Shown here piece after piece: positions 1 through 64,000 of a stretch of DNA of 64,000 bases (its first letter is position 1; the number at the start of each line of letters is the position of its first letter). The DNA comes from Bdellovibrio sp. NC01. Lineage in GTDB: Bacteria; Bdellovibrionota; Bdellovibrionia; Bdellovibrionales; Bdellovibrionaceae. The notes below the pieces were generated by a model. That model was not told the origin of the DNA, did not search any database, and worked only from the letters and a program-made list of their open reading frames with translations. Where the stretch lies: the NCBI RefSeq assembly GCF_006874625.1, contig NZ_CP030034.1:3782001-3846000 (forward strand). The letters are read 5' to 3'. The translations under genes were made by a program, and so were the position numbers.

Positions 1-1031
1 TTTTCGTAATCAGGTTCAATCAACTTACGCAAACGTTTGATCGTCACGTAAATCTTATTGTCGTGAATAGCTGGATCATATGGTTGCTTCCAAACATTCT
101 CGACCAAGAATTCCTTCGAATAAATTTGGCCTTGGTTCGTAACGAACAGGCGCAAAAGATCCAAAAGAATGAACTGATTTTTAAAGTCAATGCGACCGAT
201 TTTCTTTTCGATAACCGCGTGGTTTGCTTCATCGAAAATAAGATCGAAGTTAGATTGAGTTTCGCCGCCGATCTTGTCAGCCAAAGTTTTGGCCATACGA
301 GCAGTTCTGCGGTGATTCTCTTGATCGATAGAGCGCAAAGCAAGAGTGATATAAGTTCTTGCCATGTCTTTATCGCCGATTTCGAAATAAGTGTCTGCCA
401 AGGCACCCATCAAAACGTTGCTCATAACGACGTTACGAGTTTCGCGGATGATGTCGTAAGCACGCCACAAGATCTCAATCGTCTCGTCGTACTTTTTCAT
501 TTGTTTCAAGATGTCAGCGTTCAACAACAATGACGAAGCTTGAAGTTCTGGCATTTGGTAAACTTGGAAGAAGACCTGAAGATTGTAGATCTCTTTCAAA
601 GCGTCAGACTGACGACCGATTTTTGGGTGAGAATAGCACATCGCAAGACCAAAGATCGCGTGGCAGATGTCTTCCTTGCTGTCAGAAGCAAGAGCGATAG
701 CCAATGCTTTCTGCAAGTAATCCATCGCTGTATCCAATTGGCCTTTGTAAGAAGCGCACACTGCGAGTGTGTAGTAAGTCTTAGAGTTAAGCTCGAAGCC
801 TTCTTTCAAAACCAAATCTTGGAGTTTTTCTTTGGTAGAGTTGATGTCTTCAAATTGCTCGCGCTCGGCAAAAATACGCAGCAACAAGTTCATGCACTTG
901 AGGTATTGGGAGAAATTTTTCTCAGCGAAATAGCCGTCAGAAGCCTCGCGGAGGTGGTCTATTGCCGGACCAAATTCTCCACGATCGCTGTACAGCTTGC
1001 CGAGCTCAAAAGCGCGATCGAATTGATTCAT
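1..1031 (-). CDS. TPR-repeat protein with C-terminal OmpR-type winged helix (3' end cut by window edge)
   Basis: The minus-strand frame opens with ATG at 1031 and stays open to the left edge (343 codons), so the C-terminus is missing. Residues 1 to about 250 are helical and TPR-like: repeated pairs of helices with the spacing seen in 'YYTLAVCASYKGQLDTAMDY' and 'ALADTYFEIGDKDMARTYI'. Residues about 262-343 resemble the OmpR/PhoB effector domain, with an antiparallel strand region, then a helix containing 'FLVENVWKQ' and a recognition helix 'NKIYVTIKRLRKLIEP'. There is no receiver domain. I infer a cytoplasmic transcription factor that senses a protein or peptide through its TPR half. The ligand and targets are unknown. 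It is separated from the next gene by a hairpin. Confidence 0.8.
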   Translation of the reverse strand, partial: MNQFDRAFELGKLYSDRGEFGPAIDHLREASDGYFAEKNFSQYLKCMNLLLRIFAEREQFEDINSTKEKLQDLVLKEGFELNSKTYYTLAVCASYKGQLDTAMDYLQKALAIALASDSKEDICHAIFGLAMCYSHPKIGRQSDALKEIYNLQVFFQVYQMPELQASSLLLNADILKQMKKYDETIEILWRAYDIIRETRNVVMSNVLMGALADTYFEIGDKDMARTYITLALRSIDQENHRRTARMAKTLADKIGGETQSNFDLIFDEANHAVIEKKIGRIDFKNQFILLDLLRLFVTNQGQIYSKEFLVENVWKQPYDPAIHDNKIYVTIKRLRKLIEPDYE

Positions 1032-1172
1032 AAGATATTAAAACTCCAAAACAAAATCTAAATTACTCGCAGGGGTTCGATTTCTGTCAGATTGTCAGGA
1101 ATACGTCAACGTAAGACGCGGGCAGTTGCTTATTTAATGAGCAACATAGGAATCAATTTCAGTAATTTAATG

Positions 1173-1195
1173 AAAGCCCCTGCCAGAGAGGCTTT
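1173..1195 (-). terminator. Probable terminator hairpin after the EamA gene
   Basis: On the minus strand AAAGCCTC pairs with GGGGCTTT (8 bp, one G-T pair) around a 7-nt loop. It lies 16 bases past the stop of the transporter gene. The T-tract after it is short (CTTTCATTAAATT), so termination may be partial. Confidence 0.5.
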
Positions 1196-1211
1196 GCTGG
1201 GGTGAGTTATT

Positions 1212-2084
1212 CTAACTCCAGCTCAGAAAAATCGCGCCGAGGCCAACAGTTAGGGCGCCGATGATCTGCACTCTTGTTAAAGACTCTTTAAGAAAAAACG
1301 AAAACAGGATCGCAAAAAAGATCGAAGAGTTGCGCAGGGAAATCGCAAAACCCGGTGCTGAAACTTGCAGGCCGTACAAAAAAATCACGAACGACAAAAA
1401 AGAAAAAACACCGACAGCGAAAATTCCTTTCTTCTGTTCACGCCACACTTTCTTCACACGCGCACTTGGTTTTCTTCCAAGCGCTAGCAACAAGAACGGC
1501 CACGAGATCACCATCGCCACCGCAAATAAACTGCGTGGCTCGGCACCGTGATGAAGTGCTTTGTGATAACTTAAGTGATAACCGGCAATACAAACGGCAC
1601 ACACCCATGACCACGGAACCCGCTGCCACAGAGGCTTTTCAACAGGAACGCCTTGATCATCTGTATTTCGTGTAGAAACAGACGAACCAATATTTAACAA
1701 CAATAAGCCGGCAAAGATCACCCCGGCACCAGTCATTTGCAGCAGTGTTGCCGTTTCGCCAAAAAACAATGTTGAGAAAATCCATACGACCAACATCGCT
1801 CCGCCACGCATGATCGCGTAAGCGCGCCCCAAATTATTCTGCGTTAAAGCTTTAGACAGGGTCAGCAGGTAAGTTCCCTCAAAAACTCCCGCAAGAATCG
1901 CCCAAATGATCGGTTCACCGGGCAAAAAAACTTGCGACTGCAAAACCATGGCAGCTGCGACGATGTTACTGACTGACATCGCTAAAAACAAAAATGCCTC
2001 TTTGTCGCGACTGTGTTTTGCGATGGCATTCCAAGCTGCGTGCAGGAATGCGGATGTTAAAAGAAGGACTGCGCTAGAATTCAT
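1212..2084 (-). CDS. EamA/DMT-family transporter
   Basis: A 290-residue, strongly hydrophobic protein with about ten predicted membrane helices in two similar halves, the layout of the drug/metabolite transporter superfamily. The N-terminus 'HAAWNAIAKHS' matches the usual start of EamA repeats, and the second half again has an 'RNSSIFFAILFSFFLKE' helix with the charged residue typical of the family. Such proteins export or import small metabolites at the inner membrane; the substrate cannot be read from the sequence. It stands alone between the TPR regulator and a small secreted protein. Confidence 0.85.
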   Translation of the reverse strand: MNSSAVLLLTSAFLHAAWNAIAKHSRDKEAFLFLAMSVSNIVAAAMVLQSQVFLPGEPIIWAILAGVFEGTYLLTLSKALTQNNLGRAYAIMRGGAMLVVWIFSTLFFGETATLLQMTGAGVIFAGLLLLNIGSSVSTRNTDDQGVPVEKPLWQRVPWSWVCAVCIAGYHLSYHKALHHGAEPRSLFAVAMVISWPFLLLALGRKPSARVKKVWREQKKGIFAVGVFSFLSFVIFLYGLQVSAPGFAISLRNSSIFFAILFSFFLKESLTRVQIIGALTVGLGAIFLSWS

Positions 2085-2229
2085 GCGCTGACTTTATTAA
2101 GAAACCAATCAGTGAGCAAGGGCTGGCTTTGCCGGCCTAAATTGCTTCCTGCAAACAAACTAAACACGAATACTGCTAGTATATTTGATTTGGGGTTAAT
2201 ATTCGGTGGTATTGATATTGAAATAAGGC

Positions 2230-2266
2230 CTCCCGGTAACCAAATAACAACATTTTATCCCGGGAG
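2230..2266 (+). promoter_or_regulatory. Leader hairpin that covers the Shine-Dalgarno site of the small secreted protein
   Basis: CTCCCGG (2230-2236) is the exact complement of CCGGGAG (2260-2266). The right arm contains the GGGAG ribosome binding site of the gene starting at 2272. The 23-nt loop is A/T-rich. If it forms in RNA it would block ribosome entry. Confidence 0.4.
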
Positions 2267-2271
2267 TTCTT

Positions 2272-2571
2272 GTGAAAATGTCAGCAATTTTACTAAGCCT
2301 TTTATTTGTCTCTTCAGTTTCTCACGCAAGCCTAGCGTCATCTCAAGTAACTAGCGAAACTCAAGCAGAGGGCATCTTGAGCGTTCATGCATGTTTCAAA
2401 GAAGCACTTCAAGACGGAAAAGCGAAGCAAGCCGCAGGCGTGGATATCGATACGATGGATGCATTCATCGCAAAATCATGTCAGCAACAATTGATCGATG
2501 CTGAAAACAACAATGGCGTTACGTTGGAACAAATGGCGCGCCTTCTATATAACGTTCAACAAGAACAATAA
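2272..2571 (+). CDS. Small secreted protein of unknown function
   Basis: A 99-residue protein with a classic signal peptide (MKMSAILLSLLFVSSVSHA, cleavage probably after SHA), leaving about 80 mature residues. The mature part is helical, acidic and glutamine-rich, with two cysteines (in 'VHACFKEAL' and 'AKSCQQQL') that could form a disulfide after export. The start is GTG at 2272, five bases after GGGAG; an in-frame ATG at 2278 is the alternative. I do not recognise a family. A strong terminator follows. Confidence 0.75.
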   Translation: MKMSAILLSLLFVSSVSHASLASSQVTSETQAEGILSVHACFKEALQDGKAKQAAGVDIDTMDAFIAKSCQQQLIDAENNNGVTLEQMARLLYNVQQEQ

Positions 2572-2582
2572 TTTAAAATAAA

Positions 2583-2612
2583 AAAAGGGCCGGTATTTCT
2601 ACCGGCCCTTTT
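2583..2612. terminator. Bidirectional terminator between the small secreted protein and lon
   Basis: GGGCCGGTA pairs perfectly with TACCGGCCC over a 4-nt loop, flanked by AAAA on one side and TTTT on the other. It can stop transcription from both converging genes. Confidence 0.9.
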
Positions 2613-2644
2613 GAATCTATTTTTAGATTTCGCTCATCACATTG

Positions 2645-5167
2645 TTAGTGGTGAGCAACGTTTTGCTGACCTTGATACTGAGCTTTGATTCCGAACTCAG
2701 TTTCTTTTTGGATTTTGAAGATCTCTTTTGGATTTTTAACATCCAAAGCGTTGATCAACACTTGATCCACATGGTCTACAAGAACGACTTTCAAGTCTTT
2801 CATCACTTCCTTAGGGATGTCCTTAAGATCTTTTTCATTCTCTTTAGGACAGATGATCATCTTGATACCGCCACGGTGAGCTGCAAGAACTTTTTCTTTC
2901 AAACCACCGATAGCCATCACTCTACCACGAAGAGAAACTTCACCCGTCATCGCAACTGTGCGTTTCACAGGGATTTTCGTAATCGCTGATACGATTGATG
3001 TCGTCAATGCGATACCTGCAGAAGGACCATCCTTAGGAACTGCGCCTTCAGGCAAATGGATGTGAACGTCGATGTTCGAGAAGTATTCTTTATCCAAACC
3101 GAACAAAGGACCTCTTGAACGTACGTAGCTCATCGCTGCCGCACAAGACTCTTTCATCACATCACCCAATTGACCCGTCACTGTGAACTTACCTTTACCA
3201 GGTACTACGCTCACTTCGACTGCCAACAAGTCACCGCCAACTTCTGTCCAAGCCATACCGTTCGTAAGACCGATTTCGTTTTCCGACTCGATTTGACCGA
3301 ACTTGAATTTGTGCGGGCCCAGCAACTCAACAAGTTTCTGAGGCGTTACAACGTAACCTTCAGATTTCTTGCTTGTTGTTTCTTTCGTTGAAGTCTTCGC
3401 GCCTTTAGCACCTTTTTTCGCAGCTGCCGCAGTTTTCTTACCAGCAGATGCAGTTGCTTCAGCTTTGAAGTTTTCAACTGTTTCACCCATCACGATATCT
3501 TTCGCTACCTTACGGCAAACGTTTGCAACTTGTCTTTCCAAGTTACGCACACCTGCTTCGCGAGTGTAGTAGCGGATGATGTCGCGAATCGTTTCATCTT
3601 TCACAGTTACTTTGTAGTCTTTCAAACCATGGTTTTCCAATTGTTTTGGAACCAAGTAGTTTTTCGCGATATGGAATTTCTCCTGCTCGATATAACCTTC
3701 AAGCTGGATGATTTCCATACGATCCAACAACGGACGAGGGATCGTGTGCAAGCTGTTCGCCGTCGCGATAAACATCACTTTCGAAAGATCGTATTCAACT
3801 TCCAAGTAGTGATCTTGGAATGTCGAGTTTTGTTCAGGGTCCAACACTTCAAGCATTGCTGCTGATGGGTCGCCTCTGAAATCATTCGCCATTTTGTCGA
3901 TTTCATCCAACAACACTAGCGGATTACCTTTATCCACTTTGCGAAGAGCTTGGATGATCTTACCTGGCATCGCACCAACATACGTTTTTCTATGACCGCG
4001 GATCTCTGCTTCGTCACGCACGCCACCCAAAGAGATACGCGCAAATGAACGGTTCAAAGATTCTGCGATAGATTTCGCAAGTGATGTTTTACCAACCCCT
4101 GGAGGACCCGCAAGACACAAGATAGGGCCTTTCATGTCTTTCGAAATCGAAAGAACAGCTAGGTATTCCAAGATACGGTCTTTAACTTTCTCAAGACCCC
4201 AGTGTTCGTCGTCCAAAATGCGTTGAGCATTTTTAAGATCGTGCTTCTCTTCTGAGTAATCCTGCCAAGGAAGTGACAAGATCCAGTCGATGTAGTTACG
4301 AACAACTGTCGCTTCAGCCGACATAGGTGACATCATTTTGAGTTTTTTAATCTCTTTCATGACCTTGTCTTTAGCTTCTTGAGACATTTTTTTGTTTTTA
4401 CATTTTACTTCAAGATCTTGAAGTTCAGCTTGGTAGTCGTCTTTCTCGCCAAGTTCTTTTTGAATAGCCTGCATTTGCTCATTCAAATAGTACTCTTTCT
4501 GAGAACGCTCCATTTGCTTCTTCACGCGAGTGCGGATCTTCTTTTCTACTTCTAGAATTTCGATCTCGCCCGTCATCAAGTTCAACAAATGCTCAAGACG
4601 TTTGCTTGGATCAATGATCTCAAGAACCGTTTGCTTGTCTTCAAGTTTCAAGTTCAATTGCGCAACGATGATATCCGCAAGCTCACCTGGATTTTCGATG
4701 GTAGAAACACGCATCAAAATTTCTGGTGGGATACGTTTATTCAACTTCACGTAAGTTTCGAAAGTTGTTTTGACCGAACGAACCAAAGCTTGCGCTTCAA
4801 CGATGTTCGTTGGCTCTTCATCAAGATTCTCTACCGCTACGACGAAGAAATTGTCGTTGTTCACGAAATTCTTAATCTTTACGCGGCGTTTGCCCTCTAC
4901 AAGAACTTTTACAGTTCCATCTGGCAAGCGAAGAAGCTGGATGATTGTTCCAACTGTACCGATGGCGAAAATATCTTTCGCTTCTGGATTGTTGGTTTTA
5001 GCGTCCTTTTGAGCAGCCAACACGATGTCGGTCTGTTTGCTCATGGCCTCTTCAAGAGCGTTAATGCTCTTTTCACGACCAACGAACAAAGGCATCATCA
5101 TATGTGGAAAAATGATGAGGTCTCTTAGGGGCAAAAGTGGTAGTTGCTGTACTTTTCCCTCGCTCAT
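2645..5167 (-). CDS. lon: ATP-dependent protease Lon
   Basis: 840 residues with the full Lon layout: N-terminal substrate-binding domain and coiled coil, AAA+ module with Walker A GPPGVGKT at 354-361 and Walker B 'LVLLDEID', and a C-terminal protease domain with catalytic Ser716 (DGPSAG) and Lys759 (GGLKEK). The start at 5167 is chosen because the purine-rich GGGAGGGAGAGG lies just upstream; an in-frame ATG 48 bases earlier would place this site inside the gene. Residues about 570-603 form a Lys/Ala/Thr-rich insertion between the AAA+ and protease domains. The enzyme degrades misfolded and regulatory proteins in the cytoplasm. Confidence 0.97.
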
Positions 5168-5493
5168 ATCCTCTCCCTCCCTTGGGTTAACGAGCTTCTT
5201 GCGTATAGGACACAAGAGGATCCATTCAGGTTAATTCCTTTTCACCTTAGCGAAGTCCTTACTCTGAGTTTAACTATGTGAACGATTGCTGGGAAGTAAA
5301 TATATTCCAAAAAAAATTACTTCTGGTCCTTGCCACTTGACTGGTTTGCTCATATTTCGGGCAGTATAAAAGCACGTTATGTTAATCGAAAATTTTTCAA
5401 ATTTGCGTCGAGAAATGGGATTCTTTCGTATTTGTAATACCGCATAGAAAGATTTTCGTCCCTTTTTTCCGCAATTTGCACGATAAGGGCTCT
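5168..5493. other. Intergenic region between divergent lon and histidine kinase genes
   Basis: This 326-base region must hold promoters for both flanking genes. It is A/T-rich in the middle and contains a TTGACT hexamer (5337-5342) and a TATAAA (5365-5370), but they are 22 bases apart, too far for a normal sigma-70 pair. I see no convincing small gene or RNA here. Confidence 0.5.
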
Positions 5494-7017
5494 GTGACAC
5501 GCAACGAATCACCCTGGGTACGCACCAATTCATTATCTCTCAAGCTTTTGATAGCTACTTGGGCCGTAAGTTCCTTTGCGACGCTTATTTTAACTGCTGC
5601 ACAGTTGATTTTGGACTACCAAAAAGACTTCGATAAACTGCAAAACAACTTTTCCATCATCAAAAATTCTTATCTGGATTCTATGGCCGAGCACTTGTGG
5701 TCTTACGACACGCGCTTGTTGGAAATCCAGCTGGATGGTTTAAGTCGTTTGCAAGGTGTCAGCTATCTGAAACTCACTGCCGACAACAAAGTTATCTACG
5801 AAACGGGTAAGACTGATCCGCAAGAGGAAAGTCATAAAAGTTTTGAGATTCGTCACAAAAATACGAACGAAACTTTAGGTACTTTGGACGTCGAATTGGA
5901 CACAAAAAATCTGCGCGATCGCTACTTTCATGAGGCGATCTGGATCTTCGTCCGTCAAGCCGCAAAAACCTTGGTCGTTGTGTTCTGCTTGTACTTCATT
6001 TTCAATCGCATCATCGTCGTGCACATCAAGCACATCGCTGATTATTTGAAAAATGGATTCCGTGATAACAAAAATCTGGTGCTGAATCGTCCTCCCCATG
6101 CGGAGAAAGACGAGTTGGATATTCTGGCCGATTCGATCAACCTTTTCCGTGTCGAACTTTTGGAAGCCAATCGTAAGCTTGAGCAACTAAACCAAGCGCT
6201 TGAGCAAAAAGTGACGGATCGCACGCGCGAATTGACGAATAAAAATCAAAGTCTTGAAAAAGCCATGTTCCAAATCAAACGCATGCAAGCGACCTTGGTG
6301 GCACAAGAACGTTTGGCGTCGTTGGGTAGCTTGACTGCCAGCGTGGCGCATGAAATTCGCAATCCATTGAACTTCGTTTTGAACTTCAGTGAGCTTTTGA
6401 CCGAGTCCGAGGACGCTGAAGAAATCAAAGAAGTCAGCCGCGTGGTCTTGAAACATAGCCAGCGTATCGATCAGATCGTGCGTTCGATGCAGATTCTATC
6501 GGGTTACGATTCTGACGTTCTTGAAACAACAGATGTGAATGAAATTGTTAAAAAAGCTTATCAACAAACGATTTCCAATCGTTCACTAGGGTCAAGTTAT
6601 GTGCCTCCAAAGGTCACATATCGCCTTGGTGATAATGTTAATGCACAAGTCTACTCGGTTTCGTTACAACGAGCCTTATCAAATATTATTGATAACTCGA
6701 TTCACGCCCTGGAAAAAAAGGTTATGTCACAGAAAGATTTTGAACCCGAATTGGTGATTTCAACGTCTGTACGTGGCGATAACGTCGAAGTTTCTGTGCG
6801 CGACAACGGTATTGGTATCCCATCCATCCTTGGAGAAAAAATCTTCGATCCTTTCTTGACCACAAAAGCTCCTGGCGAAGGTGCTGGTTTAGGTCTTACT
6901 GTTGCATTTAATATTGCGCAGAAACACGGTGGTACTTTAAAGTACACTAGTGAATTTGGTCATTGGACTGAGTTCTTAATGACCTTACCGTTGGTTCACG
7001 AAAGACTGCATGCATGA
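5494..7017 (+). CDS. Membrane sensor histidine kinase
   Basis: 507 residues from GTG at 5494 (AAGGG at 5485-5489 precedes it; an in-frame TTG at 5476 is an alternative). Membrane helices at about 17-40 and 149-171 flank a roughly 110-residue periplasmic sensor region. A long coiled coil (about 215-270) leads to the H-box, with the phospho-acceptor His286 in VAHEIRNPL. The ATPase domain has an N-box 'IIDNSIHAL', G1 'DNGIGIP' and G2 'GAGLGLTV'. It is translationally coupled to the response regulator (ATGA overlap), so the two form a cognate pair. The signal sensed is unknown. Confidence 0.93.
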
Positions 7018-7403
7018 TTCACATTGTGATTGTAGATGATGAAGCGGATACTCATCTTCTATACAAACTGAAATTCAAAAAGTTCTTTGCATCTTTGGGT
7101 GACCTGAAACTCGTTTCTTTTTTAAGCGCAAAAGATTGTTTGAACTATTTAAAGCAAGACGACACTCGTCCTGTTGATTTGATCATGTCAGACATCAACA
7201 TGCCCGAAATGGACGGCTTTGAACTTCTGCAAGAGGTTCGCAAAATGCATGAAGCCATGCCGTTTTATGTTGTCAGTGCGTACGAATCTACAGAGTTCCG
7301 TACAAAAGCAGAAAGCTTGGGCGCGCAACGTTTCTTAAGTAAGCCCGTCGACTTCAATGCTTTAAATGAAGCTTTGAAAACTGATCTGAATCTTTCCATC
7401 TAG
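7014..7403 (+). CDS. Single-domain response regulator (CheY-like)
   Basis: 129 residues containing only a receiver domain: acidic pocket Asp8-Asp9, phospho-acceptor Asp60 in 'LIMSDINMPEMDGF', and the conserved Lys in 'FLSKPVD'. There is no DNA-binding or output domain, so it must act by protein contact, or pass phosphate on, as CheY and Spo0F do. Its first four bases overlap the end of the kinase gene, making the kinase its likely phosphate donor. Confidence 0.93.
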   Translation: MIHIVIVDDEADTHLLYKLKFKKFFASLGDLKLVSFLSAKDCLNYLKQDDTRPVDLIMSDINMPEMDGFELLQEVRKMHEAMPFYVVSAYESTEFRTKAESLGAQRFLSKPVDFNALNEALKTDLNLSI

Positions 7404-7522
7404 TCTTTGCAAATCGTCACAAAAAAACACTCGCGCATGTATTAACCCATGCCGTCCCGTTTTATTTTGTCCTGCTCAACAATCGCTTTTATAAATTGCT
7501 TCATCAACGGAGGATGCAATTT

Positions 7523-7963
7523 ATGTTCAAGACGATTTTAACTTCAGCAGTTATCTTTTTTTCGGCAACAGCAGCTTTTGCGACGGAACTAACACCCGGA
7601 AATATCGTGGGCCGTTACAACGTGACAGCGAAAGCGGGCTTTCAAAAAGTTTATGTAAAATTCCGCGTGGTGAATACGCGTGAGTTTGAAATTCAAAGAA
7701 CCTATCCAGACGGTCACAGCGACGAAGAGTGCAACGGCACTTACAACCTAACGAATAGCTTCTATCTTAACGAGTATGCGATTCTAGCGGCGAATAAGAC
7801 GTTTAAAGGCATCTTTACTTGCCCAAGCGATCGCAACAAAAAAATCGATTTCAATATAGACTTCGGCGACACAACTGTTGAAGACCTTGTAAAAGGCACG
7901 ACAGTCACAGTAACGACGTCGATGGCACCAATTAAGCTCAGTGCTTACGTGAAAAAACAGTAG
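7523..7963 (+). CDS. Secreted protein of unknown function
   Basis: 146 residues from ATG at 7523, placed nine bases after GGAGG; earlier in-frame starts would lie upstream of this site. The signal peptide is MFKTILTSAVIFFSATAAFA. The mature part is rich in beta strands with two cysteines (EECNGTY and FTCPSD), suggesting a small disulfide-bonded beta-sandwich or lipocalin-like periplasmic protein. That fold is a guess from composition. No recognised motif. A bidirectional terminator separates it from clpX. Confidence 0.75.
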   Translation: MFKTILTSAVIFFSATAAFATELTPGNIVGRYNVTAKAGFQKVYVKFRVVNTREFEIQRTYPDGHSDEECNGTYNLTNSFYLNEYAILAANKTFKGIFTCPSDRNKKIDFNIDFGDTTVEDLVKGTTVTVTTSMAPIKLSAYVKKQ

Positions 7964-7985
7964 CCCGTAGCGACGCTTTAAACGC

Positions 7986-8019
7986 AAAAAAGCCAGAGGT
8001 TTGAAACTCTGGCTTTTTG
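7986..8019. terminator. Bidirectional terminator between the secreted protein and clpX
   Basis: AGCCAGAG (7991-7998) pairs with CTCTGGCT (8007-8014), flanked by AAAAA and TTTTT, so it serves both converging transcripts. Confidence 0.9.
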
Positions 8020-8039
8020 CTTTTTACTTTTCAGTTTGA

Positions 8040-9335
8040 TTAAGAAGCTGAACTTTTCTTTTTAGCTTCTTCTTCGATTTGCATCTCTTCGTCAGTTTTA
8101 TAAACCACCATCGGAGCGCCACCGTCGTTGATCACGTTTTCATCGATGATCACTTCTTTAACGTTCGACTTAGATGGAATGTCGTACATGATGTCGAGCA
8201 TTGCCGTCTCTAGAACACCGCGCAGACCGCGGGCACCTGTCTTACGTTTCAAAGCCATTTGTGCCACAGCACGAAGAGCTTTATCAGTGAACTTCAATTC
8301 AACACCTTCGAACGAGAATAGTTTTTGGTATTGTTTTGTGATCGCATTTTTTGGTCTCACAAGAATATCCATCAACGCTTCTTCATCCAATTGGCCAAGA
8401 ACTGCGATTGCAGGCAAACGACCAATGAACTCTGGGATCAAACCGAACTTAGACAAATCGTCTGGTTCAACTTTCGCAAGCAAGTTCGATGACTTCTCAA
8501 CTTCTTGAGCTGTACGAATATCTGCTGCGATACCCATCGTTTTATTCGATGTTCTGTTTTCGATGATTTTATCCAAACCAACGAACGCACCACCCACGAT
8601 GAACAAGATGTTTGTTGTATCCACTTGGATAAACTCTTGTTGCGGATGTTTACGACCACCTTTCGGAGGAAGATTCGCCACAGTACCTTCTAAGATTTTT
8701 AGAAGTGCTTGTTGCACACCCTCACCCGACACGTCACGCGTGATAGATGGGTTTTCAGACTTACGAGAAATTTTATCGATCTCGTCCACGTAGATAACGC
8801 CTTTTTGCGCTTTTTCTACGTCATAGTCTGAAGCTTGAAGAAGGTTTAGAACAACGTTCTCTACGTCTTCACCGACGTAACCTGCTTCAGTCAATGTCGT
8901 TGCATCCGCCATTGCGAATGGAACGTTAAGAATTTTAGCGATCGTTTGTGCAAGCAACGTCTTACCAGATCCCGTTGGACCGATAAGCAAGATGTTTGAT
9001 TTTTGCATCTCTACGTCAGCCGATTTTTTACCTTGTGACATTGCGTTTACACGCTTGTAGTGATTGTGAACCGCTACTGCCAAAGTTTTCTTCGCCTGAG
9101 TTTGACCGATCACATAATCATCAAGGTAAGTTTTGATGTCCGATGGTTTTGGTACTTTGAACGTACCTTTTACCGCCGTCTCTCTTTCTTTTTCCTCGTC
9201 GATAATGTCATTGCAAAGATCAATACACTCGTCGCAGATGTACACGCCAGGGCCAGCGATCAATTTTTTAACTTCTTTTTGGCCTTTGCCGCAGAAGCTA
9301 CATCTCAATGTGCCGTTTGTATCTTTAGTGCTCAT
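8040..9335 (-). CDS. clpX: ClpX, ATPase subunit of the ClpXP protease
   Basis: 431 residues. The N-terminal zinc-binding domain has Cys12, 15, 34 and 37. The AAA+ module has Walker A GPTGSGKT (119-126), the pore loop GYVGED, Walker B 'VIYVDEID' and sensor 2 'GARGLR'. The loop that docks on ClpP is IGF in E. coli; at the same place (267-269) this protein has Met-Gly-Ile. It unfolds tagged proteins and feeds them to ClpP. It lies 6 bases after clpP, in one operon. Confidence 0.97.
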
Positions 9336-9341
9336 CTACTC

Positions 9342-9947
9342 TTATCCTTTATTTGCCTTACGAGATTCAACGACGTGGTCAAGCAAGCCGAATTCTTTAG
9401 CTTGGTAAGGGTCCATAAAGTTATCCCTTTCCATCTGTTCTCTCAAGAATTGGTAGTCTTTGCCTGTATGCGTTTCATAGATGCGAGTCAGCTTCTCTTT
9501 TGTACGAAGAAGTTCTTTCGCATGAATTTCGATATCAGTAACTTGACCTGACAAACCGCCTCCAGAAAGAAGGGGTTGATGGATCATGATGCGTGTGTTC
9601 GGAAGGCTATAACGTTTGCCTTTTGTACCCGCTGTCAACAACAGCGAGCCCATGCTTGCCGCCATACCCATACAGTACGTCGCCACGTCGCATTTTACGA
9701 ATTGCATAATATCGTAAATCGCCAAACCAGCAGAAACGCTACCACCTGGAGAGTTGATGTAAAGATGGATGTCCTTTTCAGGGTTATCCACTTCAAGGAA
9801 AAGAAATTGCGCGATAATGGCATTAGCAACTTCGTCTGTAACCTGTGATCCAAGGATCACAATACGGTCTTTAAGTAGGCGTGAATAGATGTCATATGAT
9901 CTTTCACCCTTTGAAGTTTGCTCGATGACGTATGGAATGAGTGCCAC
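9342..9947 (-). CDS. clpP: ClpP, proteolytic subunit
   Basis: 201 residues with the serine protease triad: Ser98 in GMAASMGS, His123 in MIHQP and Asp175 in ERDNF. The start codon is GTG at 9947, preceded by AGGAGA. There is no long propeptide. The protein forms a tetradecameric chamber that degrades substrates delivered by ClpX, encoded directly downstream. The upstream region is shared with the divergent pepA gene. Confidence 0.97.
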
Positions 9948-9977
9948 TGCTGTCTCCTGTGGTTGGCTGTCTACCCG

Positions 9978-10043
9978 ACTTCGATGCTCCGAAGTAAAGT
10001 CTTATACTGTGCTACCTATCGGAATACTCCAACAGGACTTTAC
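9978..10043. promoter_or_regulatory. Inverted repeats in the clpP/pepA divergent promoter region
   Basis: ACTTCG/CGAAGT (9978-9983 and 9990-9995) forms a small palindrome. GTAAAGTC (9994-10001) is repeated inverted as GACTTTAC (10036-10043). These sit where promoters for both genes must lie and could be operator half-sites. No factor can be named. Confidence 0.25.
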
Positions 10044-10122
10044 GAAAAAGCCTTTGACCCTCAACACTGCTATGTTACATCTTACCTTGCTTCATAAAGC
10101 TGAATAATTTTAAGGGGTTTAT

Positions 10123-11631
10123 ATGGCTATCAACTTGTTAAACAAAGAGATCGATTCACTGACATGCCCGGCTTTGGTCGTGTTTTCAAAAGCGAGTGCG
10201 CAAAAAGAAAAGCTCGCAAAAGTGACTCATTCTGATCTGAACAAAAAATTGGCTGCAACAATCGAAGAAAAAACAATCACTGGTAAGCACCAAGAGACTG
10301 TTACTTTCCGTGAAATGAACTACGCTGGCTTCCGCCATGTGATCGTAGTTGGTCTTGGTAAAGAAAATGAAATCGATCACGAAACTGTTCGTCAAGCGGT
10401 TGCCTCTGCTTATGAAGCAGTTAAAGCATTGAATGTTAAAGAAGCTGCTTTGCACTTCGATGGCATTACAACTGCGAAAAAAGATATCAATGCATTCCTT
10501 CAAGCAACTGCTGAAGGTTTGGTAATGACTTCATACGTATTCGACGAATTGAAATCGACTACTAAAGAGAAAAAAGCAACTGACGAACTTACTATCCACG
10601 TTGTGACTAAAGCTGGCGACAAAACTGCAAAAGCGGCATTCACTGAAGGTACAATCCTAGGTAACGTTGTTAACTTCTCTCGTCGCTTGGGCGATATGCC
10701 AGGCAACTTGATGACTCCGACAATCCTTGCTGATTCTGCAGCGGCAGCAGCTAAAGGTATCGCGAACTTGAAAGTGACTATCTGGGATAAAGCACGCATT
10801 AAAAAAGAGCGCATGGGCGGTCTTCTTGGCGTTTCTCAGGGTTCTGATCAAGAGCCACGCTTCATCATCATGGAATACAAAGGCGCAGCAGCTTCTAAAA
10901 AACCAGTTTGCTTCGTAGGTAAAGGTCTTACTTTCGACTGCGGTGGTATCAGCATTAAGCCTTCAGCGAACATGGAAGAAATGAAGTACGACATGTGCGG
11001 TGGCGCGAACGTTATCGGTACATTGCTTGCGATCGCTCAATTGAAATTGAAAGTGAACGCTGTAGGTCTTGTTGCTTCTACTGAAAACCTTGTGAACGGT
11101 TCAGCGACTAAACCAGGCGACGTACACACTGCACGTAACGGTAAAACTTTCGAAGTGAACAACACAGATGCTGAAGGTCGTTTGATCTTGGCTGATGCTT
11201 TGTCATACGCAACTGAACTTGAACCACAAATGATCTGTGACGCTGCAACTTTGACAGGTGCAATGGTTATCGCTTTGGGTAACACACACACTGGTTACTT
11301 CACTCGCAACGCTTCTTTGAAAAACAAAATCGAAAAAGCCGCGGTTGAGTCTGGTGAGTGGGTATGGAACATGCCTTTGACAGACTTCCATGTAAAAGAC
11401 ATGAAAGGTACTTTCGCAGATCTTTCTAACATCTCTTCTGGTAAAGGTGCGGGTTCTGCAACTGCAGCTGCATTCCTTGAGCAATTCGTTGGCGAAGGCA
11501 TCCCTTGGGCGCATTTCGACATCGCAGGCACTGGTTGGGCTGTTGGCAATCGTTTGCCTTACGCTCCTAAAAAAGGTGCTTCAGGCGCGATGATCCGTAC
11601 ATTCGTAGAAGTGGCGAAAGCACACATCTAA
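10123..11631 (+). CDS. pepA: Leucyl aminopeptidase (M17, cytosol aminopeptidase)
   Basis: 502 residues with all the M17 active-site residues in order: Lys267, Asp272, Lys279, Asp290, Asp349, Glu351 and Arg353, the last three in the signature NTDAEGRL. These match E. coli PepA with a constant shift of three. It removes N-terminal residues from peptides as a hexamer with two metal ions per subunit, completing peptide breakdown after Lon and ClpXP. A strong AAGGGG ribosome site precedes the ATG. It is closed by a terminator. Confidence 0.96.
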   Translation: MAINLLNKEIDSLTCPALVVFSKASAQKEKLAKVTHSDLNKKLAATIEEKTITGKHQETVTFREMNYAGFRHVIVVGLGKENEIDHETVRQAVASAYEAVKALNVKEAALHFDGITTAKKDINAFLQATAEGLVMTSYVFDELKSTTKEKKATDELTIHVVTKAGDKTAKAAFTEGTILGNVVNFSRRLGDMPGNLMTPTILADSAAAAAKGIANLKVTIWDKARIKKERMGGLLGVSQGSDQEPRFIIMEYKGAAASKKPVCFVGKGLTFDCGGISIKPSANMEEMKYDMCGGANVIGTLLAIAQLKLKVNAVGLVASTENLVNGSATKPGDVHTARNGKTFEVNNTDAEGRLILADALSYATELEPQMICDAATLTGAMVIALGNTHTGYFTRNASLKNKIEKAAVESGEWVWNMPLTDFHVKDMKGTFADLSNISSGKGAGSATAAAFLEQFVGEGIPWAHFDIAGTGWAVGNRLPYAPKKGASGAMIRTFVEVAKAHI

Positions 11632-11661
11632 TTGAATTACGAAATTCAATCGTTCTAAATA

Positions 11662-11692
11662 AAAAAACCCCAGTTCATCACTGGGGTTTTTT
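11662..11692. terminator. Terminator after pepA
   Basis: CCCCAG (11668-11673) pairs with CTGGGG (11681-11686), extended by an A-run and a run of six T. It also lies downstream of the converging gene ending at 11716, so it probably works both ways. Confidence 0.9.
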
Positions 11693-11715
11693 ACTTTAAA
11701 GCTTTAAATTTTAAA

Positions 11716-12348
11716 TTAGAACGTCAGAACCAGCGGATGCCCCATGTAGCGAGCCACTTCATCGCTTTCTACAGTCACTGATTTATTCTTTTGTTCGTTG
11801 TTAAGTTTCACTGACTTTAACAACCATGTTCTTGGCCAGTCTTCAGGAAGATTCGCAAAACGCACAGTCACCGCGTGACCTTCGTTAAAGTTAAACTCCC
11901 CGTCGCCAGGTTTTTCATTCAAGATTTTTGCAACTGGAAGATAAAGCGGATTGATCTTCGTCATGTCATTGGAATATTCGCAGCGACCTTCAATTTCCAT
12001 AGTGGGTTTATCGCCACCTACAGAAACGCCTTCAGCTTCAAACGTCATTGTGACTTTACCGAATTCTTGGCACGCCAATTTCTTTTCACCAGCGTCATCG
12101 CGGAACACGAAATGACCTAAGCCCAAACCCATGCCGTCAGCACTTCTTTTCATTTCAAAGCCAGCAACCAGGCGTTGTTTAACCGCTTCATGAAGCGAAT
12201 CACCTGTTAGATTTGAAAAGTCGAAGTTTGTACGAATCGCCGCTGGGTCACGGTTGATAGAAAAGCTGTCTGTTGTGTAGCGAAGGTATGAATAACCCAC
12301 GGCAAAGCAGACGACAAAAAGTCCAAATACTCCTGCAAATCTTTGCAT
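11716..12348 (-). CDS. Membrane-anchored periplasmic protein of unknown function
   Basis: 210 residues. One N-terminal hydrophobic helix (about residues 5-23, VFGLFVVCFAVGYSYL) with no clear cleavage site suggests an uncleaved anchor facing the periplasm. The rest is soluble and strand-rich, with two cysteines ('KKLACQEF' and 'GRCEYSN') well placed for a disulfide. I do not recognise a family. It is convergent with pepA. Confidence 0.7.
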   Translation of the reverse strand: MQRFAGVFGLFVVCFAVGYSYLRYTTDSFSINRDPAAIRTNFDFSNLTGDSLHEAVKQRLVAGFEMKRSADGMGLGLGHFVFRDDAGEKKLACQEFGKVTMTFEAEGVSVGGDKPTMEIEGRCEYSNDMTKINPLYLPVAKILNEKPGDGEFNFNEGHAVTVRFANLPEDWPRTWLLKSVKLNNEQKNKSVTVESDEVARYMGHPLVLTF

Positions 12349-12491
12349 ACGTTTCCCTCTTTAAAGCAGAATAACATGCTTTCTCGACCTCTCCTCTATT
12401 TTCGCGTCATACGACAACAGTGCCGGTCTTAGGCCTAGCCGAAAATGCACCGGGCAGAGTTTTCATACTTTGTCGGTAAGTGTTCCGAGTT

Positions 12492-12510
12492 AAGGGTGCG
12501 GGACACCCTT
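12492..12510 (+). promoter_or_regulatory. Hairpin in the leader region of the esterase gene
   Basis: AAGGGTG pairs with CACCCTT over a 5-nt loop. Only a short T/A stretch follows, so it is a weak terminator at best. It lies 73 bases before the ATG at 12583. Confidence 0.3.
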
Positions 12511-12582
12511 TAATTTGCAATCCGCAGGAAGGCTCGTTACACCTTATTTCCATGACCGCTATGACTGCGCGGTGAGGGAATC

Positions 12583-13392
12583 ATGAAACTAGCAACTTTA
12601 ATTTCGATCATCTTACTAACTTCGTTTGCACAAGCGGCGAAGAAATCAATGTGTGAATCTGGTGGCATCATCGTGAAACACATCGCTTGTCCATTTCAAG
12701 AAAAAGAAATTAAAGGCGCACTTCTTACTCGCGATGTGAAGTATTCACTCCCTGAAGGTCCGATGCCTCAAGATGGTTGGCCAACAGTTGTAATCTTTCA
12801 AGGAAGTTTCTTTTCTGTCGAATTTGAACGTAGTCAAGGGATGCCATTTGGTGGCTTTAATGAAATTCGTTTGATCCAAAGTCTGCTTGATCATGGTTTC
12901 GCAGTTGTTGCACCAAATGCTATTTCAAATCTTGCGTGGGAAACAAATTTAATTGGCGTGACATGGGAAGGTTCTGAAGACGACGTGTTCTTGCATGCAC
13001 TTTTCAATTCAATGTCAGCAGGCGAGTTCGGTCCACTGAACATGAACAAACTTTTTGCCACAGGAATTTCTAGCGGTGGTTACAACACCAGTCGTATGGC
13101 TGTTTCTTTTCCGGGAATGTTTAAAGCATTAGCGATCGAATCCGGTTCTTACGCAAGCTGCGGAGGTCCTTTGTGCGACATTCCTGAATTACCCGTAGAT
13201 CACCCACCGACGATGTTTCTTCACGGCGACAATGACTACATCGTTCCGATCTCTACTATGAAAAAATATTACGAGAAGCTGAAAGATAACGGAGTTAAAA
13301 CTGCGGTCGTCATTGATCCCCACGCTGGTCACGAATGGCTAGATAAGGCTCCGGAGGCCGTGACCAAGTGGTTCATGAAATTTAAACGCTAG
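12583..13392 (+). CDS. Secreted esterase of the PHB depolymerase/alpha-beta hydrolase type
   Basis: 269 residues with a signal peptide (MKLATLISIILLTSFAQA). The nucleophile elbow is G-I-S163-S-G. The likely acid is the Asp in 'GDNDYIVP' and the base is the His in 'HAGHEWL', giving a complete alpha/beta-hydrolase triad. The layout resembles the poly(3-hydroxybutyrate) depolymerase and feruloyl-esterase group. The substrate is uncertain, but an exported hydrolase of polyester or ester-linked prey material is plausible. Its stop codon overlaps the stop of the converging KH gene. Confidence 0.75.
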   Translation: MKLATLISIILLTSFAQAAKKSMCESGGIIVKHIACPFQEKEIKGALLTRDVKYSLPEGPMPQDGWPTVVIFQGSFFSVEFERSQGMPFGGFNEIRLIQSLLDHGFAVVAPNAISNLAWETNLIGVTWEGSEDDVFLHALFNSMSAGEFGPLNMNKLFATGISSGGYNTSRMAVSFPGMFKALAIESGSYASCGGPLCDIPELPVDHPPTMFLHGDNDYIVPISTMKKYYEKLKDNGVKTAVVIDPHAGHEWLDKAPEAVTKWFMKFKR

Positions 13393-13715
13393 TCTTGCGC
13401 AGATCCTCGCGCGCAGTACGCTTCAAGTTGTTGATCCAGCTGAACGACAGCGCGCATTCCGAAACGAGCCATCTGAGCTTTAAGAATCACACGAATCGCT
13501 TCAATGGTTGCACCCTTCTTACCTAACAGCAGACCCAAATCTTCCGGTGCTACCACGACAACATAAACCGTTGTCTTATCTCCTCTGAAAAACTCAACAC
13601 GGACTCCTGCTGGATTGCGCACGATCTTTTGGATCATGGTTTCCAGATAGGCACGCATATCTGCTCTTGCCTGTACTTGTGAGTCGTCTAAAACTTCTGT
13701 CGCATTCGTTGACAT
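13389..13715 (-). CDS. KH-domain RNA-binding protein (KhpA-like)
   Basis: 108 residues from ATG at 13715, eight bases after a GGAGG site. An in-frame start 27 bases upstream is not supported by a ribosome site. The core is a single type II KH domain with the GxxG loop Gly65-Lys-Lys-Gly68 between helices, preceded by a strand with 'VEFFRGDKTTVYVVV'. A single-KH protein of this size resembles KhpA, which binds small RNAs and mRNAs and affects division and cell-wall growth in other bacteria. Unlike the usual location beside rpsP and rimM, it stands alone here. Confidence 0.8.
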   Translation of the reverse strand: MSTNATEVLDDSQVQARADMRAYLETMIQKIVRNPAGVRVEFFRGDKTTVYVVVVAPEDLGLLLGKKGATIEAIRVILKAQMARFGMRAVVQLDQQLEAYCARGSAQD

Positions 13716-13791
13716 TAAAAGGCCTCCTGCCTGAACAACCAAAGAATACGGATTTTAAATGTGAGGGGAAGTGTAGATTGCAAATAACAAA

Positions 13792-13810
13792 CGGGGTTTG
13801 GTAAACCCCG
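13792..13810 (-). terminator. Terminator after the 199-residue secreted protein gene
   Basis: CGGGGTTT and AAACCCCG form an 8-bp perfect stem with a 3-nt loop. On the minus strand it is followed by TTTGTTATTTG, a T-rich tail. Confidence 0.75.
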
Positions 13811-13815
13811 ATCTA

Positions 13816-14415
13816 CTATTTGCGAGATTTGAATTCTGCAAACATGATGTCGAGCTCATTTAATACAACGGCATCAGTAGCAGATTGGTAAGCGGTTTTA
13901 TTTCCATTTTTTACTGATAATTTGTCAGAGAAAATCAGGTTCTGTGTCGCCTGATGTGCAAGCTGCAAGTCTTTAGAAATTAACGAACGACCATTGATCT
14001 TGATTCTTAAAGCACGGTTGCCTTCCAAAACAACTGGTTGTGAAGCATCCACTGTAAGCGCAACGTCTTCATAGACCGAATATGATCCGTGATCGACCAT
14101 TTGCATTTCTGTTAACTTATCGTCAGCGGAAACTTTAATCACAACTGTTTTATAAATATCCATCGCAAGCTCGCCACCTTGAGCAGATACAACGTGTTGT
14201 TTGAAGAACAACGCATCGTCAGTCGCTGCAAGAATCTTTTGTGCATTTTTATTTGCTTGGATGTTTTCTAAAATACGGTCAATGCCCGTTACGCGAAGAA
14301 CCGCGTGAACACATCCACCATAGTAAGCGCATGAGAAAATTTCTTTGCTGATTTCAGCATGAGCCGTTGCCTGAACCATCAATCCAGCGATCAAAGTTAA
14401 TAAGGCTTTCTTCAT
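13816..14415 (-). CDS. Secreted protein of unknown function
   Basis: 199 residues with a signal peptide (MKKALLTLIAGLMVQATAHA). The mature part begins with a Cys pair spaced 'FSCAYYGGCVHA', followed by mixed helix and strand with no catalytic motif I recognise. The start has GGAGG four bases upstream. A small hairpin lies further upstream in the leader. It is transcribed alone, away from the TIGR02147 regulator. Confidence 0.75.
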   Translation of the reverse strand: MKKALLTLIAGLMVQATAHAEISKEIFSCAYYGGCVHAVLRVTGIDRILENIQANKNAQKILAATDDALFFKQHVVSAQGGELAMDIYKTVVIKVSADDKLTEMQMVDHGSYSVYEDVALTVDASQPVVLEGNRALRIKINGRSLISKDLQLAHQATQNLIFSDKLSVKNGNKTAYQSATDAVVLNELDIMFAEFKSRK

Positions 14416-14432
14416 ACGACCTCCAATATGGA

Positions 14433-14450
14433 CTCCCGGTCATTCGGGAG
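14433..14450 (-). promoter_or_regulatory. Leader hairpin upstream of the 199-residue secreted protein
   Basis: On the minus strand CTCCCG pairs with CGGGAG over a 6-nt loop. It ends 13 bases before the GGAGG site of the gene starting at 14415. Its CTCC arm could alternatively pair with that ribosome site. Confidence 0.35.
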
Positions 14451-14626
14451 CACAGAGCGAATGCACTTACTAAAGTTAGCAATTCATGGGCCTTGTAAAT
14501 TACTCTACGGCGACGGTAATAGAGGGGGTTTAACCCCAATTCATTGATAATCAGCCGCCTAAATGTTAGACAGAAGCCCATAGTGGGCCGTGTATATTTT
14601 TCCAGAAGACCTTGCTTATGCGTAAT

Positions 14627-14648
14627 ATTACCAAGGTTTTTTGGTAAT
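14627..14648. promoter_or_regulatory. Perfect inverted repeat, possible operator
   Basis: ATTACCAA and TTGGTAAT are separated by GGTTTT. The 8-base arms lie about 85 bases before the TIGR02147 gene. It could bind a dimeric regulator, perhaps the gene's own product, or form a weak hairpin. Confidence 0.35.
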
Positions 14649-14731
14649 TATCCGTCTGTCTATCGAAGCATCTTGTACGTTCACGACTAAGCCTTTGACT
14701 GCCTACTCTAGAATCAGTGTAGAAGGTACTT

Positions 14732-15481
14732 ATGTATAAATCCTCAGAATTTTTGCTTAATGAATTTCAAAGACAAAAGACTTTGTCGCCCGCTTTGACG
14801 AACTCTCAGTTCGCAAAGAATTTGGGTATTCCTGCAAGCCGTCTTAGCGACTATTTGAACGGTCGTCGCGTAATGACGATGGCAGTAGCAAAACAAATCA
14901 CGAAAAATCTTTCACTGGGTTCTTCAGATTTGGATCATCTTAAAACTTTGATCGATCTTGATAAAAGCAGCAAAAAAACTTTGCTGTCTGAAAGCCAGCT
15001 TCGTGATGATGAATTTTCTGTGATTTGCGATTGGTACCACTTCGGTATCATGGCCCTTCTAAGCGTTAAATCATTCCAGTCAAATCCGGAATGGATCGCC
15101 GAACGTTTGAATATCCCCGTTGAAGTTGCACAAGCCGCGGTTGATCGTCTTTTGCGTTTGGGCTTGGTTGAATTCAAGAATAAAAAACTTGTGGCGACTC
15201 GCCGCCAGCTTGAGACAACTCACAACGTTCCTTCAGAATCTTTGCGTCGTTCACACAAACAATCTTTGCAGCAAGTTGTAGATCAAATCGACAACGTACC
15301 CATGCACCTACGTGACGTGACTTCGATCACTTTTGCAATCAACCGCAAAAAGATTTCTGAGGCTAAAGGTATCATTCGTAAGTTCCGCAGAAAGATGGCT
15401 GACCTTCTTTCCCAAGGACCAAAAACTGACGTTTACAATTTAAATATTCAACTCTTCCCGGTTTCGAAGGTAACAAAATGA
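14732..15481 (+). CDS. TIGR02147-family regulator (helix-turn-helix plus DUF4423-like domain)
   Basis: 249 residues. Residues about 20-60 form a helix-turn-helix ('NSQFAKNLGIPASRLSDYLN'). The middle ('FSVICDWYHFGIMALLSVKSF') and the following winged helix ('PVEVAQAAVDRLLRLGLVE') match what I know of the TIGR02147 family, which is expanded in Bdellovibrio and Fibrobacter relatives. It probably regulates transcription, but no ligand or target is known. It overlaps the next gene by ATGA, so it is co-translated with that secreted protein. Confidence 0.85.
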   Translation: MYKSSEFLLNEFQRQKTLSPALTNSQFAKNLGIPASRLSDYLNGRRVMTMAVAKQITKNLSLGSSDLDHLKTLIDLDKSSKKTLLSESQLRDDEFSVICDWYHFGIMALLSVKSFQSNPEWIAERLNIPVEVAQAAVDRLLRLGLVEFKNKKLVATRRQLETTHNVPSESLRRSHKQSLQQVVDQIDNVPMHLRDVTSITFAINRKKISEAKGIIRKFRRKMADLLSQGPKTDVYNLNIQLFPVSKVTK

Positions 15482-16728
15482 TGAAGTTCTTATTTGGCTT
15501 TGTTCTTTTATTTTCTACTACTTCGTTTGCTAATACTTGGTATGACCGCGGTAATGGCGGCTTCGTTCTTTCGTGCCAGGGACAAGCACCACAAGTTTTG
15601 GATTTGTATGAAGCGACGACTCGCTTTGGTTTAACAACAGTAGCAGCTGAAGGTGACAATGAAGTTGCTAAAGCTTCTGCGCTGATCGGACGTTTGGCGG
15701 CAAAAGATCCACAACGTGCTTCGACTTTGCAAACTTGGTTGAATGGATTTTTGCAAGAAGCGCAATTCGTTGATGGCAGCTTCGCACGCACTCCGGATTT
15801 AGGCTTAGTGTTGATTCCAGATTCTTGCTCTTTGGATCAAACAATCGTGCAACAACAACCTTCTGTGGTGAACAAGTTCAGATACTTGATCAACAAAAAG
15901 CTTTGGAACAGCTTGGACGCTGACAACAAAGCCGCATTGATCGTGCACGAATTGATCTATCGCGAATTCATTTCAACTCCGTCGCAAGAATTTAGCTCTG
16001 AACGCATTCGTTATTTTAATGCTTTCATTCACGCGAATCTTCCGGGTATCAACACTGTACAAGACTATGTGGCTCGTCTTCAAGATCTGCACATCGGTCA
16101 CTTCCAGTATAACGGTTTGATGTTGTTCTTGGGTTCGACAAACGCAAATGGTGAGTGGATTAGTGCGATTGTTGGCTTTGATAATGACCAAAACATTGTG
16201 CAAGCAAATCTATTCGCTTTCCAAATGATCAACAGACCTTATTTCACTTACTCTTGCATGGAAAAAGATGTGACGCCAAATCTTGGTAAGATCACTTTGA
16301 ATGCAAAAGGTGAATTGCTGTCATTTGATGCGGATCCTGCGTTTGTTCCAACGTTCTCTTGCGCGTTGCCTGAATTCGAATACTCGCACAACGATGCAAA
16401 ATTTGAAGTGACTGGCACACGCTGGATGTTTGGTGCAGGTGAAATGCCAACTCTAGTTGCAGGCGCACCTGCGACTCGTAATATTGAAATCACTTATGGT
16501 AGCAATGTCTTCCAAAGTCCAAGCTATCCGGAATTGTTTCCGACACGTCAAAATACTTTGTTCCGCTTCGATGAAAAGATGAATTTGGTAGAGATCGGTT
16601 TAGGTGGCAGCCCTTGCAAACGTCCAAGTGACGGTGCGATTTCATTCCTGCCAAACCATTTGCAACAAACTTTGACTGTATCCATTGATCAAGCAGGCCG
16701 CGCCACGCACGTACCTGCTTGTTATTAA
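15478..16728 (+). CDS. Secreted protein coupled to the TIGR02147 regulator
   Basis: 416 residues with a signal peptide (MMKFLFGFVLLFSTTSFA). Residues about 20-190 are helical and include 'ALIVHELIYREF', an HE-containing helix that faintly recalls the HExxH zinc helix but lacks the second His. The C-terminal half is strand-rich. Six cysteines are spread through the mature chain. The ATGA overlap with the regulator gene suggests a functional link. I know no function for it. Confidence 0.8.
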   Translation: MMKFLFGFVLLFSTTSFANTWYDRGNGGFVLSCQGQAPQVLDLYEATTRFGLTTVAAEGDNEVAKASALIGRLAAKDPQRASTLQTWLNGFLQEAQFVDGSFARTPDLGLVLIPDSCSLDQTIVQQQPSVVNKFRYLINKKLWNSLDADNKAALIVHELIYREFISTPSQEFSSERIRYFNAFIHANLPGINTVQDYVARLQDLHIGHFQYNGLMLFLGSTNANGEWISAIVGFDNDQNIVQANLFAFQMINRPYFTYSCMEKDVTPNLGKITLNAKGELLSFDADPAFVPTFSCALPEFEYSHNDAKFEVTGTRWMFGAGEMPTLVAGAPATRNIEITYGSNVFQSPSYPELFPTRQNTLFRFDEKMNLVEIGLGGSPCKRPSDGAISFLPNHLQQTLTVSIDQAGRATHVPACY

Positions 16729-16738
16729 GATTTCGTGC

Positions 16739-17989
16739 TTAACCGCCACAAGGCGTTTGCACATATCCATTGAAACGCGCACCTAGCTCTTTCGCTTCGT
16801 GCGCAATCGCAAGCAATCCCAACTTCGCTGTCCAACCATAAACGTTTTCTTGCGGGCAGCCTTTCGCATCCAACGCCAAATCAGACACACACAAACGCTT
16901 ATAAACTGCGCCGGGGCTGTTCAAACTATCCGTAGAGCTTTTCTCTGAATGCGTGCGTAGGAAACCACCAGCAAGCTCGCAACCGATCATGTAAATGCAG
17001 GGCTCTGCGCTTGCGCCATCTGCTTGTACAATTGAAGGAATACCTTCTTGGATGATCACTTCTTCAACGTCACGACCGCCTTTGGCCGCTTTCATTTTCT
17101 TACGTGATTTATAAGACCATTCTTTTACTTCCGCACCCGAGCCCACACGAATAACTGCCAGACCGTATGTACCCGCATTGTTTTTTACGAATACGAAGGG
17201 CTCTTGTTCGATGCCGCGCTTTTTATAGTCTTCTTTTAGGCGCGCAATCATCGCATCAACTCGCTCAGCCAGGGCGGCACGTGAATTTTCATCGCCGATA
17301 TCGAAGTTTTCAAAAAGCTCGGTTTCGACTCTTAGAAGGAAGGGATCGATCTGAGCGATCGCAGAAAACTCTTCGACAAGTTGATTGTAATATTTGAAGT
17401 ATGTGCTTTTCTTTCTTTGATACCAGCCCAACTCATGTGGAGGATTCATTGGGAAATCCGTCACAGTTTTTGACCACTCTTCGTATTGTTCTGAAAAGTC
17501 ATTGTTGCTGATGATGAGGTCTGGTTTGAATTCCTTCATCAACGGACCATTCGTCAGCGCTGAATGCACTTCCAATTCACGACCGGCTGCACTTGTTACT
17601 TTCATCGGCTCAGCCAATTCGCGCGGAATTGCAATTTTCACGTTCGCGCCAGATGACTCAATCAATGACTTAATTGTGTAAACGTTTTCCCAATAGAACG
17701 CATTGTTCGTGTGTTCTTCAGTGACAAGCAGGATGTTTTTAACAGCGCCATAGTGGCTTTTGATATATTTACTCATCAAGCCTGCAGATGTTTCTTTGTC
17801 TGTCGGGCAGATGTTGTTAAAACCAGCCGGGAAAATATTCGCGTCGACGTTCGTTACTTTGTAACCGGAATCGCGAATGTCGTAACTTGAATAAATCGGA
17901 TACGACAATGTCGCGGTCTTTTGTGAAAACCAGTTACAGATTTCAGTCATGTTGGCGATGGTTTGTTTGTGAAGTGTGAGCTTCGCCAT
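16739..17989 (-). CDS. gshA: Glutamate-cysteine ligase, ATP-grasp (Acidithiobacillus-type) family
   Basis: 416 residues from ATG at 17989, preceded by AAGGAGA; an upstream in-frame start would overlap the lipoprotein gene. The sequence recalls the TIGR02049-type GshA, with 'NPPHELGWYQRKKS' and a C-terminal ATP-grasp-like part ('PFVFVKNNAGTYGLAVIRV', where a Lys and Gly-rich loop bind nucleotide). This enzyme joins glutamate and cysteine in the first step of glutathione synthesis. No glutathione synthetase gene is in the window. It is last in a minus-strand run with the TPR lipoprotein and the ArsA-like genes. Confidence 0.8.
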   Translation of the reverse strand: MAKLTLHKQTIANMTEICNWFSQKTATLSYPIYSSYDIRDSGYKVTNVDANIFPAGFNNICPTDKETSAGLMSKYIKSHYGAVKNILLVTEEHTNNAFYWENVYTIKSLIESSGANVKIAIPRELAEPMKVTSAAGRELEVHSALTNGPLMKEFKPDLIISNNDFSEQYEEWSKTVTDFPMNPPHELGWYQRKKSTYFKYYNQLVEEFSAIAQIDPFLLRVETELFENFDIGDENSRAALAERVDAMIARLKEDYKKRGIEQEPFVFVKNNAGTYGLAVIRVGSGAEVKEWSYKSRKKMKAAKGGRDVEEVIIQEGIPSIVQADGASAEPCIYMIGCELAGGFLRTHSEKSSTDSLNSPGAVYKRLCVSDLALDAKGCPQENVYGWTAKLGLLAIAHEAKELGARFNGYVQTPCGG

Positions 17990-17999
17990 TTCTTTCTCC

Positions 18000-19130
18000 T
18001 TACAGATTCGGATCTTCGGTCGGAACAATTTTCGGAGGAGTTGGAATTGGTTTTTTCAAACCTTCCTCTTCAGGTAACAGGGAATCTGCCTTCACCCGTC
18101 CCGGTCTTTTCACACTGTTGAATCTTTGCGATTCTTCAGTCAGGGACATTGTTTCTTTGGATTGGTACAATAAGTCTTCAGTTCTTTTTCTTAAGTTCTG
18201 CAAGAATGAAAAGAAACTTTCTTCAAATTGATTCGGTTTCTGTCCCTGCAAAGGCTTAAATAGCTCTGCTTGGTCTAACAGATCAGTGATCGTCCCCGCA
18301 AATTCAATCTGCGTTTTACGCTCTGCTTGAGTTTCTGCCAAATTTAAAAACGATTGGTACGTCGCCTGACCCTGTTCTAAAGCGCGTGCGGACCATGCGG
18401 GATCATTTTGTTGCATCGACTTGATTAAGTAGATTTGCACCATTCTGAAGCCTTCCGCAGATTGTTCAAAATTATCTGCGGAAAGTTGATTCGTAGAAAT
18501 GCTGCCCATTTGATAGTACGTCTTTGCCAGCCAACCTATGCCGACTTCTTTTTTCTCTAAGCGAATGCGGTTGATGCCTTTTTCCGCTTGGTTCAGATAA
18601 TTCATTGCCTCTTTATCGCGACCTAATTTTCCGTAAATGCTTGCAAGGCGTGCGGGAATTTCAGCTTCAGCCACTTCCGCAGGAAGATATTTGCCTAAGC
18701 GTTGTGCGTCTAGCAACGCAGCTGTGGTTTTTAGATCGTCACCCGTTGCTTCGTACGCGAATGACATTCGATACAAAGCAAGTGCCGCGATTTCAGGATG
18801 GTCTTTTGAAGTTTTCAGATAAACGTCACGATCAATTTTAGTCGCCTCATCCCAACGACCCAAGCCTTCAAGAGCATGAGCTTCGCCCAAACGTGATGAT
18901 TCGAAAAAATTTGATTGCGGATAAGATGATTGGAAAGAACGGAAAGCAAGGCGAGCTTCTTCGTAGCGACCCAGTGAAAGCAATCGCTCGGCATTATTAA
19001 TTTCATTTTCTTCAGCGAACTTTTGCGAGGACATCGGAGATTCTACGGACTGCGTATCATGCTGCATGCGCAAGCTACTACAGGCCGTCATAGTTAAGGG
19101 AAGACAAAGTCCTAGAACTTTCCAATTCAT
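18000..19130 (-). CDS. TPR-repeat lipoprotein
   Basis: 376 residues. A lipoprotein signal ends with the lipobox LTMTAC (Cys17), so the mature protein is probably anchored in the outer membrane. Residues about 45-180 contain TPR-like helical repeats ('AERLLSLGRYEEARLAF', 'IYGKLGRDKEAMNYL'). The rest is helical, with a Pro-rich tail. It overlaps the upstream ArsA-like gene by ATGA. TPR lipoproteins usually scaffold envelope complexes; its partners are unknown. Confidence 0.8.
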   Translation of the reverse strand: MNWKVLGLCLPLTMTACSSLRMQHDTQSVESPMSSQKFAEENEINNAERLLSLGRYEEARLAFRSFQSSYPQSNFFESSRLGEAHALEGLGRWDEATKIDRDVYLKTSKDHPEIAALALYRMSFAYEATGDDLKTTAALLDAQRLGKYLPAEVAEAEIPARLASIYGKLGRDKEAMNYLNQAEKGINRIRLEKKEVGIGWLAKTYYQMGSISTNQLSADNFEQSAEGFRMVQIYLIKSMQQNDPAWSARALEQGQATYQSFLNLAETQAERKTQIEFAGTITDLLDQAELFKPLQGQKPNQFEESFFSFLQNLRKRTEDLLYQSKETMSLTEESQRFNSVKRPGRVKADSLLPEEEGLKKPIPTPPKIVPTEDPNL

Positions 19131-20203
19131 TTTTGCTGTTCCCTTTCGCTAATCAATTCGCTCAACGACTCGAGCCCTGAAAGATCAGAAATATCTTGAA
19201 CCAAATCTGGAATGCGCAAAACTTGCGCCTCTTTTTCCATTCTTGATTCGAATTGTTGATACAATGTGTCCCTATGATTGTAGAAGGACTTCATTTGTTC
19301 ATACAAGTCGACCAACGCTTGATCTGGACCGCCCTTTTTTTCTGCTTTCAAGTCTAGCCAGGTAGGAAAGATGCGATTCAATATGACAGTGTCAAGGTGG
19401 TAACCACCTTTTTTTATTTCTCGAGAAAAATACTCTGCTTCTTTCAGTTTGGCTTGATCGAAACTTGTCACCAAAACGAACTTCGTCGTGGGGCTGACCA
19501 GCATTCGATGAACTTCCACCGTACGGTTTAAAAGTTTGCCTTGCCACTGTTCGATATTCATAAAGAAATCGCCTAGTTCACGAATGAATTGGGAACCCGT
19601 TAAGTTCTCTAAAACTTTCAAAACCTGACGAGTTCCTGTTTGCAGCAAATGTCCAAAGAATCCTGACTTTTTACCTTCTGGATCGCGGAACCATTTCGCA
19701 ACACCTTCACTAAACAAAGCGGAAAGCTTTTGAGGTGCATTGAGGAAATCAATCGCGTGTTTCGTTGGCGGCGTATCTAAGATAATCAGATCGAACTGAC
19801 CCGACTCATAAGCCGTATATAGCTTTTCAAGCGATGTGAATTCTTGGGAACCACTTAAGTTTGTTGAAAGCTGTTTGTACAAACTGTTTTCAAAAATCTT
19901 CTTTGCGGCTTCGGATTTCTGTGCGGCTCTGGAAACGAAATCGTCAAAAGTTTTTTTGTGATCGATGACGGATGCATAAAGTTCGCCCGCGAAATTTTGT
20001 CCCGGAACTTTGGTGATGTCTTTCGTGCCTTCGATTCCCAAAGTTTGTGCTAAACGCTTTGCGGGATCGATCGTTAAGACTAAAACTCTTTTACCTTCTT
20101 TGGCTGCAAGCACTGCTAAAGAGGCAGCAACAGTGGTTTTGCCCACTCCCCCGCTGCCGACGCAGACTAAAACTTTTGTGTTCTTAAAAAGTTCTGCTGC
20201 CAT
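19127..20203 (-). CDS. ArsA/Get3-family ATPase lacking the signature lysine
   Basis: 358 residues with a deviant Walker A reading G-S17-G-G-V-G-K22-T-T. In ArsA, Get3 and MinD the first variable position is the intermonomer lysine (GKGGVGKT); here it is serine. The switch II-like segment 'LIILDTPPTKHAIDFL' is intact. Its ATG directly follows the stop of the second ArsA-like gene. It may act as a heterodimer with that protein, with its own nucleotide site completed or not by the partner. It is unlikely to be an arsenite pump because there is no arsB and no Cys-metal site. Confidence 0.85.
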   Translation of the reverse strand: MAAELFKNTKVLVCVGSGGVGKTTVAASLAVLAAKEGKRVLVLTIDPAKRLAQTLGIEGTKDITKVPGQNFAGELYASVIDHKKTFDDFVSRAAQKSEAAKKIFENSLYKQLSTNLSGSQEFTSLEKLYTAYESGQFDLIILDTPPTKHAIDFLNAPQKLSALFSEGVAKWFRDPEGKKSGFFGHLLQTGTRQVLKVLENLTGSQFIRELGDFFMNIEQWQGKLLNRTVEVHRMLVSPTTKFVLVTSFDQAKLKEAEYFSREIKKGGYHLDTVILNRIFPTWLDLKAEKKGGPDQALVDLYEQMKSFYNHRDTLYQQFESRMEKEAQVLRIPDLVQDISDLSGLESLSELISEREQQK

Positions 20204-21073
20204 CTACAGTTTCTCCGCCATCAAGCTTGTCAACTTCCATGGATCTGCTTCAAAGAACAATGGAATTGAACGTAAGTTTGTTGTGACCTTTTCAGCTTCC
20301 GCAAGCATCTCTGTTTGGCGTTGCATATGATGTTGCAAGTAGATCGCAAAGTCTTTCATGTCAGAATCTTCCTGCTTTGTATACTCTGTTACTTTTTCCA
20401 CAGAGATAGGCACAGGCAAAATCTTGTTCAAAATAATTTCAGCATTGATATCAAATTCGTCTTTCAAATCTTGCGAAAGTTCTGCGGCTTCTTTCAAAGG
20501 AAGCTCTTCAGGTAACGTCACGATGTGATAATGGCACATGGATTTATCACGAATCACTTTGTCGATGCTGCGCGATTGCTCACCCATGGGACCAAACTGC
20601 ACCGCTTGCGCCATGCCTTTCGGTGCTTCAAGCAGTGCCTTGAAGTGTCCCGTTGCGAAGGCATCTACGACGATGCAATCAAATGGCAGTGGGGGTCCAT
20701 GTTTACGCGGGCCACTTGTGATTTTTCCTAAGATGGCTAACTCGGGAAGTGCGGGTGCCACGTTAATGAACGCTCTCATCACGGCATTATCGAAAAATAA
20801 CTTCGCCAGACTTTCCACTTTGATTAAATAACCAGCATATTCACGCAAACAAGTGTCGCCAGACCATAAAGCTATCGACAGATTCTGCCGAATCGACACC
20901 GGTTGAAAACCGACTTGAGATAAAGAGAAGAAATCGCGAAAAAAGCTCTGATCGCCTAATTCAACAAGAAGCACCTTTTTCCCAGCTTGACTGAGTTTGA
21001 GGGCGAGCGCAGCGGCCACGACCGACTTGCCCACGCCACCTTTTCCCGTCACAAAGTGAATCTCTTGCTTCAT
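20204..21073 (-). CDS. ArsA/Get3-family ATPase with intact signature lysine
   Basis: 289 residues starting with 'TGKGGVGKS', which keeps both Lys11 (the signature lysine) and Lys16. The switch II region reads 'VVDAFATGH' instead of the usual DTxPTGH, so the two adjacent ATPases have complementary changes. It is the first gene of a four-gene minus-strand run (this gene, the second ATPase, the TPR lipoprotein, gshA). Paired ArsA-like genes of this type are known in actinobacteria and delta-type bacteria, where a role in envelope or stress physiology is suspected. Confidence 0.85.
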   Translation of the reverse strand: MKQEIHFVTGKGGVGKSVVAAALALKLSQAGKKVLLVELGDQSFFRDFFSLSQVGFQPVSIRQNLSIALWSGDTCLREYAGYLIKVESLAKLFFDNAVMRAFINVAPALPELAILGKITSGPRKHGPPLPFDCIVVDAFATGHFKALLEAPKGMAQAVQFGPMGEQSRSIDKVIRDKSMCHYHIVTLPEELPLKEAAELSQDLKDEFDINAEIILNKILPVPISVEKVTEYTKQEDSDMKDFAIYLQHHMQRQTEMLAEAEKVTTNLRSIPLFFEADPWKLTSLMAEKL

Positions 21074-21210
21074 AGTTCCTTAAGTGTCGCTGAGCCGGTA
21101 AATATAGGCATTACGCATGGCATTATTTGGTGCTATTAGGACAGGCATCTTCTAATATCCATCGGTTTTTAACACGCTTATCGTGTCCCTGAAATGTTAG
21201 GAGTTATAAC

Positions 21211-22524
21211 ATGAAATCAAATGTAGAAAAGGTTTCGAACCTTTCCAGAAAATTGAACATCGAAATCCCAGCGGCTGTAGTTCAGTCATCATTCCAAAAA
21301 GTGTTCACTGGCATTCAAAGAGATGTGGAAATCAAAGGCTTCCGTAAAGGTAAAGCTCCTTTGAACACAATCAAAAGCATCTATGGCGATCGCGTAAAGC
21401 AAGACGTCGTTCAAGATTTGGTGCAAAAACACTACGCACAAGCTTTGGAAGAGCACAAGCTTGAGCCAATCAGCTATCCAGAATTTGAATTTGCTGATCC
21501 GTCAGAAGACAAAGACTTCTCTTTCTCTGCAGCTTTCGACATCCGTCCTGAAATCGCATTGAAAAAATACGAAGGTCTTGAAGTAGAAAAAGAAAAAATC
21601 GATTTGGATCCAGCTAAAGTTGAGCAAGTTCTTGAAAACATCCGTGCTTCTCGCGCAACTTTCGAAGATGCAAAAGAAGATCGCGCAGCTAAAGTTGGTG
21701 ACACTGCAGTTATCGATTTCGTTGGTTACGTTGGCGGTAAAGAGCTTGAAAACGGTGCGGGCACAAACCACCACCTTGAGCTTGGCGCTAAACAATTCAT
21801 CGAAGGTTTCGAAGACGGCGTTGTTGGCATGAAAAAAGGCGAAACAAAAACGATCTCTTTGAAATTCCCAGATCCATACCACTCTGCTGATCTTGCTGGT
21901 AAACCAGTTGAGTTCAAAGTGACTTTGAAAGAAATCAAAGTAAAAGTTTTGCCTGAGTTGACTGAAGAGTTTGTAAAAACTTTGGGTGGCCCAGACACTT
22001 TGCACGACTTGAAAAAAACAATCCAAGAAGATCTTGAACAAGGCGAAAAGAAACGCGTTGAAGACGGTTTCAAAAATCGCATGTTGAAAACTCTTGTTAA
22101 AGAAAACCCAGTTGAAGTTCCTCCTTCATTGTTGAAAGAGCAAAAAGCTTCTTTGATCGAAGACTTTAAACGTCGTATGTCTGAACAAGGCATGGGCGAA
22201 GCTGATTTCGCTTCTTACGTTGAAAAATGGGATGCTGACTTCGCAAAAACAGCTACTGAAATGATCCAATCGTCATTCCTAGTAGATGCTATTGCTAAGA
22301 AACATGATCTTTTCGCGAAAAAAGAAGATCTTGATAAAAAGTTCGCTGAGTACGCTCAACAAACTGGTATCGAAGAATCTCGTATTAAAGAATTCTACGG
22401 TCGTCCAGAACAAGCTAGTCGTCTTACTTACCAAATCACTGAAGAAAAAGTGATCGAGTTCTTGAGCAAGACAGTAAAAGTTAAAGAAGTTCCAGCTGGA
22501 ACTTTCAAAGACGAACAAAACTAG
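21211..22524 (+). CDS. tig: Trigger factor
   Basis: 437 residues with the three trigger-factor parts: an N-terminal ribosome-binding domain with GFRKGKAP at 43-50, a middle FKBP-type PPIase domain ('DTAVIDFVGYVGGKE', 'EGFEDGVVGMKKGE'), and a helical C-terminal chaperone domain. It binds nascent chains at the ribosome exit tunnel. In many bacteria tig directly precedes clpP-clpX-lon; here it lies about 11 kb away on the other strand, but all four genes are still in one neighbourhood. Confidence 0.96.
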   Translation: MKSNVEKVSNLSRKLNIEIPAAVVQSSFQKVFTGIQRDVEIKGFRKGKAPLNTIKSIYGDRVKQDVVQDLVQKHYAQALEEHKLEPISYPEFEFADPSEDKDFSFSAAFDIRPEIALKKYEGLEVEKEKIDLDPAKVEQVLENIRASRATFEDAKEDRAAKVGDTAVIDFVGYVGGKELENGAGTNHHLELGAKQFIEGFEDGVVGMKKGETKTISLKFPDPYHSADLAGKPVEFKVTLKEIKVKVLPELTEEFVKTLGGPDTLHDLKKTIQEDLEQGEKKRVEDGFKNRMLKTLVKENPVEVPPSLLKEQKASLIEDFKRRMSEQGMGEADFASYVEKWDADFAKTATEMIQSSFLVDAIAKKHDLFAKKEDLDKKFAEYAQQTGIEESRIKEFYGRPEQASRLTYQITEEKVIEFLSKTVKVKEVPAGTFKDEQN

Positions 22525-22550
22525 TTCGCACTTTTAAAAGAAAAATATCG

Positions 22551-22576
22551 AAAGGCTCACCACTTGGTGGGCCTTT
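22551..22576 (+). terminator. Terminator after trigger factor
   Basis: AAAGGCTCACC pairs with GGTGGGCCTTT (11 bp, one T-G pair) around a 4-nt loop, ending in TTTT. Confidence 0.85.
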
Positions 22577-22647
22577 TGTGTATTAGAGTAATTGTATCTC
22601 TGCAATAACCAGTTGCCTTTCCCACGTTCGCTTCATAGCGTGAGCGT

Positions 22648-23634
22648 ATGAAAACATTCAAACTTATTTCTAAGACGTGTCTTTCATTATTCATTTCTTC
22701 TGTCTCGATGGCAGCGACGTTGGGATCTTATAATATAGATCCTGCTGGGATTACGATCTCGGGCGTTTCTTCGGGTGCTTACATGGCCGTACAAATGCAG
22801 GTTGCTTACTCGAAGACGATTTCGGGTGCGGCAAGTGTCGCTGGCGGAATTTACTGGTGCGCCCAAGGCGATTCGCAAAAAGCGCAAGGCGAATGCATGG
22901 GACGTCCTCAAGGCATCAATCCAGAAAATCAAATCGCTAAAGCACGCGAGCTTGAAAAAGCTGGTGCCATCGATGCGCTTGCAAATTTGCAAAAACAAAA
23001 AATCTATATCTATGCGAGTCCGAAGGATTCCATTATCAATCCAGTGAATAGCGATAAGCTTCAGGATTTTTACGCAGCTTTTGCGAACAAGGCGAATATT
23101 CAGTTCGTGAATAACATCAACTCTGCACACGGCTTTCCGACTTTGAATTCGGGCAATCCGTGCCAGTTTGCGATGTTACCGTGGATTTTAAATTGTAACT
23201 ACGACGGTGCTGGTGAAATTTTAAAGCAGATGTACGGAACGTTAGCGGCGCGCGGCTCTTTCGTCTCATCACATCTTACAAAGTTTGAGCAACGTGAATT
23301 TGGCGACAATGGGACTCCCCTTTATCGTGAAGGTTGGGTTTATGTTCCTGAAGCTTGTGCGCAAGGTGAACGCTGTAAATTGCACGTCGCACTTCACGGC
23401 TGTCAGATGAGTCCCGATTATATCCAAGATAAATTTGCCACTCTGTCGGGCTTTAATGAATGGGCCGAAAGCAATCACATCATCATTCTTTATCCGCAAT
23501 CAGATAAAGTGATGGGCACGAATCCATATGCATGCTGGGATTGGTTTGGTTTTACCGGTCAAAACTATGTCGCCAAAGACGGCAAACAAATGAGCGCCCT
23601 ATTTAAAATGATAGAGCGCCTGTCACGAAAATAA
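22648..23634 (+). CDS. Secreted PHB depolymerase-family esterase
   Basis: 328 residues with a signal peptide (to about residue 22). The nucleophile lies in G-V-S41-S-G-A-Y, very near the N-terminus, as in the PHB depolymerase family. Later segments 'LHVALHGCQMSPDYI', 'IILYPQSD' and 'NPYACWDWFG' also match that family. Predators of this group are known to degrade polyhydroxyalkanoate from prey, and this exported enzyme is a candidate. It abuts the converging lipoprotein hydrolase with no gap between stop codons. Confidence 0.85.
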   Translation: MKTFKLISKTCLSLFISSVSMAATLGSYNIDPAGITISGVSSGAYMAVQMQVAYSKTISGAASVAGGIYWCAQGDSQKAQGECMGRPQGINPENQIAKARELEKAGAIDALANLQKQKIYIYASPKDSIINPVNSDKLQDFYAAFANKANIQFVNNINSAHGFPTLNSGNPCQFAMLPWILNCNYDGAGEILKQMYGTLAARGSFVSSHLTKFEQREFGDNGTPLYREGWVYVPEACAQGERCKLHVALHGCQMSPDYIQDKFATLSGFNEWAESNHIIILYPQSDKVMGTNPYACWDWFGFTGQNYVAKDGKQMSALFKMIERLSRK

Positions 23635-24639
23635 TTACTGTAATTCTTTCTCGAGGTTTTTCCAGAACATGTCTGGGGCCTCGATGAAAGGAAGATGTCC
23701 TAAACCTTTCAGTGTGATCAGTTTACTTTTTGGAATCATCTTCGCAACGGTCTTACCCATCTGCGGATAATTTCCCATTTTTTCTTTTACGCCTTCAGGG
23801 GCCCACGCTTTACCAAGTGCCGTCTTATCACGCGTACCAACCACAAGAACTGTCGGCATTTTCAAAAGTTTGAATTCATAAAACACCGGCTGAGTGAAAA
23901 CCATGTCATAAGTTAGAGCCGCATTCCACGCGATCAACGGATAATCAGGCCCTTCCATCCAGCCCGTCATCGCTTTGATGTAACGATCGTATTCGGGTTT
24001 CCAGTTATTATCGTAATAGCTTTCAAGCTGATACTTTTTCACGCGCTCGGGATTGCTATTAAGTTCGGCTTGGTAGTACTGATCGATGCTGTGATACGCC
24101 GTCATCGTTTTCCAATCTTCAAGACCGATGGGATCGATCAAAAACAATTTTGAAATTTTCTCTGGATACATCAAGGCCATTCTTGTTGCGAGCATACCGC
24201 CCATTGAATGTCCCAAAAGTTGATAGTTCTTTACACCGATACTATCCAACAGGTTGTTCGTATAAAGCGCCAAAGCTTGAAATGTGTATTGAAAGTTTTT
24301 TGGTTTCGTCGATTTACCAAAACCGATTTGATCAATCATGATCACGCGATAACCAATCGTCATCAAACGATGCGCAAGATCTTCGTAATACTCACCAGAA
24401 AAGTTTTTACCGTGAAGAAGAACAATAACTTTGCCCGCGTCACCCATGCGCGACATATCCATATACGCCATTTTCAAATCCTGCTCTTGCGCACGGAATG
24501 AATAGTACTTCACAGGAAATGGATATTGGTAATTCGTCAGTTCAGCATCATAACCGCGTAGCGCAGGTTTCTCGACCGGCTTTGAAGCACACGCAGTTAA
24601 AAAGGATGCGATTAACAGAAGACTAAGATGAAACTTCAT
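23635..24639 (-). CDS. Lipoprotein alpha/beta hydrolase
   Basis: 334 residues. The lipobox FLTAC puts the lipid anchor at Cys17. The hydrolase core has the oxyanion 'VLLHGKNF', the nucleophile elbow GHS145MGG, an acid Asp in 'VGTRDKTA' and a base His in 'GLGHLPF', a complete triad. It resembles epoxide hydrolase and C-C hydrolase-like proteins, but placed on the outer membrane. The substrate is unknown. The ribosome site AGAGGA is one arm of a perfect 6-bp hairpin. Confidence 0.85.
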   Translation of the reverse strand: MKFHLSLLLIASFLTACASKPVEKPALRGYDAELTNYQYPFPVKYYSFRAQEQDLKMAYMDMSRMGDAGKVIVLLHGKNFSGEYYEDLAHRLMTIGYRVIMIDQIGFGKSTKPKNFQYTFQALALYTNNLLDSIGVKNYQLLGHSMGGMLATRMALMYPEKISKLFLIDPIGLEDWKTMTAYHSIDQYYQAELNSNPERVKKYQLESYYDNNWKPEYDRYIKAMTGWMEGPDYPLIAWNAALTYDMVFTQPVFYEFKLLKMPTVLVVGTRDKTALGKAWAPEGVKEKMGNYPQMGKTVAKMIPKSKLITLKGLGHLPFIEAPDMFWKNLEKELQ

Positions 24640-24647
24640 GGGCAGAC

Positions 24648-24663
24648 TCCTCTTTATAGAGGA
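24648..24663 (-). promoter_or_regulatory. Leader hairpin covering the ribosome site of the lipoprotein hydrolase
   Basis: On the minus strand TCCTCT pairs perfectly with AGAGGA over a 4-nt loop. The AGAGGA arm is the ribosome binding site for the ATG at 24639, eight to nine bases away. Confidence 0.4.
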
Positions 24664-24690
24664 ATCATAGACCCGAAATGATGATTGAAG

Positions 24691-25281
24691 CTAGCGGCAG
24701 TTGTTAAACTGTTCGAAGTAACGTTGGCAGATTGAATATTGCGAGTTGCAATCGTTCACATCTGTTGAGCGATATTGTGTTGTTGGACAACGACGAGGAT
24801 TGCCGCGTTTTACAGTCACAGTGAAATCACCACTCGCATACTCTTGCATTGGCGATACACGATTGTCGTAAACAGAGTAATGAACTTTGTTAGTTCCTGT
24901 TTCAAGAAGTGGTTTTTGAAACAACGATGAAATCCACAGGTTGAAAGTCGTCGCGCTCTTGCCAGTTTTGCCGTCGTAGTTCGCCATTTTAATGCGTGAT
25001 GAACCATCTTGATGTTCCGCTTTCAACTCAACCTGAGTTGCACGCACATCTTGTGGACCTACGAAATAATCATATGGAGATGGATCAAGAACGACATCAC
25101 GGCATGTGTACGTCGCTTCGGAAGTGCCATTGAAACCTTCGCAGGTCATAATAACATTTCCTTCGATTGCCGAAGCTTGGAACGTATTTCCAGATGCGAA
25201 GCCGGCTGCAACAGAATCTGTTGTATCAGCGGCATTCGCGATGGCCCCCAGTAGCAATAATATAGAGACTGCTTTTAACAT
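24691..25281 (-). CDS. Secreted protein of unknown function
   Basis: 196 residues from ATG at 25281; a GTG five codons upstream overlaps the GAGGGGG ribosome site and is less likely. The signal peptide is MLKAVSILLLLGAIANA. The mature part is strand-rich with 'VIMTCEGFNGTSEATYTCRD' near its N-terminus and a Cys-rich tail ending in 'YSICQRYFEQFNNCR'. The even number of cysteines suggests disulfides in the periplasm. No family recognised. Confidence 0.75.
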   Translation of the reverse strand: MLKAVSILLLLGAIANAADTTDSVAAGFASGNTFQASAIEGNVIMTCEGFNGTSEATYTCRDVVLDPSPYDYFVGPQDVRATQVELKAEHQDGSSRIKMANYDGKTGKSATTFNLWISSLFQKPLLETGTNKVHYSVYDNRVSPMQEYASGDFTVTVKRGNPRRCPTTQYRSTDVNDCNSQYSICQRYFEQFNNCR

Positions 25282-25349
25282 AAAAGGCCCCCTCACTTGC
25301 CCTAAAGTTACGCGGCTAGAGTAGGAGACCTATTTAGGAAGGGCAATAA

Positions 25350-26729
25350 CTAGCGCGTCAAACCCTTCATTGTGTTCCATGCCTTCAAGTAGCTAAATGC
25401 TTGATATGCTTGGTAATCTGACTTCAACAGTTTGTCACGAGGCGACAACTTTTCGTCTATTTTCGATCCTAAATCTTTCCACCAAGCCAAAGCACCTTCT
25501 TCAGCACCTTTTTTCACATCCAGCTTTTCAGCGGCTTTTTCTTTATCATTTTTCAAGTGACCCGCGATATCGCCTTCACGAGTTGTTTGCGATTTCAAAA
25601 CAGATTTCGCAAATGCATCTGGATCCACATCTTCAATTTCAATATCAGGATGGATACCTTCAGCTTGGATCGAGATACCACTTGGAGTGTAGTAACGAGC
25701 CACAGTCAGTTTCAAACCGCTGCCATCACCCAATTTAATAACTGATTGTACGGAACCCTTACCGAAAGTTCTTTGCCCTGTTACAAGAGCACGTTTGTTA
25801 TCTTGTAGTGCACCCGAAACAATTTCTGAAGCCGATGCCGTGTATTCGTTCACTAGCAACACCAACGGAACATCTGTGTACTTACCTTTATGCGAAGCCA
25901 CTGCGACTTCTTTTTCAGCTTTGTTACGGCCGATCGTGCTGACGATAGTTCCTTCTTTCAAGAACATGTCGCTGACTTTGATCGCTTGATCAAGAAGACC
26001 GCCTGGATTTCTTCTCATGTCGATAAGAACACCGGCAATTTTGCCTTTGTTATTTTTCGCGTGAGTTTCCAATGCTTTTTCTAAATCTTTCGCTGTGTTT
26101 TCAATGAAGCTTGTGATTTTGATGTAAGCAAAACCATCGCCCATGTCAGTGTACTTAACCGATTTGATTTTTACAGATCCACGAGTGATTGTGATGTCGC
26201 GAGTTTTATCTTCGCCTTCACGCACAACTCTTAAAACAATTTTGCTGCCTTTTTTACCGCGCATCAGTTGTGAAGCTTCAACAAGGCTCATGCCTTTTGT
26301 GCTGGTACCGTCAATGCCGACAACTTTATCGCCCGCTTTGATTCCCGCTTCCCAAGCTGGAGCATCTTCAATTGGAGAGATAATAGTCAAAACACCATTT
26401 TGAATCGAGATCTCGATACCAAGACCGCCGAATTCACCGCTTGTTTCTGATTCAAAGTCTTTGAAAATATCTGGTGGCATGAAGTTCGTGTGCGGATCCA
26501 ATTCACGCAACATCCCTTTGATCGCACCATAGATCAATTTTTTCGTATCAGTTTCTTCAACGTAGTACTGTTGAATTAGATTCAGAACCTTACTGAAGTT
26601 TTGAAGATCAGCGTAGCGCTCTTGGGCGAAGGCTTTAACTTGGAAACCTGTTTCTGCCATGATGAAGATTGTCAGGATTAAAATAAATCCTAAGACATAG
26701 GTTTTCCAGTAGCGTTTCAGTGATTGCAT
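25350..26729 (-). CDS. S41 C-terminal processing protease (Ctp/Prc type)
   Basis: 459 residues. The N-terminal hydrophobic segment (about 9-27) exports or anchors the protein. A PDZ domain (about residues 95-180, 'GGLGIEISIQNGVLTIISP') is followed by the S41 protease core with the catalytic Ser in 'TASASEIVSGAL' and the Lys in 'TFGKGSVQSV'. Ctp proteases trim the C-termini of periplasmic proteins and often control cell-wall hydrolases. It is the last gene of the ftsE-ftsX-envC run, only 4 bases after envC, which fits a role in division or wall processing. Confidence 0.93.
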   Translation of the reverse strand: MQSLKRYWKTYVLGFILILTIFIMAETGFQVKAFAQERYADLQNFSKVLNLIQQYYVEETDTKKLIYGAIKGMLRELDPHTNFMPPDIFKDFESETSGEFGGLGIEISIQNGVLTIISPIEDAPAWEAGIKAGDKVVGIDGTSTKGMSLVEASQLMRGKKGSKIVLRVVREGEDKTRDITITRGSVKIKSVKYTDMGDGFAYIKITSFIENTAKDLEKALETHAKNNKGKIAGVLIDMRRNPGGLLDQAIKVSDMFLKEGTIVSTIGRNKAEKEVAVASHKGKYTDVPLVLLVNEYTASASEIVSGALQDNKRALVTGQRTFGKGSVQSVIKLGDGSGLKLTVARYYTPSGISIQAEGIHPDIEIEDVDPDAFAKSVLKSQTTREGDIAGHLKNDKEKAAEKLDVKKGAEEGALAWWKDLGSKIDEKLSPRDKLLKSDYQAYQAFSYLKAWNTMKGLTR

Positions 26730-26733
26730 CGAG

Positions 26734-27876
26734 TTAAAGTCCTTTCATCCACAGCTGAGGGTCGTAGGGTTCGGAAAAATGTCTAATTTCAAAATAAATT
26801 CCAGAAGGATTATCGGCAGAGGAAACTCCGGCGTTCGCAATAATTTGCGACTGAGTAATTTCATCCCCAACATTCACTTTCACATCTTCAGCATGGCCGT
26901 ACACGGTGTAGTAGTGATCGCCGTGATCGACGATCAACGTCTTGCCAAATCCAGGAATGTCTCCAACAAAAGAAACTTTTCCTTCAAAGACGGATTTGAT
27001 CGGACTGCCATGAGCTGCAGAAATAAAAATGCCTTTGTTCGATAAAGTGTACGGGTGATCCTGGCCTTTCATAAGTCCAAATTTACGAGTCACGACCCCA
27101 GCGATAGGTGGAGTCAGTTCTCCTTTTTGATCACCGAATGAGGGCTTGAAGAGCAAATCGAAGACGCCGGCGTCATCAATATTATATTGCATTGATTTCT
27201 CGCGAAGGCCGTTAATCTGCTTCAAAGCGAATAGTTTTGATTTGCGGATACCATCAAGAAGTTTGTTCTTCAAAGCTTGTTCTGCAATCAGCTTTTTTTC
27301 TTGTGTCGAAATTTTTGCTTCGACTGACTTAAGACTTTCTAAACGAACTGCAAGAGCTCGCTTTTTACTCTGCATCTCTTTAAGGTCTAGTCTGTAATTC
27401 TTGATCAATTCCATGTCTCGTTCAGCAACGATGCCAAGGATTTTCAGATTACGATCCAATGACGACGAACTGTCGGAAGAAAAAATATAGCGCGCAATCG
27501 ACGGGCCGCCCAGTTTGTAGATTGCTCTTAAACGTTCCGCAAGAAGAGCACGTTGTGACTTTGATTTACCCTCAAGATCTTCCACTTTCTGCGAAAGATT
27601 TTTGATCGTCACTTCAATGATCGCACGTTGTTGTGAAAGAGCTCCCCGCTCGGTCACCGTTTTTTTAATCTTCTTATTGATTTCAAAAAGACCGGAAAGA
27701 ACCTGACGCTGTTTGATCTCGGCTTCTTCGATCTTTTTTTTGTTTTCTTCAAAGTCTTTAGTCAGCGTGTCCATGCCCACGGGCGCCGCCGCATGTGCAG
27801 TGAATGAAAACGCTAAGAAAAGACCCGAAAGGGCGACGCGGAACTTTTTAATTATGACCTCTGAGTCGCAGCCCAA
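26734..27876 (-). CDS. envC: EnvC-like murein hydrolase activator (degenerate LytM domain)
   Basis: 380 residues if started at TTG 27876. A signal peptide (…KKFRVALSGLFLAFSFTAHA) is followed by a long coiled coil (about 45-250) and a C-terminal LytM domain. That domain has lost the zinc ligands: the first motif reads 'NKGIFISA' instead of HxxxD, and the last reads 'IYFEIRHF' instead of HxH, as in E. coli EnvC. It should therefore activate amidases rather than cut wall itself, driven by FtsEX encoded just upstream. The start is uncertain: an ATT at 27852, overlapping the ftsX stop, has a better ribosome site. Confidence 0.9.
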   Translation of the reverse strand: MGCDSEVIIKKFRVALSGLFLAFSFTAHAAAPVGMDTLTKDFEENKKKIEEAEIKQRQVLSGLFEINKKIKKTVTERGALSQQRAIIEVTIKNLSQKVEDLEGKSKSQRALLAERLRAIYKLGGPSIARYIFSSDSSSSLDRNLKILGIVAERDMELIKNYRLDLKEMQSKKRALAVRLESLKSVEAKISTQEKKLIAEQALKNKLLDGIRKSKLFALKQINGLREKSMQYNIDDAGVFDLLFKPSFGDQKGELTPPIAGVVTRKFGLMKGQDHPYTLSNKGIFISAAHGSPIKSVFEGKVSFVGDIPGFGKTLIVDHGDHYYTVYGHAEDVKVNVGDEITQSQIIANAGVSSADNPSGIYFEIRHFSEPYDPQLWMKGL

Positions 27877-28748
27877 CCGTCATTAATACGGCGAACACAT
27901 AAGTATGAACCCAAAGCGCCTAATGCTGTACCACCCACGATCATCGTCACAATCCAAGCAGGACCGACAAACGCCAGGTGTTGTCCAAGTTGTAGGAAGC
28001 TTAATTTGGCTACTAATAGATTTTTAAAACCAACATACGCAATGAAGCAAACGACCACTGCGGCTGTCGAAGAAAGCACACCCAACAAGGCACCTTCTTT
28101 TAAGAACGGCTTACGAATCATTGAGCTTGTTGCACCGATCATTTCCATGATCACGATTTCGTCGCGGCGAGCTTGCACGGAAGCACGAATCGCATTCGAC
28201 ATTACGAACAATGATGCCGCAAGAACGACGATGCCAAGTAATTGCATTGTGATTTCAATTGCGGAAACGAGTGCTCCGTATTTCTCAACCCAATCTTGAC
28301 CGAAGCTGACGTCATCAACGCCTTCTTTTTGTTTTAATTGCGAAGCCAAATCTTGAAGAACCGACATTTGATCTTGAGTTGCAACTGACTTTGCCAGACT
28401 TACTTGCAGACTAGCGGGAATCAGCTTTAGCAATTCTTCGTCATGACTTAAATCCGGAGCATAGCTTGCAAGCTGTGTTCTAAAGTCACCCAGTGCTTTT
28501 TCCTGATTCACGAAAGAGATGTCGCCCACTTTACCCGTGTCTTTCAGGAAGGCTTGCAATTCCTGACGGCCTTTTTCTGAAATGTCTTGGGAAAGATAGA
28601 CGGTCATTTGCACGTCTTCGCCCCACATTGTCAGAATATTTTTGAAGTTTTGAGAAATAAGCAACGAGGCACAAATCACCGCAAAACAAGCCGTCACCAC
28701 GACCAGTGTAGAAACTTTAAGTGCGAAGTTTTTTTGTGGAGCTTTCAT
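27852..28748 (-). CDS. ftsX: Cell division protein FtsX
   Basis: 298 residues with one N-terminal membrane helix, a roughly 130-residue periplasmic domain (about 45-170, containing 'EDVQMTVYLSQDIS' and 'DDVSFGQDWVEKY'), and three C-terminal helices of the FtsX/MacB permease fold. It overlaps ftsE by one base (TAATG). With FtsE it forms a complex that couples ATP use in the cytoplasm to EnvC outside, switching on wall splitting at division. In this organism that would act during filament septation or wall remodelling. Confidence 0.95.
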   Translation of the reverse strand: MKAPQKNFALKVSTLVVVTACFAVICASLLISQNFKNILTMWGEDVQMTVYLSQDISEKGRQELQAFLKDTGKVGDISFVNQEKALGDFRTQLASYAPDLSHDEELLKLIPASLQVSLAKSVATQDQMSVLQDLASQLKQKEGVDDVSFGQDWVEKYGALVSAIEITMQLLGIVVLAASLFVMSNAIRASVQARRDEIVIMEMIGATSSMIRKPFLKEGALLGVLSSTAAVVVCFIAYVGFKNLLVAKLSFLQLGQHLAFVGPAWIVTMIVGGTALGALGSYLCVRRINDGWAATQRS

Positions 28749-29410
28749 TATTTAGTGTCCCCCACAATCATGCCGTCGCGAAGTTCTAGAGTTCTTTTCT
28801 TACGACGTTTCACCATATCGTGATCATGGGTTGCAATAAACACAGTCGTTCCTTGAGCACACACGCGCTCAAGTAAATCCATAATTTCTTCACTCAATCT
28901 TGGATCTAAATTTCCTGTCGGCTCATCGGCAATCAATACGCCGGGCTGGTGCACGATGGCTCTTGCAATCGCGGTTCTTTGTTGCTCACCACCAGATACA
29001 AATTCAGGATATTGATCATGTTTGTGAGCAAGTCCAACTTGCTCAAGCACTTCTGCCACACGACGAGCAATCGCGTGAGGTTTGTCGCCGCGAATTTGCA
29101 AAGGCAATGCAACGTTTTCAAAGATCGTTTTGTTTTTTAGAAGTTTGAAATCTTGAAAGATCACACCGATCTTGCGGCGGAAGAAAGGAATTTGTCCGTC
29201 TTTGATCTCTGATAAATCATATCCTGCGACATTCACATCGCCAGAAGTTGCCACGTCATAAGCTGAAATCATTTTGAATAACGTCGTCTTACCTGCGCCA
29301 CTGGGGCCCGTAAGAAAAACAAATTCGCCCTTGTCGATTCGCAAATCAATATTCTTAAGTGCGTGGATCGCACCGGGATAAGTCTTATATACGTGGGAGA
29401 ATTCAATCAT
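28748..29410 (-). CDS. ftsE: Cell division ATP-binding protein FtsE
   Basis: 220 residues, a single ABC ATPase domain with Walker A GPSGAGKTT (35-43), signature 'VSGGEQQRTAIARA' and Walker B 'VLIADEPTGNLD'. Its length and the direct coupling to ftsX identify it as FtsE rather than LolD. It is the first gene of the operon ftsE-ftsX-envC-ctp. Confidence 0.96.
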   Translation of the reverse strand: MIEFSHVYKTYPGAIHALKNIDLRIDKGEFVFLTGPSGAGKTTLFKMISAYDVATSGDVNVAGYDLSEIKDGQIPFFRRKIGVIFQDFKLLKNKTIFENVALPLQIRGDKPHAIARRVAEVLEQVGLAHKHDQYPEFVSGGEQQRTAIARAIVHQPGVLIADEPTGNLDPRLSEEIMDLLERVCAQGTTVFIATHDHDMVKRRKKRTLELRDGMIVGDTK

Positions 29411-29481
29411 TCCTTCATCTTATGAAAGATGTGGTTGCTTGAATACTCGCCTTCAGTCGAGGTTTTTATTATTTTACGCCG

Positions 29482-29736
29482 TTACGGCATTCCACCGGCC
29501 ATAAGAGTATCGATAATCGTAGAATGCTGACGATGAAGAGCATGTCTGATCGCGTCTTCTTTATGCGTCGAGCCCGATTTTAAAACTTGTTCGTGAGGAA
29601 TTTTAATCGTTTTCATCACAGCACCATTGCAGAAAATACGGCTGACCAAAAATGGGTTTTGCATGCCCCAATCTTCTGTCTGCACATGATATTTCTGACC
29701 GCGAACTGTGATATCTGAATTAAAACCTTTTTGCAT
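29482..29736 (-). CDS. Small conserved cytoplasmic protein of unknown function
   Basis: 84 residues from ATG at 29736; a GTG five codons upstream would overlap the GAGGT ribosome site. It begins MQKGFNSDITVRGQKYHVQ, has no signal peptide, and contains 'TEDWGMQNPFLVSRIFCNGA'. I recall similar small proteins in delta-type bacteria but no function. It sits just upstream of the ftsE operon on the same strand, 71 bases away, and may be read into it. Confidence 0.75.
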   Translation of the reverse strand: MQKGFNSDITVRGQKYHVQTEDWGMQNPFLVSRIFCNGAVMKTIKIPHEQVLKSGSTHKEDAIRHALHRQHSTIIDTLMAGGMP

Positions 29737-29858
29737 CCCAACAAACCTCACAACGAATCTATCAAGAATTCACACAAATCTCATCAATTTTCTACACGCC
29801 GTCATTTGACTCATTCAATTTTTCTGGACCAAACTTAAGAACATTTAAGGAGTAATTA

Positions 29859-30599
29859 ATGAAACATCTCATTCTGTCAGCACTCGCCTTAATTCCGCTT
29901 CTTGCAACAACGGCTTTCGCGCAAGATCCGGTTTCTGCGACTAAAGAACCGCCACCTTGGACTGGTGAAGCCGAAGCCGGTGCGATCCTTGTCACTGGCA
30001 ATTCTGATTCTGAAAGTTATGCCGCGAAATTGAAGACCGTTTACACTCACGAAAAGAACATCTTCACGCTGGCGGGTTCTTACATTCGTGCTGAAGCAAA
30101 CGGCACTGAAAGTGCGCGCAACTGGTACGGAAGCCTTCGTTACGATCGCGAATTAGCTGAAATGTTCAGCGTCTTCATCGCACAAAGAGTCGAAAGCGAT
30201 ATCTTCGCCGGCTATTTACAAAGAGATGCCACTGACGTCGGTGTAAAATATTTTTTGATTAAAAAAGACGATTTGAATTGGATTGTGGAGGCCGGTTACC
30301 GTTACCAAAAAACGCAACCTACGATTGGCACTCCGTTTTACGACAACTTAGGTCGTTTGTATTCTGAGGTGAACAAGCAATGGGACAAAACTTTGTCATT
30401 CAAATACTGGCTTGAATATCTTCCGAACTTCTCTGATGCCAATGGATATTTCATTAATTCGGAAGCTTCGATGAATGTTATGTTAAACTCCATCTTCTCG
30501 TTGAAGATCGGTTACCTATTACAATATCAAAATGCTCCGCCAGCGGATGGCAAGAATACAACAACTACGACTACAATGAACCTTGTAGCGAAGTTTTAG
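29859..30599 (+). CDS. Outer-membrane protein of the DUF481 (YdiY-like) family
   Basis: 246 residues with a signal peptide (to about residue 21, AFA). The mature chain alternates polar and hydrophobic residues over many strands, opens with 'GAILVTGNSDSESYAAKLK' as DUF481 proteins do, and ends in phenylalanine, the usual end of an outer-membrane barrel. The function of the family is not settled. mscL follows closely. Confidence 0.85.
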   Translation: MKHLILSALALIPLLATTAFAQDPVSATKEPPPWTGEAEAGAILVTGNSDSESYAAKLKTVYTHEKNIFTLAGSYIRAEANGTESARNWYGSLRYDRELAEMFSVFIAQRVESDIFAGYLQRDATDVGVKYFLIKKDDLNWIVEAGYRYQKTQPTIGTPFYDNLGRLYSEVNKQWDKTLSFKYWLEYLPNFSDANGYFINSEASMNVMLNSIFSLKIGYLLQYQNAPPADGKNTTTTTTMNLVAKF

Positions 30600-30614
30600 G
30601 AAAGGATGCTGACT

Positions 30615-31091
30615 ATGTTTAAGGAATTTAAAACCTTCATTATGAGAGGCAACGTTTTAGATCTGGCTGTCGGTATCATCATTGGTGCCGCCTTCACTAA
30701 AATTGTTTCTTCATTCGTGTCTGATGTCTTGATGCCGGTGATCAGTTTGGCTTTGGGCAAAGTTGATTTTTCAAACTTGTTCGTCGCTTTAAATGGTCAA
30801 ACTTATGATACACTTGAAGCCGCAAAAAAAGCCGGTGCAGCGACTTTAAACTACGGCTTATTCATAAATGCGATCATCGATTTTTTGATCGTGGCATTCG
30901 CAATCTTTATGTTGATTAAAGCTGTCAACAAAGTGGCTCGCAAAGAAGAAGCGAAAGCCCCAGAAATGAAAGAGTGCCCCGAGTGTCTTTCTCAGATCCC
31001 ATTAAAAGCTAGAAAATGCTCGCACTGCGGAAGTCTTCAAGCCTCTACACTTTCTTCAGATCGTAGTCCTTCATCTTCGATGAACGTCTAA
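30615..31091 (+). CDS. mscL: Large-conductance mechanosensitive channel with C-terminal zinc ribbon
   Basis: 158 residues from ATG at 30615, eight bases after AAAGGA. MscL hallmarks are present: '[27 protein letters not shown]' region as helix 1, a periplasmic loop, and a second membrane helix '[17 protein letters not shown]'. The C-terminal tail adds two Cys pairs (CPEC and CSHC), a zinc-ribbon not found in E. coli MscL. The channel opens under high membrane tension and releases solutes on osmotic downshock. A predator leaving a burst prey cell would meet such shocks. Confidence 0.93.
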
Positions 31092-31102
31092 TCTGTTTTA
31101 AT

Positions 31103-31128
31103 AGTGAGCTGGAACACTCTAGCTCACT
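31103..31128 (+). terminator. Possible terminator hairpin after mscL
   Basis: AGTGAGCT pairs perfectly with AGCTCACT over a 10-nt loop, 11 bases past the mscL stop. The downstream tract (TGTCTCATCTTG) is only modestly T-rich. Confidence 0.45.
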
Positions 31129-31219
31129 TGTCTCATCTTGATACGTAAACTTTCCCGTCACAAGTGCCGATAAATGGTACTGCATTTGCACTATCATTTA
31201 GCATCAGGGGGAAGTTCAA

Positions 31220-32620
31220 ATGAATCACATTTCGAGCTTTAAAAATAAGACGACTGTCAAAACACTCGGCATTTTGTTAGTGGGTTTGGCTTCTTTTATT
31301 CCGTTAACTTCTCAAGCGGCATATGAAGATTGTACGGTCTATACGCAAGGATCAGAGGAAGCACGAAAATGTGCTGCCGCAAATAAAGCTGCATCTATCG
31401 CGCAAGATACTAAACGAGCATGCGCTGACGCTCGCAAAGACTTAGCTACTGCTAATAAAGACATGGCGAAAGTTTGCAGTGAAGCCTCGTTAGGTTCTGA
31501 TTGCTCTGACAAGGTTGATGAGTGTTCGTCAGTAACAGGTTCATCAACATTCCAAAGTGCTGGCCAAGTTATGACAGCACTTGGTAATCAATACGGTACT
31601 TTAGTGTCAGCTTTGGGTGGCGCTAACGGTGGTTGCCCGCAAATGACTGGTAAGACTTATTTCAATAGAAAAGACAGTCTTACAAAAGACATCGATTCGA
31701 CACAAAAAGAGTTGGCTGATCTAAATGATGATAAAGCCAAAATTCAAGACGAATTCAATAAACAAATCCAGGATCTTCAAGATGAGGTTAATAAATCTCA
31801 AGAAGATTTGGATAAATTGAAATTGGAAATGAAAGAGAAGAACCGTAAAACTCTTGCTGACTTCCAAAACAATCAAAATCAAATGAAGGAAGAGCTTCGC
31901 AAAAAAAGCTCAGATACTTTGAATTTGCGTGGCCAGATGATTTCTTCTCAACAAGATCAGGCGTTGAAATTGATTGCGATGACGGATGCTTCTGGTAAAC
32001 GCGCTTGTATGAAAGCCGTTACGGACGCTAAAAAATCTTACGATGCCGTTGCGTCTTCAAACAGCGCCAACTACATCGCTAAAGCAAAACAAAAAAAGCA
32101 GGACTTGATCAACACTTATAACGACTGTATGGATGCATTTGAACAACAACGTAATGCATTGAATAAGTCTAAAAAACAAGAACAAGACCAAATTGCTAAG
32201 GCTATCCAAGATAACGAAGCTTCTATTGGTGAGTTGCAAAACTCGATCAACTCCGCAAGCTCTCAATTATCTGAAATCCAAGCTGACGCACAGACAGAAC
32301 AAGACCAAGCAACGCAAAAGGTTGTGAAGTTGATGCAAACGACGCAAACGAAAATGTTAGCGGCGCAACAAAAAATGCAAACAAACTTGCAAACTCTAGA
32401 AGCTAAAAACCAAAGTTTGACGGCGAAACTGAACCGCTTGAATAACGAGCTTGCGATGTTAGGTCCAGCTCCAAGTGAAGACTCGACTAAAACTGCTAAG
32501 CAAGTTGGAAGTGAGTTAGGCTCACTCCAAGAAGCTGTCGAGCTTGCGAAACAAAGCGTGAAAGATAACTGCGGTGGTTCGTCTTCGTCTTCAAGATCTG
32601 ACTCAAAGGGTGTAAATTAA
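31220..32620 (+). CDS. Exported coiled-coil protein of unknown function
   Basis: 466 residues with a signal peptide ending near residue 33 (TSQAA). The first 110 mature residues hold several cysteines. Residues about 155-420 are almost wholly charged heptad sequence with Lys, Glu, Asp and Gln, predicting long coiled coils interrupted by a short Cys-containing part ('GKRACMKAVTDAK'). The tail is Ser-rich. It is probably a periplasmic or surface rod-like protein. The ribosome site is GGGGGAA. I recognise no family. Confidence 0.8.
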   Translation: MNHISSFKNKTTVKTLGILLVGLASFIPLTSQAAYEDCTVYTQGSEEARKCAAANKAASIAQDTKRACADARKDLATANKDMAKVCSEASLGSDCSDKVDECSSVTGSSTFQSAGQVMTALGNQYGTLVSALGGANGGCPQMTGKTYFNRKDSLTKDIDSTQKELADLNDDKAKIQDEFNKQIQDLQDEVNKSQEDLDKLKLEMKEKNRKTLADFQNNQNQMKEELRKKSSDTLNLRGQMISSQQDQALKLIAMTDASGKRACMKAVTDAKKSYDAVASSNSANYIAKAKQKKQDLINTYNDCMDAFEQQRNALNKSKKQEQDQIAKAIQDNEASIGELQNSINSASSQLSEIQADAQTEQDQATQKVVKLMQTTQTKMLAAQQKMQTNLQTLEAKNQSLTAKLNRLNNELAMLGPAPSEDSTKTAKQVGSELGSLQEAVELAKQSVKDNCGGSSSSSRSDSKGVN

Positions 32621-32672
32621 GCTCGTCTTCGGACCAGTGTCCCTAGACCCGCTACACTCACACTGCTAGAAT

Positions 32673-32695
32673 GGGGGCTTGTTAAAGGAGCCCCC
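32673..32695 (+). promoter_or_regulatory. Leader hairpin enclosing the ribosome site of the PBP gene
   Basis: GGGGGCT (32673-32679) pairs exactly with AGCCCCC (32689-32695). The ribosome site AAAGGAG (32684-32690) lies in the loop and the start of the right arm. Confidence 0.4.
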
Positions 32696-32698
32696 TCA

Positions 32699-35383
32699 GT
32701 GCTTAAGAAAATCATCCTGTTCATAGCTGCTCTTGGCCTTATTGGTATCTTCGGATTATTCCTGGCATATCAGTCTGTTAAGTCAAGCCTTCCACAACTC
32801 ATCACAGTGAAAGATTATGAACCACTTCTTGTAAGTCAGGTTTACGATCGTAACGGTAAAAAGATCGGTGAGTTCTTTCGTGAACGCCGCACTTTAGTTC
32901 CTTACAACAAGATTCCAAAAGATCTTGTGCATGCATTCCTTGCTGCAGAAGACGATCAGTTCTTCCAACATAAAGGGATCAATCCACAAGCTATCTTCCG
33001 TGCTGCTTTAGCCAATCTTCGTGCGGGTCGCTCTGTTCAAGGGGGATCGACGATCACGCAACAGGTTGCTAAAACATTGCTTTTGTCTTCAGAAAAAACT
33101 CTGACGCGTAAATTGCGCGACATCTTGCTGGCACTCGAGATGGAAAAAAACTTAAGCAAAGAAGACATCCTTTATCTTTACTTGAATCAAATTTATTTCG
33201 GTCAAGGTGCGTATGGTGTTGAGCAAGCTGCGCAAACTTACTATCGCAAACCGGTTTCGAAATTAACTTTGTCTGAAATGGCAATCCTTGCGGGTCTTCC
33301 TCAAGCACCAAGTGCTTACAGCCCTGTTCGTAATCCATTGCGCGCGAAAGAACGTCAAACATACGTTCTTCACCGTATGGCCGATGTTGGTTTCATCAAA
33401 AAAGAAGAAGCTGAAAGAGCTGTGAAAGAACCCGTTAAAGTTTACGTTCGTGAAAACTACGAAGAGTACGCTCCGTTCTTCCTAGAAACTGTTCGTCAAT
33501 TACTGGTCGCTCAATTGGGCGAAGACATGGTTTTAGATAAAGGCTTAAAAATCTACACAAGCCTTGATCTGAATAAACAATTGGCTGCGCAAGATTCCGT
33601 GATGGCGGGTCTTAAAGGTTTGGATAAACGCCAAGGTTACCGTGGTCCATTGAAAAACATCGGTGATGGTGATATCGAAAAATTCTTGAAAGAAGATCGT
33701 CAAAAGTTGATTGGCGATTCAACTCCCGAGCGCATCATCTTGCCTGATGGTAAATTCGCAGATCTTGTTCCTAAGAAAGATGAAAAGGCGGCGAAAGAAC
33801 ATCCGCTTCTGCCAAGCTTTATTAAACTCCAAGACTCGGTTCAAGGTGTCGTGACTGCGACTGACGATGCGGCAGGTTTGGTCTATGTCCAATTGCCTGA
33901 TACTCAAGGTTTGATCGATTTCGATACAATGACGTGGGCAAGAAAACCTGACACGGATAAACGCTATGATTTGGCGGTGATCAAAAAGCCTTCGGATGCT
34001 TTGAAAAAAGGCGACGTGATTCTAGTAAAAGTTGTGGGTGATAAATTCTCCCCTTCTCGTGTGATCGCGAATAGCAAAAAGAAAAATGCTCCGGCTTTGA
34101 AACTTCCGGATTTTTCGAAGTATGTTGATTTGGAATTAGATCAAGAACCCATGGTTGAAGGTGCGTTGATTTCATTCGATCAACAAACTGAAGACGTGTT
34201 GGCTCTTGTTGGTGGTACGAACTTTGGAAAAAGTGAATTCAACCGCGCGATCCAAGCTCCTCGCCAAACGGGATCTTCATTTAAGTCGATCGTTTATACT
34301 TCCGCTTTAGATAAAGGCTACAACCCTTCGACTCCGATCATGGATGCTCCACTTGTTTACGAAGAAGGCGGCAATAATTCCGGCGGTGATGAAGAAGGTC
34401 AAGGCGATCCAAAAGTGTGGAAGCCGTCGAATCACTCGAAAAGTTTTGGTGGCGATATCATCGTTCGCAATGCTCTTGCGCAATCGTTGAATATTCCTGC
34501 GGTAAAAGTGATCGAAGACGTTGGCGTACCTTGGGCGACAGAATATGCACGTCGTTTGGGTATTTACAGCCCGCTGAATCCTGACTTCACATTGGTGTTG
34601 GGTTCAAGCTCTGTGACATTGTACGAGATGACGAAAGCGTTTTCAGAACTAGGTCGTCTGGGTAAACGCACTCGTCCGTTGTTGATCCATAAAGTGGAAG
34701 ACAAAAACGGTAAAACTTTGATGGAAACGATTTCTTTGGATGCACGCATCGAAAAAGAAATGAAACCTTATGACGATGATTTTGAAAACCGTCGTAAGGA
34801 GTACTTAGCAATTGCGAAAGATCCAGCAAAGCTTGAAGAGTACAAAAAGAAAGAACCAAAAAAAGCGGCGCTTGCTCAAAACATTTTCTTTGATGATCCA
34901 GAGCAATTGATCAAACCAACGACGGCGTACGTGATGACATCTTTGCTTCGTGGCGTTGTTGAAGATAAAAAAGGTACCGGCGCAAGAGCTCGCGCGTTGG
35001 GGCGTGAAGTCGCAGGTAAAACTGGTACGACGAATAATTATTTCGATGCTTGGTTCATCGGCTACACTCCACAAATCGCAACTGGTGTATGGGTGGGATT
35101 TGACAAAGAGAAAAGTCTAGGTAAAGGCGAGGTTGGTGGTCGCTCTGCGTTGCCAATCTGGGTAGATTACATGAAAGCAGCTCACGACGGACTTCCTCAG
35201 ATGACTTTCCCAGTACCAGACGGTATTGTGTTTGCTAATATCGACAGCGATACAGGCAAGCTTGCGAACGCATCGACAAAAAACATTCTTCGCCAAGCTT
35301 TCGTCGAAGGAACTGAGCCCACTGCCGCTTCTGGCAAATCAGAAGAAGCAACGGACTTCTACAAACAGGATTTATCGGAATGA
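32699..35383 (+). CDS. mrcA: Class A penicillin-binding protein 1A (bifunctional transglycosylase/transpeptidase)
   Basis: 894 residues from GTG at 32699. One N-terminal membrane helix; a GT51 transglycosylase domain (about 60-240) with the catalytic Glu in 'AAEDDQFFQHKGI'; an OB-like insertion (about 380-470); and a transpeptidase domain with SSFK, the SLN triplet in 'ALAQSLNIPAV', and KTGTT. It polymerises and cross-links peptidoglycan at the inner membrane. It overlaps uvrA by ATGA, an odd pairing of wall synthesis with DNA repair. Confidence 0.95.
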   Translation: MLKKIILFIAALGLIGIFGLFLAYQSVKSSLPQLITVKDYEPLLVSQVYDRNGKKIGEFFRERRTLVPYNKIPKDLVHAFLAAEDDQFFQHKGINPQAIFRAALANLRAGRSVQGGSTITQQVAKTLLLSSEKTLTRKLRDILLALEMEKNLSKEDILYLYLNQIYFGQGAYGVEQAAQTYYRKPVSKLTLSEMAILAGLPQAPSAYSPVRNPLRAKERQTYVLHRMADVGFIKKEEAERAVKEPVKVYVRENYEEYAPFFLETVRQLLVAQLGEDMVLDKGLKIYTSLDLNKQLAAQDSVMAGLKGLDKRQGYRGPLKNIGDGDIEKFLKEDRQKLIGDSTPERIILPDGKFADLVPKKDEKAAKEHPLLPSFIKLQDSVQGVVTATDDAAGLVYVQLPDTQGLIDFDTMTWARKPDTDKRYDLAVIKKPSDALKKGDVILVKVVGDKFSPSRVIANSKKKNAPALKLPDFSKYVDLELDQEPMVEGALISFDQQTEDVLALVGGTNFGKSEFNRAIQAPRQTGSSFKSIVYTSALDKGYNPSTPIMDAPLVYEEGGNNSGGDEEGQGDPKVWKPSNHSKSFGGDIIVRNALAQSLNIPAVKVIEDVGVPWATEYARRLGIYSPLNPDFTLVLGSSSVTLYEMTKAFSELGRLGKRTRPLLIHKVEDKNGKTLMETISLDARIEKEMKPYDDDFENRRKEYLAIAKDPAKLEEYKKKEPKKAALAQNIFFDDPEQLIKPTTAYVMTSLLRGVVEDKKGTGARARALGREVAGKTGTTNNYFDAWFIGYTPQIATGVWVGFDKEKSLGKGEVGGRSALPIWVDYMKAAHDGLPQMTFPVPDGIVFANIDSDTGKLANASTKNILRQAFVEGTEPTAASGKSEEATDFYKQDLSE

Positions 35384-38346
35384 AGGATATTCACCTCTGG
35401 GGGGTGAAACAAAACAATCTTAAGAACATCGAGGTCAAAATTCCTGTCGGCAAAATGACAGTGATTTGCGGCCCGAGTGGTTCAGGGAAATCTTCTCTGG
35501 CTTTCGAGACTCTTTTTGCCGAAGGCCAGCGCCGCTTCATCGAAAGTATGTCGAACTATGCACGACAATTTTTGAATAAAGCACCAAAGCCTGATATCGA
35601 AGGTATCAGCAACATTCCGCCTGCTATTTCAATCGAACAAAAAAACACAGTGAAGAGTTCACGATCAACTGTCGGCACAACGACAGAGATCATTGATTAT
35701 CTTCGCTTGTTGTATGAAAAAATCGGCAAGTCCTACTGCCCGACCCATCACTGCCCTACTGAAAAAGAAAGCGTCACTGAAGCCACTGATAAAGTGATCA
35801 AAGGCTTTTCAGGAAAACGTGGCTACATTCTTGTAGAGATCACTGAAGATGGTCGTGTCGCTGAAGGCAAAAAACTTCACTCGCTGTTACTGCAAGATGG
35901 TTACTTGCGTATTTACATTCCTAAAGTGAGTGAACCGGTTAAGAACACAACCAAAGCGACTAAAAAAACTGCCGCCCAAAAGGCCAACAAGAAGACTGGT
36001 AAAAAAGAAATTTTAGAGGCAGAAATTCCAACTCCTGTTGTTCCAGTGAACTCTGGCACAATGGTGACGTTAGAAGAAATGGGCACGATCGTCGAAATCG
36101 GCGATCCTGCTGCGATTAAAAAAGGTCTGCCGAAGGAAAGCTTTTATCTTGTTATCGACCGTATGAGCTTCAATGAAGATGAACGCGGTCGTATCGCTGA
36201 TTCCATGACTCAAGCTTACGAAGCAAGTATCAAGTACAATACGAACTTGATCACTCGCAAAGCCACAGTTTTGACAACTGATGGTCAACGTCTGCAGGTC
36301 AGCGAAGAAGCTTCTTGTCCTATGTGCGGTTATACTCCCCCGCCACTGAGTTCAAAACTTTTCAGTTTTAATTCGCCCATGGGTGCGTGCCCAACTTGTA
36401 AAGGCTTCGGCAATATCTTGGATATCGACGAAGAAAAAGTTGTTCCAAATCCCACAATGAGTTTGGCGCAAGGGGCTTTAAGTCCTTTCTGGATGCCAAG
36501 TGCTGCCCACGAAAAAAAGCAACTTCTTGCTTATTGTAAGAAGGCGAAAATCGATGTGCATACTCCGTGGAAAGATCTTCCTAAAGATCACCGCGAAGCT
36601 ATTTGGAATGGGAACAAAGAATTCTTCGGTGTGCGTGGTCTGTTTGAATATCTAGATCAGATCAAATACAAAATGCACGTGCGCGTATTCATCGCGCGCT
36701 TCAGAAGTCCCTTCGTGTGCCCTACTTGTAAAGGCGCACGTCTGCGCAATGAAGCCAATCACGTTTTAATTTCAAATTCGAACATCAATCAATTGTCGAA
36801 CATGACAATTGAAGACCTTAATAAATTCTTCCAAGAGTTGGAAACAACTCAGTATCAAAAAGAAGTTGCCGGCGAAGTTCTAAAACAAATTCGTGCGCGC
36901 TTAGAGTTTTTGATGCGTGTGGGAGTTCATTACTTGTCACTGGGTCGTGAAACCAGAACTCTTTCTGGTGGGGAATACCAACGTTTGATTCTTGCAAATC
37001 AACTTGGTATGGGCCTGTCACAAGCTCTTTACGTTTTGGATGAACCGACTGTGGGTCTTCATCCGCGCGACAACGATCGATTGATTTCCATCCTTAAAGA
37101 TTTAAAGGAACTTGGAAACACACTTGTTATCGTTGAACACGATCATGATGTGATCAAAGCCAGCGAGCACATCATCGAAATGGGCCCGGGCTCTGGATAT
37201 CTTGGTGGACAAGTCGTTTATTCGGGAACGACGAGTGATTTCTATAAATTTGATAACTCGAATACTGTTCCTTATTTGTTACCGAATAAGGGTGAAAAAG
37301 CTCCTCTTCGTCAAATTCGTCCTGTGGATGTTGAATCCTACAAAGTGAAACTGACGTTGAAAGGGGCAAAGGGACACAATCTTAAAAATCTTGATGTTGT
37401 GTTTCCGTTGAATCGTCTTGTCACAGTTACGGGCGTCAGTGGATCTGGTAAGTCGACTTTGATTTCAAAAACTCTTTATCCAGCACTTGCACGCGCCTTG
37501 GATATTGAATACATGCCTGCACAAGACTATGCAGCTCTTGAAGGTGTTGAGCATGTGAAAAACGTTTTGTTGATCGACCAATCACCGATTGGTAAATCAG
37601 CAAGAAGTTCGCCGATCACTTACTTAAAAGCCTTCGATGCGATTCGTACGATCATGTCGGGCACACCGGAAGCGCAATCGCGTGGTTATACTCCGGGTAC
37701 TTTCAGCTTGAACGTTGATGGTGGTCGTTGCCCTGCTTGTAAAGGCACCGGTTACGAGGAAATCGACATGATGTTCATGGATAACGTCGTTATTCCATGT
37801 GACGTTTGCGACGGCAAAAAATATCGTCCCGAAATTTTAGAGATCCAATATAAAGGCAAAAACGTTCACGAGATTCTTTCAATGACTGTAAGCGAGGCTA
37901 TGAATTTCTTCGTGGCCCATCCTAATATCCGTAAGCCTTTAAGCGTTTTGAAAGAAGTGGGTCTTGATTATTTAACTCTGGGCCAACCTGCCAACTCTTT
38001 GAGCGGTGGTGAATCTCAGCGTCTAAAAATTGCAAAAGAGCTCTCGCAAGTTCAACAAAAAGCGACGCTTTACATCCTGGATGAGCCTACAACAGGGCTG
38101 CATTTCCGCGAGGTAGAGCTGCTTATGAAGGTTCTAAACAAACTCATTGAAACTGGCGGTTCTGTGGTCGTCGTCGAGCACAATCTTGACGTCATTCGTG
38201 GGTCTGATTATGTCATTGACCTGGGTCCTGAAGCAGGTAAAAAAGGCGGAACAATCGTCGCTGAGGGTTCCCCAGAAGAAGTCATGAAGGCTAAGAAAAG
38301 CCTGACGGGACAATACCTGAAGCGTTACGTGGAAAGTCAGAAATAA
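35380..38346 (+). CDS. uvrA: UvrA, excinuclease ABC subunit A
   Basis: 988 residues, somewhat longer than the 940 of E. coli. Two ABC modules: Walker A GPSGSGKSS near the N-terminus and GVSGSGKST near residue 685, with signatures 'LSGGEYQR' and 'LSGGESQR'. Zinc-binding Cys pairs occur in each half (CPMC/CPTC and CPAC/CDVC). Residues about 188-209 are a Lys/Thr/Ala-rich insertion absent from most UvrA. UvrA finds bulky DNA lesions and loads UvrB. It is coupled to the PBP gene before it and the MsbA-like gene after it. Confidence 0.97.
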   Translation: MKDIHLWGVKQNNLKNIEVKIPVGKMTVICGPSGSGKSSLAFETLFAEGQRRFIESMSNYARQFLNKAPKPDIEGISNIPPAISIEQKNTVKSSRSTVGTTTEIIDYLRLLYEKIGKSYCPTHHCPTEKESVTEATDKVIKGFSGKRGYILVEITEDGRVAEGKKLHSLLLQDGYLRIYIPKVSEPVKNTTKATKKTAAQKANKKTGKKEILEAEIPTPVVPVNSGTMVTLEEMGTIVEIGDPAAIKKGLPKESFYLVIDRMSFNEDERGRIADSMTQAYEASIKYNTNLITRKATVLTTDGQRLQVSEEASCPMCGYTPPPLSSKLFSFNSPMGACPTCKGFGNILDIDEEKVVPNPTMSLAQGALSPFWMPSAAHEKKQLLAYCKKAKIDVHTPWKDLPKDHREAIWNGNKEFFGVRGLFEYLDQIKYKMHVRVFIARFRSPFVCPTCKGARLRNEANHVLISNSNINQLSNMTIEDLNKFFQELETTQYQKEVAGEVLKQIRARLEFLMRVGVHYLSLGRETRTLSGGEYQRLILANQLGMGLSQALYVLDEPTVGLHPRDNDRLISILKDLKELGNTLVIVEHDHDVIKASEHIIEMGPGSGYLGGQVVYSGTTSDFYKFDNSNTVPYLLPNKGEKAPLRQIRPVDVESYKVKLTLKGAKGHNLKNLDVVFPLNRLVTVTGVSGSGKSTLISKTLYPALARALDIEYMPAQDYAALEGVEHVKNVLLIDQSPIGKSARSSPITYLKAFDAIRTIMSGTPEAQSRGYTPGTFSLNVDGGRCPACKGTGYEEIDMMFMDNVVIPCDVCDGKKYRPEILEIQYKGKNVHEILSMTVSEAMNFFVAHPNIRKPLSVLKEVGLDYLTLGQPANSLSGGESQRLKIAKELSQVQQKATLYILDEPTTGLHFREVELLMKVLNKLIETGGSVVVVEHNLDVIRGSDYVIDLGPEAGKKGGTIVAEGSPEEVMKAKKSLTGQYLKRYVESQK

Positions 38347-40061
38347 TGGTAGAAATTAAAAGAATTCTTAGCGAAGCAAAACCACACAAGAAACTTATTC
38401 TCATCGTGGCCATCGCTGGGATCATTCACGCAGCAGCGTCTGCACGAATGGCATTGTTGATTAAACCTTTGTTCGACAATTTGGCTAAGGCTGAGTTCGA
38501 TCAAGTTGTAGCTTTGGTTCCTTGGGCTATGTTGCTTGCGATCATCGCGGGTATCGCTCGTTACTTCCATATCTACTTGATGAACTTCGTTGCAGAAAGC
38601 ATCACTCAAAGTCTTCGTCAAAAGTTGCAACAGAAATTCATGAAATTGAATTTGTCGTTCCATAACACTTATCAAACGGGCTCTGGCGGTTTGATTAGCT
38701 TGATCTTGAATGACATCGGCGCGATCCAAGATGGTCTGCGTATGGTTGCGGATATTTTCCTGCATCCGTTGTTATTCATCTTCTTGCTGGGTAACTTATT
38801 GATCATCGACTGGAAGCTGACTCTGGCTACTTTAGTGTTGGTACCAATCATTGGAACTTTCTTGAAATCAACATCACGCAGTCTTCGTAAGTACACACCG
38901 ATTGGTCAGGCGTACTTGCAAAAGATGACGTCGACGATCAAAGAAAGTATCGACGGCGTTCGTATCATTCAGTCCTTCAATCTTGAAAAAGTAATGGCTG
39001 ACCGCTTGGTGAATGAATCAAAAGAGTATTTGGAAACTCGTAAAATCGTTCACGCGCGTACTGAAATCATGGGCCCAGTTACAGAGATCCTGGCTTCTGG
39101 TATCGTCATGGCGGTTCTTCTTTATGAAACTTGGGAAGTAAAACAAGGTCGTGCAACTCCAGGTACGTTCGTTGGTTTCATTGCATCTCTTTTGATGTTG
39201 AATGCTCCGATTAAAAAATTCCAAGAGTCTTACGTGCGCATTCAATCCGTTGTGGCCGTTGCTAAACGTGTATTCCATGTTTTGGATGATCCCAACGAAG
39301 TTCCATTAAGCACAATCAACAAACCATTCCCGAAAGACTGGAAAAAGATCACGTACAAAAATGTTTCGTTCTCTTACGGTCGCGAGATGATTTTGAAAAA
39401 CGTTGATCTTGAAATCAAACGTGGCGAAATGGTTGCTCTTGTGGGCGCCAGCGGAAGCGGTAAATCGACAATCGTAAACTTGCTTGAACGCTTTTTTGAT
39501 GCGACTTCAGGCGAAATCTTATTCGACGACGTGAACATTCGCGATATCGAATTGGGCGATCTTCGCCGTAATATCGCGCTTGTGACTCAAGACGTGTTCT
39601 TATTCAGCGATACGATTGAAAACAATATCGGCGCTGGTAACTTGTCTCGTGATAAAAAAGACGTTCCAAAAATGGCGACTCTTGCAAACGCTAACGACTT
39701 TATCATGAAGATGCCTCAAGGCTACCAAAGCCGTGTGGGTGATCGCGGTAACTTGTTGTCTGGTGGTGAAAAACAGCGTGTGAGTATTGCTCGTGCGATG
39801 TTTAAGGATGCTCCGCTATTGATCCTAGATGAAGCGACAAGCGCTTTGGATACGGCAAGCGAGATCGAAGTACAAAAAGGTTTGGATCATTTGATGGAAG
39901 GTCGTACAGCGCTTGTGATTGCGCATCGTCTTTCTACGATCCAAAAAGCCGATAAGATCGTTGTCCTTAAAGGTGGCGAAATCGTAGAGATCGGTAGCCA
40001 TCACGAGCTACTGACTAACGAAGGCGAATATCACCGTTTCCATACTCTTCAACATAGCTAG
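38346..40061 (+). CDS. msbA: ABC exporter of the MsbA type (probable lipid A-core flippase)
   Basis: 571 residues with six membrane helices in the N-terminal half and one ABC ATPase domain: Walker A GASGSGKST, signature 'LSGGEKQR' and Walker B 'LLILDEATSALD'. This half-exporter works as a dimer. The overall look fits MsbA, which flips lipid A across the inner membrane, but other lipid or peptide exporters share this layout. It overlaps the uvrA stop by one base (TAATG), so it is co-translated. Confidence 0.85.
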   Translation: MVEIKRILSEAKPHKKLILIVAIAGIIHAAASARMALLIKPLFDNLAKAEFDQVVALVPWAMLLAIIAGIARYFHIYLMNFVAESITQSLRQKLQQKFMKLNLSFHNTYQTGSGGLISLILNDIGAIQDGLRMVADIFLHPLLFIFLLGNLLIIDWKLTLATLVLVPIIGTFLKSTSRSLRKYTPIGQAYLQKMTSTIKESIDGVRIIQSFNLEKVMADRLVNESKEYLETRKIVHARTEIMGPVTEILASGIVMAVLLYETWEVKQGRATPGTFVGFIASLLMLNAPIKKFQESYVRIQSVVAVAKRVFHVLDDPNEVPLSTINKPFPKDWKKITYKNVSFSYGREMILKNVDLEIKRGEMVALVGASGSGKSTIVNLLERFFDATSGEILFDDVNIRDIELGDLRRNIALVTQDVFLFSDTIENNIGAGNLSRDKKDVPKMATLANANDFIMKMPQGYQSRVGDRGNLLSGGEKQRVSIARAMFKDAPLLILDEATSALDTASEIEVQKGLDHLMEGRTALVIAHRLSTIQKADKIVVLKGGEIVEIGSHHELLTNEGEYHRFHTLQHS

Positions 40062-40080
40062 CTAGTCTTTATACATGGGC

Positions 40081-40097
40081 CGTCTCACCCTGAGACG
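40081..40097 (+). terminator. Weak hairpin after the msbA-like gene
   Basis: CGTCTCA pairs with TGAGACG over CCC. There is no good T-run after it. It may stabilise the transcript end or terminate poorly. Confidence 0.3.
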
Positions 40098-40238
40098 CCC
40101 TTCTGGCTTTAATTTCCAGCTGATCCTCATAGTCCAGTCTTGCATGCTTTTTAGACAGCTTCGCCTAAAGTTTGTCTACTTTCTTGACGATAAAAGTATC
40201 GACACTTTTTTACGGTCAAAGACTGAAGGGATGGAACT

Positions 40239-41795
40239 ATGATTAATTGGGATGAGTTTGAACATATACATGTGATCAAGAAACTCAAACATATCCTTAG
40301 CGCTTGGTGGAACATCGACGTTGTTTTCACTGACGAGCGTGGAATGCTTAAAGGCTATGACTCTGATAAAGCGGGCTTCAACAATCCAGCTATCGCTGCT
40401 CTTGTAAATAAAGAAGCAGGTCAAGCAAGCATCGCAGAACTAGTTGGTAAATCACTAGACGATCTTCGCACTTCACAAAATCGCTACACTCTACGCAAGT
40501 GGGACATGGTTGGTTTTGACGTTGGTGTATTCCCAATCATGATCGAAAATGACTGTGTAGGTACAGTTGTCGCAATGGGTTTCTTCCGCGACGCTAACTT
40601 CACTTCTCGTTTGCAAGAGATCCGCGATCGTTTGGCAGCCTTCGGCATGTCAGGCGAAGTGATCGAAAAATGCTTGGGCAAATTGAAATTCCTTGATGAT
40701 CACGAACGCACTCACTTCGCAGAACTTTGCGAACTAGTTGCACAAGAGATCGTGACTCTTCACCTAGAGATTTCTTCTCGTGAAGATCGCATCAAAGAAT
40801 TGAATAAAGAATTGGGCAACAGATTTAAATACGACAACATGATCGGTAAATCTAAACCAATGCAATCATTGTACGCTTTGCTTGATAAAATCAAAGGTGC
40901 AGATTCAACGGTTCTAGTACAAGGTGAAAACGGTACTGGTAAAGAGTTGATCGCGAAATCGATCCACTACAATTCAAACCGTAAAGACAAACCTTTCATC
41001 ATCCAAAACTGTTCTGCATTCAATGACAACTTGTTAGAATCAGAATTGTTCGGTCACATCAAAGGTTCATTTACTGGCGCTTTGAAAGACAAAAAAGGTC
41101 TTTTCGAAATGGCAGATAAAGGTACATTCTTCCTGGATGAGATCGGTGATACGTCTCCACAAATGCAAGTTAAGCTTCTTCGCGTATTGCAAGAAGGTAC
41201 TTTCATGCCAGTGGGCGCAACTGAATCTAGAAAAGTTGACGTTCGTATCGTTGCGGCGACAAACAGAAACTTAAAAGAAATGGTTGAGCAAGGTACATTC
41301 CGTGAAGACTTGTACTATCGCTTAAACGTTATCAACATCCGCGTTCCACCTCTTCGTGAAAGAAAAGAAGACATCCCGTTCTTGACGGATTTCTTCTTGA
41401 ACAAAATCCACGAACAACAAGGTGGTCCAAAACGTCAATTGACGAAACGTGCTTTGGAGAAGTTGTACGACTATCCATGGCCAGGTAACGTGCGTGAATT
41501 GCAAAATGAAATCGAAAGACTTTGCGTTCTTTCTGGCGACGAAACAAAACTAATGGCAGAACTTCTTTCTCCAAAAGTTTTGGAAGCTGGCGAAAAAAAC
41601 AAAGTTCAAGGCTCTCGTTTGCAAGGTAAGTTGAAAGATGCTTTGGAAGATCTAGAACGCGAAATGATCCGCGAAGGTCTTCGTCGCACAGGTTGGAATA
41701 AATCTAAACTTGCGAAAGAGCTTGGCATCAGCCGCGCCGGTCTTATCATGAAAGTTGAAAAATACGGTCTTGATAAACGTAAAATCGCTCGCTAG
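40239..41795 (+). CDS. Sigma-54-dependent transcriptional activator
   Basis: 518 residues. Residues 1 to about 175 form a sensory domain, possibly PocR- or GAF-like. A linker helix leads to the AAA+ domain with Walker A GENGTGKE (229-236), the sigma-54 contact loop GSFTGA (276-281, Ser instead of the usual Ala), Walker B with Asp300-Glu301 and an arginine-finger region 'FREDLYYRLN'. The C-terminus (about 475-510) is a Fis-type helix-turn-helix ('GWNKSKLAKELGISRAGL'). There is no receiver domain, so it responds to a ligand or partner. It is likely to drive nearby sigma-54 promoters. Confidence 0.95.
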   Translation: MINWDEFEHIHVIKKLKHILSAWWNIDVVFTDERGMLKGYDSDKAGFNNPAIAALVNKEAGQASIAELVGKSLDDLRTSQNRYTLRKWDMVGFDVGVFPIMIENDCVGTVVAMGFFRDANFTSRLQEIRDRLAAFGMSGEVIEKCLGKLKFLDDHERTHFAELCELVAQEIVTLHLEISSREDRIKELNKELGNRFKYDNMIGKSKPMQSLYALLDKIKGADSTVLVQGENGTGKELIAKSIHYNSNRKDKPFIIQNCSAFNDNLLESELFGHIKGSFTGALKDKKGLFEMADKGTFFLDEIGDTSPQMQVKLLRVLQEGTFMPVGATESRKVDVRIVAATNRNLKEMVEQGTFREDLYYRLNVINIRVPPLRERKEDIPFLTDFFLNKIHEQQGGPKRQLTKRALEKLYDYPWPGNVRELQNEIERLCVLSGDETKLMAELLSPKVLEAGEKNKVQGSRLQGKLKDALEDLEREMIREGLRRTGWNKSKLAKELGISRAGLIMKVEKYGLDKRKIAR

Positions 41796-41822
41796 TCCGA
41801 ACGATAAATAAATGACTCACAC

Positions 41823-41858
41823 AAAAGAGGGGCTGCACAACAGTCCCTCTTTTCTTTT
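41823..41858 (+). terminator. Strong terminator after the sigma-54 activator
   Basis: AAAAGAGGGGCTG pairs with CAGTCCCTCTTTT (13 bp, one G-T pair) over CACAA, followed by CTTTTT. Confidence 0.92.
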
Positions 41859-42014
41859 TGGTAGCCCGTGCCCCTCTGTGTCCCTGCCCTAAAGAAATTA
41901 CCTTATCGAACTAAAATTGATGAGTTTTAGACCCCTCTTTAAATGCTACTTTTGTAGACATGCTGTTAGCTTAAGTACTGAATATCTAATAGCAATTTCC
42001 GAACTGCAATCTGT

Positions 42015-42030
42015 TGGCACTGCCTTTGTA
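42015..42030 (+). promoter_or_regulatory. Candidate sigma-54 promoter
   Basis: TGGCAC (42015-42020) and TTGTA (42026-42030) have the exact GG-N10-G spacing of sigma-54 promoters. The -12 element reads GT where the consensus is GC. Transcription would begin near 42041, just before the AAGGGG ribosome site of the gene at 42065. Confidence 0.4.
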
Positions 42031-42064
42031 TATTAGGGTCTGTGAGTAAGGGGTACGTGGTTAT

Positions 42065-42934
42065 ATGCAGAACTCAACATTGGACAGCTCATTCGTAAAT
42101 CGCTTGAAGCAAATTTTAGCTAGCCGCTATGGGAAGGGTTTGCAGATTCGTCAATTGATGGATCTGTCGGAGCTTCAATCAGATGAAGATGCATTCACGC
42201 GGGGGCGTGACTTGCACGTTCCAATCAAGGTCAACGGCTCGTATTTGGGGACGGCCGTTGTTCCTTCTGCTGATGACCTTAATCAAGAAAAACGCCAAGG
42301 GGTCACACAATTAATTCGCATGGTTTTAGAACCTGCGATGTACAAATGGTACCTTGATCAACGTGAATCCAATTTGATGGAGATTTCTAAAGCAAATTTG
42401 AATTTAGAAAACGTGCATTTGTTCGCAGAAGAAATGCCTTCCATCGATGAGCTTTTAAAAGAAGACAACGATACAGCCCAAAGTCGAGGTTTGGATCTTA
42501 TTTCCCACCTTATTCACTTGGAAGGTCGTTCAGAAACTACTAATAAAAAAGTAGCTTTGCAGCTGCATGAAATGACAGGCCGTTGGGCTTTCGTTCCATT
42601 CAACGACATTAAAGGTCAACTGCACTCTTCATTCGATATTTGCAAACTTGGTGCAATGACAATCTTTATCGAAAACGTTGAGTCTTTGAATGCCGCTGAG
42701 CAAGAGCTTTTGATGGATTATCTTTCTGAAGATCATCTTTCAGACGAGCCATTGGTTATCACAAGCACGAATCTTAAAGCGGACGAGTTACAACAAGTTG
42801 AAGCCTTAGGTGCAAACTTACGTGACGAGCTTTCTGTGAACTGTTTCGAGGTAGACCGTGCGCCTTTATCGACACAAGGCCTGAAGGAAGTTCTTGAATT
42901 GTTCTTCATGAAAGATGCCCCGGAAAACGCATAA
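42065..42934 (+). CDS. Degenerate sigma-54-activator-like protein without ATP-binding motifs or DNA-binding domain
   Basis: 289 residues. The first 130 residues resemble a small sensory (GAF/PAS-like) domain. From residue 196, 'GAMTIFIENVESL', 'DEPLVITSTNL' and 'LRDELSVNCFEVDRAPL' line up in order with 'GTFFLDEIGDTSP', 'VRIVAATNRNL' and 'FREDLYYRLNVINIRVPPL' of the activator encoded just upstream. Walker A, the GAFTGA loop and the helix-turn-helix are absent, and the Walker B acidic pair is EN. I infer a decayed AAA+ paralogue that may regulate by binding. It lies 39 bases before the AmgK-like start, in the same operon. Confidence 0.7.
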   Translation: MQNSTLDSSFVNRLKQILASRYGKGLQIRQLMDLSELQSDEDAFTRGRDLHVPIKVNGSYLGTAVVPSADDLNQEKRQGVTQLIRMVLEPAMYKWYLDQRESNLMEISKANLNLENVHLFAEEMPSIDELLKEDNDTAQSRGLDLISHLIHLEGRSETTNKKVALQLHEMTGRWAFVPFNDIKGQLHSSFDICKLGAMTIFIENVESLNAAEQELLMDYLSEDHLSDEPLVITSTNLKADELQQVEALGANLRDELSVNCFEVDRAPLSTQGLKEVLELFFMKDAPENA

Positions 42935-42973
42935 CTCTTGATAATCTCATGAGTGTCTGTGAGAATTTTTCTT

Positions 42974-43993
42974 ATGGTCACTCATGATGAATACTTAGTT
43001 CCATTTTTAAATCGTTCTATTAACTCGGACGCATACAAAGTCTTCTCTCTAGCCGGGGATGCTTCCAATCGCCGCTACTACCGCGTGGTTCTTGACCAAC
43101 ATTCTTGGGTCTTGATGCGCTGGGAACCTTTTGATCCGAATAACTATCCATTCTTGAGTGTCCTAAATCACTTCGCTAAAAATGGCGTGCACGTTCCGCA
43201 TGTCGTTGCAATGTCACCTGAAGAAGGCTTGGTCCTTCTTGAAGATCTTGGTGATTTAACGTTAGAACGCAAATTTTGGGAAAGCCAAACGCAAGAAAAC
43301 TCGATGGAGTTTTATAAAATGGCCGTTGATGAAATCGTTAAGATCCATCACCCTGCCACTTTGGATAAATCAGAATGCACGGCTTTCAAAATCCAATTCG
43401 ATACTGAAAAATTCTTGTGGGAAATGAACTACGGCAAAGACAATCTTCTTTCCGGCGTTTTAAAATTCCCGTTCAACGACAAAACCAATAAAGAAATTTC
43501 TGACATCTTCTTGGATGTGTGCACGAAACTTCATAACGAGCCAAAGCGCATTGCTCATCGCGATTATCATTCTCGCAACTTGATGATCAAATTGGATCAG
43601 ATGACTGTCATCGATTTCCAAGATGCACGTTTGGGTCCGATTCAGTATGACCTTGTCAGCTTGATGCGCGATTCTTACGTCGATATGAACGATAGTATGG
43701 CGAAAACTTTGATCGATTATTACCTGGATCAATCAAAGCAGTATTTGCCGAAAGATTTTTCGCGTGAACACTTCGATCGCATCTATGAATTGCAATCTAT
43801 TCAACGATGCTTCAAAGCGTGCGGCAGTTTCGCCAGCTTCTATCACTTACGCCAAGATAAACGTTACCTGAAATATCTTTCAGGGACTCTTCGTCGCGTA
43901 ATGAAAGCCATCAACGAATTCCCAGAATACAAAATGTTCGCGGATGTGTTGATTGACTCTGGCGCTCTTGAAAGAAAGTACGAAACTCTATGA
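42974..43993 (+). CDS. amgK: AmgK-like sugar kinase (N-acetylmuramate/N-acetylglucosamine 1-kinase)
   Basis: 339 residues from ATG at 42974 (an in-frame GTG at 42953 is possible). The aminoglycoside-phosphotransferase fold is shown by an early 'GDASNRRYYRV', the catalytic loop H195-R-D197-Y-H and the metal site D214-F-Q-D217. The 'GDAS(N/F)RRY' start and the coupling by ATGA to a MurU-like gene are typical of AmgK. That enzyme makes MurNAc-1-phosphate from free MurNAc, the first step of the recycling route that bypasses de novo, fosfomycin-sensitive synthesis. Cytoplasmic. Confidence 0.85.
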   Translation: MVTHDEYLVPFLNRSINSDAYKVFSLAGDASNRRYYRVVLDQHSWVLMRWEPFDPNNYPFLSVLNHFAKNGVHVPHVVAMSPEEGLVLLEDLGDLTLERKFWESQTQENSMEFYKMAVDEIVKIHHPATLDKSECTAFKIQFDTEKFLWEMNYGKDNLLSGVLKFPFNDKTNKEISDIFLDVCTKLHNEPKRIAHRDYHSRNLMIKLDQMTVIDFQDARLGPIQYDLVSLMRDSYVDMNDSMAKTLIDYYLDQSKQYLPKDFSREHFDRIYELQSIQRCFKACGSFASFYHLRQDKRYLKYLSGTLRRVMKAINEFPEYKMFADVLIDSGALERKYETL

Positions 43994-44988
43994 ATCTGAT
44001 GCTGCTTGCAGCGGGTGAAGGCACGCGCCTTCGCCCTTACACTCATCAATTGCCGAAGCCTGCTATTCCATTTTTGAATTTGCCACTGGCTTCACACTCT
44101 TTGAGTTTTTTAAACGACATTGCAATTGATAAGCTTGTTGTTAATACGTTTCATCTTCCTGAAAAAATCCACTGTCTTTTCCACAAAATTCCCCATGGCG
44201 CCAAGGAACTTATTTTTTCTGACGAGGTCGGCGAAATTCTTGGTAATGGCGGTGGCTTAGGCAAAGCTCGTCAGCACTTTCACGGTGGCGGCGACTTTAT
44301 CATGATGAATTCGGATGAAGTGATCCTGCCGAAAGATGCTGATGTCCTTAAAAAAGCTATCGCCCAGCACAAAGCTTCAGGTGCACTAGCCACTTTGATG
44401 GTGATGGATCATCCAGGCGTGGGTACTCAATTCGGTGGTGTGTGGGTCGATTCGAAGGAAAATAAAGTTCGTGGTTTTGGTAAGACTGCGATCCCCAATA
44501 CAGATAAAGCTTGGCACTTCATCGGTGTACAAATTCTTTCAGAACGTATTTTCCAATATATTCCGTCAACGGGCGCTTCTAACATTCTGTATGACGGCGT
44601 GGCTGCTGGAATCGCACAAGGTGAGCTTGTACAGGTATGTCCTTTTGAATGCTCCTGGTTTGAAACTGGCAATATCAAAGACTTCTTAGAGGCTTCAGAA
44701 AAGTGTTTGGGATATTTGATGTCTTCTGAACCATCTTCTGAAAAAGCGGCTTTGGAACGTGCGTTTCAACGTTATGCAAATGGCAAGATGATCACCCAAG
44801 ATTTTGCGGGAGCTCACCTGCATTTTTCTAATGATGCACGCATCGATAATAATTCTAAATTTGAAGGCTTCGTTTGTTTCGCGGAAGGCAGTCGCTTGCC
44901 GAAGGAATGTAAGCTTAAGAATGTGATTGTCGGTGAAGGTGTGTCTGTGGCCCCAGGAACTGAGGCCGAAAACACTTTGCTGCTTTAA
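43990..44988 (+). CDS. murU: MurU-like sugar-1-phosphate nucleotidyltransferase
   Basis: 332 residues. The N-terminal nucleotidyltransferase signature is 'AAGEGTRLRPYTHQLPKP' (residues 7-24), and 'GNGGGLGKA' and 'FIMMNSDEV' follow. MurU converts MurNAc-1-phosphate to UDP-MurNAc. This protein is about 100 residues longer than Pseudomonas MurU, with a C-terminal segment rich in short strands ('LKNVIVGEGVSVAPGT') like a left-handed beta helix, so the exact sugar should be held open. The context with AmgK and a NamZ-like gene favours MurNAc salvage. It meets the converging gene with no gap. Confidence 0.8.
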   Translation: MNLMLLAAGEGTRLRPYTHQLPKPAIPFLNLPLASHSLSFLNDIAIDKLVVNTFHLPEKIHCLFHKIPHGAKELIFSDEVGEILGNGGGLGKARQHFHGGGDFIMMNSDEVILPKDADVLKKAIAQHKASGALATLMVMDHPGVGTQFGGVWVDSKENKVRGFGKTAIPNTDKAWHFIGVQILSERIFQYIPSTGASNILYDGVAAGIAQGELVQVCPFECSWFETGNIKDFLEASEKCLGYLMSSEPSSEKAALERAFQRYANGKMITQDFAGAHLHFSNDARIDNNSKFEGFVCFAEGSRLPKECKLKNVIVGEGVSVAPGTEAENTLLL

Positions 44989-46185
44989 TTATTTATAAAG
45001 CAGATATTTCTTACGTTCTTTATCCCAAGACTTTTCATCTTTAAGCAAAGCTTTGTCTAAATCGGCAGGCTTTGCATTTTTGTTTTCGATCCAATCTTTT
45101 AATTCTGGTCCACCGTTAATCACGTTGAACGCCAATTTATCTTTCACGTACTCATAAGCAAAATCGCGATAGATTGGATAGTTCGGGTAAAGCTCTCTGA
45201 TAACTTTTAACATCAACGCCACTAAACGGAACGGTTTAAACTGTTCGTGTTTGTAAGCGATACTGTCCGTGTGGAATTGGAAACCGTGGCACAATTTTCC
45301 AACGTGCTTGTGGAAAGTCGGTTCAAAGAAACATTCACGCAACACAACGCCTTTGTGCCATTGCGGAGCTTTCTTTTTCATCTCTTTCAAAACTTTTGCG
45401 AAGTCGATATCGGAAGCGCCAATGATTTCTAGCGCACGAGTCGTACCGCGACCTTCTGAAAGAGTTGTGCCTTCAATCAATACTGTGCCTGGATATGCTC
45501 TGGCCATATTTAGCGACGCTGCATTTGGTGAAGGATTCACCCACGGGCGCTTCATATCCCAGCCATAGCCAGGAGCTTTATTCGGAGCATAGCCCTTCAT
45601 TTTCACAACTTCTAAATCAAGATTTAATTTGTAGTGATCTTTGAAGTACAGCGCTAGCTCGCCCACAGTTAAACCATGGCGCATTGGAATTGGTGCGGCA
45701 CCAACAAATGACTCCCAACCTTCACGCATACGGAAGCCTTCGATCACGCGGCCCGCTGGATTGGGTCTATCAAGAATGATGATTTTTTTATTTAACTTTG
45801 CGCATTCTTCCATCACGTAAAGCAATGTTGTGATGAAAGTGTAGATACGGCAGCCAAGGTCTTGCAAATCGAAAAGAACGACGTCGAAGTGGGACATCAT
45901 CTCTGCAGTCGGTCTGCGAACTTCACCATACAAACTGAAAATTGGAATTTGATGAACAGGATCAACGAAGTTTGGGCTTTCGATCATATTGTCTTGTTTG
46001 TCGCCACGAACACCATGTTGTGGACCGAAGGCGCATGACAACTTGATTTTTTTTGAAAGTAAATCCAGGCTGTGTTGCAAGTTTTCATCGACACTCGCTG
46101 GATGACAAATCAATCCAACTTTTTTGCCTTTAAGTGCTTTTAATTTTTTGCTGTCGCTTAGTAAAACTTCAAGACCCAACTTCAT
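44989..46185 (-). CDS. namZ: DUF1343 protein, NamZ-like exo-beta-N-acetylmuramidase
   Basis: 398 residues of the DUF1343 family: 'KVGLICHPASVD', 'FGPQHGVRGD', 'VVLFDLQDLGCRIYTFITT' and 'IILDRPNPAGR' appear in the usual order. Characterised members (NamZ) remove terminal MurNAc from glycan fragments. Here the motif near residue 55 is P-Q56-H-G where many members have PEHG; I recall a subfamily with Gln, so activity should not be assumed. It has no signal peptide, so it is probably cytoplasmic. A ribosome site AAAGGAA precedes the ATG. It converges on the MurU-like gene. Confidence 0.85.
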   Translation of the reverse strand: MKLGLEVLLSDSKKLKALKGKKVGLICHPASVDENLQHSLDLLSKKIKLSCAFGPQHGVRGDKQDNMIESPNFVDPVHQIPIFSLYGEVRRPTAEMMSHFDVVLFDLQDLGCRIYTFITTLLYVMEECAKLNKKIIILDRPNPAGRVIEGFRMREGWESFVGAAPIPMRHGLTVGELALYFKDHYKLNLDLEVVKMKGYAPNKAPGYGWDMKRPWVNPSPNAASLNMARAYPGTVLIEGTTLSEGRGTTRALEIIGASDIDFAKVLKEMKKKAPQWHKGVVLRECFFEPTFHKHVGKLCHGFQFHTDSIAYKHEQFKPFRLVALMLKVIRELYPNYPIYRDFAYEYVKDKLAFNVINGGPELKDWIENKNAKPADLDKALLKDEKSWDKERKKYLLYK

Positions 46186-46260
46186 GATGCAAATTCCTTT
46201 TCGCTATTACGCGTATTAGTCTAACGGGAATTTGATTGTTGGTTAATCTTTTTAATGAAA

Positions 46261-46283
46261 AAAGCGGGTTCGTGACCCGCTTT
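46261..46283. terminator. Terminator ending the TadG-like/Gly-rich operon
   Basis: AAAGCGGGT pairs with ACCCGCTTT over a 5-nt loop. On the minus strand the stem is followed by a run of T (CTTTTTTCATT), placing it just after the stop of the gene ending at 46295. Confidence 0.85.
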
Positions 46284-46294
46284 GTATTTAGAAC

Positions 46295-47329
46295 TTATTT
46301 TTGAAGTGCGATGTCGCCAGGACTAAAGAATGACTCTTGGCTTTCTTTCACTTTGTAGCGTCGACTCATCATCAAGAAGATACTGTCAGCGGCAACACCA
46401 ATCGGTTCGCCATTATAGTTTTTCGACATACCCGCAAGACTTGAAGGATCGCGATCAAGACCGAACTTACCAGCACCGGCTCTACCGCCAGCACCTGCCC
46501 CTGCGTAATCGCTGGAACCATCACCACCGGAAGCGCCATTATCAAAACCAGCTCCACCGCCGCCGCCACCTTCTTCGTAACCGTTAGCTGCAGTCGCTGC
46601 ACCGATTTTAATTTTGTCGACTTTTGCGTAAGCTTTTTTCTCTGCCTCTGACATTGCATCCATCGCACCAGCGATCATACCTGATGGGAAGCCCGCCGCA
46701 GCCATCGCAGCTTGTGAAGAAAAGTCTGATGCTTTGTAGGTTTTATCGCCAACTTTGAAGGTACCCATTTTAGGGTCGTAAACCCCTTGCTTTTCAATGC
46801 TCTTCAATGTGTCAGGAACTTTTGTATACGTCGGATCCTTTGAAGTTAATGTCTCGTAAGGATTTTCAGTGCCTGAACCAGTTCCGCTCAAACCACCAAA
46901 ACCGTCAGTTTGAAAACCTGTCACGCCCGCAGACCCTGCAGCACCACTATGGTCACCACCCTGCGCAATATTGGTTAACCCCATTCCCACTAGCATTGTA
47001 CCCATCATAATTTGTGGTGTTCCTGCCCCGCACTCACATGAAGCATTCTGAGCAATTCCAGATCTAATCATCATACCGCCGGTAACTACTTGAATACCAC
47101 CAGTAAGCTTATTGATCGCTGAAGCTTTGCTATTACCACTTCCAGATTGATCGGAACCGTCTTTCACGCTTGGCTGCGCTGAAGTCCCTGTAGGAGTTGT
47201 ACCATTCTCAACACCAGCACTACCGGTATTTTTAGTTGTGGGCACTGAAGACACTTGCGTTGCAAGGCCGATTGCTGGTGCAAACACCAAACTAAATGCA
47301 CATAGGCTTGAAAGAAATAATTTATACAT
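46295..47329 (-). CDS. Exported Gly/Ser-rich protein, third gene of the TadG-like operon
   Basis: 344 residues with a signal peptide ending near residue 23 (GLA). The mature chain is low in complexity: Ser/Thr/Gly-rich at 25-70, a hydrophobic Gly/Met-rich middle (about 75-125, with 'NASCECGAG'), then long glycine runs near 255-295 ('EEGGGGGGAGFDNG'). The last 40 residues are more ordered. Glycine-rich stretches of this kind occur in surface and matrix proteins. No family recognised. It follows the second gene by 12 bases. Confidence 0.75.
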   Translation of the reverse strand: MYKLFLSSLCAFSLVFAPAIGLATQVSSVPTTKNTGSAGVENGTTPTGTSAQPSVKDGSDQSGSGNSKASAINKLTGGIQVVTGGMMIRSGIAQNASCECGAGTPQIMMGTMLVGMGLTNIAQGGDHSGAAGSAGVTGFQTDGFGGLSGTGSGTENPYETLTSKDPTYTKVPDTLKSIEKQGVYDPKMGTFKVGDKTYKASDFSSQAAMAAAGFPSGMIAGAMDAMSEAEKKAYAKVDKIKIGAATAANGYEEGGGGGGAGFDNGASGGDGSSDYAGAGAGGRAGAGKFGLDRDPSSLAGMSKNYNGEPIGVAADSIFLMMSRRYKVKESQESFFSPGDIALQK

Positions 47330-47341
47330 CAGTCCCGCCTT

Positions 47342-48820
47342 TTAGTTATTTAGCAAAGTTGTATTGTTATCACGATAACGGTCACGAACTTTTTCCCAGT
47401 TCGATTTACCGCCTTGGCCCGTAACTTCTTTTGTCCAATTGCCTTGGCCAGCCATTTTATTTGGATCTTGCGCACCACCTGGCAAGTAACCACGAAGTTT
47501 GGAATCAGAAGAGCCCGAGCCACCGCTCATACCCCAACTTCCTCCACCGCCACCACCGCCGGAAGCGCCACCAAGAATGTTTGCATCAAGACCTTTTTTT
47601 CCATTCGCATCACCAGTCGGAGCACCAGTGCCGGAACCTCCGCCACCACTACCACCTAAACCAGCACCACCGCCCATTGGCGCACCTGGAGCACCACTAC
47701 CAGATGAATCACTAGCTACTTTTCTTTCATCACCAGCGGCAGCGCCGCCAGAAAGGTCTGCACCACTTAATCCATTTTTGTTCGCTGAATTTGCATTTGG
47801 CGAAGAAAGAGCTGACATAGTTCCAATTGTAGAGTTCTCTCCAGCCTTTTGCAGACCATTCGCACAACCCGGCAAACGTGGGTTTGCTATACACAAGCAT
47901 TCAGGCAACTGAGCATTTTCTGGCTTCGAACATTTTTCAGCAGTATCCGCTGTCGGAGTATTCGCCGCAGTCGAGCTACCGTTTGTCTCATCACCACACT
48001 GTTGCGCTTGATTCAAGCTACGCACAACAGACAAGATACCAGTGCCCGCCGAAACTAACATATCACCATACGTATAAGTACATGCTTTATTTTTCGAAGC
48101 TATTGATTTTGGTAGAGTAGCTTCTTTTTCGTTAGTTTCTTTAGAGGCAACCTGGACAATTGTTTTTATATTTGTTGTGAACGTATTCTTATAATTTGAG
48201 CATGCACCTGCTTGAATATCTTCACATGCACCAGTCATCTTCGAAGCCAGATCATTAATTTGTTTGATATTATTAAAGACCGTTGAACAAGAACTTTCAC
48301 AAGACGCTCTTGCTGCTGAACATGCTGCAGTATAAGCAGTGAGACCCGCCTGAGCCATGGTCATTACTTTACCAAAAGTATCACAAGCGTCTTTTACTGC
48401 TACAGTATTAAACAACGCCATCAAGGGGTTAATTTTATTCAATGTATTTTGTAAATCAGGGCTTGTTTCTTCACGACATAGCCACTTAGCAGTCGCTTGG
48501 GTCTTTACACACGTACCATGTAAGTTTCCGTAATATGAGGCTGCACTCGATAACTTTTCGATTACTGGCAACTCATCTACCTTTCCATCCACTACAGCCT
48601 TAGCTGCCGTCTCAATCGCTTTTACAGCTGCAACCAAGTTCTGTGCATCTTGTGTATAACCCTCAGGACTCGTAGGGTCTTTAATAGCAGATCCTCCAGC
48701 AGTAGACGCTGGAGTATCACCTTTGGTAGCTGAATCATTTGCTGTCGGATCAGCAAACACGACGGAATTTAATGCAGTCACGCACACAAATATAGTGAGT
48801 AACACACCAAACTTTTTCAT
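47342..48820 (-). CDS. Exported Cys-containing, Gly-rich protein, second gene of the TadG-like operon
   Basis: 492 residues with a signal peptide (MKKFGVLLTIFVCVTALNSVVFA). Residues about 50-300 are helical with many cysteines ('ACSAARASCESSCSTVF', 'CEDIQAGACSNY'), suggesting a disulfide-braced helical domain. Residues about 360-450 are glycine/serine-rich with several GGG runs, and a charged tail follows ('NWEKVRDRYRDNNTTLL'). Similar architecture to the next gene suggests related roles. No known family. Confidence 0.75.
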   Translation of the reverse strand: MKKFGVLLTIFVCVTALNSVVFADPTANDSATKGDTPASTAGGSAIKDPTSPEGYTQDAQNLVAAVKAIETAAKAVVDGKVDELPVIEKLSSAASYYGNLHGTCVKTQATAKWLCREETSPDLQNTLNKINPLMALFNTVAVKDACDTFGKVMTMAQAGLTAYTAACSAARASCESSCSTVFNNIKQINDLASKMTGACEDIQAGACSNYKNTFTTNIKTIVQVASKETNEKEATLPKSIASKNKACTYTYGDMLVSAGTGILSVVRSLNQAQQCGDETNGSSTAANTPTADTAEKCSKPENAQLPECLCIANPRLPGCANGLQKAGENSTIGTMSALSSPNANSANKNGLSGADLSGGAAAGDERKVASDSSGSGAPGAPMGGGAGLGGSGGGGSGTGAPTGDANGKKGLDANILGGASGGGGGGGSWGMSGGSGSSDSKLRGYLPGGAQDPNKMAGQGNWTKEVTGQGGKSNWEKVRDRYRDNNTTLLNN

Positions 48821-48904
48821 AAGAAGATTCCCCTATACCCTAACTTTTCGGACAAAAGTCAGACAATCTTGAGGAATTGTGGAAGTGTATCAAAATAAGA
48901 CGAA

Positions 48905-51100
48905 TTAAAAATCTTCAGGTGGAGGGTTGAGCAAGCGACCCGCACTTGTTCCTTCGCCACCCAATTTAAGCTCTTTAGAGTTTAGCCAATCAGAAGAAAT
49001 CATCTTCACACCAAAACCAGTTGAACCACCAACAACGCAATTCCCAGGATTCGGTACGCCCGCAACAGGTTCGGTATCACATTTGCCAAACGTGTTTGGA
49101 TTCAAAGAGTAATCCATAAGATTTTTATCACTCCAGCCCGTAAGCAAATGCTTCCAATCATCAAGAGTGAAAGTAAACAATGATTTTACCGGAAGATTGG
49201 AGTCAGGAATTTGCGCCACTTCGGCCATCTGATCTTTCACAGAGTATTCTTCTAAATTGATCGCGCCAGCTTTGTAGCCTCTGTGATAGCCAAGATCAGG
49301 TCTAAACTGATTCGCAACGGCAGAACCTACTTTAGAAATGAAACCTTTTTTCATTCTGTCATAATAATTATGATAGAAATCTGGTTCGATTGAATAATAA
49401 GCGTTGTCGAACGTATTGGGCACGATCGCCGAAAGTTCTAACTTACGCATCTCTGTAGGCATGTTAGAAATAGAATCCCACGCCATTTGATCACCGGATC
49501 CGCCAGAATCAGCAAACTTGTAAGGTAGTGCATCCCAGTCCGCAAAATTTGGAGACGACTTAGATACACCAGCGTTCGGATCATTATAAATCGCTTGATA
49601 ACGACTAGAGCGCCACACAGGTGAAGTTTCGTAAATTGCCTGTCCATAATAACCAATCATTTGAGCCGACTTCAAGCCGTAGGGATCACCAACATAGCGA
49701 CTATAATTTGCGGCGCGTGTTTTCATATTATTTGGATCAGTAACTGTACCCGCAACTGCGCCAGGATCTGTAGGACGAGGAGGCAACATTGGATCTACGA
49801 TTGTTGAGCCATCAGAATATTGGTTGTCAGTTTGTCTGAAACTCCAACTGTTGCGATACCAAGGACCGATTCTTCCGCCAAAAGGTTTAAAGAAAGCTCG
49901 AGCTTTCAAAGTCACTTTTCCAAAAGGAGAAAAAGGAATAGCAGGTTGAGTTTCCGCCGACGCGCCAACATATCCTACGCACCAAGGATTTTTCTCGACA
50001 CCCATTGAGAAGTTAAATGTATCGTTGAGATTTGAAAGATACCCAATACTCTGTGCTAACTCTTCTATGCCACTAACAAAAGCCGTTTGAGTATAATGCG
50101 CAGGTAAACTATTTGGATCGCCCGCAAGTTCTTTAGCCACTGTATCGATGGCGCCACCGTTTGAATTACCCTGACATACAGTGTCGATGTATGAAAATCC
50201 TGGATAAATTTTGATAGGACTAAGCCACTTAACAGGGCGATCTTTATCTGTAGTTTTCCCACAAGCAGCACTGCCCAGAGAGTTATAAGTCTTGAAGCTG
50301 TTTACCGCTCTGCGATTTGGAACTGTTAAATTGTTCTGAAATGTATTCTGCATGCCGACCTTAACCGATTCACCATCAAGGTCATAAAAATCTTCTTCGT
50401 TCGCGCTCATTGCTTTTGCAAGTTCATTAATAACAAGCATGCGATCACGTTGGTCAGTTTTAAATGCGACAACGAACTTCCCAAGCATCAAATAATTGAA
50501 AGATCCGAAATCTCTACAGCGCTCAAGAGCTTTACTGATCAACATATCACTGACTGATTTCATTGTGCGCGTGATGGACAAGAAACCAAATACTTTCGGA
50601 GCACGGAACAAACTAATGGATGATTGCTCGGCCATGAACTTACAGGTGTTTTCGTCTTTAGGCATCGGTTGAAATGGAATGTAGGTAATGCAAAACGCCG
50701 GCGCATCTTGCATATTAACCATAGGACCGGATGATGATACGCCCTCGACCGCTAAAGCAGTTCTTAACTGAGCGGTACTTTTTAAATAAGGGTGATAAAT
50801 TGATTCCCCCGCACTACCCAACATACGATAACGCCACGCTAGCAGTTTCCAGCTTTGGCGAATTTGATAATTCATGTGTCCGATAGCGTTTAGATCCTCT
50901 GCTTGTTTCGCGGCACCATAATATGCGGCAAGGTCGACGGAGTTTTGGAGATTGATTTTGTGGTGAACTAGCAAGCCGACGTTGATGACCATCGCAAAAA
51001 ACAAAAACAGCACCTGAAAAATCAAAGCAACGAACAAGGCGACTTGGCCTTTGCGATCTCGAAGCTTGAATAAAAAAGTACTGTTGTGGTTCTTTAACAT
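48905..51100 (-). CDS. TadE/TadG-like membrane-anchored protein
   Basis: 731 residues. The N-terminus has the hallmark of TadG-like proteins: a positively charged start, 'RKGQVALFVALIFQVLFLFF' as a single membrane helix, then 'NLQNSVDLAAYYGA', where pilin-like pseudopilin processing or assembly signals usually lie. The remaining 680 residues should face the periplasm and show mixed composition with many Tyr and Asn. Tad proteins belong to Flp pilus and tight-adherence systems, but no tadA ATPase, tadB/C or secretin gene is seen here. It heads the operon. Confidence 0.8.
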   Translation of the reverse strand: MLKNHNSTFLFKLRDRKGQVALFVALIFQVLFLFFAMVINVGLLVHHKINLQNSVDLAAYYGAAKQAEDLNAIGHMNYQIRQSWKLLAWRYRMLGSAGESIYHPYLKSTAQLRTALAVEGVSSSGPMVNMQDAPAFCITYIPFQPMPKDENTCKFMAEQSSISLFRAPKVFGFLSITRTMKSVSDMLISKALERCRDFGSFNYLMLGKFVVAFKTDQRDRMLVINELAKAMSANEEDFYDLDGESVKVGMQNTFQNNLTVPNRRAVNSFKTYNSLGSAACGKTTDKDRPVKWLSPIKIYPGFSYIDTVCQGNSNGGAIDTVAKELAGDPNSLPAHYTQTAFVSGIEELAQSIGYLSNLNDTFNFSMGVEKNPWCVGYVGASAETQPAIPFSPFGKVTLKARAFFKPFGGRIGPWYRNSWSFRQTDNQYSDGSTIVDPMLPPRPTDPGAVAGTVTDPNNMKTRAANYSRYVGDPYGLKSAQMIGYYGQAIYETSPVWRSSRYQAIYNDPNAGVSKSSPNFADWDALPYKFADSGGSGDQMAWDSISNMPTEMRKLELSAIVPNTFDNAYYSIEPDFYHNYYDRMKKGFISKVGSAVANQFRPDLGYHRGYKAGAINLEEYSVKDQMAEVAQIPDSNLPVKSLFTFTLDDWKHLLTGWSDKNLMDYSLNPNTFGKCDTEPVAGVPNPGNCVVGGSTGFGVKMISSDWLNSKELKLGGEGTSAGRLLNPPPEDF

Positions 51101-51222
51101 TTGCGTTTAAACATTGTCTCTTATCGAGGGCTTAGAGGCAATAACTCGACCTCGAAAACTTTGACTTGTTCTATAGTGAGATGACAGACTTTTAGCCATA
51201 GTTCTAAGGAAGGAACTCGACA

Positions 51223-52086
51223 ATGGTCCGTAAGTTCATCGCAGTCTTTCTAGCTCTCGTATTATTGCCGCTGAGTTCTCACGCGGACGTCCTCTTTGAA
51301 GGTTATTCGAAAATTATTTCGGGTGACCAACATATTGGCTATGTGATCAGCCGCTACGAATTTGACTCTAAAAAGAAGCAATTCCTTTCAACATATATTT
51401 TAAAAACCGGCAAAGGCGCGACAGAGACAACAGAAAGTCTTAAAGCCGTCGCCGATAGCGAACTTGCGCCCATTTCTTACGAGTACACGAGTTTAGCAGG
51501 TAAGGAAGTCAAAACCATCGACGCGAAATTCAAAGGTGGCAATCTTAATGCCCTCATGAAAACGAACGGTAAAATCCAGCGCATCGAAAAGAAAATTCCT
51601 AAAGGCACATTCTTATCAACATTCTTGGTGTACTTGATGTTGAAAAGTAAAGAAGGCTTAAGATCAGAAACAAAATACGAATACCAAGCAATTGCTGAAG
51701 AAGATGCCGCTATTTACAAAGGCCAAGCCCTTGTTGGTAAAGAAGAAAACTTCAACGGCTTTAAGGCATTCAAGATCTTAAACACCTTCAAAGATCTTAA
51801 ATTCCTAAGCTACGTGAATGAACGTGGGGAAGTTCTTGGCACAAACGCAATGGCTCAAGGAATCTCCACAGAACTTGTCGGAACTCCCAGCGATGCAACG
51901 GCAAATCTACCTTTTAGCAGTACGATCTTAAAAACTTTGTTCGGCGGAGTGCCTGCGGGAACTCAAAATATCGTCGCACAAAATTTGAAAACAAAAAGCA
52001 CGACGCCAACACCAGGAAAACAAATGGGTGTTCCTCAAGGTGAAGGCATTAACATCAAAGCTCAGCCAGATAAAAGCGGACAGTAA
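51223..52086 (+). CDS. Secreted protein of unknown function upstream of nagZ
   Basis: 287 residues with a signal peptide (to about residue 21, SHA). The mature part is strand-rich ('FEGYSKIISGDQHIGYVISR', then repeated beta segments), somewhat like DUF3108-type periplasmic proteins, though I am not certain. The last 35 residues are Pro/Thr/Gln-rich and probably disordered. It ends 11 bases before the NagZ-like gene, so both are likely on one message. The ribosome site is AGGAAGGAA. Confidence 0.75.
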   Translation: MVRKFIAVFLALVLLPLSSHADVLFEGYSKIISGDQHIGYVISRYEFDSKKKQFLSTYILKTGKGATETTESLKAVADSELAPISYEYTSLAGKEVKTIDAKFKGGNLNALMKTNGKIQRIEKKIPKGTFLSTFLVYLMLKSKEGLRSETKYEYQAIAEEDAAIYKGQALVGKEENFNGFKAFKILNTFKDLKFLSYVNERGEVLGTNAMAQGISTELVGTPSDATANLPFSSTILKTLFGGVPAGTQNIVAQNLKTKSTTPTPGKQMGVPQGEGINIKAQPDKSGQ

Positions 52087-52097
52087 AGGATTCTCTC

Positions 52098-53210
52098 ATG
52101 AGCATGAAATCAATCATCGGCCAGCACATGTTTATTGGTATTTCAGGACATGCACTCACTGCCGACGAAAAGAAATTTATTGTTGAAAATAACATTGGTG
52201 GTATCTGCCTTTTCGGAAGAAACGTTGCCGATCCAAAACAAGTTCATGATCTTTGTGAAGAGATCCAATCGCTTCGTCACAAACAAGAAGACAAAGCTCC
52301 ACTATTTATCGGAATTGATATGGAGGGCGGTCGCGTTCATCGCTTGAAACCTCCATTCACAGTGTGGCCACCACTGCGCAAACTTGGCGATCTTGATGCT
52401 CCGACAGCTTCTTTCCATTTTGCGAATCGCATGGGCCAAGAATTAAAAGCCGTGGGAATTAATTTGGACTTCGCACCGTGCGTGGATGTTTTCACAAACA
52501 CAGCAAATACAGTTATCGGTGATCGCAGTATCAGCGACGATCCAGAAAAAGTAGCTCGCCATGCTTCCGCACTTGTTCGTGGTTACATCAAATCTGACAT
52601 CATCACTTGTGCAAAACATTTCCCCGGTCATGGCAACACGATCGTTGATAGCCATTACGATTTGCCTGTTGAAAATCTAGATATCGACAGACTTGAAAGT
52701 TTGGAACTTATCCCGTTTAAGAAAACTTTTAAATCACGTGTTGATATGGTGATGACTTCGCATATCAAGTTCCCAAAAATCGATCCCGATTGGCCAGTGA
52801 CTCTGTCAGAAATCTTCATCAAAAAAATTATTCGTGAAGAGTGTCGTTATCGCGGTCTGGTGATTACAGACGATTTGGGAATGAAAGCGATGGCAAGTCA
52901 CTTTGGCGTCGAAGAAATCCCAGTGCGCGCGCTGCAAGCGGGTGCCGAACTTCTTCTGTATTGCAATGAACCTGAAGTGCCGCCACAGGCAATTGATGCG
53001 ATCTTGGGCGCAACCGCACAAGGCAGTTTGGATAAAGCGACTCTTGAAGCCAATCACCAAAAGATCCTTGAGTTCAAAAAGCAAAAAATCACTCAGCCTG
53101 AACCACTCCCTATGAGTGAAGTTATTAAAATCGTCGGTTCGCCAGAGAATTTGAAGATCGCAACGGCAATTGCCAACGGTTCAATGCCTGAAGGACTCCT
53201 TCCAGAATAG
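52098..53210 (+). CDS. nagZ: NagZ-like beta-N-acetylglucosaminidase (GH3)
   Basis: 370 residues of glycoside hydrolase family 3. The NagZ signature is 'KHFPGHGNTIVDSH' (173-186): the catalytic pair Asp184-His186 is intact, and the nucleophile Asp should lie in 'GLVITDDLGMKAM'. The position usually Asp in KHFPGHGD is Asn180. There is no signal peptide, so it acts in the cytoplasm, removing GlcNAc from GlcNAc-anhydroMurNAc or GlcNAc-MurNAc fragments. It fits with the AmgK, MurU and NamZ-like genes at 42-46 kb. Confidence 0.9.
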   Translation: MSMKSIIGQHMFIGISGHALTADEKKFIVENNIGGICLFGRNVADPKQVHDLCEEIQSLRHKQEDKAPLFIGIDMEGGRVHRLKPPFTVWPPLRKLGDLDAPTASFHFANRMGQELKAVGINLDFAPCVDVFTNTANTVIGDRSISDDPEKVARHASALVRGYIKSDIITCAKHFPGHGNTIVDSHYDLPVENLDIDRLESLELIPFKKTFKSRVDMVMTSHIKFPKIDPDWPVTLSEIFIKKIIREECRYRGLVITDDLGMKAMASHFGVEEIPVRALQAGAELLLYCNEPEVPPQAIDAILGATAQGSLDKATLEANHQKILEFKKQKITQPEPLPMSEVIKIVGSPENLKIATAIANGSMPEGLLPE

Positions 53211-53250
53211 GCTGACCAGCGCCGATACACCCCTGAATTTATTACCCACG

Positions 53251-53279
53251 CCTGACCTGCAAGCTCAAAGCAGGTCAGG
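53251..53279 (+). repeat. Strong inverted repeat before the TonB-family gene
   Basis: CCTGACCTGC pairs perfectly with GCAGGTCAGG (10 bp) over a 9-nt loop. No T-run follows, so it is not a standard terminator. It may be an mRNA 3' end of nagZ, an operator, or a leader structure. Confidence 0.5.
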
Positions 53280-53333
53280 GCTCGCTATGGCCCGGGAATT
53301 GATAATGCTTCCCTTGTTGCCAGAGGAGTATCT

Positions 53334-54776
53334 ATGGGTTTCGACGTAAAAAGTGATAATGATCACGACCAAAACCAATTAAGTTTGTTTGAGATGCCTT
53401 CAATGAATTTCATTGAAGCAGAGAAATCTCAAACACAAGCAGCTCCCGTGGCGGCCCCTGCAGTGCAGTCTTCAAAAAGTTCAAACGCTTTGGATTATCA
53501 AGCCTGGGCGATGGCTCACAGTGAACCTGAACAAAGCAAAACTTCAAAGTTCATGACAATGTCGATGGCTCTGCACGCAGCAGCTATTCTTGGTATTGCC
53601 GTGATGAGCGTTCCTTTAGTTGAACAAGCTAAAACAGAAACAATCACTATTGAAATCGAAGACACTCCTGCTCCCCGTTTGCAAGCTCGTGGTGCGAAGG
53701 TTCCACCGACTCAAGGTGGTACTCCTGTCGTAGAGGAAAAACCAGCTCCCGCAGCACCAGCGAAACCAGCCGTAGCTGCAGCTGAAGCCGGTGGCCCGGG
53801 TGACGTTCTTGTTGCCGCGAAGACCGCGAAACATCCAAAAATGGCGAAAGCGGCAAAAGCGGCTGTCGCAAAATCTCCAAAAGCTAAAATCGCAGGCGCA
53901 AAAGCCTCTGCACGTAGTATCGCTCCAAAAACTCAAATTAAAGCTGTGCCGATGTCGATTGACGATATCGATGCTCCATCTTTGGATGAAGGCGAGTTGG
54001 CAAAAAATCCTGTTCGTTCAGATATGAATGAAGATTTCAATGAGGACTTTGCAAATATCGATCGCTCTCACAAAAAAGCGATTGCGCAAGAAAAAGCTGA
54101 TATGGATGCAATGGCCAATGCACTTGCAGCCGAACAAGATGATGAATTGAAATCAATTGAAGACAAAAATAAAGAAGATGCCGCTCGCTTCGCAGCTCTT
54201 CAACAGGACATGAGAAAGAACAATGCGAAAGCCATCGCTTCAGCAATTGCATCTGAGCGTGCTTCTGCTGCGGCGGCAGCACGAGCAGCCGCTGATCAAG
54301 AGGCTCGTGAAAACGCCGCTCGTCTTGCAGCCGCTAATGCAGCGAAAGCTAAATCTGGCTTAGGTGGTTCAGGTAATGGTCATGGCCGCGGAACTGGTGC
54401 GGGTGCTGGCAATAACGGTTCTTCTGATGTCGGTACGCAAGTTGCGGGAAATCCAAAAGGTGTTCGTAGCCTTGATCAACTTCGTCAAATGCCTGGCAAC
54501 CCTCGTCCACAATACGATCGCGAAGAACGTCGTCGTGGTGACCAAGGTGAAGTTGCATTCGTTGCGTGGGTAACGAAAGACGGTCATGTCACAAAATTCC
54601 GTCAGATGAAATCGACAGGTTACCAAAACTTGGATTCAAAAACTTTGGAAGCGTTGAAAAGATGGCGCTTCTACCCAGGGCAAGAAGGTTGGGTTGAGCT
54701 TCCATTCCGTTGGGACCTTAAAGGCGGCGTTCAACAAGATGGCGGCCGTTTAAGAACAAGCGTTAGCCAAAACTAA
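53334..54776 (+). CDS. TonB-family energy-transducing protein
   Basis: 480 residues. An unusually long cytoplasmic N-terminus (about 80 residues) precedes one membrane helix (about 84-102). The periplasmic stalk is rich in Ala, Lys, Pro and Glu, with a helical Ala-rich part (about 245-340) and a Gly-rich hinge. The C-terminal TonB domain ends with 'ALKRWRFYPGQEGWVELPF', the family hallmark. TonB proteins pass energy from ExbBD to outer-membrane transporters. No exbB or exbD gene is adjacent. Confidence 0.85.
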   Translation: MGFDVKSDNDHDQNQLSLFEMPSMNFIEAEKSQTQAAPVAAPAVQSSKSSNALDYQAWAMAHSEPEQSKTSKFMTMSMALHAAAILGIAVMSVPLVEQAKTETITIEIEDTPAPRLQARGAKVPPTQGGTPVVEEKPAPAAPAKPAVAAAEAGGPGDVLVAAKTAKHPKMAKAAKAAVAKSPKAKIAGAKASARSIAPKTQIKAVPMSIDDIDAPSLDEGELAKNPVRSDMNEDFNEDFANIDRSHKKAIAQEKADMDAMANALAAEQDDELKSIEDKNKEDAARFAALQQDMRKNNAKAIASAIASERASAAAAARAAADQEARENAARLAAANAAKAKSGLGGSGNGHGRGTGAGAGNNGSSDVGTQVAGNPKGVRSLDQLRQMPGNPRPQYDREERRRGDQGEVAFVAWVTKDGHVTKFRQMKSTGYQNLDSKTLEALKRWRFYPGQEGWVELPFRWDLKGGVQQDGGRLRTSVSQN

Positions 54777-54785
54777 ATTCACTTT

Positions 54786-55679
54786 CTAATTCCACTGAGC
54801 ACGCAATCGATCCAAGAATCTTCTTGCAGGCATGCTCAGTGTTTTTCCCTTCTTCGTAGCTAACCACAATTTAAATACATGCGGCTCTTCAACATTGATC
54901 TCGTGCAGTTGGCCGCTCTTGATTTCTTTATCCACCATGAAGCGTGATAGATAAGCGATACCGCCACCCGACAGGCAGATGCGTTTTTGTTCTTCTTGCC
55001 CACTGACTTCGATCCCCACGCGTGGCATTTCACCGAAGAGTTCTAATAAAACACGCGAAGCACGCTTCTGCCCGATCGCCCCTACGGAAGAGATATATCC
55101 AACTTTACTCAAGACCTTCTTAATCGTTGCGGCTTGGTTTACGCCTTTGCATTCTTGCCAAACTTCAGGCTGAACAACTAAGGCCATCGGCTCTTCATGA
55201 AGAGCTTCGTAATTAATTTGCGGAGTTAATACTTTCGCAAACAACAAACCAAATTCATACTCATCAGCTAAAACAGAATTAATAATTTCATCCGGCGTAC
55301 CAATCGAAATCACAGGTACAACTAAGGGAAAATCTTTTCGGAAGCTCTGCAACTGCTGCAGAATTAAATAATTCATAATGTGATCGGTCGTCGCCAGTCG
55401 CAGAGGACCTTCGCAGACCTCTTGCTCGCCATTACAAATTTCATTGATTTTGCGCACAGTCTGAAAAAGCTGCTCGCACTGACGGAAGACTTCCTGACCC
55501 GTGGGAGTTAACTGCACGCCCTGTTTAGAACGATTAAACAGCTTCACCCCTGTGTTTTCTTCAAGAAGGGCCACAGAGCGGCTGAGTGCGGATTGGCTGA
55601 TATTCAAGCGCTTCGCGGCGTCGGTGAAACGACCGTCTTTCGCAACCTCAAAGAATACGCGTAGATAATTAAGTTCCAT
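54786..55679 (-). CDS. LysR-family transcriptional regulator
   Basis: 297 residues with the LysR helix-turn-helix at the N-terminus ('RLNISQSALSRSVALLEENTGVKLFNR') and a two-lobe effector domain from about residue 90. It is divergent from the secreted protein gene starting at 55800, with an ATC-N9-GAT box in the shared gap. By LysR practice it probably represses itself and activates that neighbour in response to a small molecule. Confidence 0.95.
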   Translation of the reverse strand: MELNYLRVFFEVAKDGRFTDAAKRLNISQSALSRSVALLEENTGVKLFNRSKQGVQLTPTGQEVFRQCEQLFQTVRKINEICNGEQEVCEGPLRLATTDHIMNYLILQQLQSFRKDFPLVVPVISIGTPDEIINSVLADEYEFGLLFAKVLTPQINYEALHEEPMALVVQPEVWQECKGVNQAATIKKVLSKVGYISSVGAIGQKRASRVLLELFGEMPRVGIEVSGQEEQKRICLSGGGIAYLSRFMVDKEIKSGQLHEINVEEPHVFKLWLATKKGKTLSMPARRFLDRLRAQWN

Positions 55680-55695
55680 ATCTGCCCTCGTCCTT

Positions 55696-55737
55696 ACATC
55701 TAATTTTTAGATAGATATCATATAATACATCTAATTT
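55696..55737. promoter_or_regulatory. LysR-type operator with two direct repeats
   Basis: ATCTAATTTTTAGAT (55698-55712) is a 15-bp palindrome that exactly fits the LysR box ATC-N9-GAT. The 11-mer ACATCTAATTT in it (55696-55706) recurs at 55727-55737, 31 bases or about three helical turns away, as expected for recognition and activation sites. Confidence 0.65.
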
Positions 55738-55799
55738 ACATAACGAATTGCGTCGCATAGAAAAGCTTCAAGTTAATAACCAAACCCACGGAGATTTAT

Positions 55800-56327
55800 A
55801 TGAAACTTTCAGCATTCTTTTCGATGTTAGTAACAACTCTTTTTCTGGCTCCAGCAGCTTTCGCTCACCCGGGCACAAACACTCTGACTTGTACTGCGAA
55901 AAATGGCGTCACAGCATTTAGACTTCACCGCTTCAACAGCACTGGTTGGATGGCACCGTTGATGGATGTCACTTACCAAGGCAAGACATACAATTTCCGC
56001 CCTGAAGATGAAGAGAACACGTTTGGTGAAACAATCCACGATTCACCGATGGGCATTATCTATGTCACTGCGGGTGTACGTGATCCGCAATACAGCAACT
56101 TCACGGTGAAAGCGATTCCGCAAACTGTTCAAGCTTTCGATATGGATGGCAACCCAGTGAAATGGGATTTGCAAAAGGCCAATGACGAGTGCAGCGATTC
56201 AAATGGTAAAGCGAAATTCCAGGGCGTGTTTAAAGGCTACATGCAGCTAGATTCTAAAACGACATTGGATATGGATGCGCAAATCATGGATTGCGAACTT
56301 GAATACAACAGCGGAATGGCGTGCTAG
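55800..56327 (+). CDS. Secreted protein, probable LysR target
   Basis: 175 residues with a signal peptide (MKLSAFFSMLVTTLFLAPAAFA). The mature part is strand-rich with four cysteines, two near the start and end ('LTCTAKNG', 'GMAC') that may link the termini. It contains 'PEDEENTFGETIHDSPMG', an acidic stretch that could bind metal; that is only a guess. No family recognised. It faces the LysR gene and is followed by a strong terminator. Confidence 0.75.
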   Translation: MKLSAFFSMLVTTLFLAPAAFAHPGTNTLTCTAKNGVTAFRLHRFNSTGWMAPLMDVTYQGKTYNFRPEDEENTFGETIHDSPMGIIYVTAGVRDPQYSNFTVKAIPQTVQAFDMDGNPVKWDLQKANDECSDSNGKAKFQGVFKGYMQLDSKTTLDMDAQIMDCELEYNSGMAC

Positions 56328-56400
56328 TTCTGCTTGCCAGAATCAGAAGTCATCACTCTTCTTAGCGTCTTGGCGATCCACCTAGTGGGATCTATCTTAG

Positions 56401-56450
56401 CCTGCTACCTTTTCGATAAAATTCGAAGAGGTGGTGGGTTTTCTTTTTTT
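56401..56450 (+). terminator. Terminator after the LysR-target gene
   Basis: CCTGCTACCTTTTCGA and TCGAAGAGGTGGTGGG form a 16-bp stem with several G-T pairs over a 6-nt loop, followed by TTTTCTTTTTTT. This is a strong plus-strand terminator. Confidence 0.88.
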
Positions 56451-56559
56451 AAATATAAGTAGTTGATGCTCGAAAAGAGCAAAAGACTCCGTTAGGGCAT
56501 CGACCAGGGCATCGACGAGCTGGAATAAGCTCGCTAAGAATTCGAAAAAGACAAAAAGG
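56451..56559 (+). other. Gene-free segment between two terminators with hairpins and a 12-base tandem repeat
   Basis: Between the terminators at 56401-56450 and 56560-56592 there is no open frame of note. It has the hairpin TGCTC-GAAAA-GAGCA (56467-56481) and a near-perfect tandem repeat of AGGGCATCGAC (56494-56504 and 56506-56516). A GAGC/GCTC hairpin follows. It could be a small RNA whose own terminator is the downstream one. No promoter is convincing. Confidence 0.35.
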
Positions 56560-56592
56560 AAAAGCCTTTGGCCATTTGACCAAAGGCTTTTT
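56560..56592. terminator. Bidirectional terminator
   Basis: AAAAGCCTTTGG pairs perfectly with CCAAAGGCTTTT (12 bp) over an 8-nt loop, with T-runs on both strands. It ends the minus-strand 42-residue gene and any plus-strand transcript of the 56451-56559 segment. Confidence 0.92.
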
Positions 56593-56623
56593 TATTATCT
56601 AAATACTTAAATTTACTAAAGAA

Positions 56624-56752
56624 CTAGTCTTTGAAAAGAGCTTTAGCAGATTTTGTAGAGCCTTTTGTGCGAAGAGCAGCTTTACGTTTTTTACCGCTAG
56701 TAGATTTTTTCTTTTCGCGAATGTACTCAGTTTTTTTTGTTTTAGAAGCCAT
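56624..56752 (-). CDS. Small basic protein, 42 residues
   Basis: The minus strand reads ATG GCT TCT AAA at 56752 and stops at TAG 56624, giving 42 residues. The ribosome site AGGTGA sits five bases upstream, and a terminator lies 32 bases downstream, so it is a real transcription unit. It starts MASKTKKTEYIREKKKS and has 16 lysines or arginines, mostly in the first half. Similar tiny Lys/Arg-rich proteins are common in delta-type bacteria and may bind nucleic acid or the ribosome. That role is inferred from charge only. Confidence 0.8.
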   Translation of the reverse strand: MASKTKKTEYIREKKKSTSGKKRKAALRTKGSTKSAKALFKD

Positions 56753-56788
56753 TGTTCACCTCTTATTATTGACAGAACGAGTTAGTTA

Positions 56789-57610
56789 TCAAAACGGAAT
56801 CACCAAGTCAACCGAATGCCTATAATCTCCAGACTTTTCAGTATTTCCCTGATAGGCGTAGTTTATTTGGAATCTAGGGCCATTAAAACCAACTCCGGCG
56901 GTCAAAAGCTGCCTAGAATCGTCGGTATCGTTCGAATAACCGAAGCGCGTGATGATAAATTTATTCAAATAAGTCTCCAATCCGACCCCATAAAAGGACT
57001 CTGAAGTCGCATCGACACGGAAACGGATGGAATTTTGGTAGATAAAGTTAAATCCCGCCCCCACAGAGGTTTTTTCACGAAACTCTTTCGGGATATTGTC
57101 CTGCTCGCCCAAAAGGTTGTACCCCACAAGCCCAATCCCCAGATTTGAAAACGGCGTGTACAGGAAGCCCAAATCCACGTTGGTTTGCGAATACGATGCG
57201 TTCGGGATTTTTTGTTCAGTGTAGTGGCCCGTTAAACCCATCGAGAATTTTTCAACCACGAAGTCAGCTAACGTCACCGCGATGTCTTGCTGTTTCAAAT
57301 CACCAAAACTGCTTGTCGATTTTTTTTGTACGTAAGACAGCCCCGCAGGCACAACACTTTCAGTGGTGTTATCGCTTAAGCTCGCTGCAAATTCGTCCTT
57401 CGCAAAAGAAGTGAAAAGAAAACGACCTTTGAGATGTGGCAAAGTCGCGGAATTTAACAAAAGGGCATCGCCAGGCTCTATAGACCCACGGCCAGTTCCA
57501 CCGCTCGCGGCAGAGATGGAGGAGTTATAAACTTGGGCCGAAGCCACGTTCAGGCTAAGATAAACAAGTAAAAAAACAGGAAGTTTAATTAAGCTCAAAG
57601 GACGGAGCAT
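56789..57610 (-). CDS. Outer-membrane beta-barrel protein (PorV/PorQ-like or OMP of unknown type)
   Basis: 273 residues with a signal peptide (to about residue 25, ASA). The mature chain opens with 'SAASGGTGRGSIEPGDALLLNSATL', as in proteins related to PorV and FadL. It then alternates strands and short turns and ends in phenylalanine (…VDLVIPF), typical of an outer-membrane barrel. Its start codon overlaps that of the divergent M23 peptidase through CATG, and its ribosome site (GAGGTGA) lies inside the other gene. Confidence 0.75.
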   Translation of the reverse strand: MLRPLSLIKLPVFLLVYLSLNVASAQVYNSSISAASGGTGRGSIEPGDALLLNSATLPHLKGRFLFTSFAKDEFAASLSDNTTESVVPAGLSYVQKKSTSSFGDLKQQDIAVTLADFVVEKFSMGLTGHYTEQKIPNASYSQTNVDLGFLYTPFSNLGIGLVGYNLLGEQDNIPKEFREKTSVGAGFNFIYQNSIRFRVDATSESFYGVGLETYLNKFIITRFGYSNDTDDSRQLLTAGVGFNGPRFQINYAYQGNTEKSGDYRHSVDLVIPF

Positions 57611-58718
57611 GATGATTCACCTCGTTGTACGACAGCTGTGTGCATTTCTTTTAGCACTGACATCCTACCAATCGGTCCAGGCGGCAAACAACAACTTTGC
57701 TGCAAAACCTATTCGTTCTGGCGATACATTGATCGGAATTCTAGCGAAAAATGGTTTCACGGGTCGCGAGCGCGAAGTAGTTTTGAGTTCGCATGCAGGC
57801 CTACGCCAACTTTTCCTGACTCTCGATACAAAATATTTAGTGCGCCGTGATGCAGGTGAAACTGAATTGCGTGTTTTCGACTCGCAAACAGCAGCAGCTT
57901 TCCGTATTTTGAAAAAAGGCGGCAAAGTCAGCGCATTCCCCTACATTCCAAACTACAAAATCACTCTTGAACGAATTGACGGTCGCATTCACGGCTCTAT
58001 TTTGGGAAGCATCCTTGCGAAAATCGACAGCAACTTCGTCGCAAGTCGTTTCACTGATGCCTATGCGTTTGATATCAGATCGGCTCGGGATCTAAAACGT
58101 GGCGCAAACTATTGGTTCACGGTGCAAAAGAAATATGAAAGCGGTCACTTCATTAAGTACGGCGAAATTATGCAAACGTCGTTGGAAATTGACGGCCGTG
58201 ACGTGCGCAAACGTTTCGTGAAAAATCCAGACGGTGGCGTCTTCTTTAATAGTGATGATTTGCTAGAAAAAAGACCTTTGTATGCACCAGTGAATTACTT
58301 AAAAATCGCAAGCACCTTCCAACCGAATCGCCTGCATCCGATCACGGGTCGCAGACAACCTCACTTGGGAGTTGATTTTGAATTGCCAAAAGGTGAACCG
58401 GTGTTAGCTGCTCGTAAAGGTGTTGTAGTTCGTTACGGCAATAACCACGCGGCAGGAAATTACATCGTTCTGCTTCACTCGAACGGAATGGAAACAGCTT
58501 ACGATCATCTTTATAAGATTGATAAAAAGATTCGTCAGGGTCTGAAAGTAAATGCCGGTGAAAAGATCGCAGAGGTTGGTTGTACAGGTTACTGCACTCG
58601 CGCGCATTTGCATTTCGCAGTAAAAACAAAGGGCCGAATGGTCGACCCTTTAAATTACATCAAAGCTTATCCGTATCACATGGAAGAGCAGCTTGAAGCT
58701 CGCGTAGCTAAAAACTAG
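57609..58718 (+). CDS. M23-family peptidoglycan metallopeptidase
   Basis: 369 residues with a signal peptide (to about residue 25, VQAA). Residues about 36-110 resemble an opacity/LysM-like binding region ('PIRSGDTLIGILAKNGF'). The M23 catalytic domain is complete: H252-L-G-V-D256 and H333-L-H335, the zinc ligands that EnvC lacks. It should cut peptide cross-links in peptidoglycan, of prey or self. It could start at either of two ATG codons (57609, 57612). The ribosome site is GGACGGAG. Confidence 0.92.
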   Translation: MMIHLVVRQLCAFLLALTSYQSVQAANNNFAAKPIRSGDTLIGILAKNGFTGREREVVLSSHAGLRQLFLTLDTKYLVRRDAGETELRVFDSQTAAAFRILKKGGKVSAFPYIPNYKITLERIDGRIHGSILGSILAKIDSNFVASRFTDAYAFDIRSARDLKRGANYWFTVQKKYESGHFIKYGEIMQTSLEIDGRDVRKRFVKNPDGGVFFNSDDLLEKRPLYAPVNYLKIASTFQPNRLHPITGRRQPHLGVDFELPKGEPVLAARKGVVVRYGNNHAAGNYIVLLHSNGMETAYDHLYKIDKKIRQGLKVNAGEKIAEVGCTGYCTRAHLHFAVKTKGRMVDPLNYIKAYPYHMEEQLEARVAKN

Positions 58719-60037
58719 TTACGCGTGCAAATGCTGATATAGTTACCGCAACGTTTCGTTGGAATCGTTGACGTCATATAGGCACCCGCTGAAAGAAGCG
58801 AGTTAAAACACTCACCATAAACAGCTTCTGGCGTACCAGCAGTGCTGCCTGGATTATTTGAAGTCGTATAATAGTTCACGCCTGAAGCGGCACCATTCAC
58901 AAGATCTTCGTTATAACAAGACACGCCACCTTTAGGCACCACGCACTTCAAGATTGGATTTACATCCCATAGATCCGCGCGAATTTGGCGACGAACAACT
59001 TCAAGTTCAGCCAGGTAACTGCCAGTTAAAGTCGCATAGTTCACCGCTGGACAATAAGTCGCAGCATCTTGCGCACGCACAACTAAATACTGGCGAGTAC
59101 AGTTCCAACTTCCTGAAACTGAGCCTGTTGAAAGATCCGTCTCTGTAATACCTTGCAATTGATTCGCTGGCAAAATACGCGAAGCTTCCGCAGAACGATT
59201 CGCTGGTTGACCAAAACCAAGTTTATATGCGCGACCGTAAGCCGTTTTCATCGGTGACGTTGAGCTTGGACCACGAATCACATTTGGATCTGAAGAACTG
59301 TTTAAATAAGAAAGAACAAGAGCGCCGTCATTCGCAAGAACGTTTCTAAAGCCTTGCGCGATACCTTGATCCGTATTGAATTTCATCGTCGCTTCAACAA
59401 CTCGCGCATCTGGAGAGAATGGGAAATAGCTGATATACGGAGCAGCTTTCGCCGTGTTCAAACTTGTCATGATCAACGAATCAGTCAAAGTACTAGCTAA
59501 ACCAACAACATCCGTACCCAAAGTTACTGAAGTTGAAGACGAGTACACATTCAATAAATTTGTTTTCGAACGAATTGCCAAGTTCGCAACAGCGTCTTTA
59601 TTCGCTGGCGAGTCCGCTAAGAAATTCGCGTATTGCTCTTTGCTGATTGTAGTTGCTGGATAGTTTGGCTTGAAATTGTCTGGATTATCCACGTAAGTGA
59701 AGAACGCATCATTCAACTTAATGCCGCCCGTCGAGTAAGCGCCTGCTTTTAACGAGAAAAACGCTTCCTGACCTGTCAGTGAAGATTCAGCACATGAGTT
59801 GTAAGTGATCGTATCGACCGTCGCGTCGAAGGCGAATGGAATAGCAGCTACTTTGGCTCCGGTTGCGGAACCGTATTTAGCTGAAAGCGCCGCATCGACC
59901 GCTGCAGAGCTGATCTCATCATCTAGTGATGAGTCAAAACCCGCCTTACCGCAGTTTTGAAACGACACGACAAGAACGCCAGAAGCGATGATGCCTCCAA
60001 ACGCACGCCACGTCGCTTTATTCAAACGTACTTTCAT
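58715..60037 (-). CDS. Probable surface lipoprotein with SFQNCG lipobox
   Basis: 440 residues from ATG at 60037, with GGGGGAA upstream; an in-frame start 36 bases earlier has none. A short basic N-terminus and hydrophobic segment end in 'VVSFQNCG' with Cys29. This is not a textbook lipobox, but I recall the FQNC motif in many Bdellovibrio exported proteins. The mature chain contains several cysteines and 'GSWNCTRQYLVVRAQDAATYCP'. The function is unknown. The stop codon overlaps that of the M23 gene in CTAG. Confidence 0.75.
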   Translation of the reverse strand: MKVRLNKATWRAFGGIIASGVLVVSFQNCGKAGFDSSLDDEISSAAVDAALSAKYGSATGAKVAAIPFAFDATVDTITYNSCAESSLTGQEAFFSLKAGAYSTGGIKLNDAFFTYVDNPDNFKPNYPATTISKEQYANFLADSPANKDAVANLAIRSKTNLLNVYSSSTSVTLGTDVVGLASTLTDSLIMTSLNTAKAAPYISYFPFSPDARVVEATMKFNTDQGIAQGFRNVLANDGALVLSYLNSSSDPNVIRGPSSTSPMKTAYGRAYKLGFGQPANRSAEASRILPANQLQGITETDLSTGSVSGSWNCTRQYLVVRAQDAATYCPAVNYATLTGSYLAELEVVRRQIRADLWDVNPILKCVVPKGGVSCYNEDLVNGAASGVNYYTTSNNPGSTAGTPEAVYGECFNSLLSAGAYMTSTIPTKRCGNYISICTRN

Positions 60038-60167
60038 GGACAATTCCCCCGAACTATAGACTATCAGACTCATCGGAGTTTAGTTGATAAAACACAAGTG
60101 ATTTCTCAAGTTAAGACAACGCTCATTATGGCTTGTCTTAGAATGAAACGTTTGAGAAAAATAAGGG

Positions 60168-61049
60168 ATGCAAAAAGTAAAAAAAGCCATCATTCCAGCA
60201 GCGGGTTTAGGTACAAGATTTCTTCCGGCAACTAAAACGGTTCCCAAGGAAATGCTGACTATCGTAGACGCGCCAATCATTCTTTACGTGGTGGAAGAGG
60301 CCGTTAAAGCAGGAATCGAGGACATCGTCCTTATCGCTGGCCGTGGCAAACACGCGATTGAAGACTTTTTCGATACTTCTTACGAACTTGAAGACAAACT
60401 TGCGAAAGATGGCAAAGAAAAGCTATTGGAACGCGTAACAAGAATTCGCGACAAAGCCAACATCATCAGTATTCGCCAAAAACAAGCTTTGGGTTTAGGA
60501 CATGCAGTTCTGTGCGGTCTTCCGATCATCGGTAAAGAGCCCTTTGCAGTTCTTTTGGGTGACGAAATTACGATGGAAGCAAACGGCGAACCGAACGTCA
60601 CTGAACGTTTGGTAAAATCGTTCGAACAAACTGGCGTTTCAACTATTTCGGTGATGAAAGTTGGCGATAAAGACGTTTCAAAATACGGTATCGCGGAAGT
60701 CGAAGAAAATAACTCTGGCTTCTTCAAAGTGAATTCGTTGATTGAAAAACCTAAACCAGAACAAACGAAAAGCCGTTGGGCCCTGCCAGGTCGTTATGTC
60801 TTCGACAATGCGATCATGGATATCCTGCAAAACGCGAAACCGACTTTGAACGGTGAGATCCAACTGACTGACAGCATGAAGATTTTGTGTGAACAACGCG
60901 GTCTAAATGCCATGACATTCACTTCGGATCGTTACGATGCGGGTGACAAGCTTGGATATTTGCAGGCAAACATCGAACTAGCCTTGAAGAATCCTGAATT
61001 AAGTAAAGAATTAAAGAGTTACCTTCACGACCTAGTTAAGACTTTCTAG
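60168..61049 (+). CDS. galU: UTP-glucose-1-phosphate uridylyltransferase
   Basis: 293 residues with the GalU signature 'PAAGLGTRFLPATKTVPKEML' region (residues 11-31) and the expected length. 'GLGHAVLC', 'LLGDE' and the C-terminal 'YDAGDKLGYLQA' also match. It makes UDP-glucose for lipopolysaccharide and other glycans in the cytoplasm. The ATAAGGG directly before the ATG leaves almost no spacer, so translation may be weak or an upstream start is missed. Confidence 0.95.
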   Translation: MQKVKKAIIPAAGLGTRFLPATKTVPKEMLTIVDAPIILYVVEEAVKAGIEDIVLIAGRGKHAIEDFFDTSYELEDKLAKDGKEKLLERVTRIRDKANIISIRQKQALGLGHAVLCGLPIIGKEPFAVLLGDEITMEANGEPNVTERLVKSFEQTGVSTISVMKVGDKDVSKYGIAEVEENNSGFFKVNSLIEKPKPEQTKSRWALPGRYVFDNAIMDILQNAKPTLNGEIQLTDSMKILCEQRGLNAMTFTSDRYDAGDKLGYLQANIELALKNPELSKELKSYLHDLVKTF

Positions 61050-61074
61050 AACTTTGACAGAATAAGAGGCCCGT

Positions 61075-61929
61075 ATGAAAAAAATGTGGATGGCAATTGC
61101 AGCTTTGGGACTTTTACCCGTAGTCGCATCCGCTTACATCATGCCGACAAGAACGATCCTGCAAAAAACGTCTGAAAATGCGGGCTCTGGTATTTATGCA
61201 ATTGAACAAGAAGTGCAATTTGCAAATGGTGAAGACACACTTCACTTGAAAGAAACTTGGTTGATCGATAGTGATCGCACAATGCGTTTGACTGTGACTG
61301 GCGGTAAAGATCTTCAGAACACTTTCAAAATTCAATTTGTGTACGCTGGTGGTCAACGTCACAGCATGATCGGCAATTCTAAAAAAGCAGATCGTATTTC
61401 TGACGACTTCCTTGAAAAGTTTTTGAACTTCAGAAGCCCTGAAGTTTTTGCGACAAGCCTTGCTCACTATAAAATGATTCCAACGACAGCGTTCAATAAA
61501 AAACCAATGCCGAAAACGGCTGCAGAAATTAAATACGAACCAGAATCATGGGTTCGCTATTCACGCACAGGTGGCGTACCAAATTATGCTTTGGGTATCG
61601 CGACTCCAGTGGGTCAAGATGCAAACAACCCTGGAATCTGGATCGAGCAAGATCAATTCGTGGTTCGCAAAGTTCGTTTGCCAAGCCAAGTTGAAATGAC
61701 GGCGGATAACTACAATCAATTCGCAAAAGGTTTGTATTATCCTCGTGCACGCACGGTTCGCTGGGGCAACAACACTGTGAATATTCGTCTAATCAGTGTT
61801 TCAGCTCGCCCCAATACGGCTGCAAACTTATTCCAACCGTCTTCAATCGACAGCAATTTGAACTTGTCTGGCATTGAAAAACTTCCTGCTAAAGACGCAG
61901 TTATTGAGTTCTACTCGAGGTACAGATGA
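61075..61929 (+). CDS. Exported protein of unknown function
   Basis: 284 residues with a signal peptide (to about residue 20, ASA). The mature part is strand-rich with few motifs: 'TILQKTSENAGSGIYAIEQE' then repeated beta segments, vaguely reminiscent of LolA-type periplasmic carriers. It is coupled to priA by ATGA and follows galU by 25 bases, so galU, this gene and priA may be one message. The ribosome site is AGAGG. Confidence 0.75.
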   Translation: MKKMWMAIAALGLLPVVASAYIMPTRTILQKTSENAGSGIYAIEQEVQFANGEDTLHLKETWLIDSDRTMRLTVTGGKDLQNTFKIQFVYAGGQRHSMIGNSKKADRISDDFLEKFLNFRSPEVFATSLAHYKMIPTTAFNKKPMPKTAAEIKYEPESWVRYSRTGGVPNYALGIATPVGQDANNPGIWIEQDQFVVRKVRLPSQVEMTADNYNQFAKGLYYPRARTVRWGNNTVNIRLISVSARPNTAANLFQPSSIDSNLNLSGIEKLPAKDAVIEFYSRYR

Positions 61930-63962
61930 GTGAAAAGCTGTGGAAGGTTGCAGTCGATGCTCCCCTTCCAGAGGCTCTCACTTACAGCTTCTCTGAACCA
62001 TTACAGCGAGGCCAGTTAGTTAATGCGCCTCTAGGAAAAAGAAAAGTAAAGGGCTTAGCTTTAGGCCCGACCGAGACACTTCCTGAATTTCAAATCAAAA
62101 GTATTGATTCGATTGATGAAGAATATCGCCCCCTGCCCGAGCCATTTGTAAAATGGCTTGAGTGGCTGGCGTCGTATTATCTTCACCCCGTTGGTCAAGT
62201 GGTGCAATCGGCGTTTCCTCCTTTGAAAAAGCAGGAAAAAACGCGTGCAAGCAAACGTGCGCCGGTTATTCCGCAACTTGAAGCCGACACGCAGTTAGAT
62301 CTGACACCCGAACAACAAAAATGTTTTGAAGACATTTCGAAACACGAAGGCTTTTCTACGCATTTGCTTTTTGGTGTGACGGGCTCTGGTAAGACCGAAG
62401 TTTATTTGCGCTTGCTGGATAAAGTTTTAAAAGAAGGCAAACGCGGATTAGTTCTAGTTCCCGAAATCTCTTTGACACCACAATTAGTGCAACGATTCGC
62501 GCGTCGTTTTGGCGATAAAATCGCAGCCACTCACTCGCAATTGACAGATCGTGAACGCACGAATCAATGGTGGGACATTGTCGATGGCAAAAAATCTATT
62601 TTGATTGGCGCACGTTCAGCTTTGTTCTGCCCGATTGAGGATTTAGGTTTAATCATCGTCGACGAAGAACACGAACCAAGTTTCAAGCAAGATGAAAAAT
62701 TAAAATACAACGGCCGCGACGCCGCTGTGATGCTTGGTAAAATGATGAATTGTCCTGTCGTTCTTGGCTCTGCCACTCCGAGCTTAGAAACTTGGAAGAA
62801 TGCACAAGAAGGAAAATATCACCTGCACACGTTGAAAAATCGTGTGGCTGGACGTGCATTGCCTACGATTGAAGTAATCGATTTACGTCAGCAAAAGGCC
62901 GACGATGATAAGCAGAAAATGATGGTGCAAAAATATTCGCACCTGCCATTCTGGTTAAGTCCCGAGCTTTTTGAAAAAATGCATGAGGTGTTAGATCAAG
63001 GCGATCAAGCCGCTTTATTCTTGAATCGTCGTGGTGTTGCGCAGATGGTGGTGTGTCCTGCTTGTGGTCACACGCGCGAATGCCCGAACTGCGATATTTC
63101 ACTCACATTACATGCAGGTTCGCATTTAATCTGTCACTACTGTGACTATCACGAACAGTTCAAAACGAAATGTCCTGACTGCAAAGAAGGCGAAATGGAA
63201 GCGATCGGTTTAGGAACCGAGCTTCTTGAAAACGATCTGACTCGTCTTTTTCCAGGTAAAAAAATCGCACGTGCGGACCGCGATGAAATTCAAAGTCGCG
63301 CCGATCTTGAAGAACTGATCAGCAATATGGAAACAGGCGAGATTGATATTCTCGTTGGAACACAGATGATTGCGAAGGGTTTGGATTTTCCAAAACTCAA
63401 ACTTGTCGGTTTAGTTTTGGCTGATGTCGGCTTCAATCTCCCTGATTTCCGTGCAACCGAAAGAAGTTTCCAACTGATCACACAGATGAGTGGACGCAGT
63501 GGACGTCACGTAAAAGAAGGCGAAAGTCCGGGCTACGTCATCATTCAAACTTTCAATACGGAACATGAGAGTATCACTTTCGCACGCAATCATGACTATG
63601 AAGGATTCGCAAATAATGAACTCATGATCCGAGGAGCCCTCAACTATCCACCGGTAGGTAAACTTGTGGGTATGAGAATTCAAGGGACTCATCTTGGGAA
63701 AGTTGAAGAAACCGCACGACTTTTGGCAAGAAGAGCGCAGAGTTTGAAGGAAAAATTCCCGCAATATGCGTCTATGGAAGTCTTAGGACCTGCTGAGGCC
63801 CCTCTAGCGAAGTTGCGTGGCCAGTTTAGATATCATCTTTTGTTGAAGACAAATCAGAACAGTATTGTGAATCCATTTGCGAGGCAGCTCCTTGGAGATC
63901 AGGAGTGGGTTCCTTCGGGAGTAAAAATATTGGTCGACATTGATCCAATGAATTTGCTTTAA
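61926..63962 (+). CDS. priA: Primosomal helicase PriA
   Basis: 678 residues. The N-terminal fork-DNA binding part is followed by a superfamily 2 helicase with Walker A GVTGSGKTE, Walker B DEEH and motif VI 'QMSGRSGR'. Between the two helicase lobes lie eight cysteines in pairs (CPAC, CPNC, CHYC, CPDC) that bind two zinc ions. PriA restarts stalled replication forks. It is somewhat shorter than E. coli PriA (732). It overlaps the upstream gene by ATGA. Confidence 0.96.
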   Translation: MSEKLWKVAVDAPLPEALTYSFSEPLQRGQLVNAPLGKRKVKGLALGPTETLPEFQIKSIDSIDEEYRPLPEPFVKWLEWLASYYLHPVGQVVQSAFPPLKKQEKTRASKRAPVIPQLEADTQLDLTPEQQKCFEDISKHEGFSTHLLFGVTGSGKTEVYLRLLDKVLKEGKRGLVLVPEISLTPQLVQRFARRFGDKIAATHSQLTDRERTNQWWDIVDGKKSILIGARSALFCPIEDLGLIIVDEEHEPSFKQDEKLKYNGRDAAVMLGKMMNCPVVLGSATPSLETWKNAQEGKYHLHTLKNRVAGRALPTIEVIDLRQQKADDDKQKMMVQKYSHLPFWLSPELFEKMHEVLDQGDQAALFLNRRGVAQMVVCPACGHTRECPNCDISLTLHAGSHLICHYCDYHEQFKTKCPDCKEGEMEAIGLGTELLENDLTRLFPGKKIARADRDEIQSRADLEELISNMETGEIDILVGTQMIAKGLDFPKLKLVGLVLADVGFNLPDFRATERSFQLITQMSGRSGRHVKEGESPGYVIIQTFNTEHESITFARNHDYEGFANNELMIRGALNYPPVGKLVGMRIQGTHLGKVEETARLLARRAQSLKEKFPQYASMEVLGPAEAPLAKLRGQFRYHLLLKTNQNSIVNPFARQLLGDQEWVPSGVKILVDIDPMNLL

Positions 63963-63967
63963 CAACT

Positions 63968-63998
63968 AAGCCTCAGTTAGAATCTACTCTTGAGGTTT
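63968..63998 (+). terminator. Possible terminator after priA, at the window edge
   Basis: AAGCCTCA pairs with TGAGGTTT (8 bp, one G-T) over a 15-nt loop, five bases past the priA stop. The tail that would show a T-run is outside the window. Confidence 0.4.
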
Positions 63999-64000
63999 AA

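Follow-up and report, generated by a model that had tools for sequence, protein, structure and literature searches.

Reviews of the activators of sigma-54 describe proteins that lack the sensor, the DNA-binding domain or both, the central ATPase domain being common to all of them (PMC7175178, PMC3162934). FleT of Rhodobacter (Cereibacter) sphaeroides resembles an activator but has no DNA-binding domain; it is produced from an operon that is switched on by sigma-54 and FleQ (PMC7277832), and it hetero-oligomerises with FleQ (PMC7277832, PMC9542535). Hetero-oligomers of related sigma-54 activators have also been described for HrpR/HrpS and for the VnfA paralogs (PMC9542535). Restraint in trans is represented by PspA, a negative regulator of the sigma-54 activator PspF (PMC3791423).

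The window analysed here, a stretch of 64,000 nucleotides from the 3.98 Mb genome of Bdellovibrio sp. NC01, contains an open reading frame at 42065-42934, whose protein is hereafter called Q, downstream of a sigma-54 activator encoded at 40239-41795, hereafter s54act. The named relatives matched by the Q protein belong to Bdellovibrio, strain kdesi of B. bacteriovorus among them. Bdellovibrio is a predator that takes apart the wall of its prey. The local gene order is a UvrA-like protein, an ABC exporter, s54act, Q, amgK, murU and a convergent namZ, with the start of murU overlapping the stop of amgK. The enzymes AmgK and MurU, respectively an anomeric kinase and a uridylyltransferase for MurNAc, are known from cell-wall recycling, which makes the label of a salvage operon, given in the initial annotation, right. 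Both score well against their NCBIfam models, though short of the equivalog thresholds. The features of the locus are as follows.

40239-41795, plus strand: s54act, sigma-54 activator with a weakly PocR-like sensor, an AAA+ domain with GENGTGKE and GSFTGA, and HTH_8
41823-41853, plus strand: intrinsic terminator between s54act and Q, with a 13-bp stem and a T run
41888-41902, plus strand: CCTAAAGAAATTACC, the core of an enhancer-like block conserved in the genus, some 127 bp before the -24 element
42015-42030, plus strand: sigma-54 -24/-12 promoter pattern, TGGCACTGCCTTTGTA; the pattern is kept before Q across the order
42065-42934, plus strand: Q, putative pseudo-activator protein of 289 aa
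42065-42394, plus strand: residues 1-110 of Q, predicted compact GAF-like domain with a long helix at its end
42503-42859, plus strand: residues 147-265 of Q, predicted degenerate AAA+ alpha/beta core
42524-42547, plus strand: former Walker A site, residues 154-161 of Q, GRSETTNK (GENGTGKE in s54act)
42659-42682, plus strand: former Walker B site, residues 199-206 of Q, TIFIENVE (TFFLDEIG in s54act)
42953-43993, plus strand: amgK, MurNAc/GlcNAc anomeric kinase (NF045759, E 1e-40, under the equivalog cut-off)
43990-44988, plus strand: murU, MurNAc-1-phosphate uridylyltransferase (NF045761, E 6e-21, under the equivalog cut-off)
44989-46185, minus strand: namZ, exo-beta-N-acetylmuramidase, convergent

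The UvrA-like protein, which carries a Lys/Thr/Ala-rich insert, and the ABC exporter (35380-40061) are found before s54act in many of the order's genomes; this neighbourhood is conserved and has no obvious tie to wall-sugar recycling. At the other end, namZ lies beside murU in some genomes only and in either orientation. The s54act protein shows 72-97% identity across the order, and the dS of its gene is mostly 0.5-1.0 against mostly 1.4-2.7 for its neighbours in the same genome pairs, which suggests strong codon constraint.

The relationship of Q to the AAA+ domain of sigma-54 activators, proposed in the initial annotation, is borne out by both profile searches and structure prediction. With hhalign, an order-wide Q profile aligned to s54act over 148 columns (E 1.2e-6, probability 91%), and the C-terminal half of Q aligned to the s54act AAA+ domain with an E of 7.5e-8 and a probability of 94.5%, against 0.1-0.2% for the crossed domain pairs that served as a control; a profile of Bdellovibrionaceae members alone gave no significant match to s54act (probability 3%). 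In Pfam, Q matches PF14532 (Sigma54_activ_2) over residues 158-263 at an E of 3e-4, with 21.4 bits against a gathering cut-off of 25 bits, and of 51 relatives, 28 hit this family as well (E up to 1), the best of them at 2e-7. Searches of the PDB returned only chance matches with the single Q sequence and nothing significant with the Q family profile. The AlphaFold model of Q presents the strand and helix order of an AAA+ domain at a mean pLDDT of 60, most of the AAA part lying at about 70-80. Residues 104-265 match the AAA+ domain of FleQ in VIA-align (Z 10.8, rmsd 3.2, 114 residues), the best matches also including NtrX, DmpR, PspF and other AAA+ proteins at a Z of about 10; with Foldseek alone the best E is 2e-3, DmpR being the top match. 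Profile and model place in Q, at about residues 147-265 and behind a GAF-like domain, an AAA+ core that is like that of sigma-54 activators but degenerate. The landmarks had originally been placed over residues 196-289; their AAA+ order is indeed kept, but the similarity begins at about residue 147.

The motifs were surveyed in a 50-member Q alignment with s54act, and patterns were counted over 109 members. The losses first noticed in Q itself, namely those of Walker A, GAFTGA and the DNA-binding domain together with a changed Walker B acid pair, are all confirmed. The position of the P-loop lysine is replaced in the alignment, a plain GxxxxGK pattern occurs in 1 of the 109 members, and GAFTGA occurs in none of them. 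The positions of the Walker B pair and of both arginine fingers are variable across the 50 sequences, the FRxDLxYRL-type motif is found in 0 of 109 members, and Q has no lid. HTH_8 has no match in Q in Pfam, nor is it among the families common to its relatives, and PF04012 (PspA/IM30) was not matched in Pfam scans of Q or the relatives. Helix 1, after the lost P-loop, keeps A164 and H168 in Q, the alanine being kept in 46 and the histidine in 41 of the 50 aligned sequences, and many members carry an IHxx[ST]xR-like signature that s54act has too. These kept positions indicate that the relatedness takes in all of the alpha/beta core, starting at about residue 147.

With regard to the N-terminal half, this domain modelled alone reaches a pLDDT of 79, better than the whole-protein model. 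It matches mostly GAF domains, with a Z of up to 8.8 (8.6 for the roadblock protein MglB) and an E of only about 1e-2 by Foldseek, and its length of about 110 residues falls short of that of a canonical GAF domain. The models thus give moderate support to a compact GAF-like fold. Comparison with the sensor half of s54act gave a probability of only 16-19% over 28-34 columns, so the N-terminal half is not established as a copy of that sensor. The initial annotation had spoken of an intact sensory half, a description that does not suit a fold that is GAF-like, short and not significantly similar to the s54act sensor.

The gene next after Q, on the same strand, is amgK in 98 of 101 loci, at a median gap of 38 bp; of the other 3, one runs into a contig end, one has a Q-like ORF in reverse orientation, and in one genome amgK is found on a different contig. 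The earlier placement of Q at the head of a salvage operon, here one for MurNAc, is supported. The s54act gene lies at most 600 bp upstream of Q in 64 of the 101 loci. The strong terminator at 41823-41853 sets Q apart from s54act, and Q, judged by this terminator, the enhancer-like block and the sigma-54 pattern, is in a transcription unit of its own. The -24/-12 pattern is not above chance within the window alone (1 against 0.57 expected). Across genomes, GGCA[CT]N5TTG lies upstream of 75 of 96 Q genes, a count that includes related genomes and is not one of independent cases, against a shuffled mean of 1.0 and a maximum of 4; the corresponding counts are 0 of 78 for s54act, 0 of 96 for amgK and 1 of 90 for murU. 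The CCTAAAGAAATTACC block is conserved in the genus, sits where an enhancer would be and has a single exact copy in the genome. A search for a regulon gave 10 matches to it at no more than one mismatch against 25 for a control pattern, so no regulon is claimed. This candidate enhancer would presumably be bound by s54act. The terminator, the enhancer-like block and the promoter pattern make it very probable that Q-amgK-murU is a sigma-54-driven operon, transcribed from this promoter with s54act as its most likely, presumed activator.

The reading favoured here, which is possible and held tentatively, is that Q acts as a feedback partner of s54act, either as an anti-activator or as a subunit of hetero-oligomers. 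In this mechanism s54act would switch on Q-amgK-murU via the sigma-54 promoter, with Q as the first product. The AAA-like half of Q, which appears to be without the parts for ATP binding and hydrolysis, sigma-54 contact and DNA binding, would enter the s54act ring or cap it and thereby damp or gate it, and the GAF-like half would supply dimerisation or a signal. The starting point is what can be read from the sequence, namely the fold relationship, the missing catalytic motifs, the conservation and selection, the operon structure and the promoter pattern; from there we infer that s54act drives the promoter, that Q binds s54act and that the effect is negative, as well as any ligand. In favour of feedback on s54act are the fold and the homology between the s54act AAA+ domain and the C-terminal half of Q, the loss of the catalytic and sigma-54-contact motifs among the 109 members and of the DNA-binding domain, the sigma-54 site at most Q genes with its unique enhancer-like block, and the precedents of PspA-PspF and FleT. 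Furthermore, an s54act ortholog is present in every genome that has Q, even when the two genes are distant, the exceptions being fragmentary or incomplete assemblies such as G086, G087 and G130. RpoN is kept in nearly all these genomes, so its loss is uninformative for Q. A search at E 1e-190 had suggested that Q persists where s54act is lost; a looser search found diverged s54act orthologs in the genomes concerned (G095, G096 and G123-G126), and that suggestion was dropped.

A further argument for feedback on s54act comes from a GAFTGA-less paralog of s54act in another class (family f16, 301-312 aa).

Locus L160, 5860-6798, minus strand: tandem GAFTGA-less s54act paralog
Locus L161, 3023-3928, minus strand: tandem GAFTGA-less s54act paralog

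This paralog comes immediately after s54act, with a sigma-54-type site in front of it, and precedes DUF1385-prfA (plus prmC in L160). It has a P-loop and a lid, and its HTH_8 is almost identical to that of s54act. It is, on sequence criteria, the second instance of a sigma-54-driven, GAFTGA-less relative placed after an activator gene. The arrangement is possibly the ancestral state of Q, which would then descend from a paralog of this type. The f16 paralog is also a natural candidate competitor at s54act enhancers. The role of anti-activator or ligand sensor suggested in the initial annotation is plausible for Q, and it gains circumstantial support from the sigma-54 pattern before Q and from the f16 paralog.

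Co-occurrence brings in a second partner. Throughout the class, Q was found in no genome without amgK (Q/amgK tally 125/0/7/10, Fisher p 3e-11, with G095 and G124 left out and kinship ignored). In loci where the cluster lies apart from s54act (L035, L059, L071, L123 and L138), Q stays with amgK-murU, and in the reduced genomes G096, G123, G125 and G126 a Q that is short or divergent precedes a divergent amgK, with no strict sigma-54 site. Moreover, s54act persists without Q and without amgK in G030 and G113, so that Q is tied more strictly to amgK than to s54act. All of this counts against feedback on s54act and would suit a Q that regulates AmgK (or MurU) allosterically or as a non-catalytic partner, in which the fold of an activator has been co-opted for a purpose other than transcription, as would the near-constant position of amgK directly after Q. 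Such a role is the main rival to feedback on s54act, though somewhat unlikely. AmgK appears to be independent of Q, since amgK occurs without Q in G040, G092 and G120 and, together with s54act, in classes outside Bdellovibrionia, and G102-G105 have amgK and neither s54act nor Q. Besides, a feedback regulator encoded in the operon predicts identical linkage. From the co-occurrence, Q needs both amgK and s54act, and linkage alone points to neither of them as the target.

The reach of the AAA-like half is put in question by variants of Q. Families f10 and f11 have, at the usual place of Q, GAF-only versions of 134-151 aa, behind a Q-type sigma-54 promoter in 5 of 6 examined; those of 134-143 aa are the following.

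Locus L170, 4331-4762: GAF-only Q
Locus L172, 4899-5330: GAF-only Q
Locus L173, 1236-1646: GAF-only Q
Locus L174, 4644-5048: GAF-only Q

These four end in an NVIPF-like tail, which is also seen in the linker of many full-length members. Given the GAF-only proteins, the AAA half is not an essential effector in f10 and f11, a point against feedback on s54act. Q could be seen as a signalling adaptor for some other protein, one that works through its GAF-like half and linker only, with the AAA-like half as a lineage-specific scaffold. The GAF-only versions, the almost AAA-only version in G096 and the linker motif common to GAF-only and many full-length members would fit an adaptor. This explanation is distinctly improbable, as both halves are kept in most of the order, the AAA half with strongly conserved positions, and the strict form of the linker motif, although enriched, occurs in a minority of members (23 of 109 against 2.5 expected). 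The Q profile also matches both halves of a further set of proteins, of family f12, with an altered GAFTGA (e.g. FSSKG) and an unusual P-loop.

Locus L190, 5504-6991: GAF-AAA-HTH activator-like protein
Locus L191, 4234-5721: GAF-AAA-HTH activator-like protein
Locus L192, 4686-6176: GAF-AAA-HTH activator-like protein
Locus L193, 4392-5891: GAF-AAA-HTH activator-like protein

These were rejected as Q, being full-length GAF-AAA-HTH proteins with a degenerate GAFTGA that lie beside other genes.

Q is present in 60 of the 66 genomes of the family and in at least 118 of the 141 in the order; its open frames are mostly 250-400 aa long. Comparison of the window with close relatives within the genus gave a dN/dS of 0.07-0.1, with dS partly saturated. 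Q evolves faster than amgK and several times faster than s54act, and somewhat more slowly than murU, and its identity to most members outside the family is 15-24%. Such fast divergence would be unusual in a protein that binds a nearly invariant surface and is a further point against feedback on s54act. A pseudogene or untranslated relic of a duplicated activator, which the many lost motifs and the low identities might recall, has next to no chance of being correct and is contradicted by the full-length open frames across the order and, for the genus, by the purifying selection, so that "decayed", the word used at first for Q, is not apt. These comparisons mark Q as a pseudoenzyme of sigma-54-activator descent that is conserved and under purifying selection.

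If Q does gate s54act, pseudoenzymes would be added to the control of sigma-54, and the AmgK-MurU route of Bdellovibrio would have a regulatory handle in Q, which may tune the timing with which the recycling genes are switched on. It is a more doubtful proposal that Q founds a family of pseudo-activators, dead GAF-AAA proteins that would gate the activator of their own operon by joining its ring and so control the re-use of cell-wall sugars in predatory bacteria, perhaps sensing a cell-wall metabolite via the GAF-like half. A conserved family of sigma-54 activators with a dead AAA+ engine was not found in the open-access literature, nor was a paper that treats Bdellovibrio together with AmgK.

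As in the bacterial sigma-54 activators (PF00158/PF14532), Q has an AAA+ alpha/beta core with the alanine and histidine of helix 1 and the IHxx[ST]xR-like signature, and a GAF-like N-terminal domain; unlike them, it is without the P-loop, GAFTGA, the Walker B pair, the arginine fingers, the lid and the DNA-binding domain. The f16 paralog shares with Q the place directly downstream of s54act, the sigma-54-type site and a GAFTGA region deleted to a similar length, but in it the P-loop, lid and HTH_8 are retained, a GAF domain is lacking and the gene that follows is not amgK. FleT is likewise activator-like, without a DNA-binding domain and from an operon with a sigma-54 promoter; it is, however, an activator that keeps its AAA+ domain and is without a sensory domain (PMC7175178, PMC3162934), whereas in Q every AAA+ motif is altered and the GAF-like half is present. 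The subunits of HrpR/HrpS and the VnfA paralogs are activators in their own right, which Q, by its motifs, cannot be. The PspA-PspF pair offers a working precedent for the proposed restraint of s54act in trans; PspA is helical and unrelated in sequence, whereas Q resembles the activator itself.

Follow-up and report, generated by a model that had tools for sequence, protein, structure and literature searches.

In Myxococcus xanthus, the tips of the Kil Tad pilus are described as complexes of KilN with KilL and KilM (Herrou et al. 2025, PMC12075869). According to its sections on Tips, Myxococcus Tips 1-3 are encoded in clusters of their own, and structure led to the prediction of a B. bacteriovorus Tip, which is put forward for further study. 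Flp knock-outs are reported to lose predation and keep adhesion (Avidan et al. 2017, PMC5430801), whereas a tadC mutant is reported to lose attachment (Duncan 2019). In Vibrio cholerae, the cargo protein TcpF is docked at the pilus tip by the minor pilin TcpB (as summarised in PMC12075869).

We analysed a 64,000-nucleotide stretch of the chromosome of Bdellovibrio sp. NC01 (the window), in which three co-directional genes on the minus strand, ORF1, ORF2 and ORF3, lie where a sequence-only reading had placed them (Table 1). ORF1 resembles KilN in being a large TadG-type minor pilin with a prepilin leader and conserved cysteines, and its predicted structure is consistent with the wording used there for KilN4 (a beta scaffold with two long helices), the comparison being one of descriptions only (PMC12075869). 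Its gene stands apart from the main pilus cluster, as do those of Myxococcus Tips 1-3. What follows ORF1 is different: the next genes are ORF2 and ORF3 and not KilL/KilM-type genes, and the sections on Tips in that paper describe no exported partners of KilN like these two proteins. Herrou 2025 gives B. bacteriovorus gene numbers in a figure and may therefore already name the counterpart that is orthologous to ORF1.

With canonical TadG (PF13400), ORF1 shares an N-terminal Tad domain above the Pfam cut-off (35.2 bits against 22.3); it differs in being encoded away from the Tad/Flp locus and in its C-terminal part, which matches no other Pfam model above cut-off. The B. bacteriovorus TAD locus, bd0109-bd0119 (PMC5430801), has TadA, TadB, RcpA, RcpC and Flp in common with a Tad/Kil ('hit') locus that we found elsewhere on the chromosome analysed here, whereas ORF1 lies outside such a locus and has no prominent FliA-like promoter. 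Neither TadG nor TadE occurs in the main text of that paper.

With moderate confidence, we read ORF1 as the relocated TadG/KilN tip of the pilus encoded at this Tad/Kil locus, and ORF2 and ORF3 as tip partners or cargo. The Tad match, prepilin-type start, model, conservation and linkage of ORF1, together with the lack of a TadG at the Tad/Kil locus, make a relocated TadG/KilN its most likely identity, and its partners or cargo may be ORF2 and ORF3. If ORF1 is the predicted Bdellovibrio Tip, two unnamed protein families share its operon in the majority of the order's genomes and would be direct targets for testing what the pilus delivers or recognises.

The operon and the Tad/Kil locus

The operon is genuine and conserved. 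Gaps of 84 bp and 12 bp separate ORF1 from ORF2 and ORF2 from ORF3, and the hairpin just beyond ORF3, the sole terminator-like site detected between 46150 and 51300, is proposed as the end of the operon. The description of a TadG-like gene followed by two predicted exported, Gly/Ser-rich frames is borne out by the common orientation and by the Pfam Tad domain of ORF1.

Table 1. Features of the ORF1-ORF3 operon, in window positions
Feature	Position	Strand	Description
ORF1	48905..51100	-	731 aa; TadG/KilN-like large minor pilin; proposed Tad/Kil pilus tip subunit
Prepilin-type leader of ORF1	51047..51100	-	residues 1-18, last = Gly18; Phe at +5
Tad domain of ORF1	50909..51049	-	residues 18-64, inside long N-terminal helix (8-96)
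ORF2	47342..48820	-	492 aa; Cys-rich, predicted exported; multicopy family without Pfam model
ORF2 all-helical head	47885..48652	-	residues 57-312; AF2 pLDDT mostly >70; 11/12 conserved Cys
ORF2 Gly/Ser-rich linker	47462..47854	-	residues 323-453; 62% Gly+Ser in one 60-residue stretch
ORF2 C-terminal tail	47348..47506	-	LPGG...NWEK..RYR; profile A5
ORF3	46295..47329	-	344 aa; Gly-rich, predicted exported; no Pfam family
ORF3 C-terminal tail	46325..46456	-	IGVAADSIFLMMSRRY; profile A6
Terminator-like hairpin	46261..46283	-	just 3' of ORF3; 9 pairs, 5 GC, T-rich tail

No Tad machinery gene is recognisable among the frames of the window (judged by eye, with Pfam applied to the ten genes in and near the operon). 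The sequence-only reading's statement that pilus machinery is absent is nevertheless true only locally, because a Tad/Kil set is present elsewhere on the chromosome. That locus encodes a TadZ-TadA fusion, TadB, a secretin, RcpC, a Flp pilin and a further three small proteins resembling pilins, with Pfam matches to T2SSE, T2SSF, secretin, RcpC and Flp1_like, and contains no TadG. Some 249 kb separate ORF1 from the gene for the Tad ATPase, assuming a circular contig, a distance that counts against our reading; a location inside the tad locus is usual for TadG but does not define it.

The Tad operon carries a FliA-type promoter match of 13/16. No prominent site of this type precedes ORF1, where the best candidate has 9/16 matches against a background mode of 10, and we rejected FliA control common to ORF1 and the Tad operon for this reason. 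Before ORF2 the match is 12/16, a score equalled or exceeded in 19 of 500 background pieces.

Conservation of the set and a possible reading as unrelated neighbours

ORF1 is present in all 68 genomes of the order that were searched. An ORF3-type tail was found in 65 of them and an ORF2 tail in 51, leaving 17 without the latter. When relatives were searched for the three genes together, as had been suggested, 65 genomes had both ORF1 and an ORF3 tail; the two lie no more than 10 kb apart in 47 of these and not in the other 18. After 80 named loci had been reduced by 9 without a called ORF1 frame and 19 with less than 3.5 kb downstream, both partners were among the next three same-strand genes after ORF1 in 31 of the 52 loci counted, with 21 not showing this arrangement; at 15 of the 52, neither partner was found in the flanks examined.

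Linkage to the pilus genes themselves is occasional. Both ORF1 and the Tad ATPase gene could be placed in 66 of the 68 order genomes (G184, with no TadZA at 1e-130, and G176, without a listed position, were omitted), and they share one contig in 30. They lie within about 10 kb of one another in three (G194, G041 and G047, from two families), the gene order near the ATPase gene having been read in loci L183/L074, L201 and L211. TadZA was detected in 59/59 relatives; across the phylum, the ORF1 profile matches 185/191 genomes and TadZA (E up to 1e-130) 186/191, with one shared absence, and because both are near universal their co-occurrence is weak, uninformative evidence.

Of 17 loci read from outside the order, 16 have TadG with no partner and no Tad gene beside it. 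Loci without partners, in the order and beyond it, count against our reading. In G060, also outside the order, a divergent TadG (Tad, 42.9 bits) precedes a Gly-rich protein similar to ORF2 (A2 profile, E 2.7e-6), and a 282-aa predicted exported protein without a profile match stands at the position of ORF3; about 4.5-14 kb upstream, the same strand encodes a TadE protein and has two T2SSF frames.

These distributions bear on a reading in which ORF1 is the Tad/Kil tip but has no more than an operon in common with ORF2 and ORF3, which would work in the periplasm or outer membrane, perhaps in envelope upkeep. Such a division, which we consider rather unlikely, would sit well with the ORF2-type genes that have no TadG nearby, namely a tandem of four paralogues, a fifth on its own and one further ORF2-ORF3 pair; ORF1 is the only PF13400 match in the genome, so all six other ORF2-type genes lack an adjoining TadG. 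It would also suit the peptidoglycan-recycling genes that neighbour ORF1 in its own genome (NagZ is near ORF1 at 47/52 named loci and MurU at 36/52), as well as G041, G047 and G194, in which ORF1 and the Tad ATPase gene are close together and neither ORF2 nor ORF3 adjoins ORF1. However, the proximity of the ORF3 tail to ORF1 in most order genomes, the short ORF2-ORF3 gap with a single terminator, and the similar gene order in G060 downstream of TadE and two T2SSF frames all argue for a connection between the pair and the pilus.

ORF1 and the competing assignments

The Pfam Tad domain was found in all 16 members of alignment A1 (E up to 0.01). In alignment A4, made from ORF1 of the window and all but one of the 71 called ORF1 frames (70 sequences), Gly18 of the leader is conserved in 70/71 sequences and preceded by K/R in 52/71, and the leader is net positive in 67/71; position +5 is Phe in 68/71 and Glu in 0/71. 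Most pilins have Glu at +5, and tip-most pseudopilins such as GspK do not. The AF2 model is confident (pLDDT 91.9, pTM 0.91) and combines a beta scaffold with two helices, at 8-96 and at 174-231. Against solved folds, Foldseek gave nothing convincing (best E 0.58), nor did VIA-align 2 (best Z 5.5, rmsd 5.3, 101 aligned), and a sequence profile found no match at E up to 1, results that do not establish a new fold. ORF1, ORF2 and ORF3 all fall below cut-off in NCBIfam.

The missing Glu5, as in GspK-type tips, together with further T2SSE/T2SSF genes in the genome (pairs at 1.46 and 1.55 Mb), could point to ORF1 as the large tip pseudopilin of another type IV filament, a type IVa pilus or a type II secretion system. 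We regard this as very unlikely: no type II or IVa pilin family was matched in Pfam by any of the 16 A1 members, and where some relatives show linkage it is to a Tad locus.

A pilus-independent surface layer or adhesive matrix with ORF1 as membrane anchor, as the sequence-only reading proposed, is barely credible and was dropped, for although the window has no machinery gene and exported Gly/Ser-rich proteins can, as general knowledge, build matrices, ORF1 bears both a Tad domain and a prepilin leader, it is linked to the Tad locus in 3/66 relatives, the genome's Tad machine lacks TadG, the model of ORF2 shows a compact head of helices with a linker and tail, and no analysis favoured either a layer or a matrix. 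The independence of the set from a pilus is likewise unsupported, given the TadG-less machine on the chromosome and ORF1 as the only Tad match. ORF1 in fact comes close to being a standard Tad component encoded with pilus genes, which it is in a few relatives but not in this genome.

ORF2, ORF3 and a proposed mechanism

Judging from their predicted export, ORF2 and ORF3 would be a new pair of secreted proteins accompanying ORF1. Both begin with signal-peptide-like hydrophobic stretches (by inspection and Kyte-Doolittle). No Pfam model matches ORF2 above cut-off (two sub-threshold matches, E 0.04 and 0.06), and ORF3 has no Pfam match at all. Alignments A7 and A8 contain 34 and 31 sequences, each out of 42 available, with long, second or divergent copies omitted. 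The 12 cysteines of ORF2 are each conserved in 94-100% of 34 sequences, those within the head falling at positions 104-310, and residues 323-439 have pLDDT below 50. The disulfide-rich parts named in the sequence-only reading would be those with the cysteines of ORF2; the inner hydrophobic stretches of ORF3 are weak (Kyte-Doolittle about 1.0-1.1), so ORF3 has no clear membrane segment. The long Gly/Ser runs of the sequence-only reading are confirmed, with maxima over 60 residues of 62% Gly+Ser in ORF2 and 45% in ORF3.

The genome encodes seven ORF2-type tails (profile A5, E up to 1) and two ORF3-type tails (profile A6, E up to 1). A general sorting tail was dropped as an explanation, given only seven copies of the one and two of the other in the genome. 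The two tails align with an hhalign probability of 36% (E 6.6e-5), a resemblance that is only suggestive.

If ORF1 is the relocated tip, it would be made with a prepilin leader and cut after Gly18, and would then join the small TadE/F-like pilins of the Tad/Kil locus to form a tip that initiates pilus assembly and contacts prey. ORF2 and ORF3 would be exported by Sec, ORF2 folding in the periplasm with disulphides. In each, a Gly-rich stretch precedes a conserved tail at the C terminus, which would most likely dock the protein on the tip, so that the docked proteins could act as tip partners or as cargo presented to prey by the pilus. The proposed likeness to TcpF and TcpB is one of working mode, in that a pilus tip would carry a secreted protein (PMC12075869). 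A role in prey contact, suggested by the sequence-only reading, we consider plausible.

A bolder version, which we hold to be doubtful, is that the Kil/Tad pilus of Bdellovibrionota might act as a loadable spear, with ORF1 as a tip for exchangeable secreted heads, the tail common to the seven ORF2-type proteins as docking element behind a flexible Gly linker, ORF3 as another coupler of more constant kind and the helical Cys-rich head meeting or harming prey. Among open-licence PMC main texts we found no description of such a system, in which a recognisable tag would load cargo on a pilus, and literature searches by HD100 locus numbers guessed from distance, for the three genes and the tandem paralogues, returned nothing useful.

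For the ORF2 model, every match among solved folds was a helical bundle, with a best E of 0.043; these matches mix de novo designs with ClyA chains, and we did not accept a toxin assignment from them. Further ORF2 matches fall mainly within the Gly-rich stretch.

ORF1 and the Tad locus

The TadG/KilN-like protein ORF1 (731 aa) is most likely the tip protein missing from the Tad/Kil pilus locus that lies elsewhere on the same chromosome, a reading based on its Tad domain and leader, the lack of a second Tad-domain match, and linkage to Tad genes in two families. In this genome (3.98 Mb, one contig) the Tad locus occupies 105.6-113.2 kb and encodes TadB, a TadZ-TadA fusion (TadZA), a secretin, RcpC, a 62-aa Flp pilin and three proteins of 171, 226 and 108 aa that match no Pfam family and are called pilin-like for their leader and hydrophobic stretch; TadG is absent from its genes. 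Genome-wide there are eight matches to PF00437 and six to PF00482, and ORF1 is the sole match to PF13400, ~249 kb from the TadZA gene on the circle if the contig is circular. A second T2SSF protein, at 498 kb, has FHA-domain neighbours, a setting resembling the one that Duncan 2019 describes for TadC Bd0470 and its FHA protein, Bd0474. TadZ and TadA form a single 738-aa protein (L096:12557-14773), present in 59/59 relatives.

The Tad domain of ORF1 is N-terminal, and no other Pfam family matches the protein over the cut-off. Across 71 sequences its leader region retains Gly18 (70), Gln19 (69) and Phe at +5 (68), with Glu at +5 in none, whereas the pilins of the Tad locus carry Glu or Asp at +5, as read from their sequences; six Cys are conserved in 93-100% of the same set. 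The confident AlphaFold2 model (pLDDT 91.9, pTM 0.91) comprises helices 8-96 and 174-231 plus a mixed part with strands. It can be set beside KilN4, a form of the large tip pilin of the Myxococcus xanthus Kil pilus, by text description: according to Herrou 2025 (PMC12075869), the extra domain of KilN4 has two long helices and a large beta scaffold, together with loops and smaller helical pieces.

Seef 2021 counts TadG among the parts that the Kil system is missing. The later Herrou 2025 (PMC12075869) reports KilN-type proteins together with a predicted B. bacteriovorus Tip, and the role of ORF1 as a tip may therefore already be known. Within the open-licence PMC literature searched, what is new is the conserved, probably exported pair, the multicopy ORF2 family and the conserved C-terminal tails.

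Conservation and linkage of ORF1 and Tad genes

ORF1 is present in 59/59 near relatives, and a profile search finds it in 185/191 genomes across the phylum Bdellovibrionota, including all 68 of the order Bdellovibrionales; TadZA (E up to 1e-130) is found in 186/191. Because both are near universal, their joint presence does not prove that ORF1 is the missing tip protein. Matches within the order are mostly full length. Outside it, among the matches listed, mostly the first 200-300 residues of ORF1 are covered, in proteins of other lengths, so that the distal part differs there. One close relative carries ORF1 in two frames (G023:C1:3666320-3668568; residues 3-282 and 276-730); the cause is a frameshift or an error in the sequencing.

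ORF1 lies near a Tad ATPase gene in three genomes of the order. In two of one genus (G047 and G041) it sits beside groES-groEL with TadZA ~10 kb away, and in G194, of a different family, the distance is ~7 kb with MurU and AmgK in between. At a further locus (L149) groES-groEL is also close to ORF1, and no Tad machinery is in view.

We fetched 17 loci outside the order, and 16 have neither a Tad gene nor an ORF2 or ORF3 match near TadG. The one exception, G060, encodes a 550-aa TadG with a Tad match of 42.9 bits; next come an ORF2-like protein rich in Gly and an exported protein of 282 aa. Upstream, and on the strand of TadG, are two T2SSF frames (at ~4.5 kb) and a TadE protein (at ~14 kb); a TadZA-like ATPase was not found in the 33 kb read. 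Between TadG and the ORF2-like protein the frames are broken by a stretch of 13 N, so that the small 174-aa frame at this place is only a possible separate gene. TadE, the T2SSF frames, TadG and the ORF2/ORF3-like genes of G060 all fall within 17 kb (L212:12277-13616 and L190:3123-12713). Near the stand-alone TadG, an HD-type gene occurs in 13/17 outside-order loci, and a Lys-rich gene adjoins TadG in seven (L186, L187, L188, L193, L194, L199 and L200).

The three-gene set and its surroundings

Genes of the ORF1-ORF2-ORF3 set, with coordinates counted within the window
Gene	Coordinates	Strand	Position in set
ORF1	51100-48905	minus	first of three co-directional genes
ORF2	48820-47342	minus	84 bp after ORF1
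ORF3	47329-46295	minus	12 bp after ORF2

The one terminator-like hairpin found in the region stands at the end of the set. NamZ and MurU-like and AmgK-like genes flank it on one side; on the other, divergently, lie a gene that matches DUF3108 weakly, NagZ and a TonB-like gene. These peptidoglycan-recycling surroundings (42065-46185 and 51223-53210) are conserved as AmgK, MurU, NamZ or a substitute gene, and NagZ, the last often accompanied by two permease-like genes. Among the 52 ORF1 loci usable for gene-order counts, NagZ is a neighbour in 47, MurU in 36 and NamZ in just one. In the short divergent region before ORF1 (51101-51222), the stretch CAAAGTTTTCGAGGTCGAG recurs before ORF1 in two other loci (L065 and L104) and may be a promoter or regulator site common to them.

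The probably exported ORF2 and ORF3 families

Gene order and architecture suggest that ORF2 (Cys-rich, 492 aa) and ORF3 (Gly-rich, 344 aa) are putative tip cargo or partners. Both follow ORF1 among the next three same-strand genes in 31 of the 52 loci; elsewhere both occur somewhere in the locus in three, one in three and neither in 15. ORF3 is within 10 kb of ORF1 in 47/65 order genomes. Neither protein matches Pfam over the cut-off, and family members (34 for ORF2, 31 for ORF3) gave just weak matches, each in single members. A sequence search with ORF2 gives matches in 41/59 relatives. By profile, the ORF3-type tail is found in 65/68 order genomes and, at weak E of 2.9e-4 to 9.2e-4, in 5/123 others; the ORF2-type tail is found in 51/68 and 1/123 (E 5.4e-4). 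A similar F/W...RY pattern ends both tails, and their formal comparison is only suggestive. The ORF2 model (mean pLDDT 67.9, pTM 0.51) shows a helical head (57-312) joined by a disordered linker to a short tail, which is helical and modelled with low to middling confidence.

Seven ORF2-type tails occur in this genome. One is that of ORF2 itself, another belongs to a copy at 3.554 Mb whose partner is the genome's second ORF3-type gene, four more stand in tandem at 538-544 kb, and the last is at 1.244 Mb. The second pair (L062:4458-7045, ~3.553-3.556 Mb) is without TadG and beside chemotaxis-like genes. The tandem paralogues (L063:6297-12236, 538.3-544.2 kb) are 457-467 aa long with 18-20 Cys each and the same C-terminal tail, and flagellar-type genes lie a few genes downstream of them.
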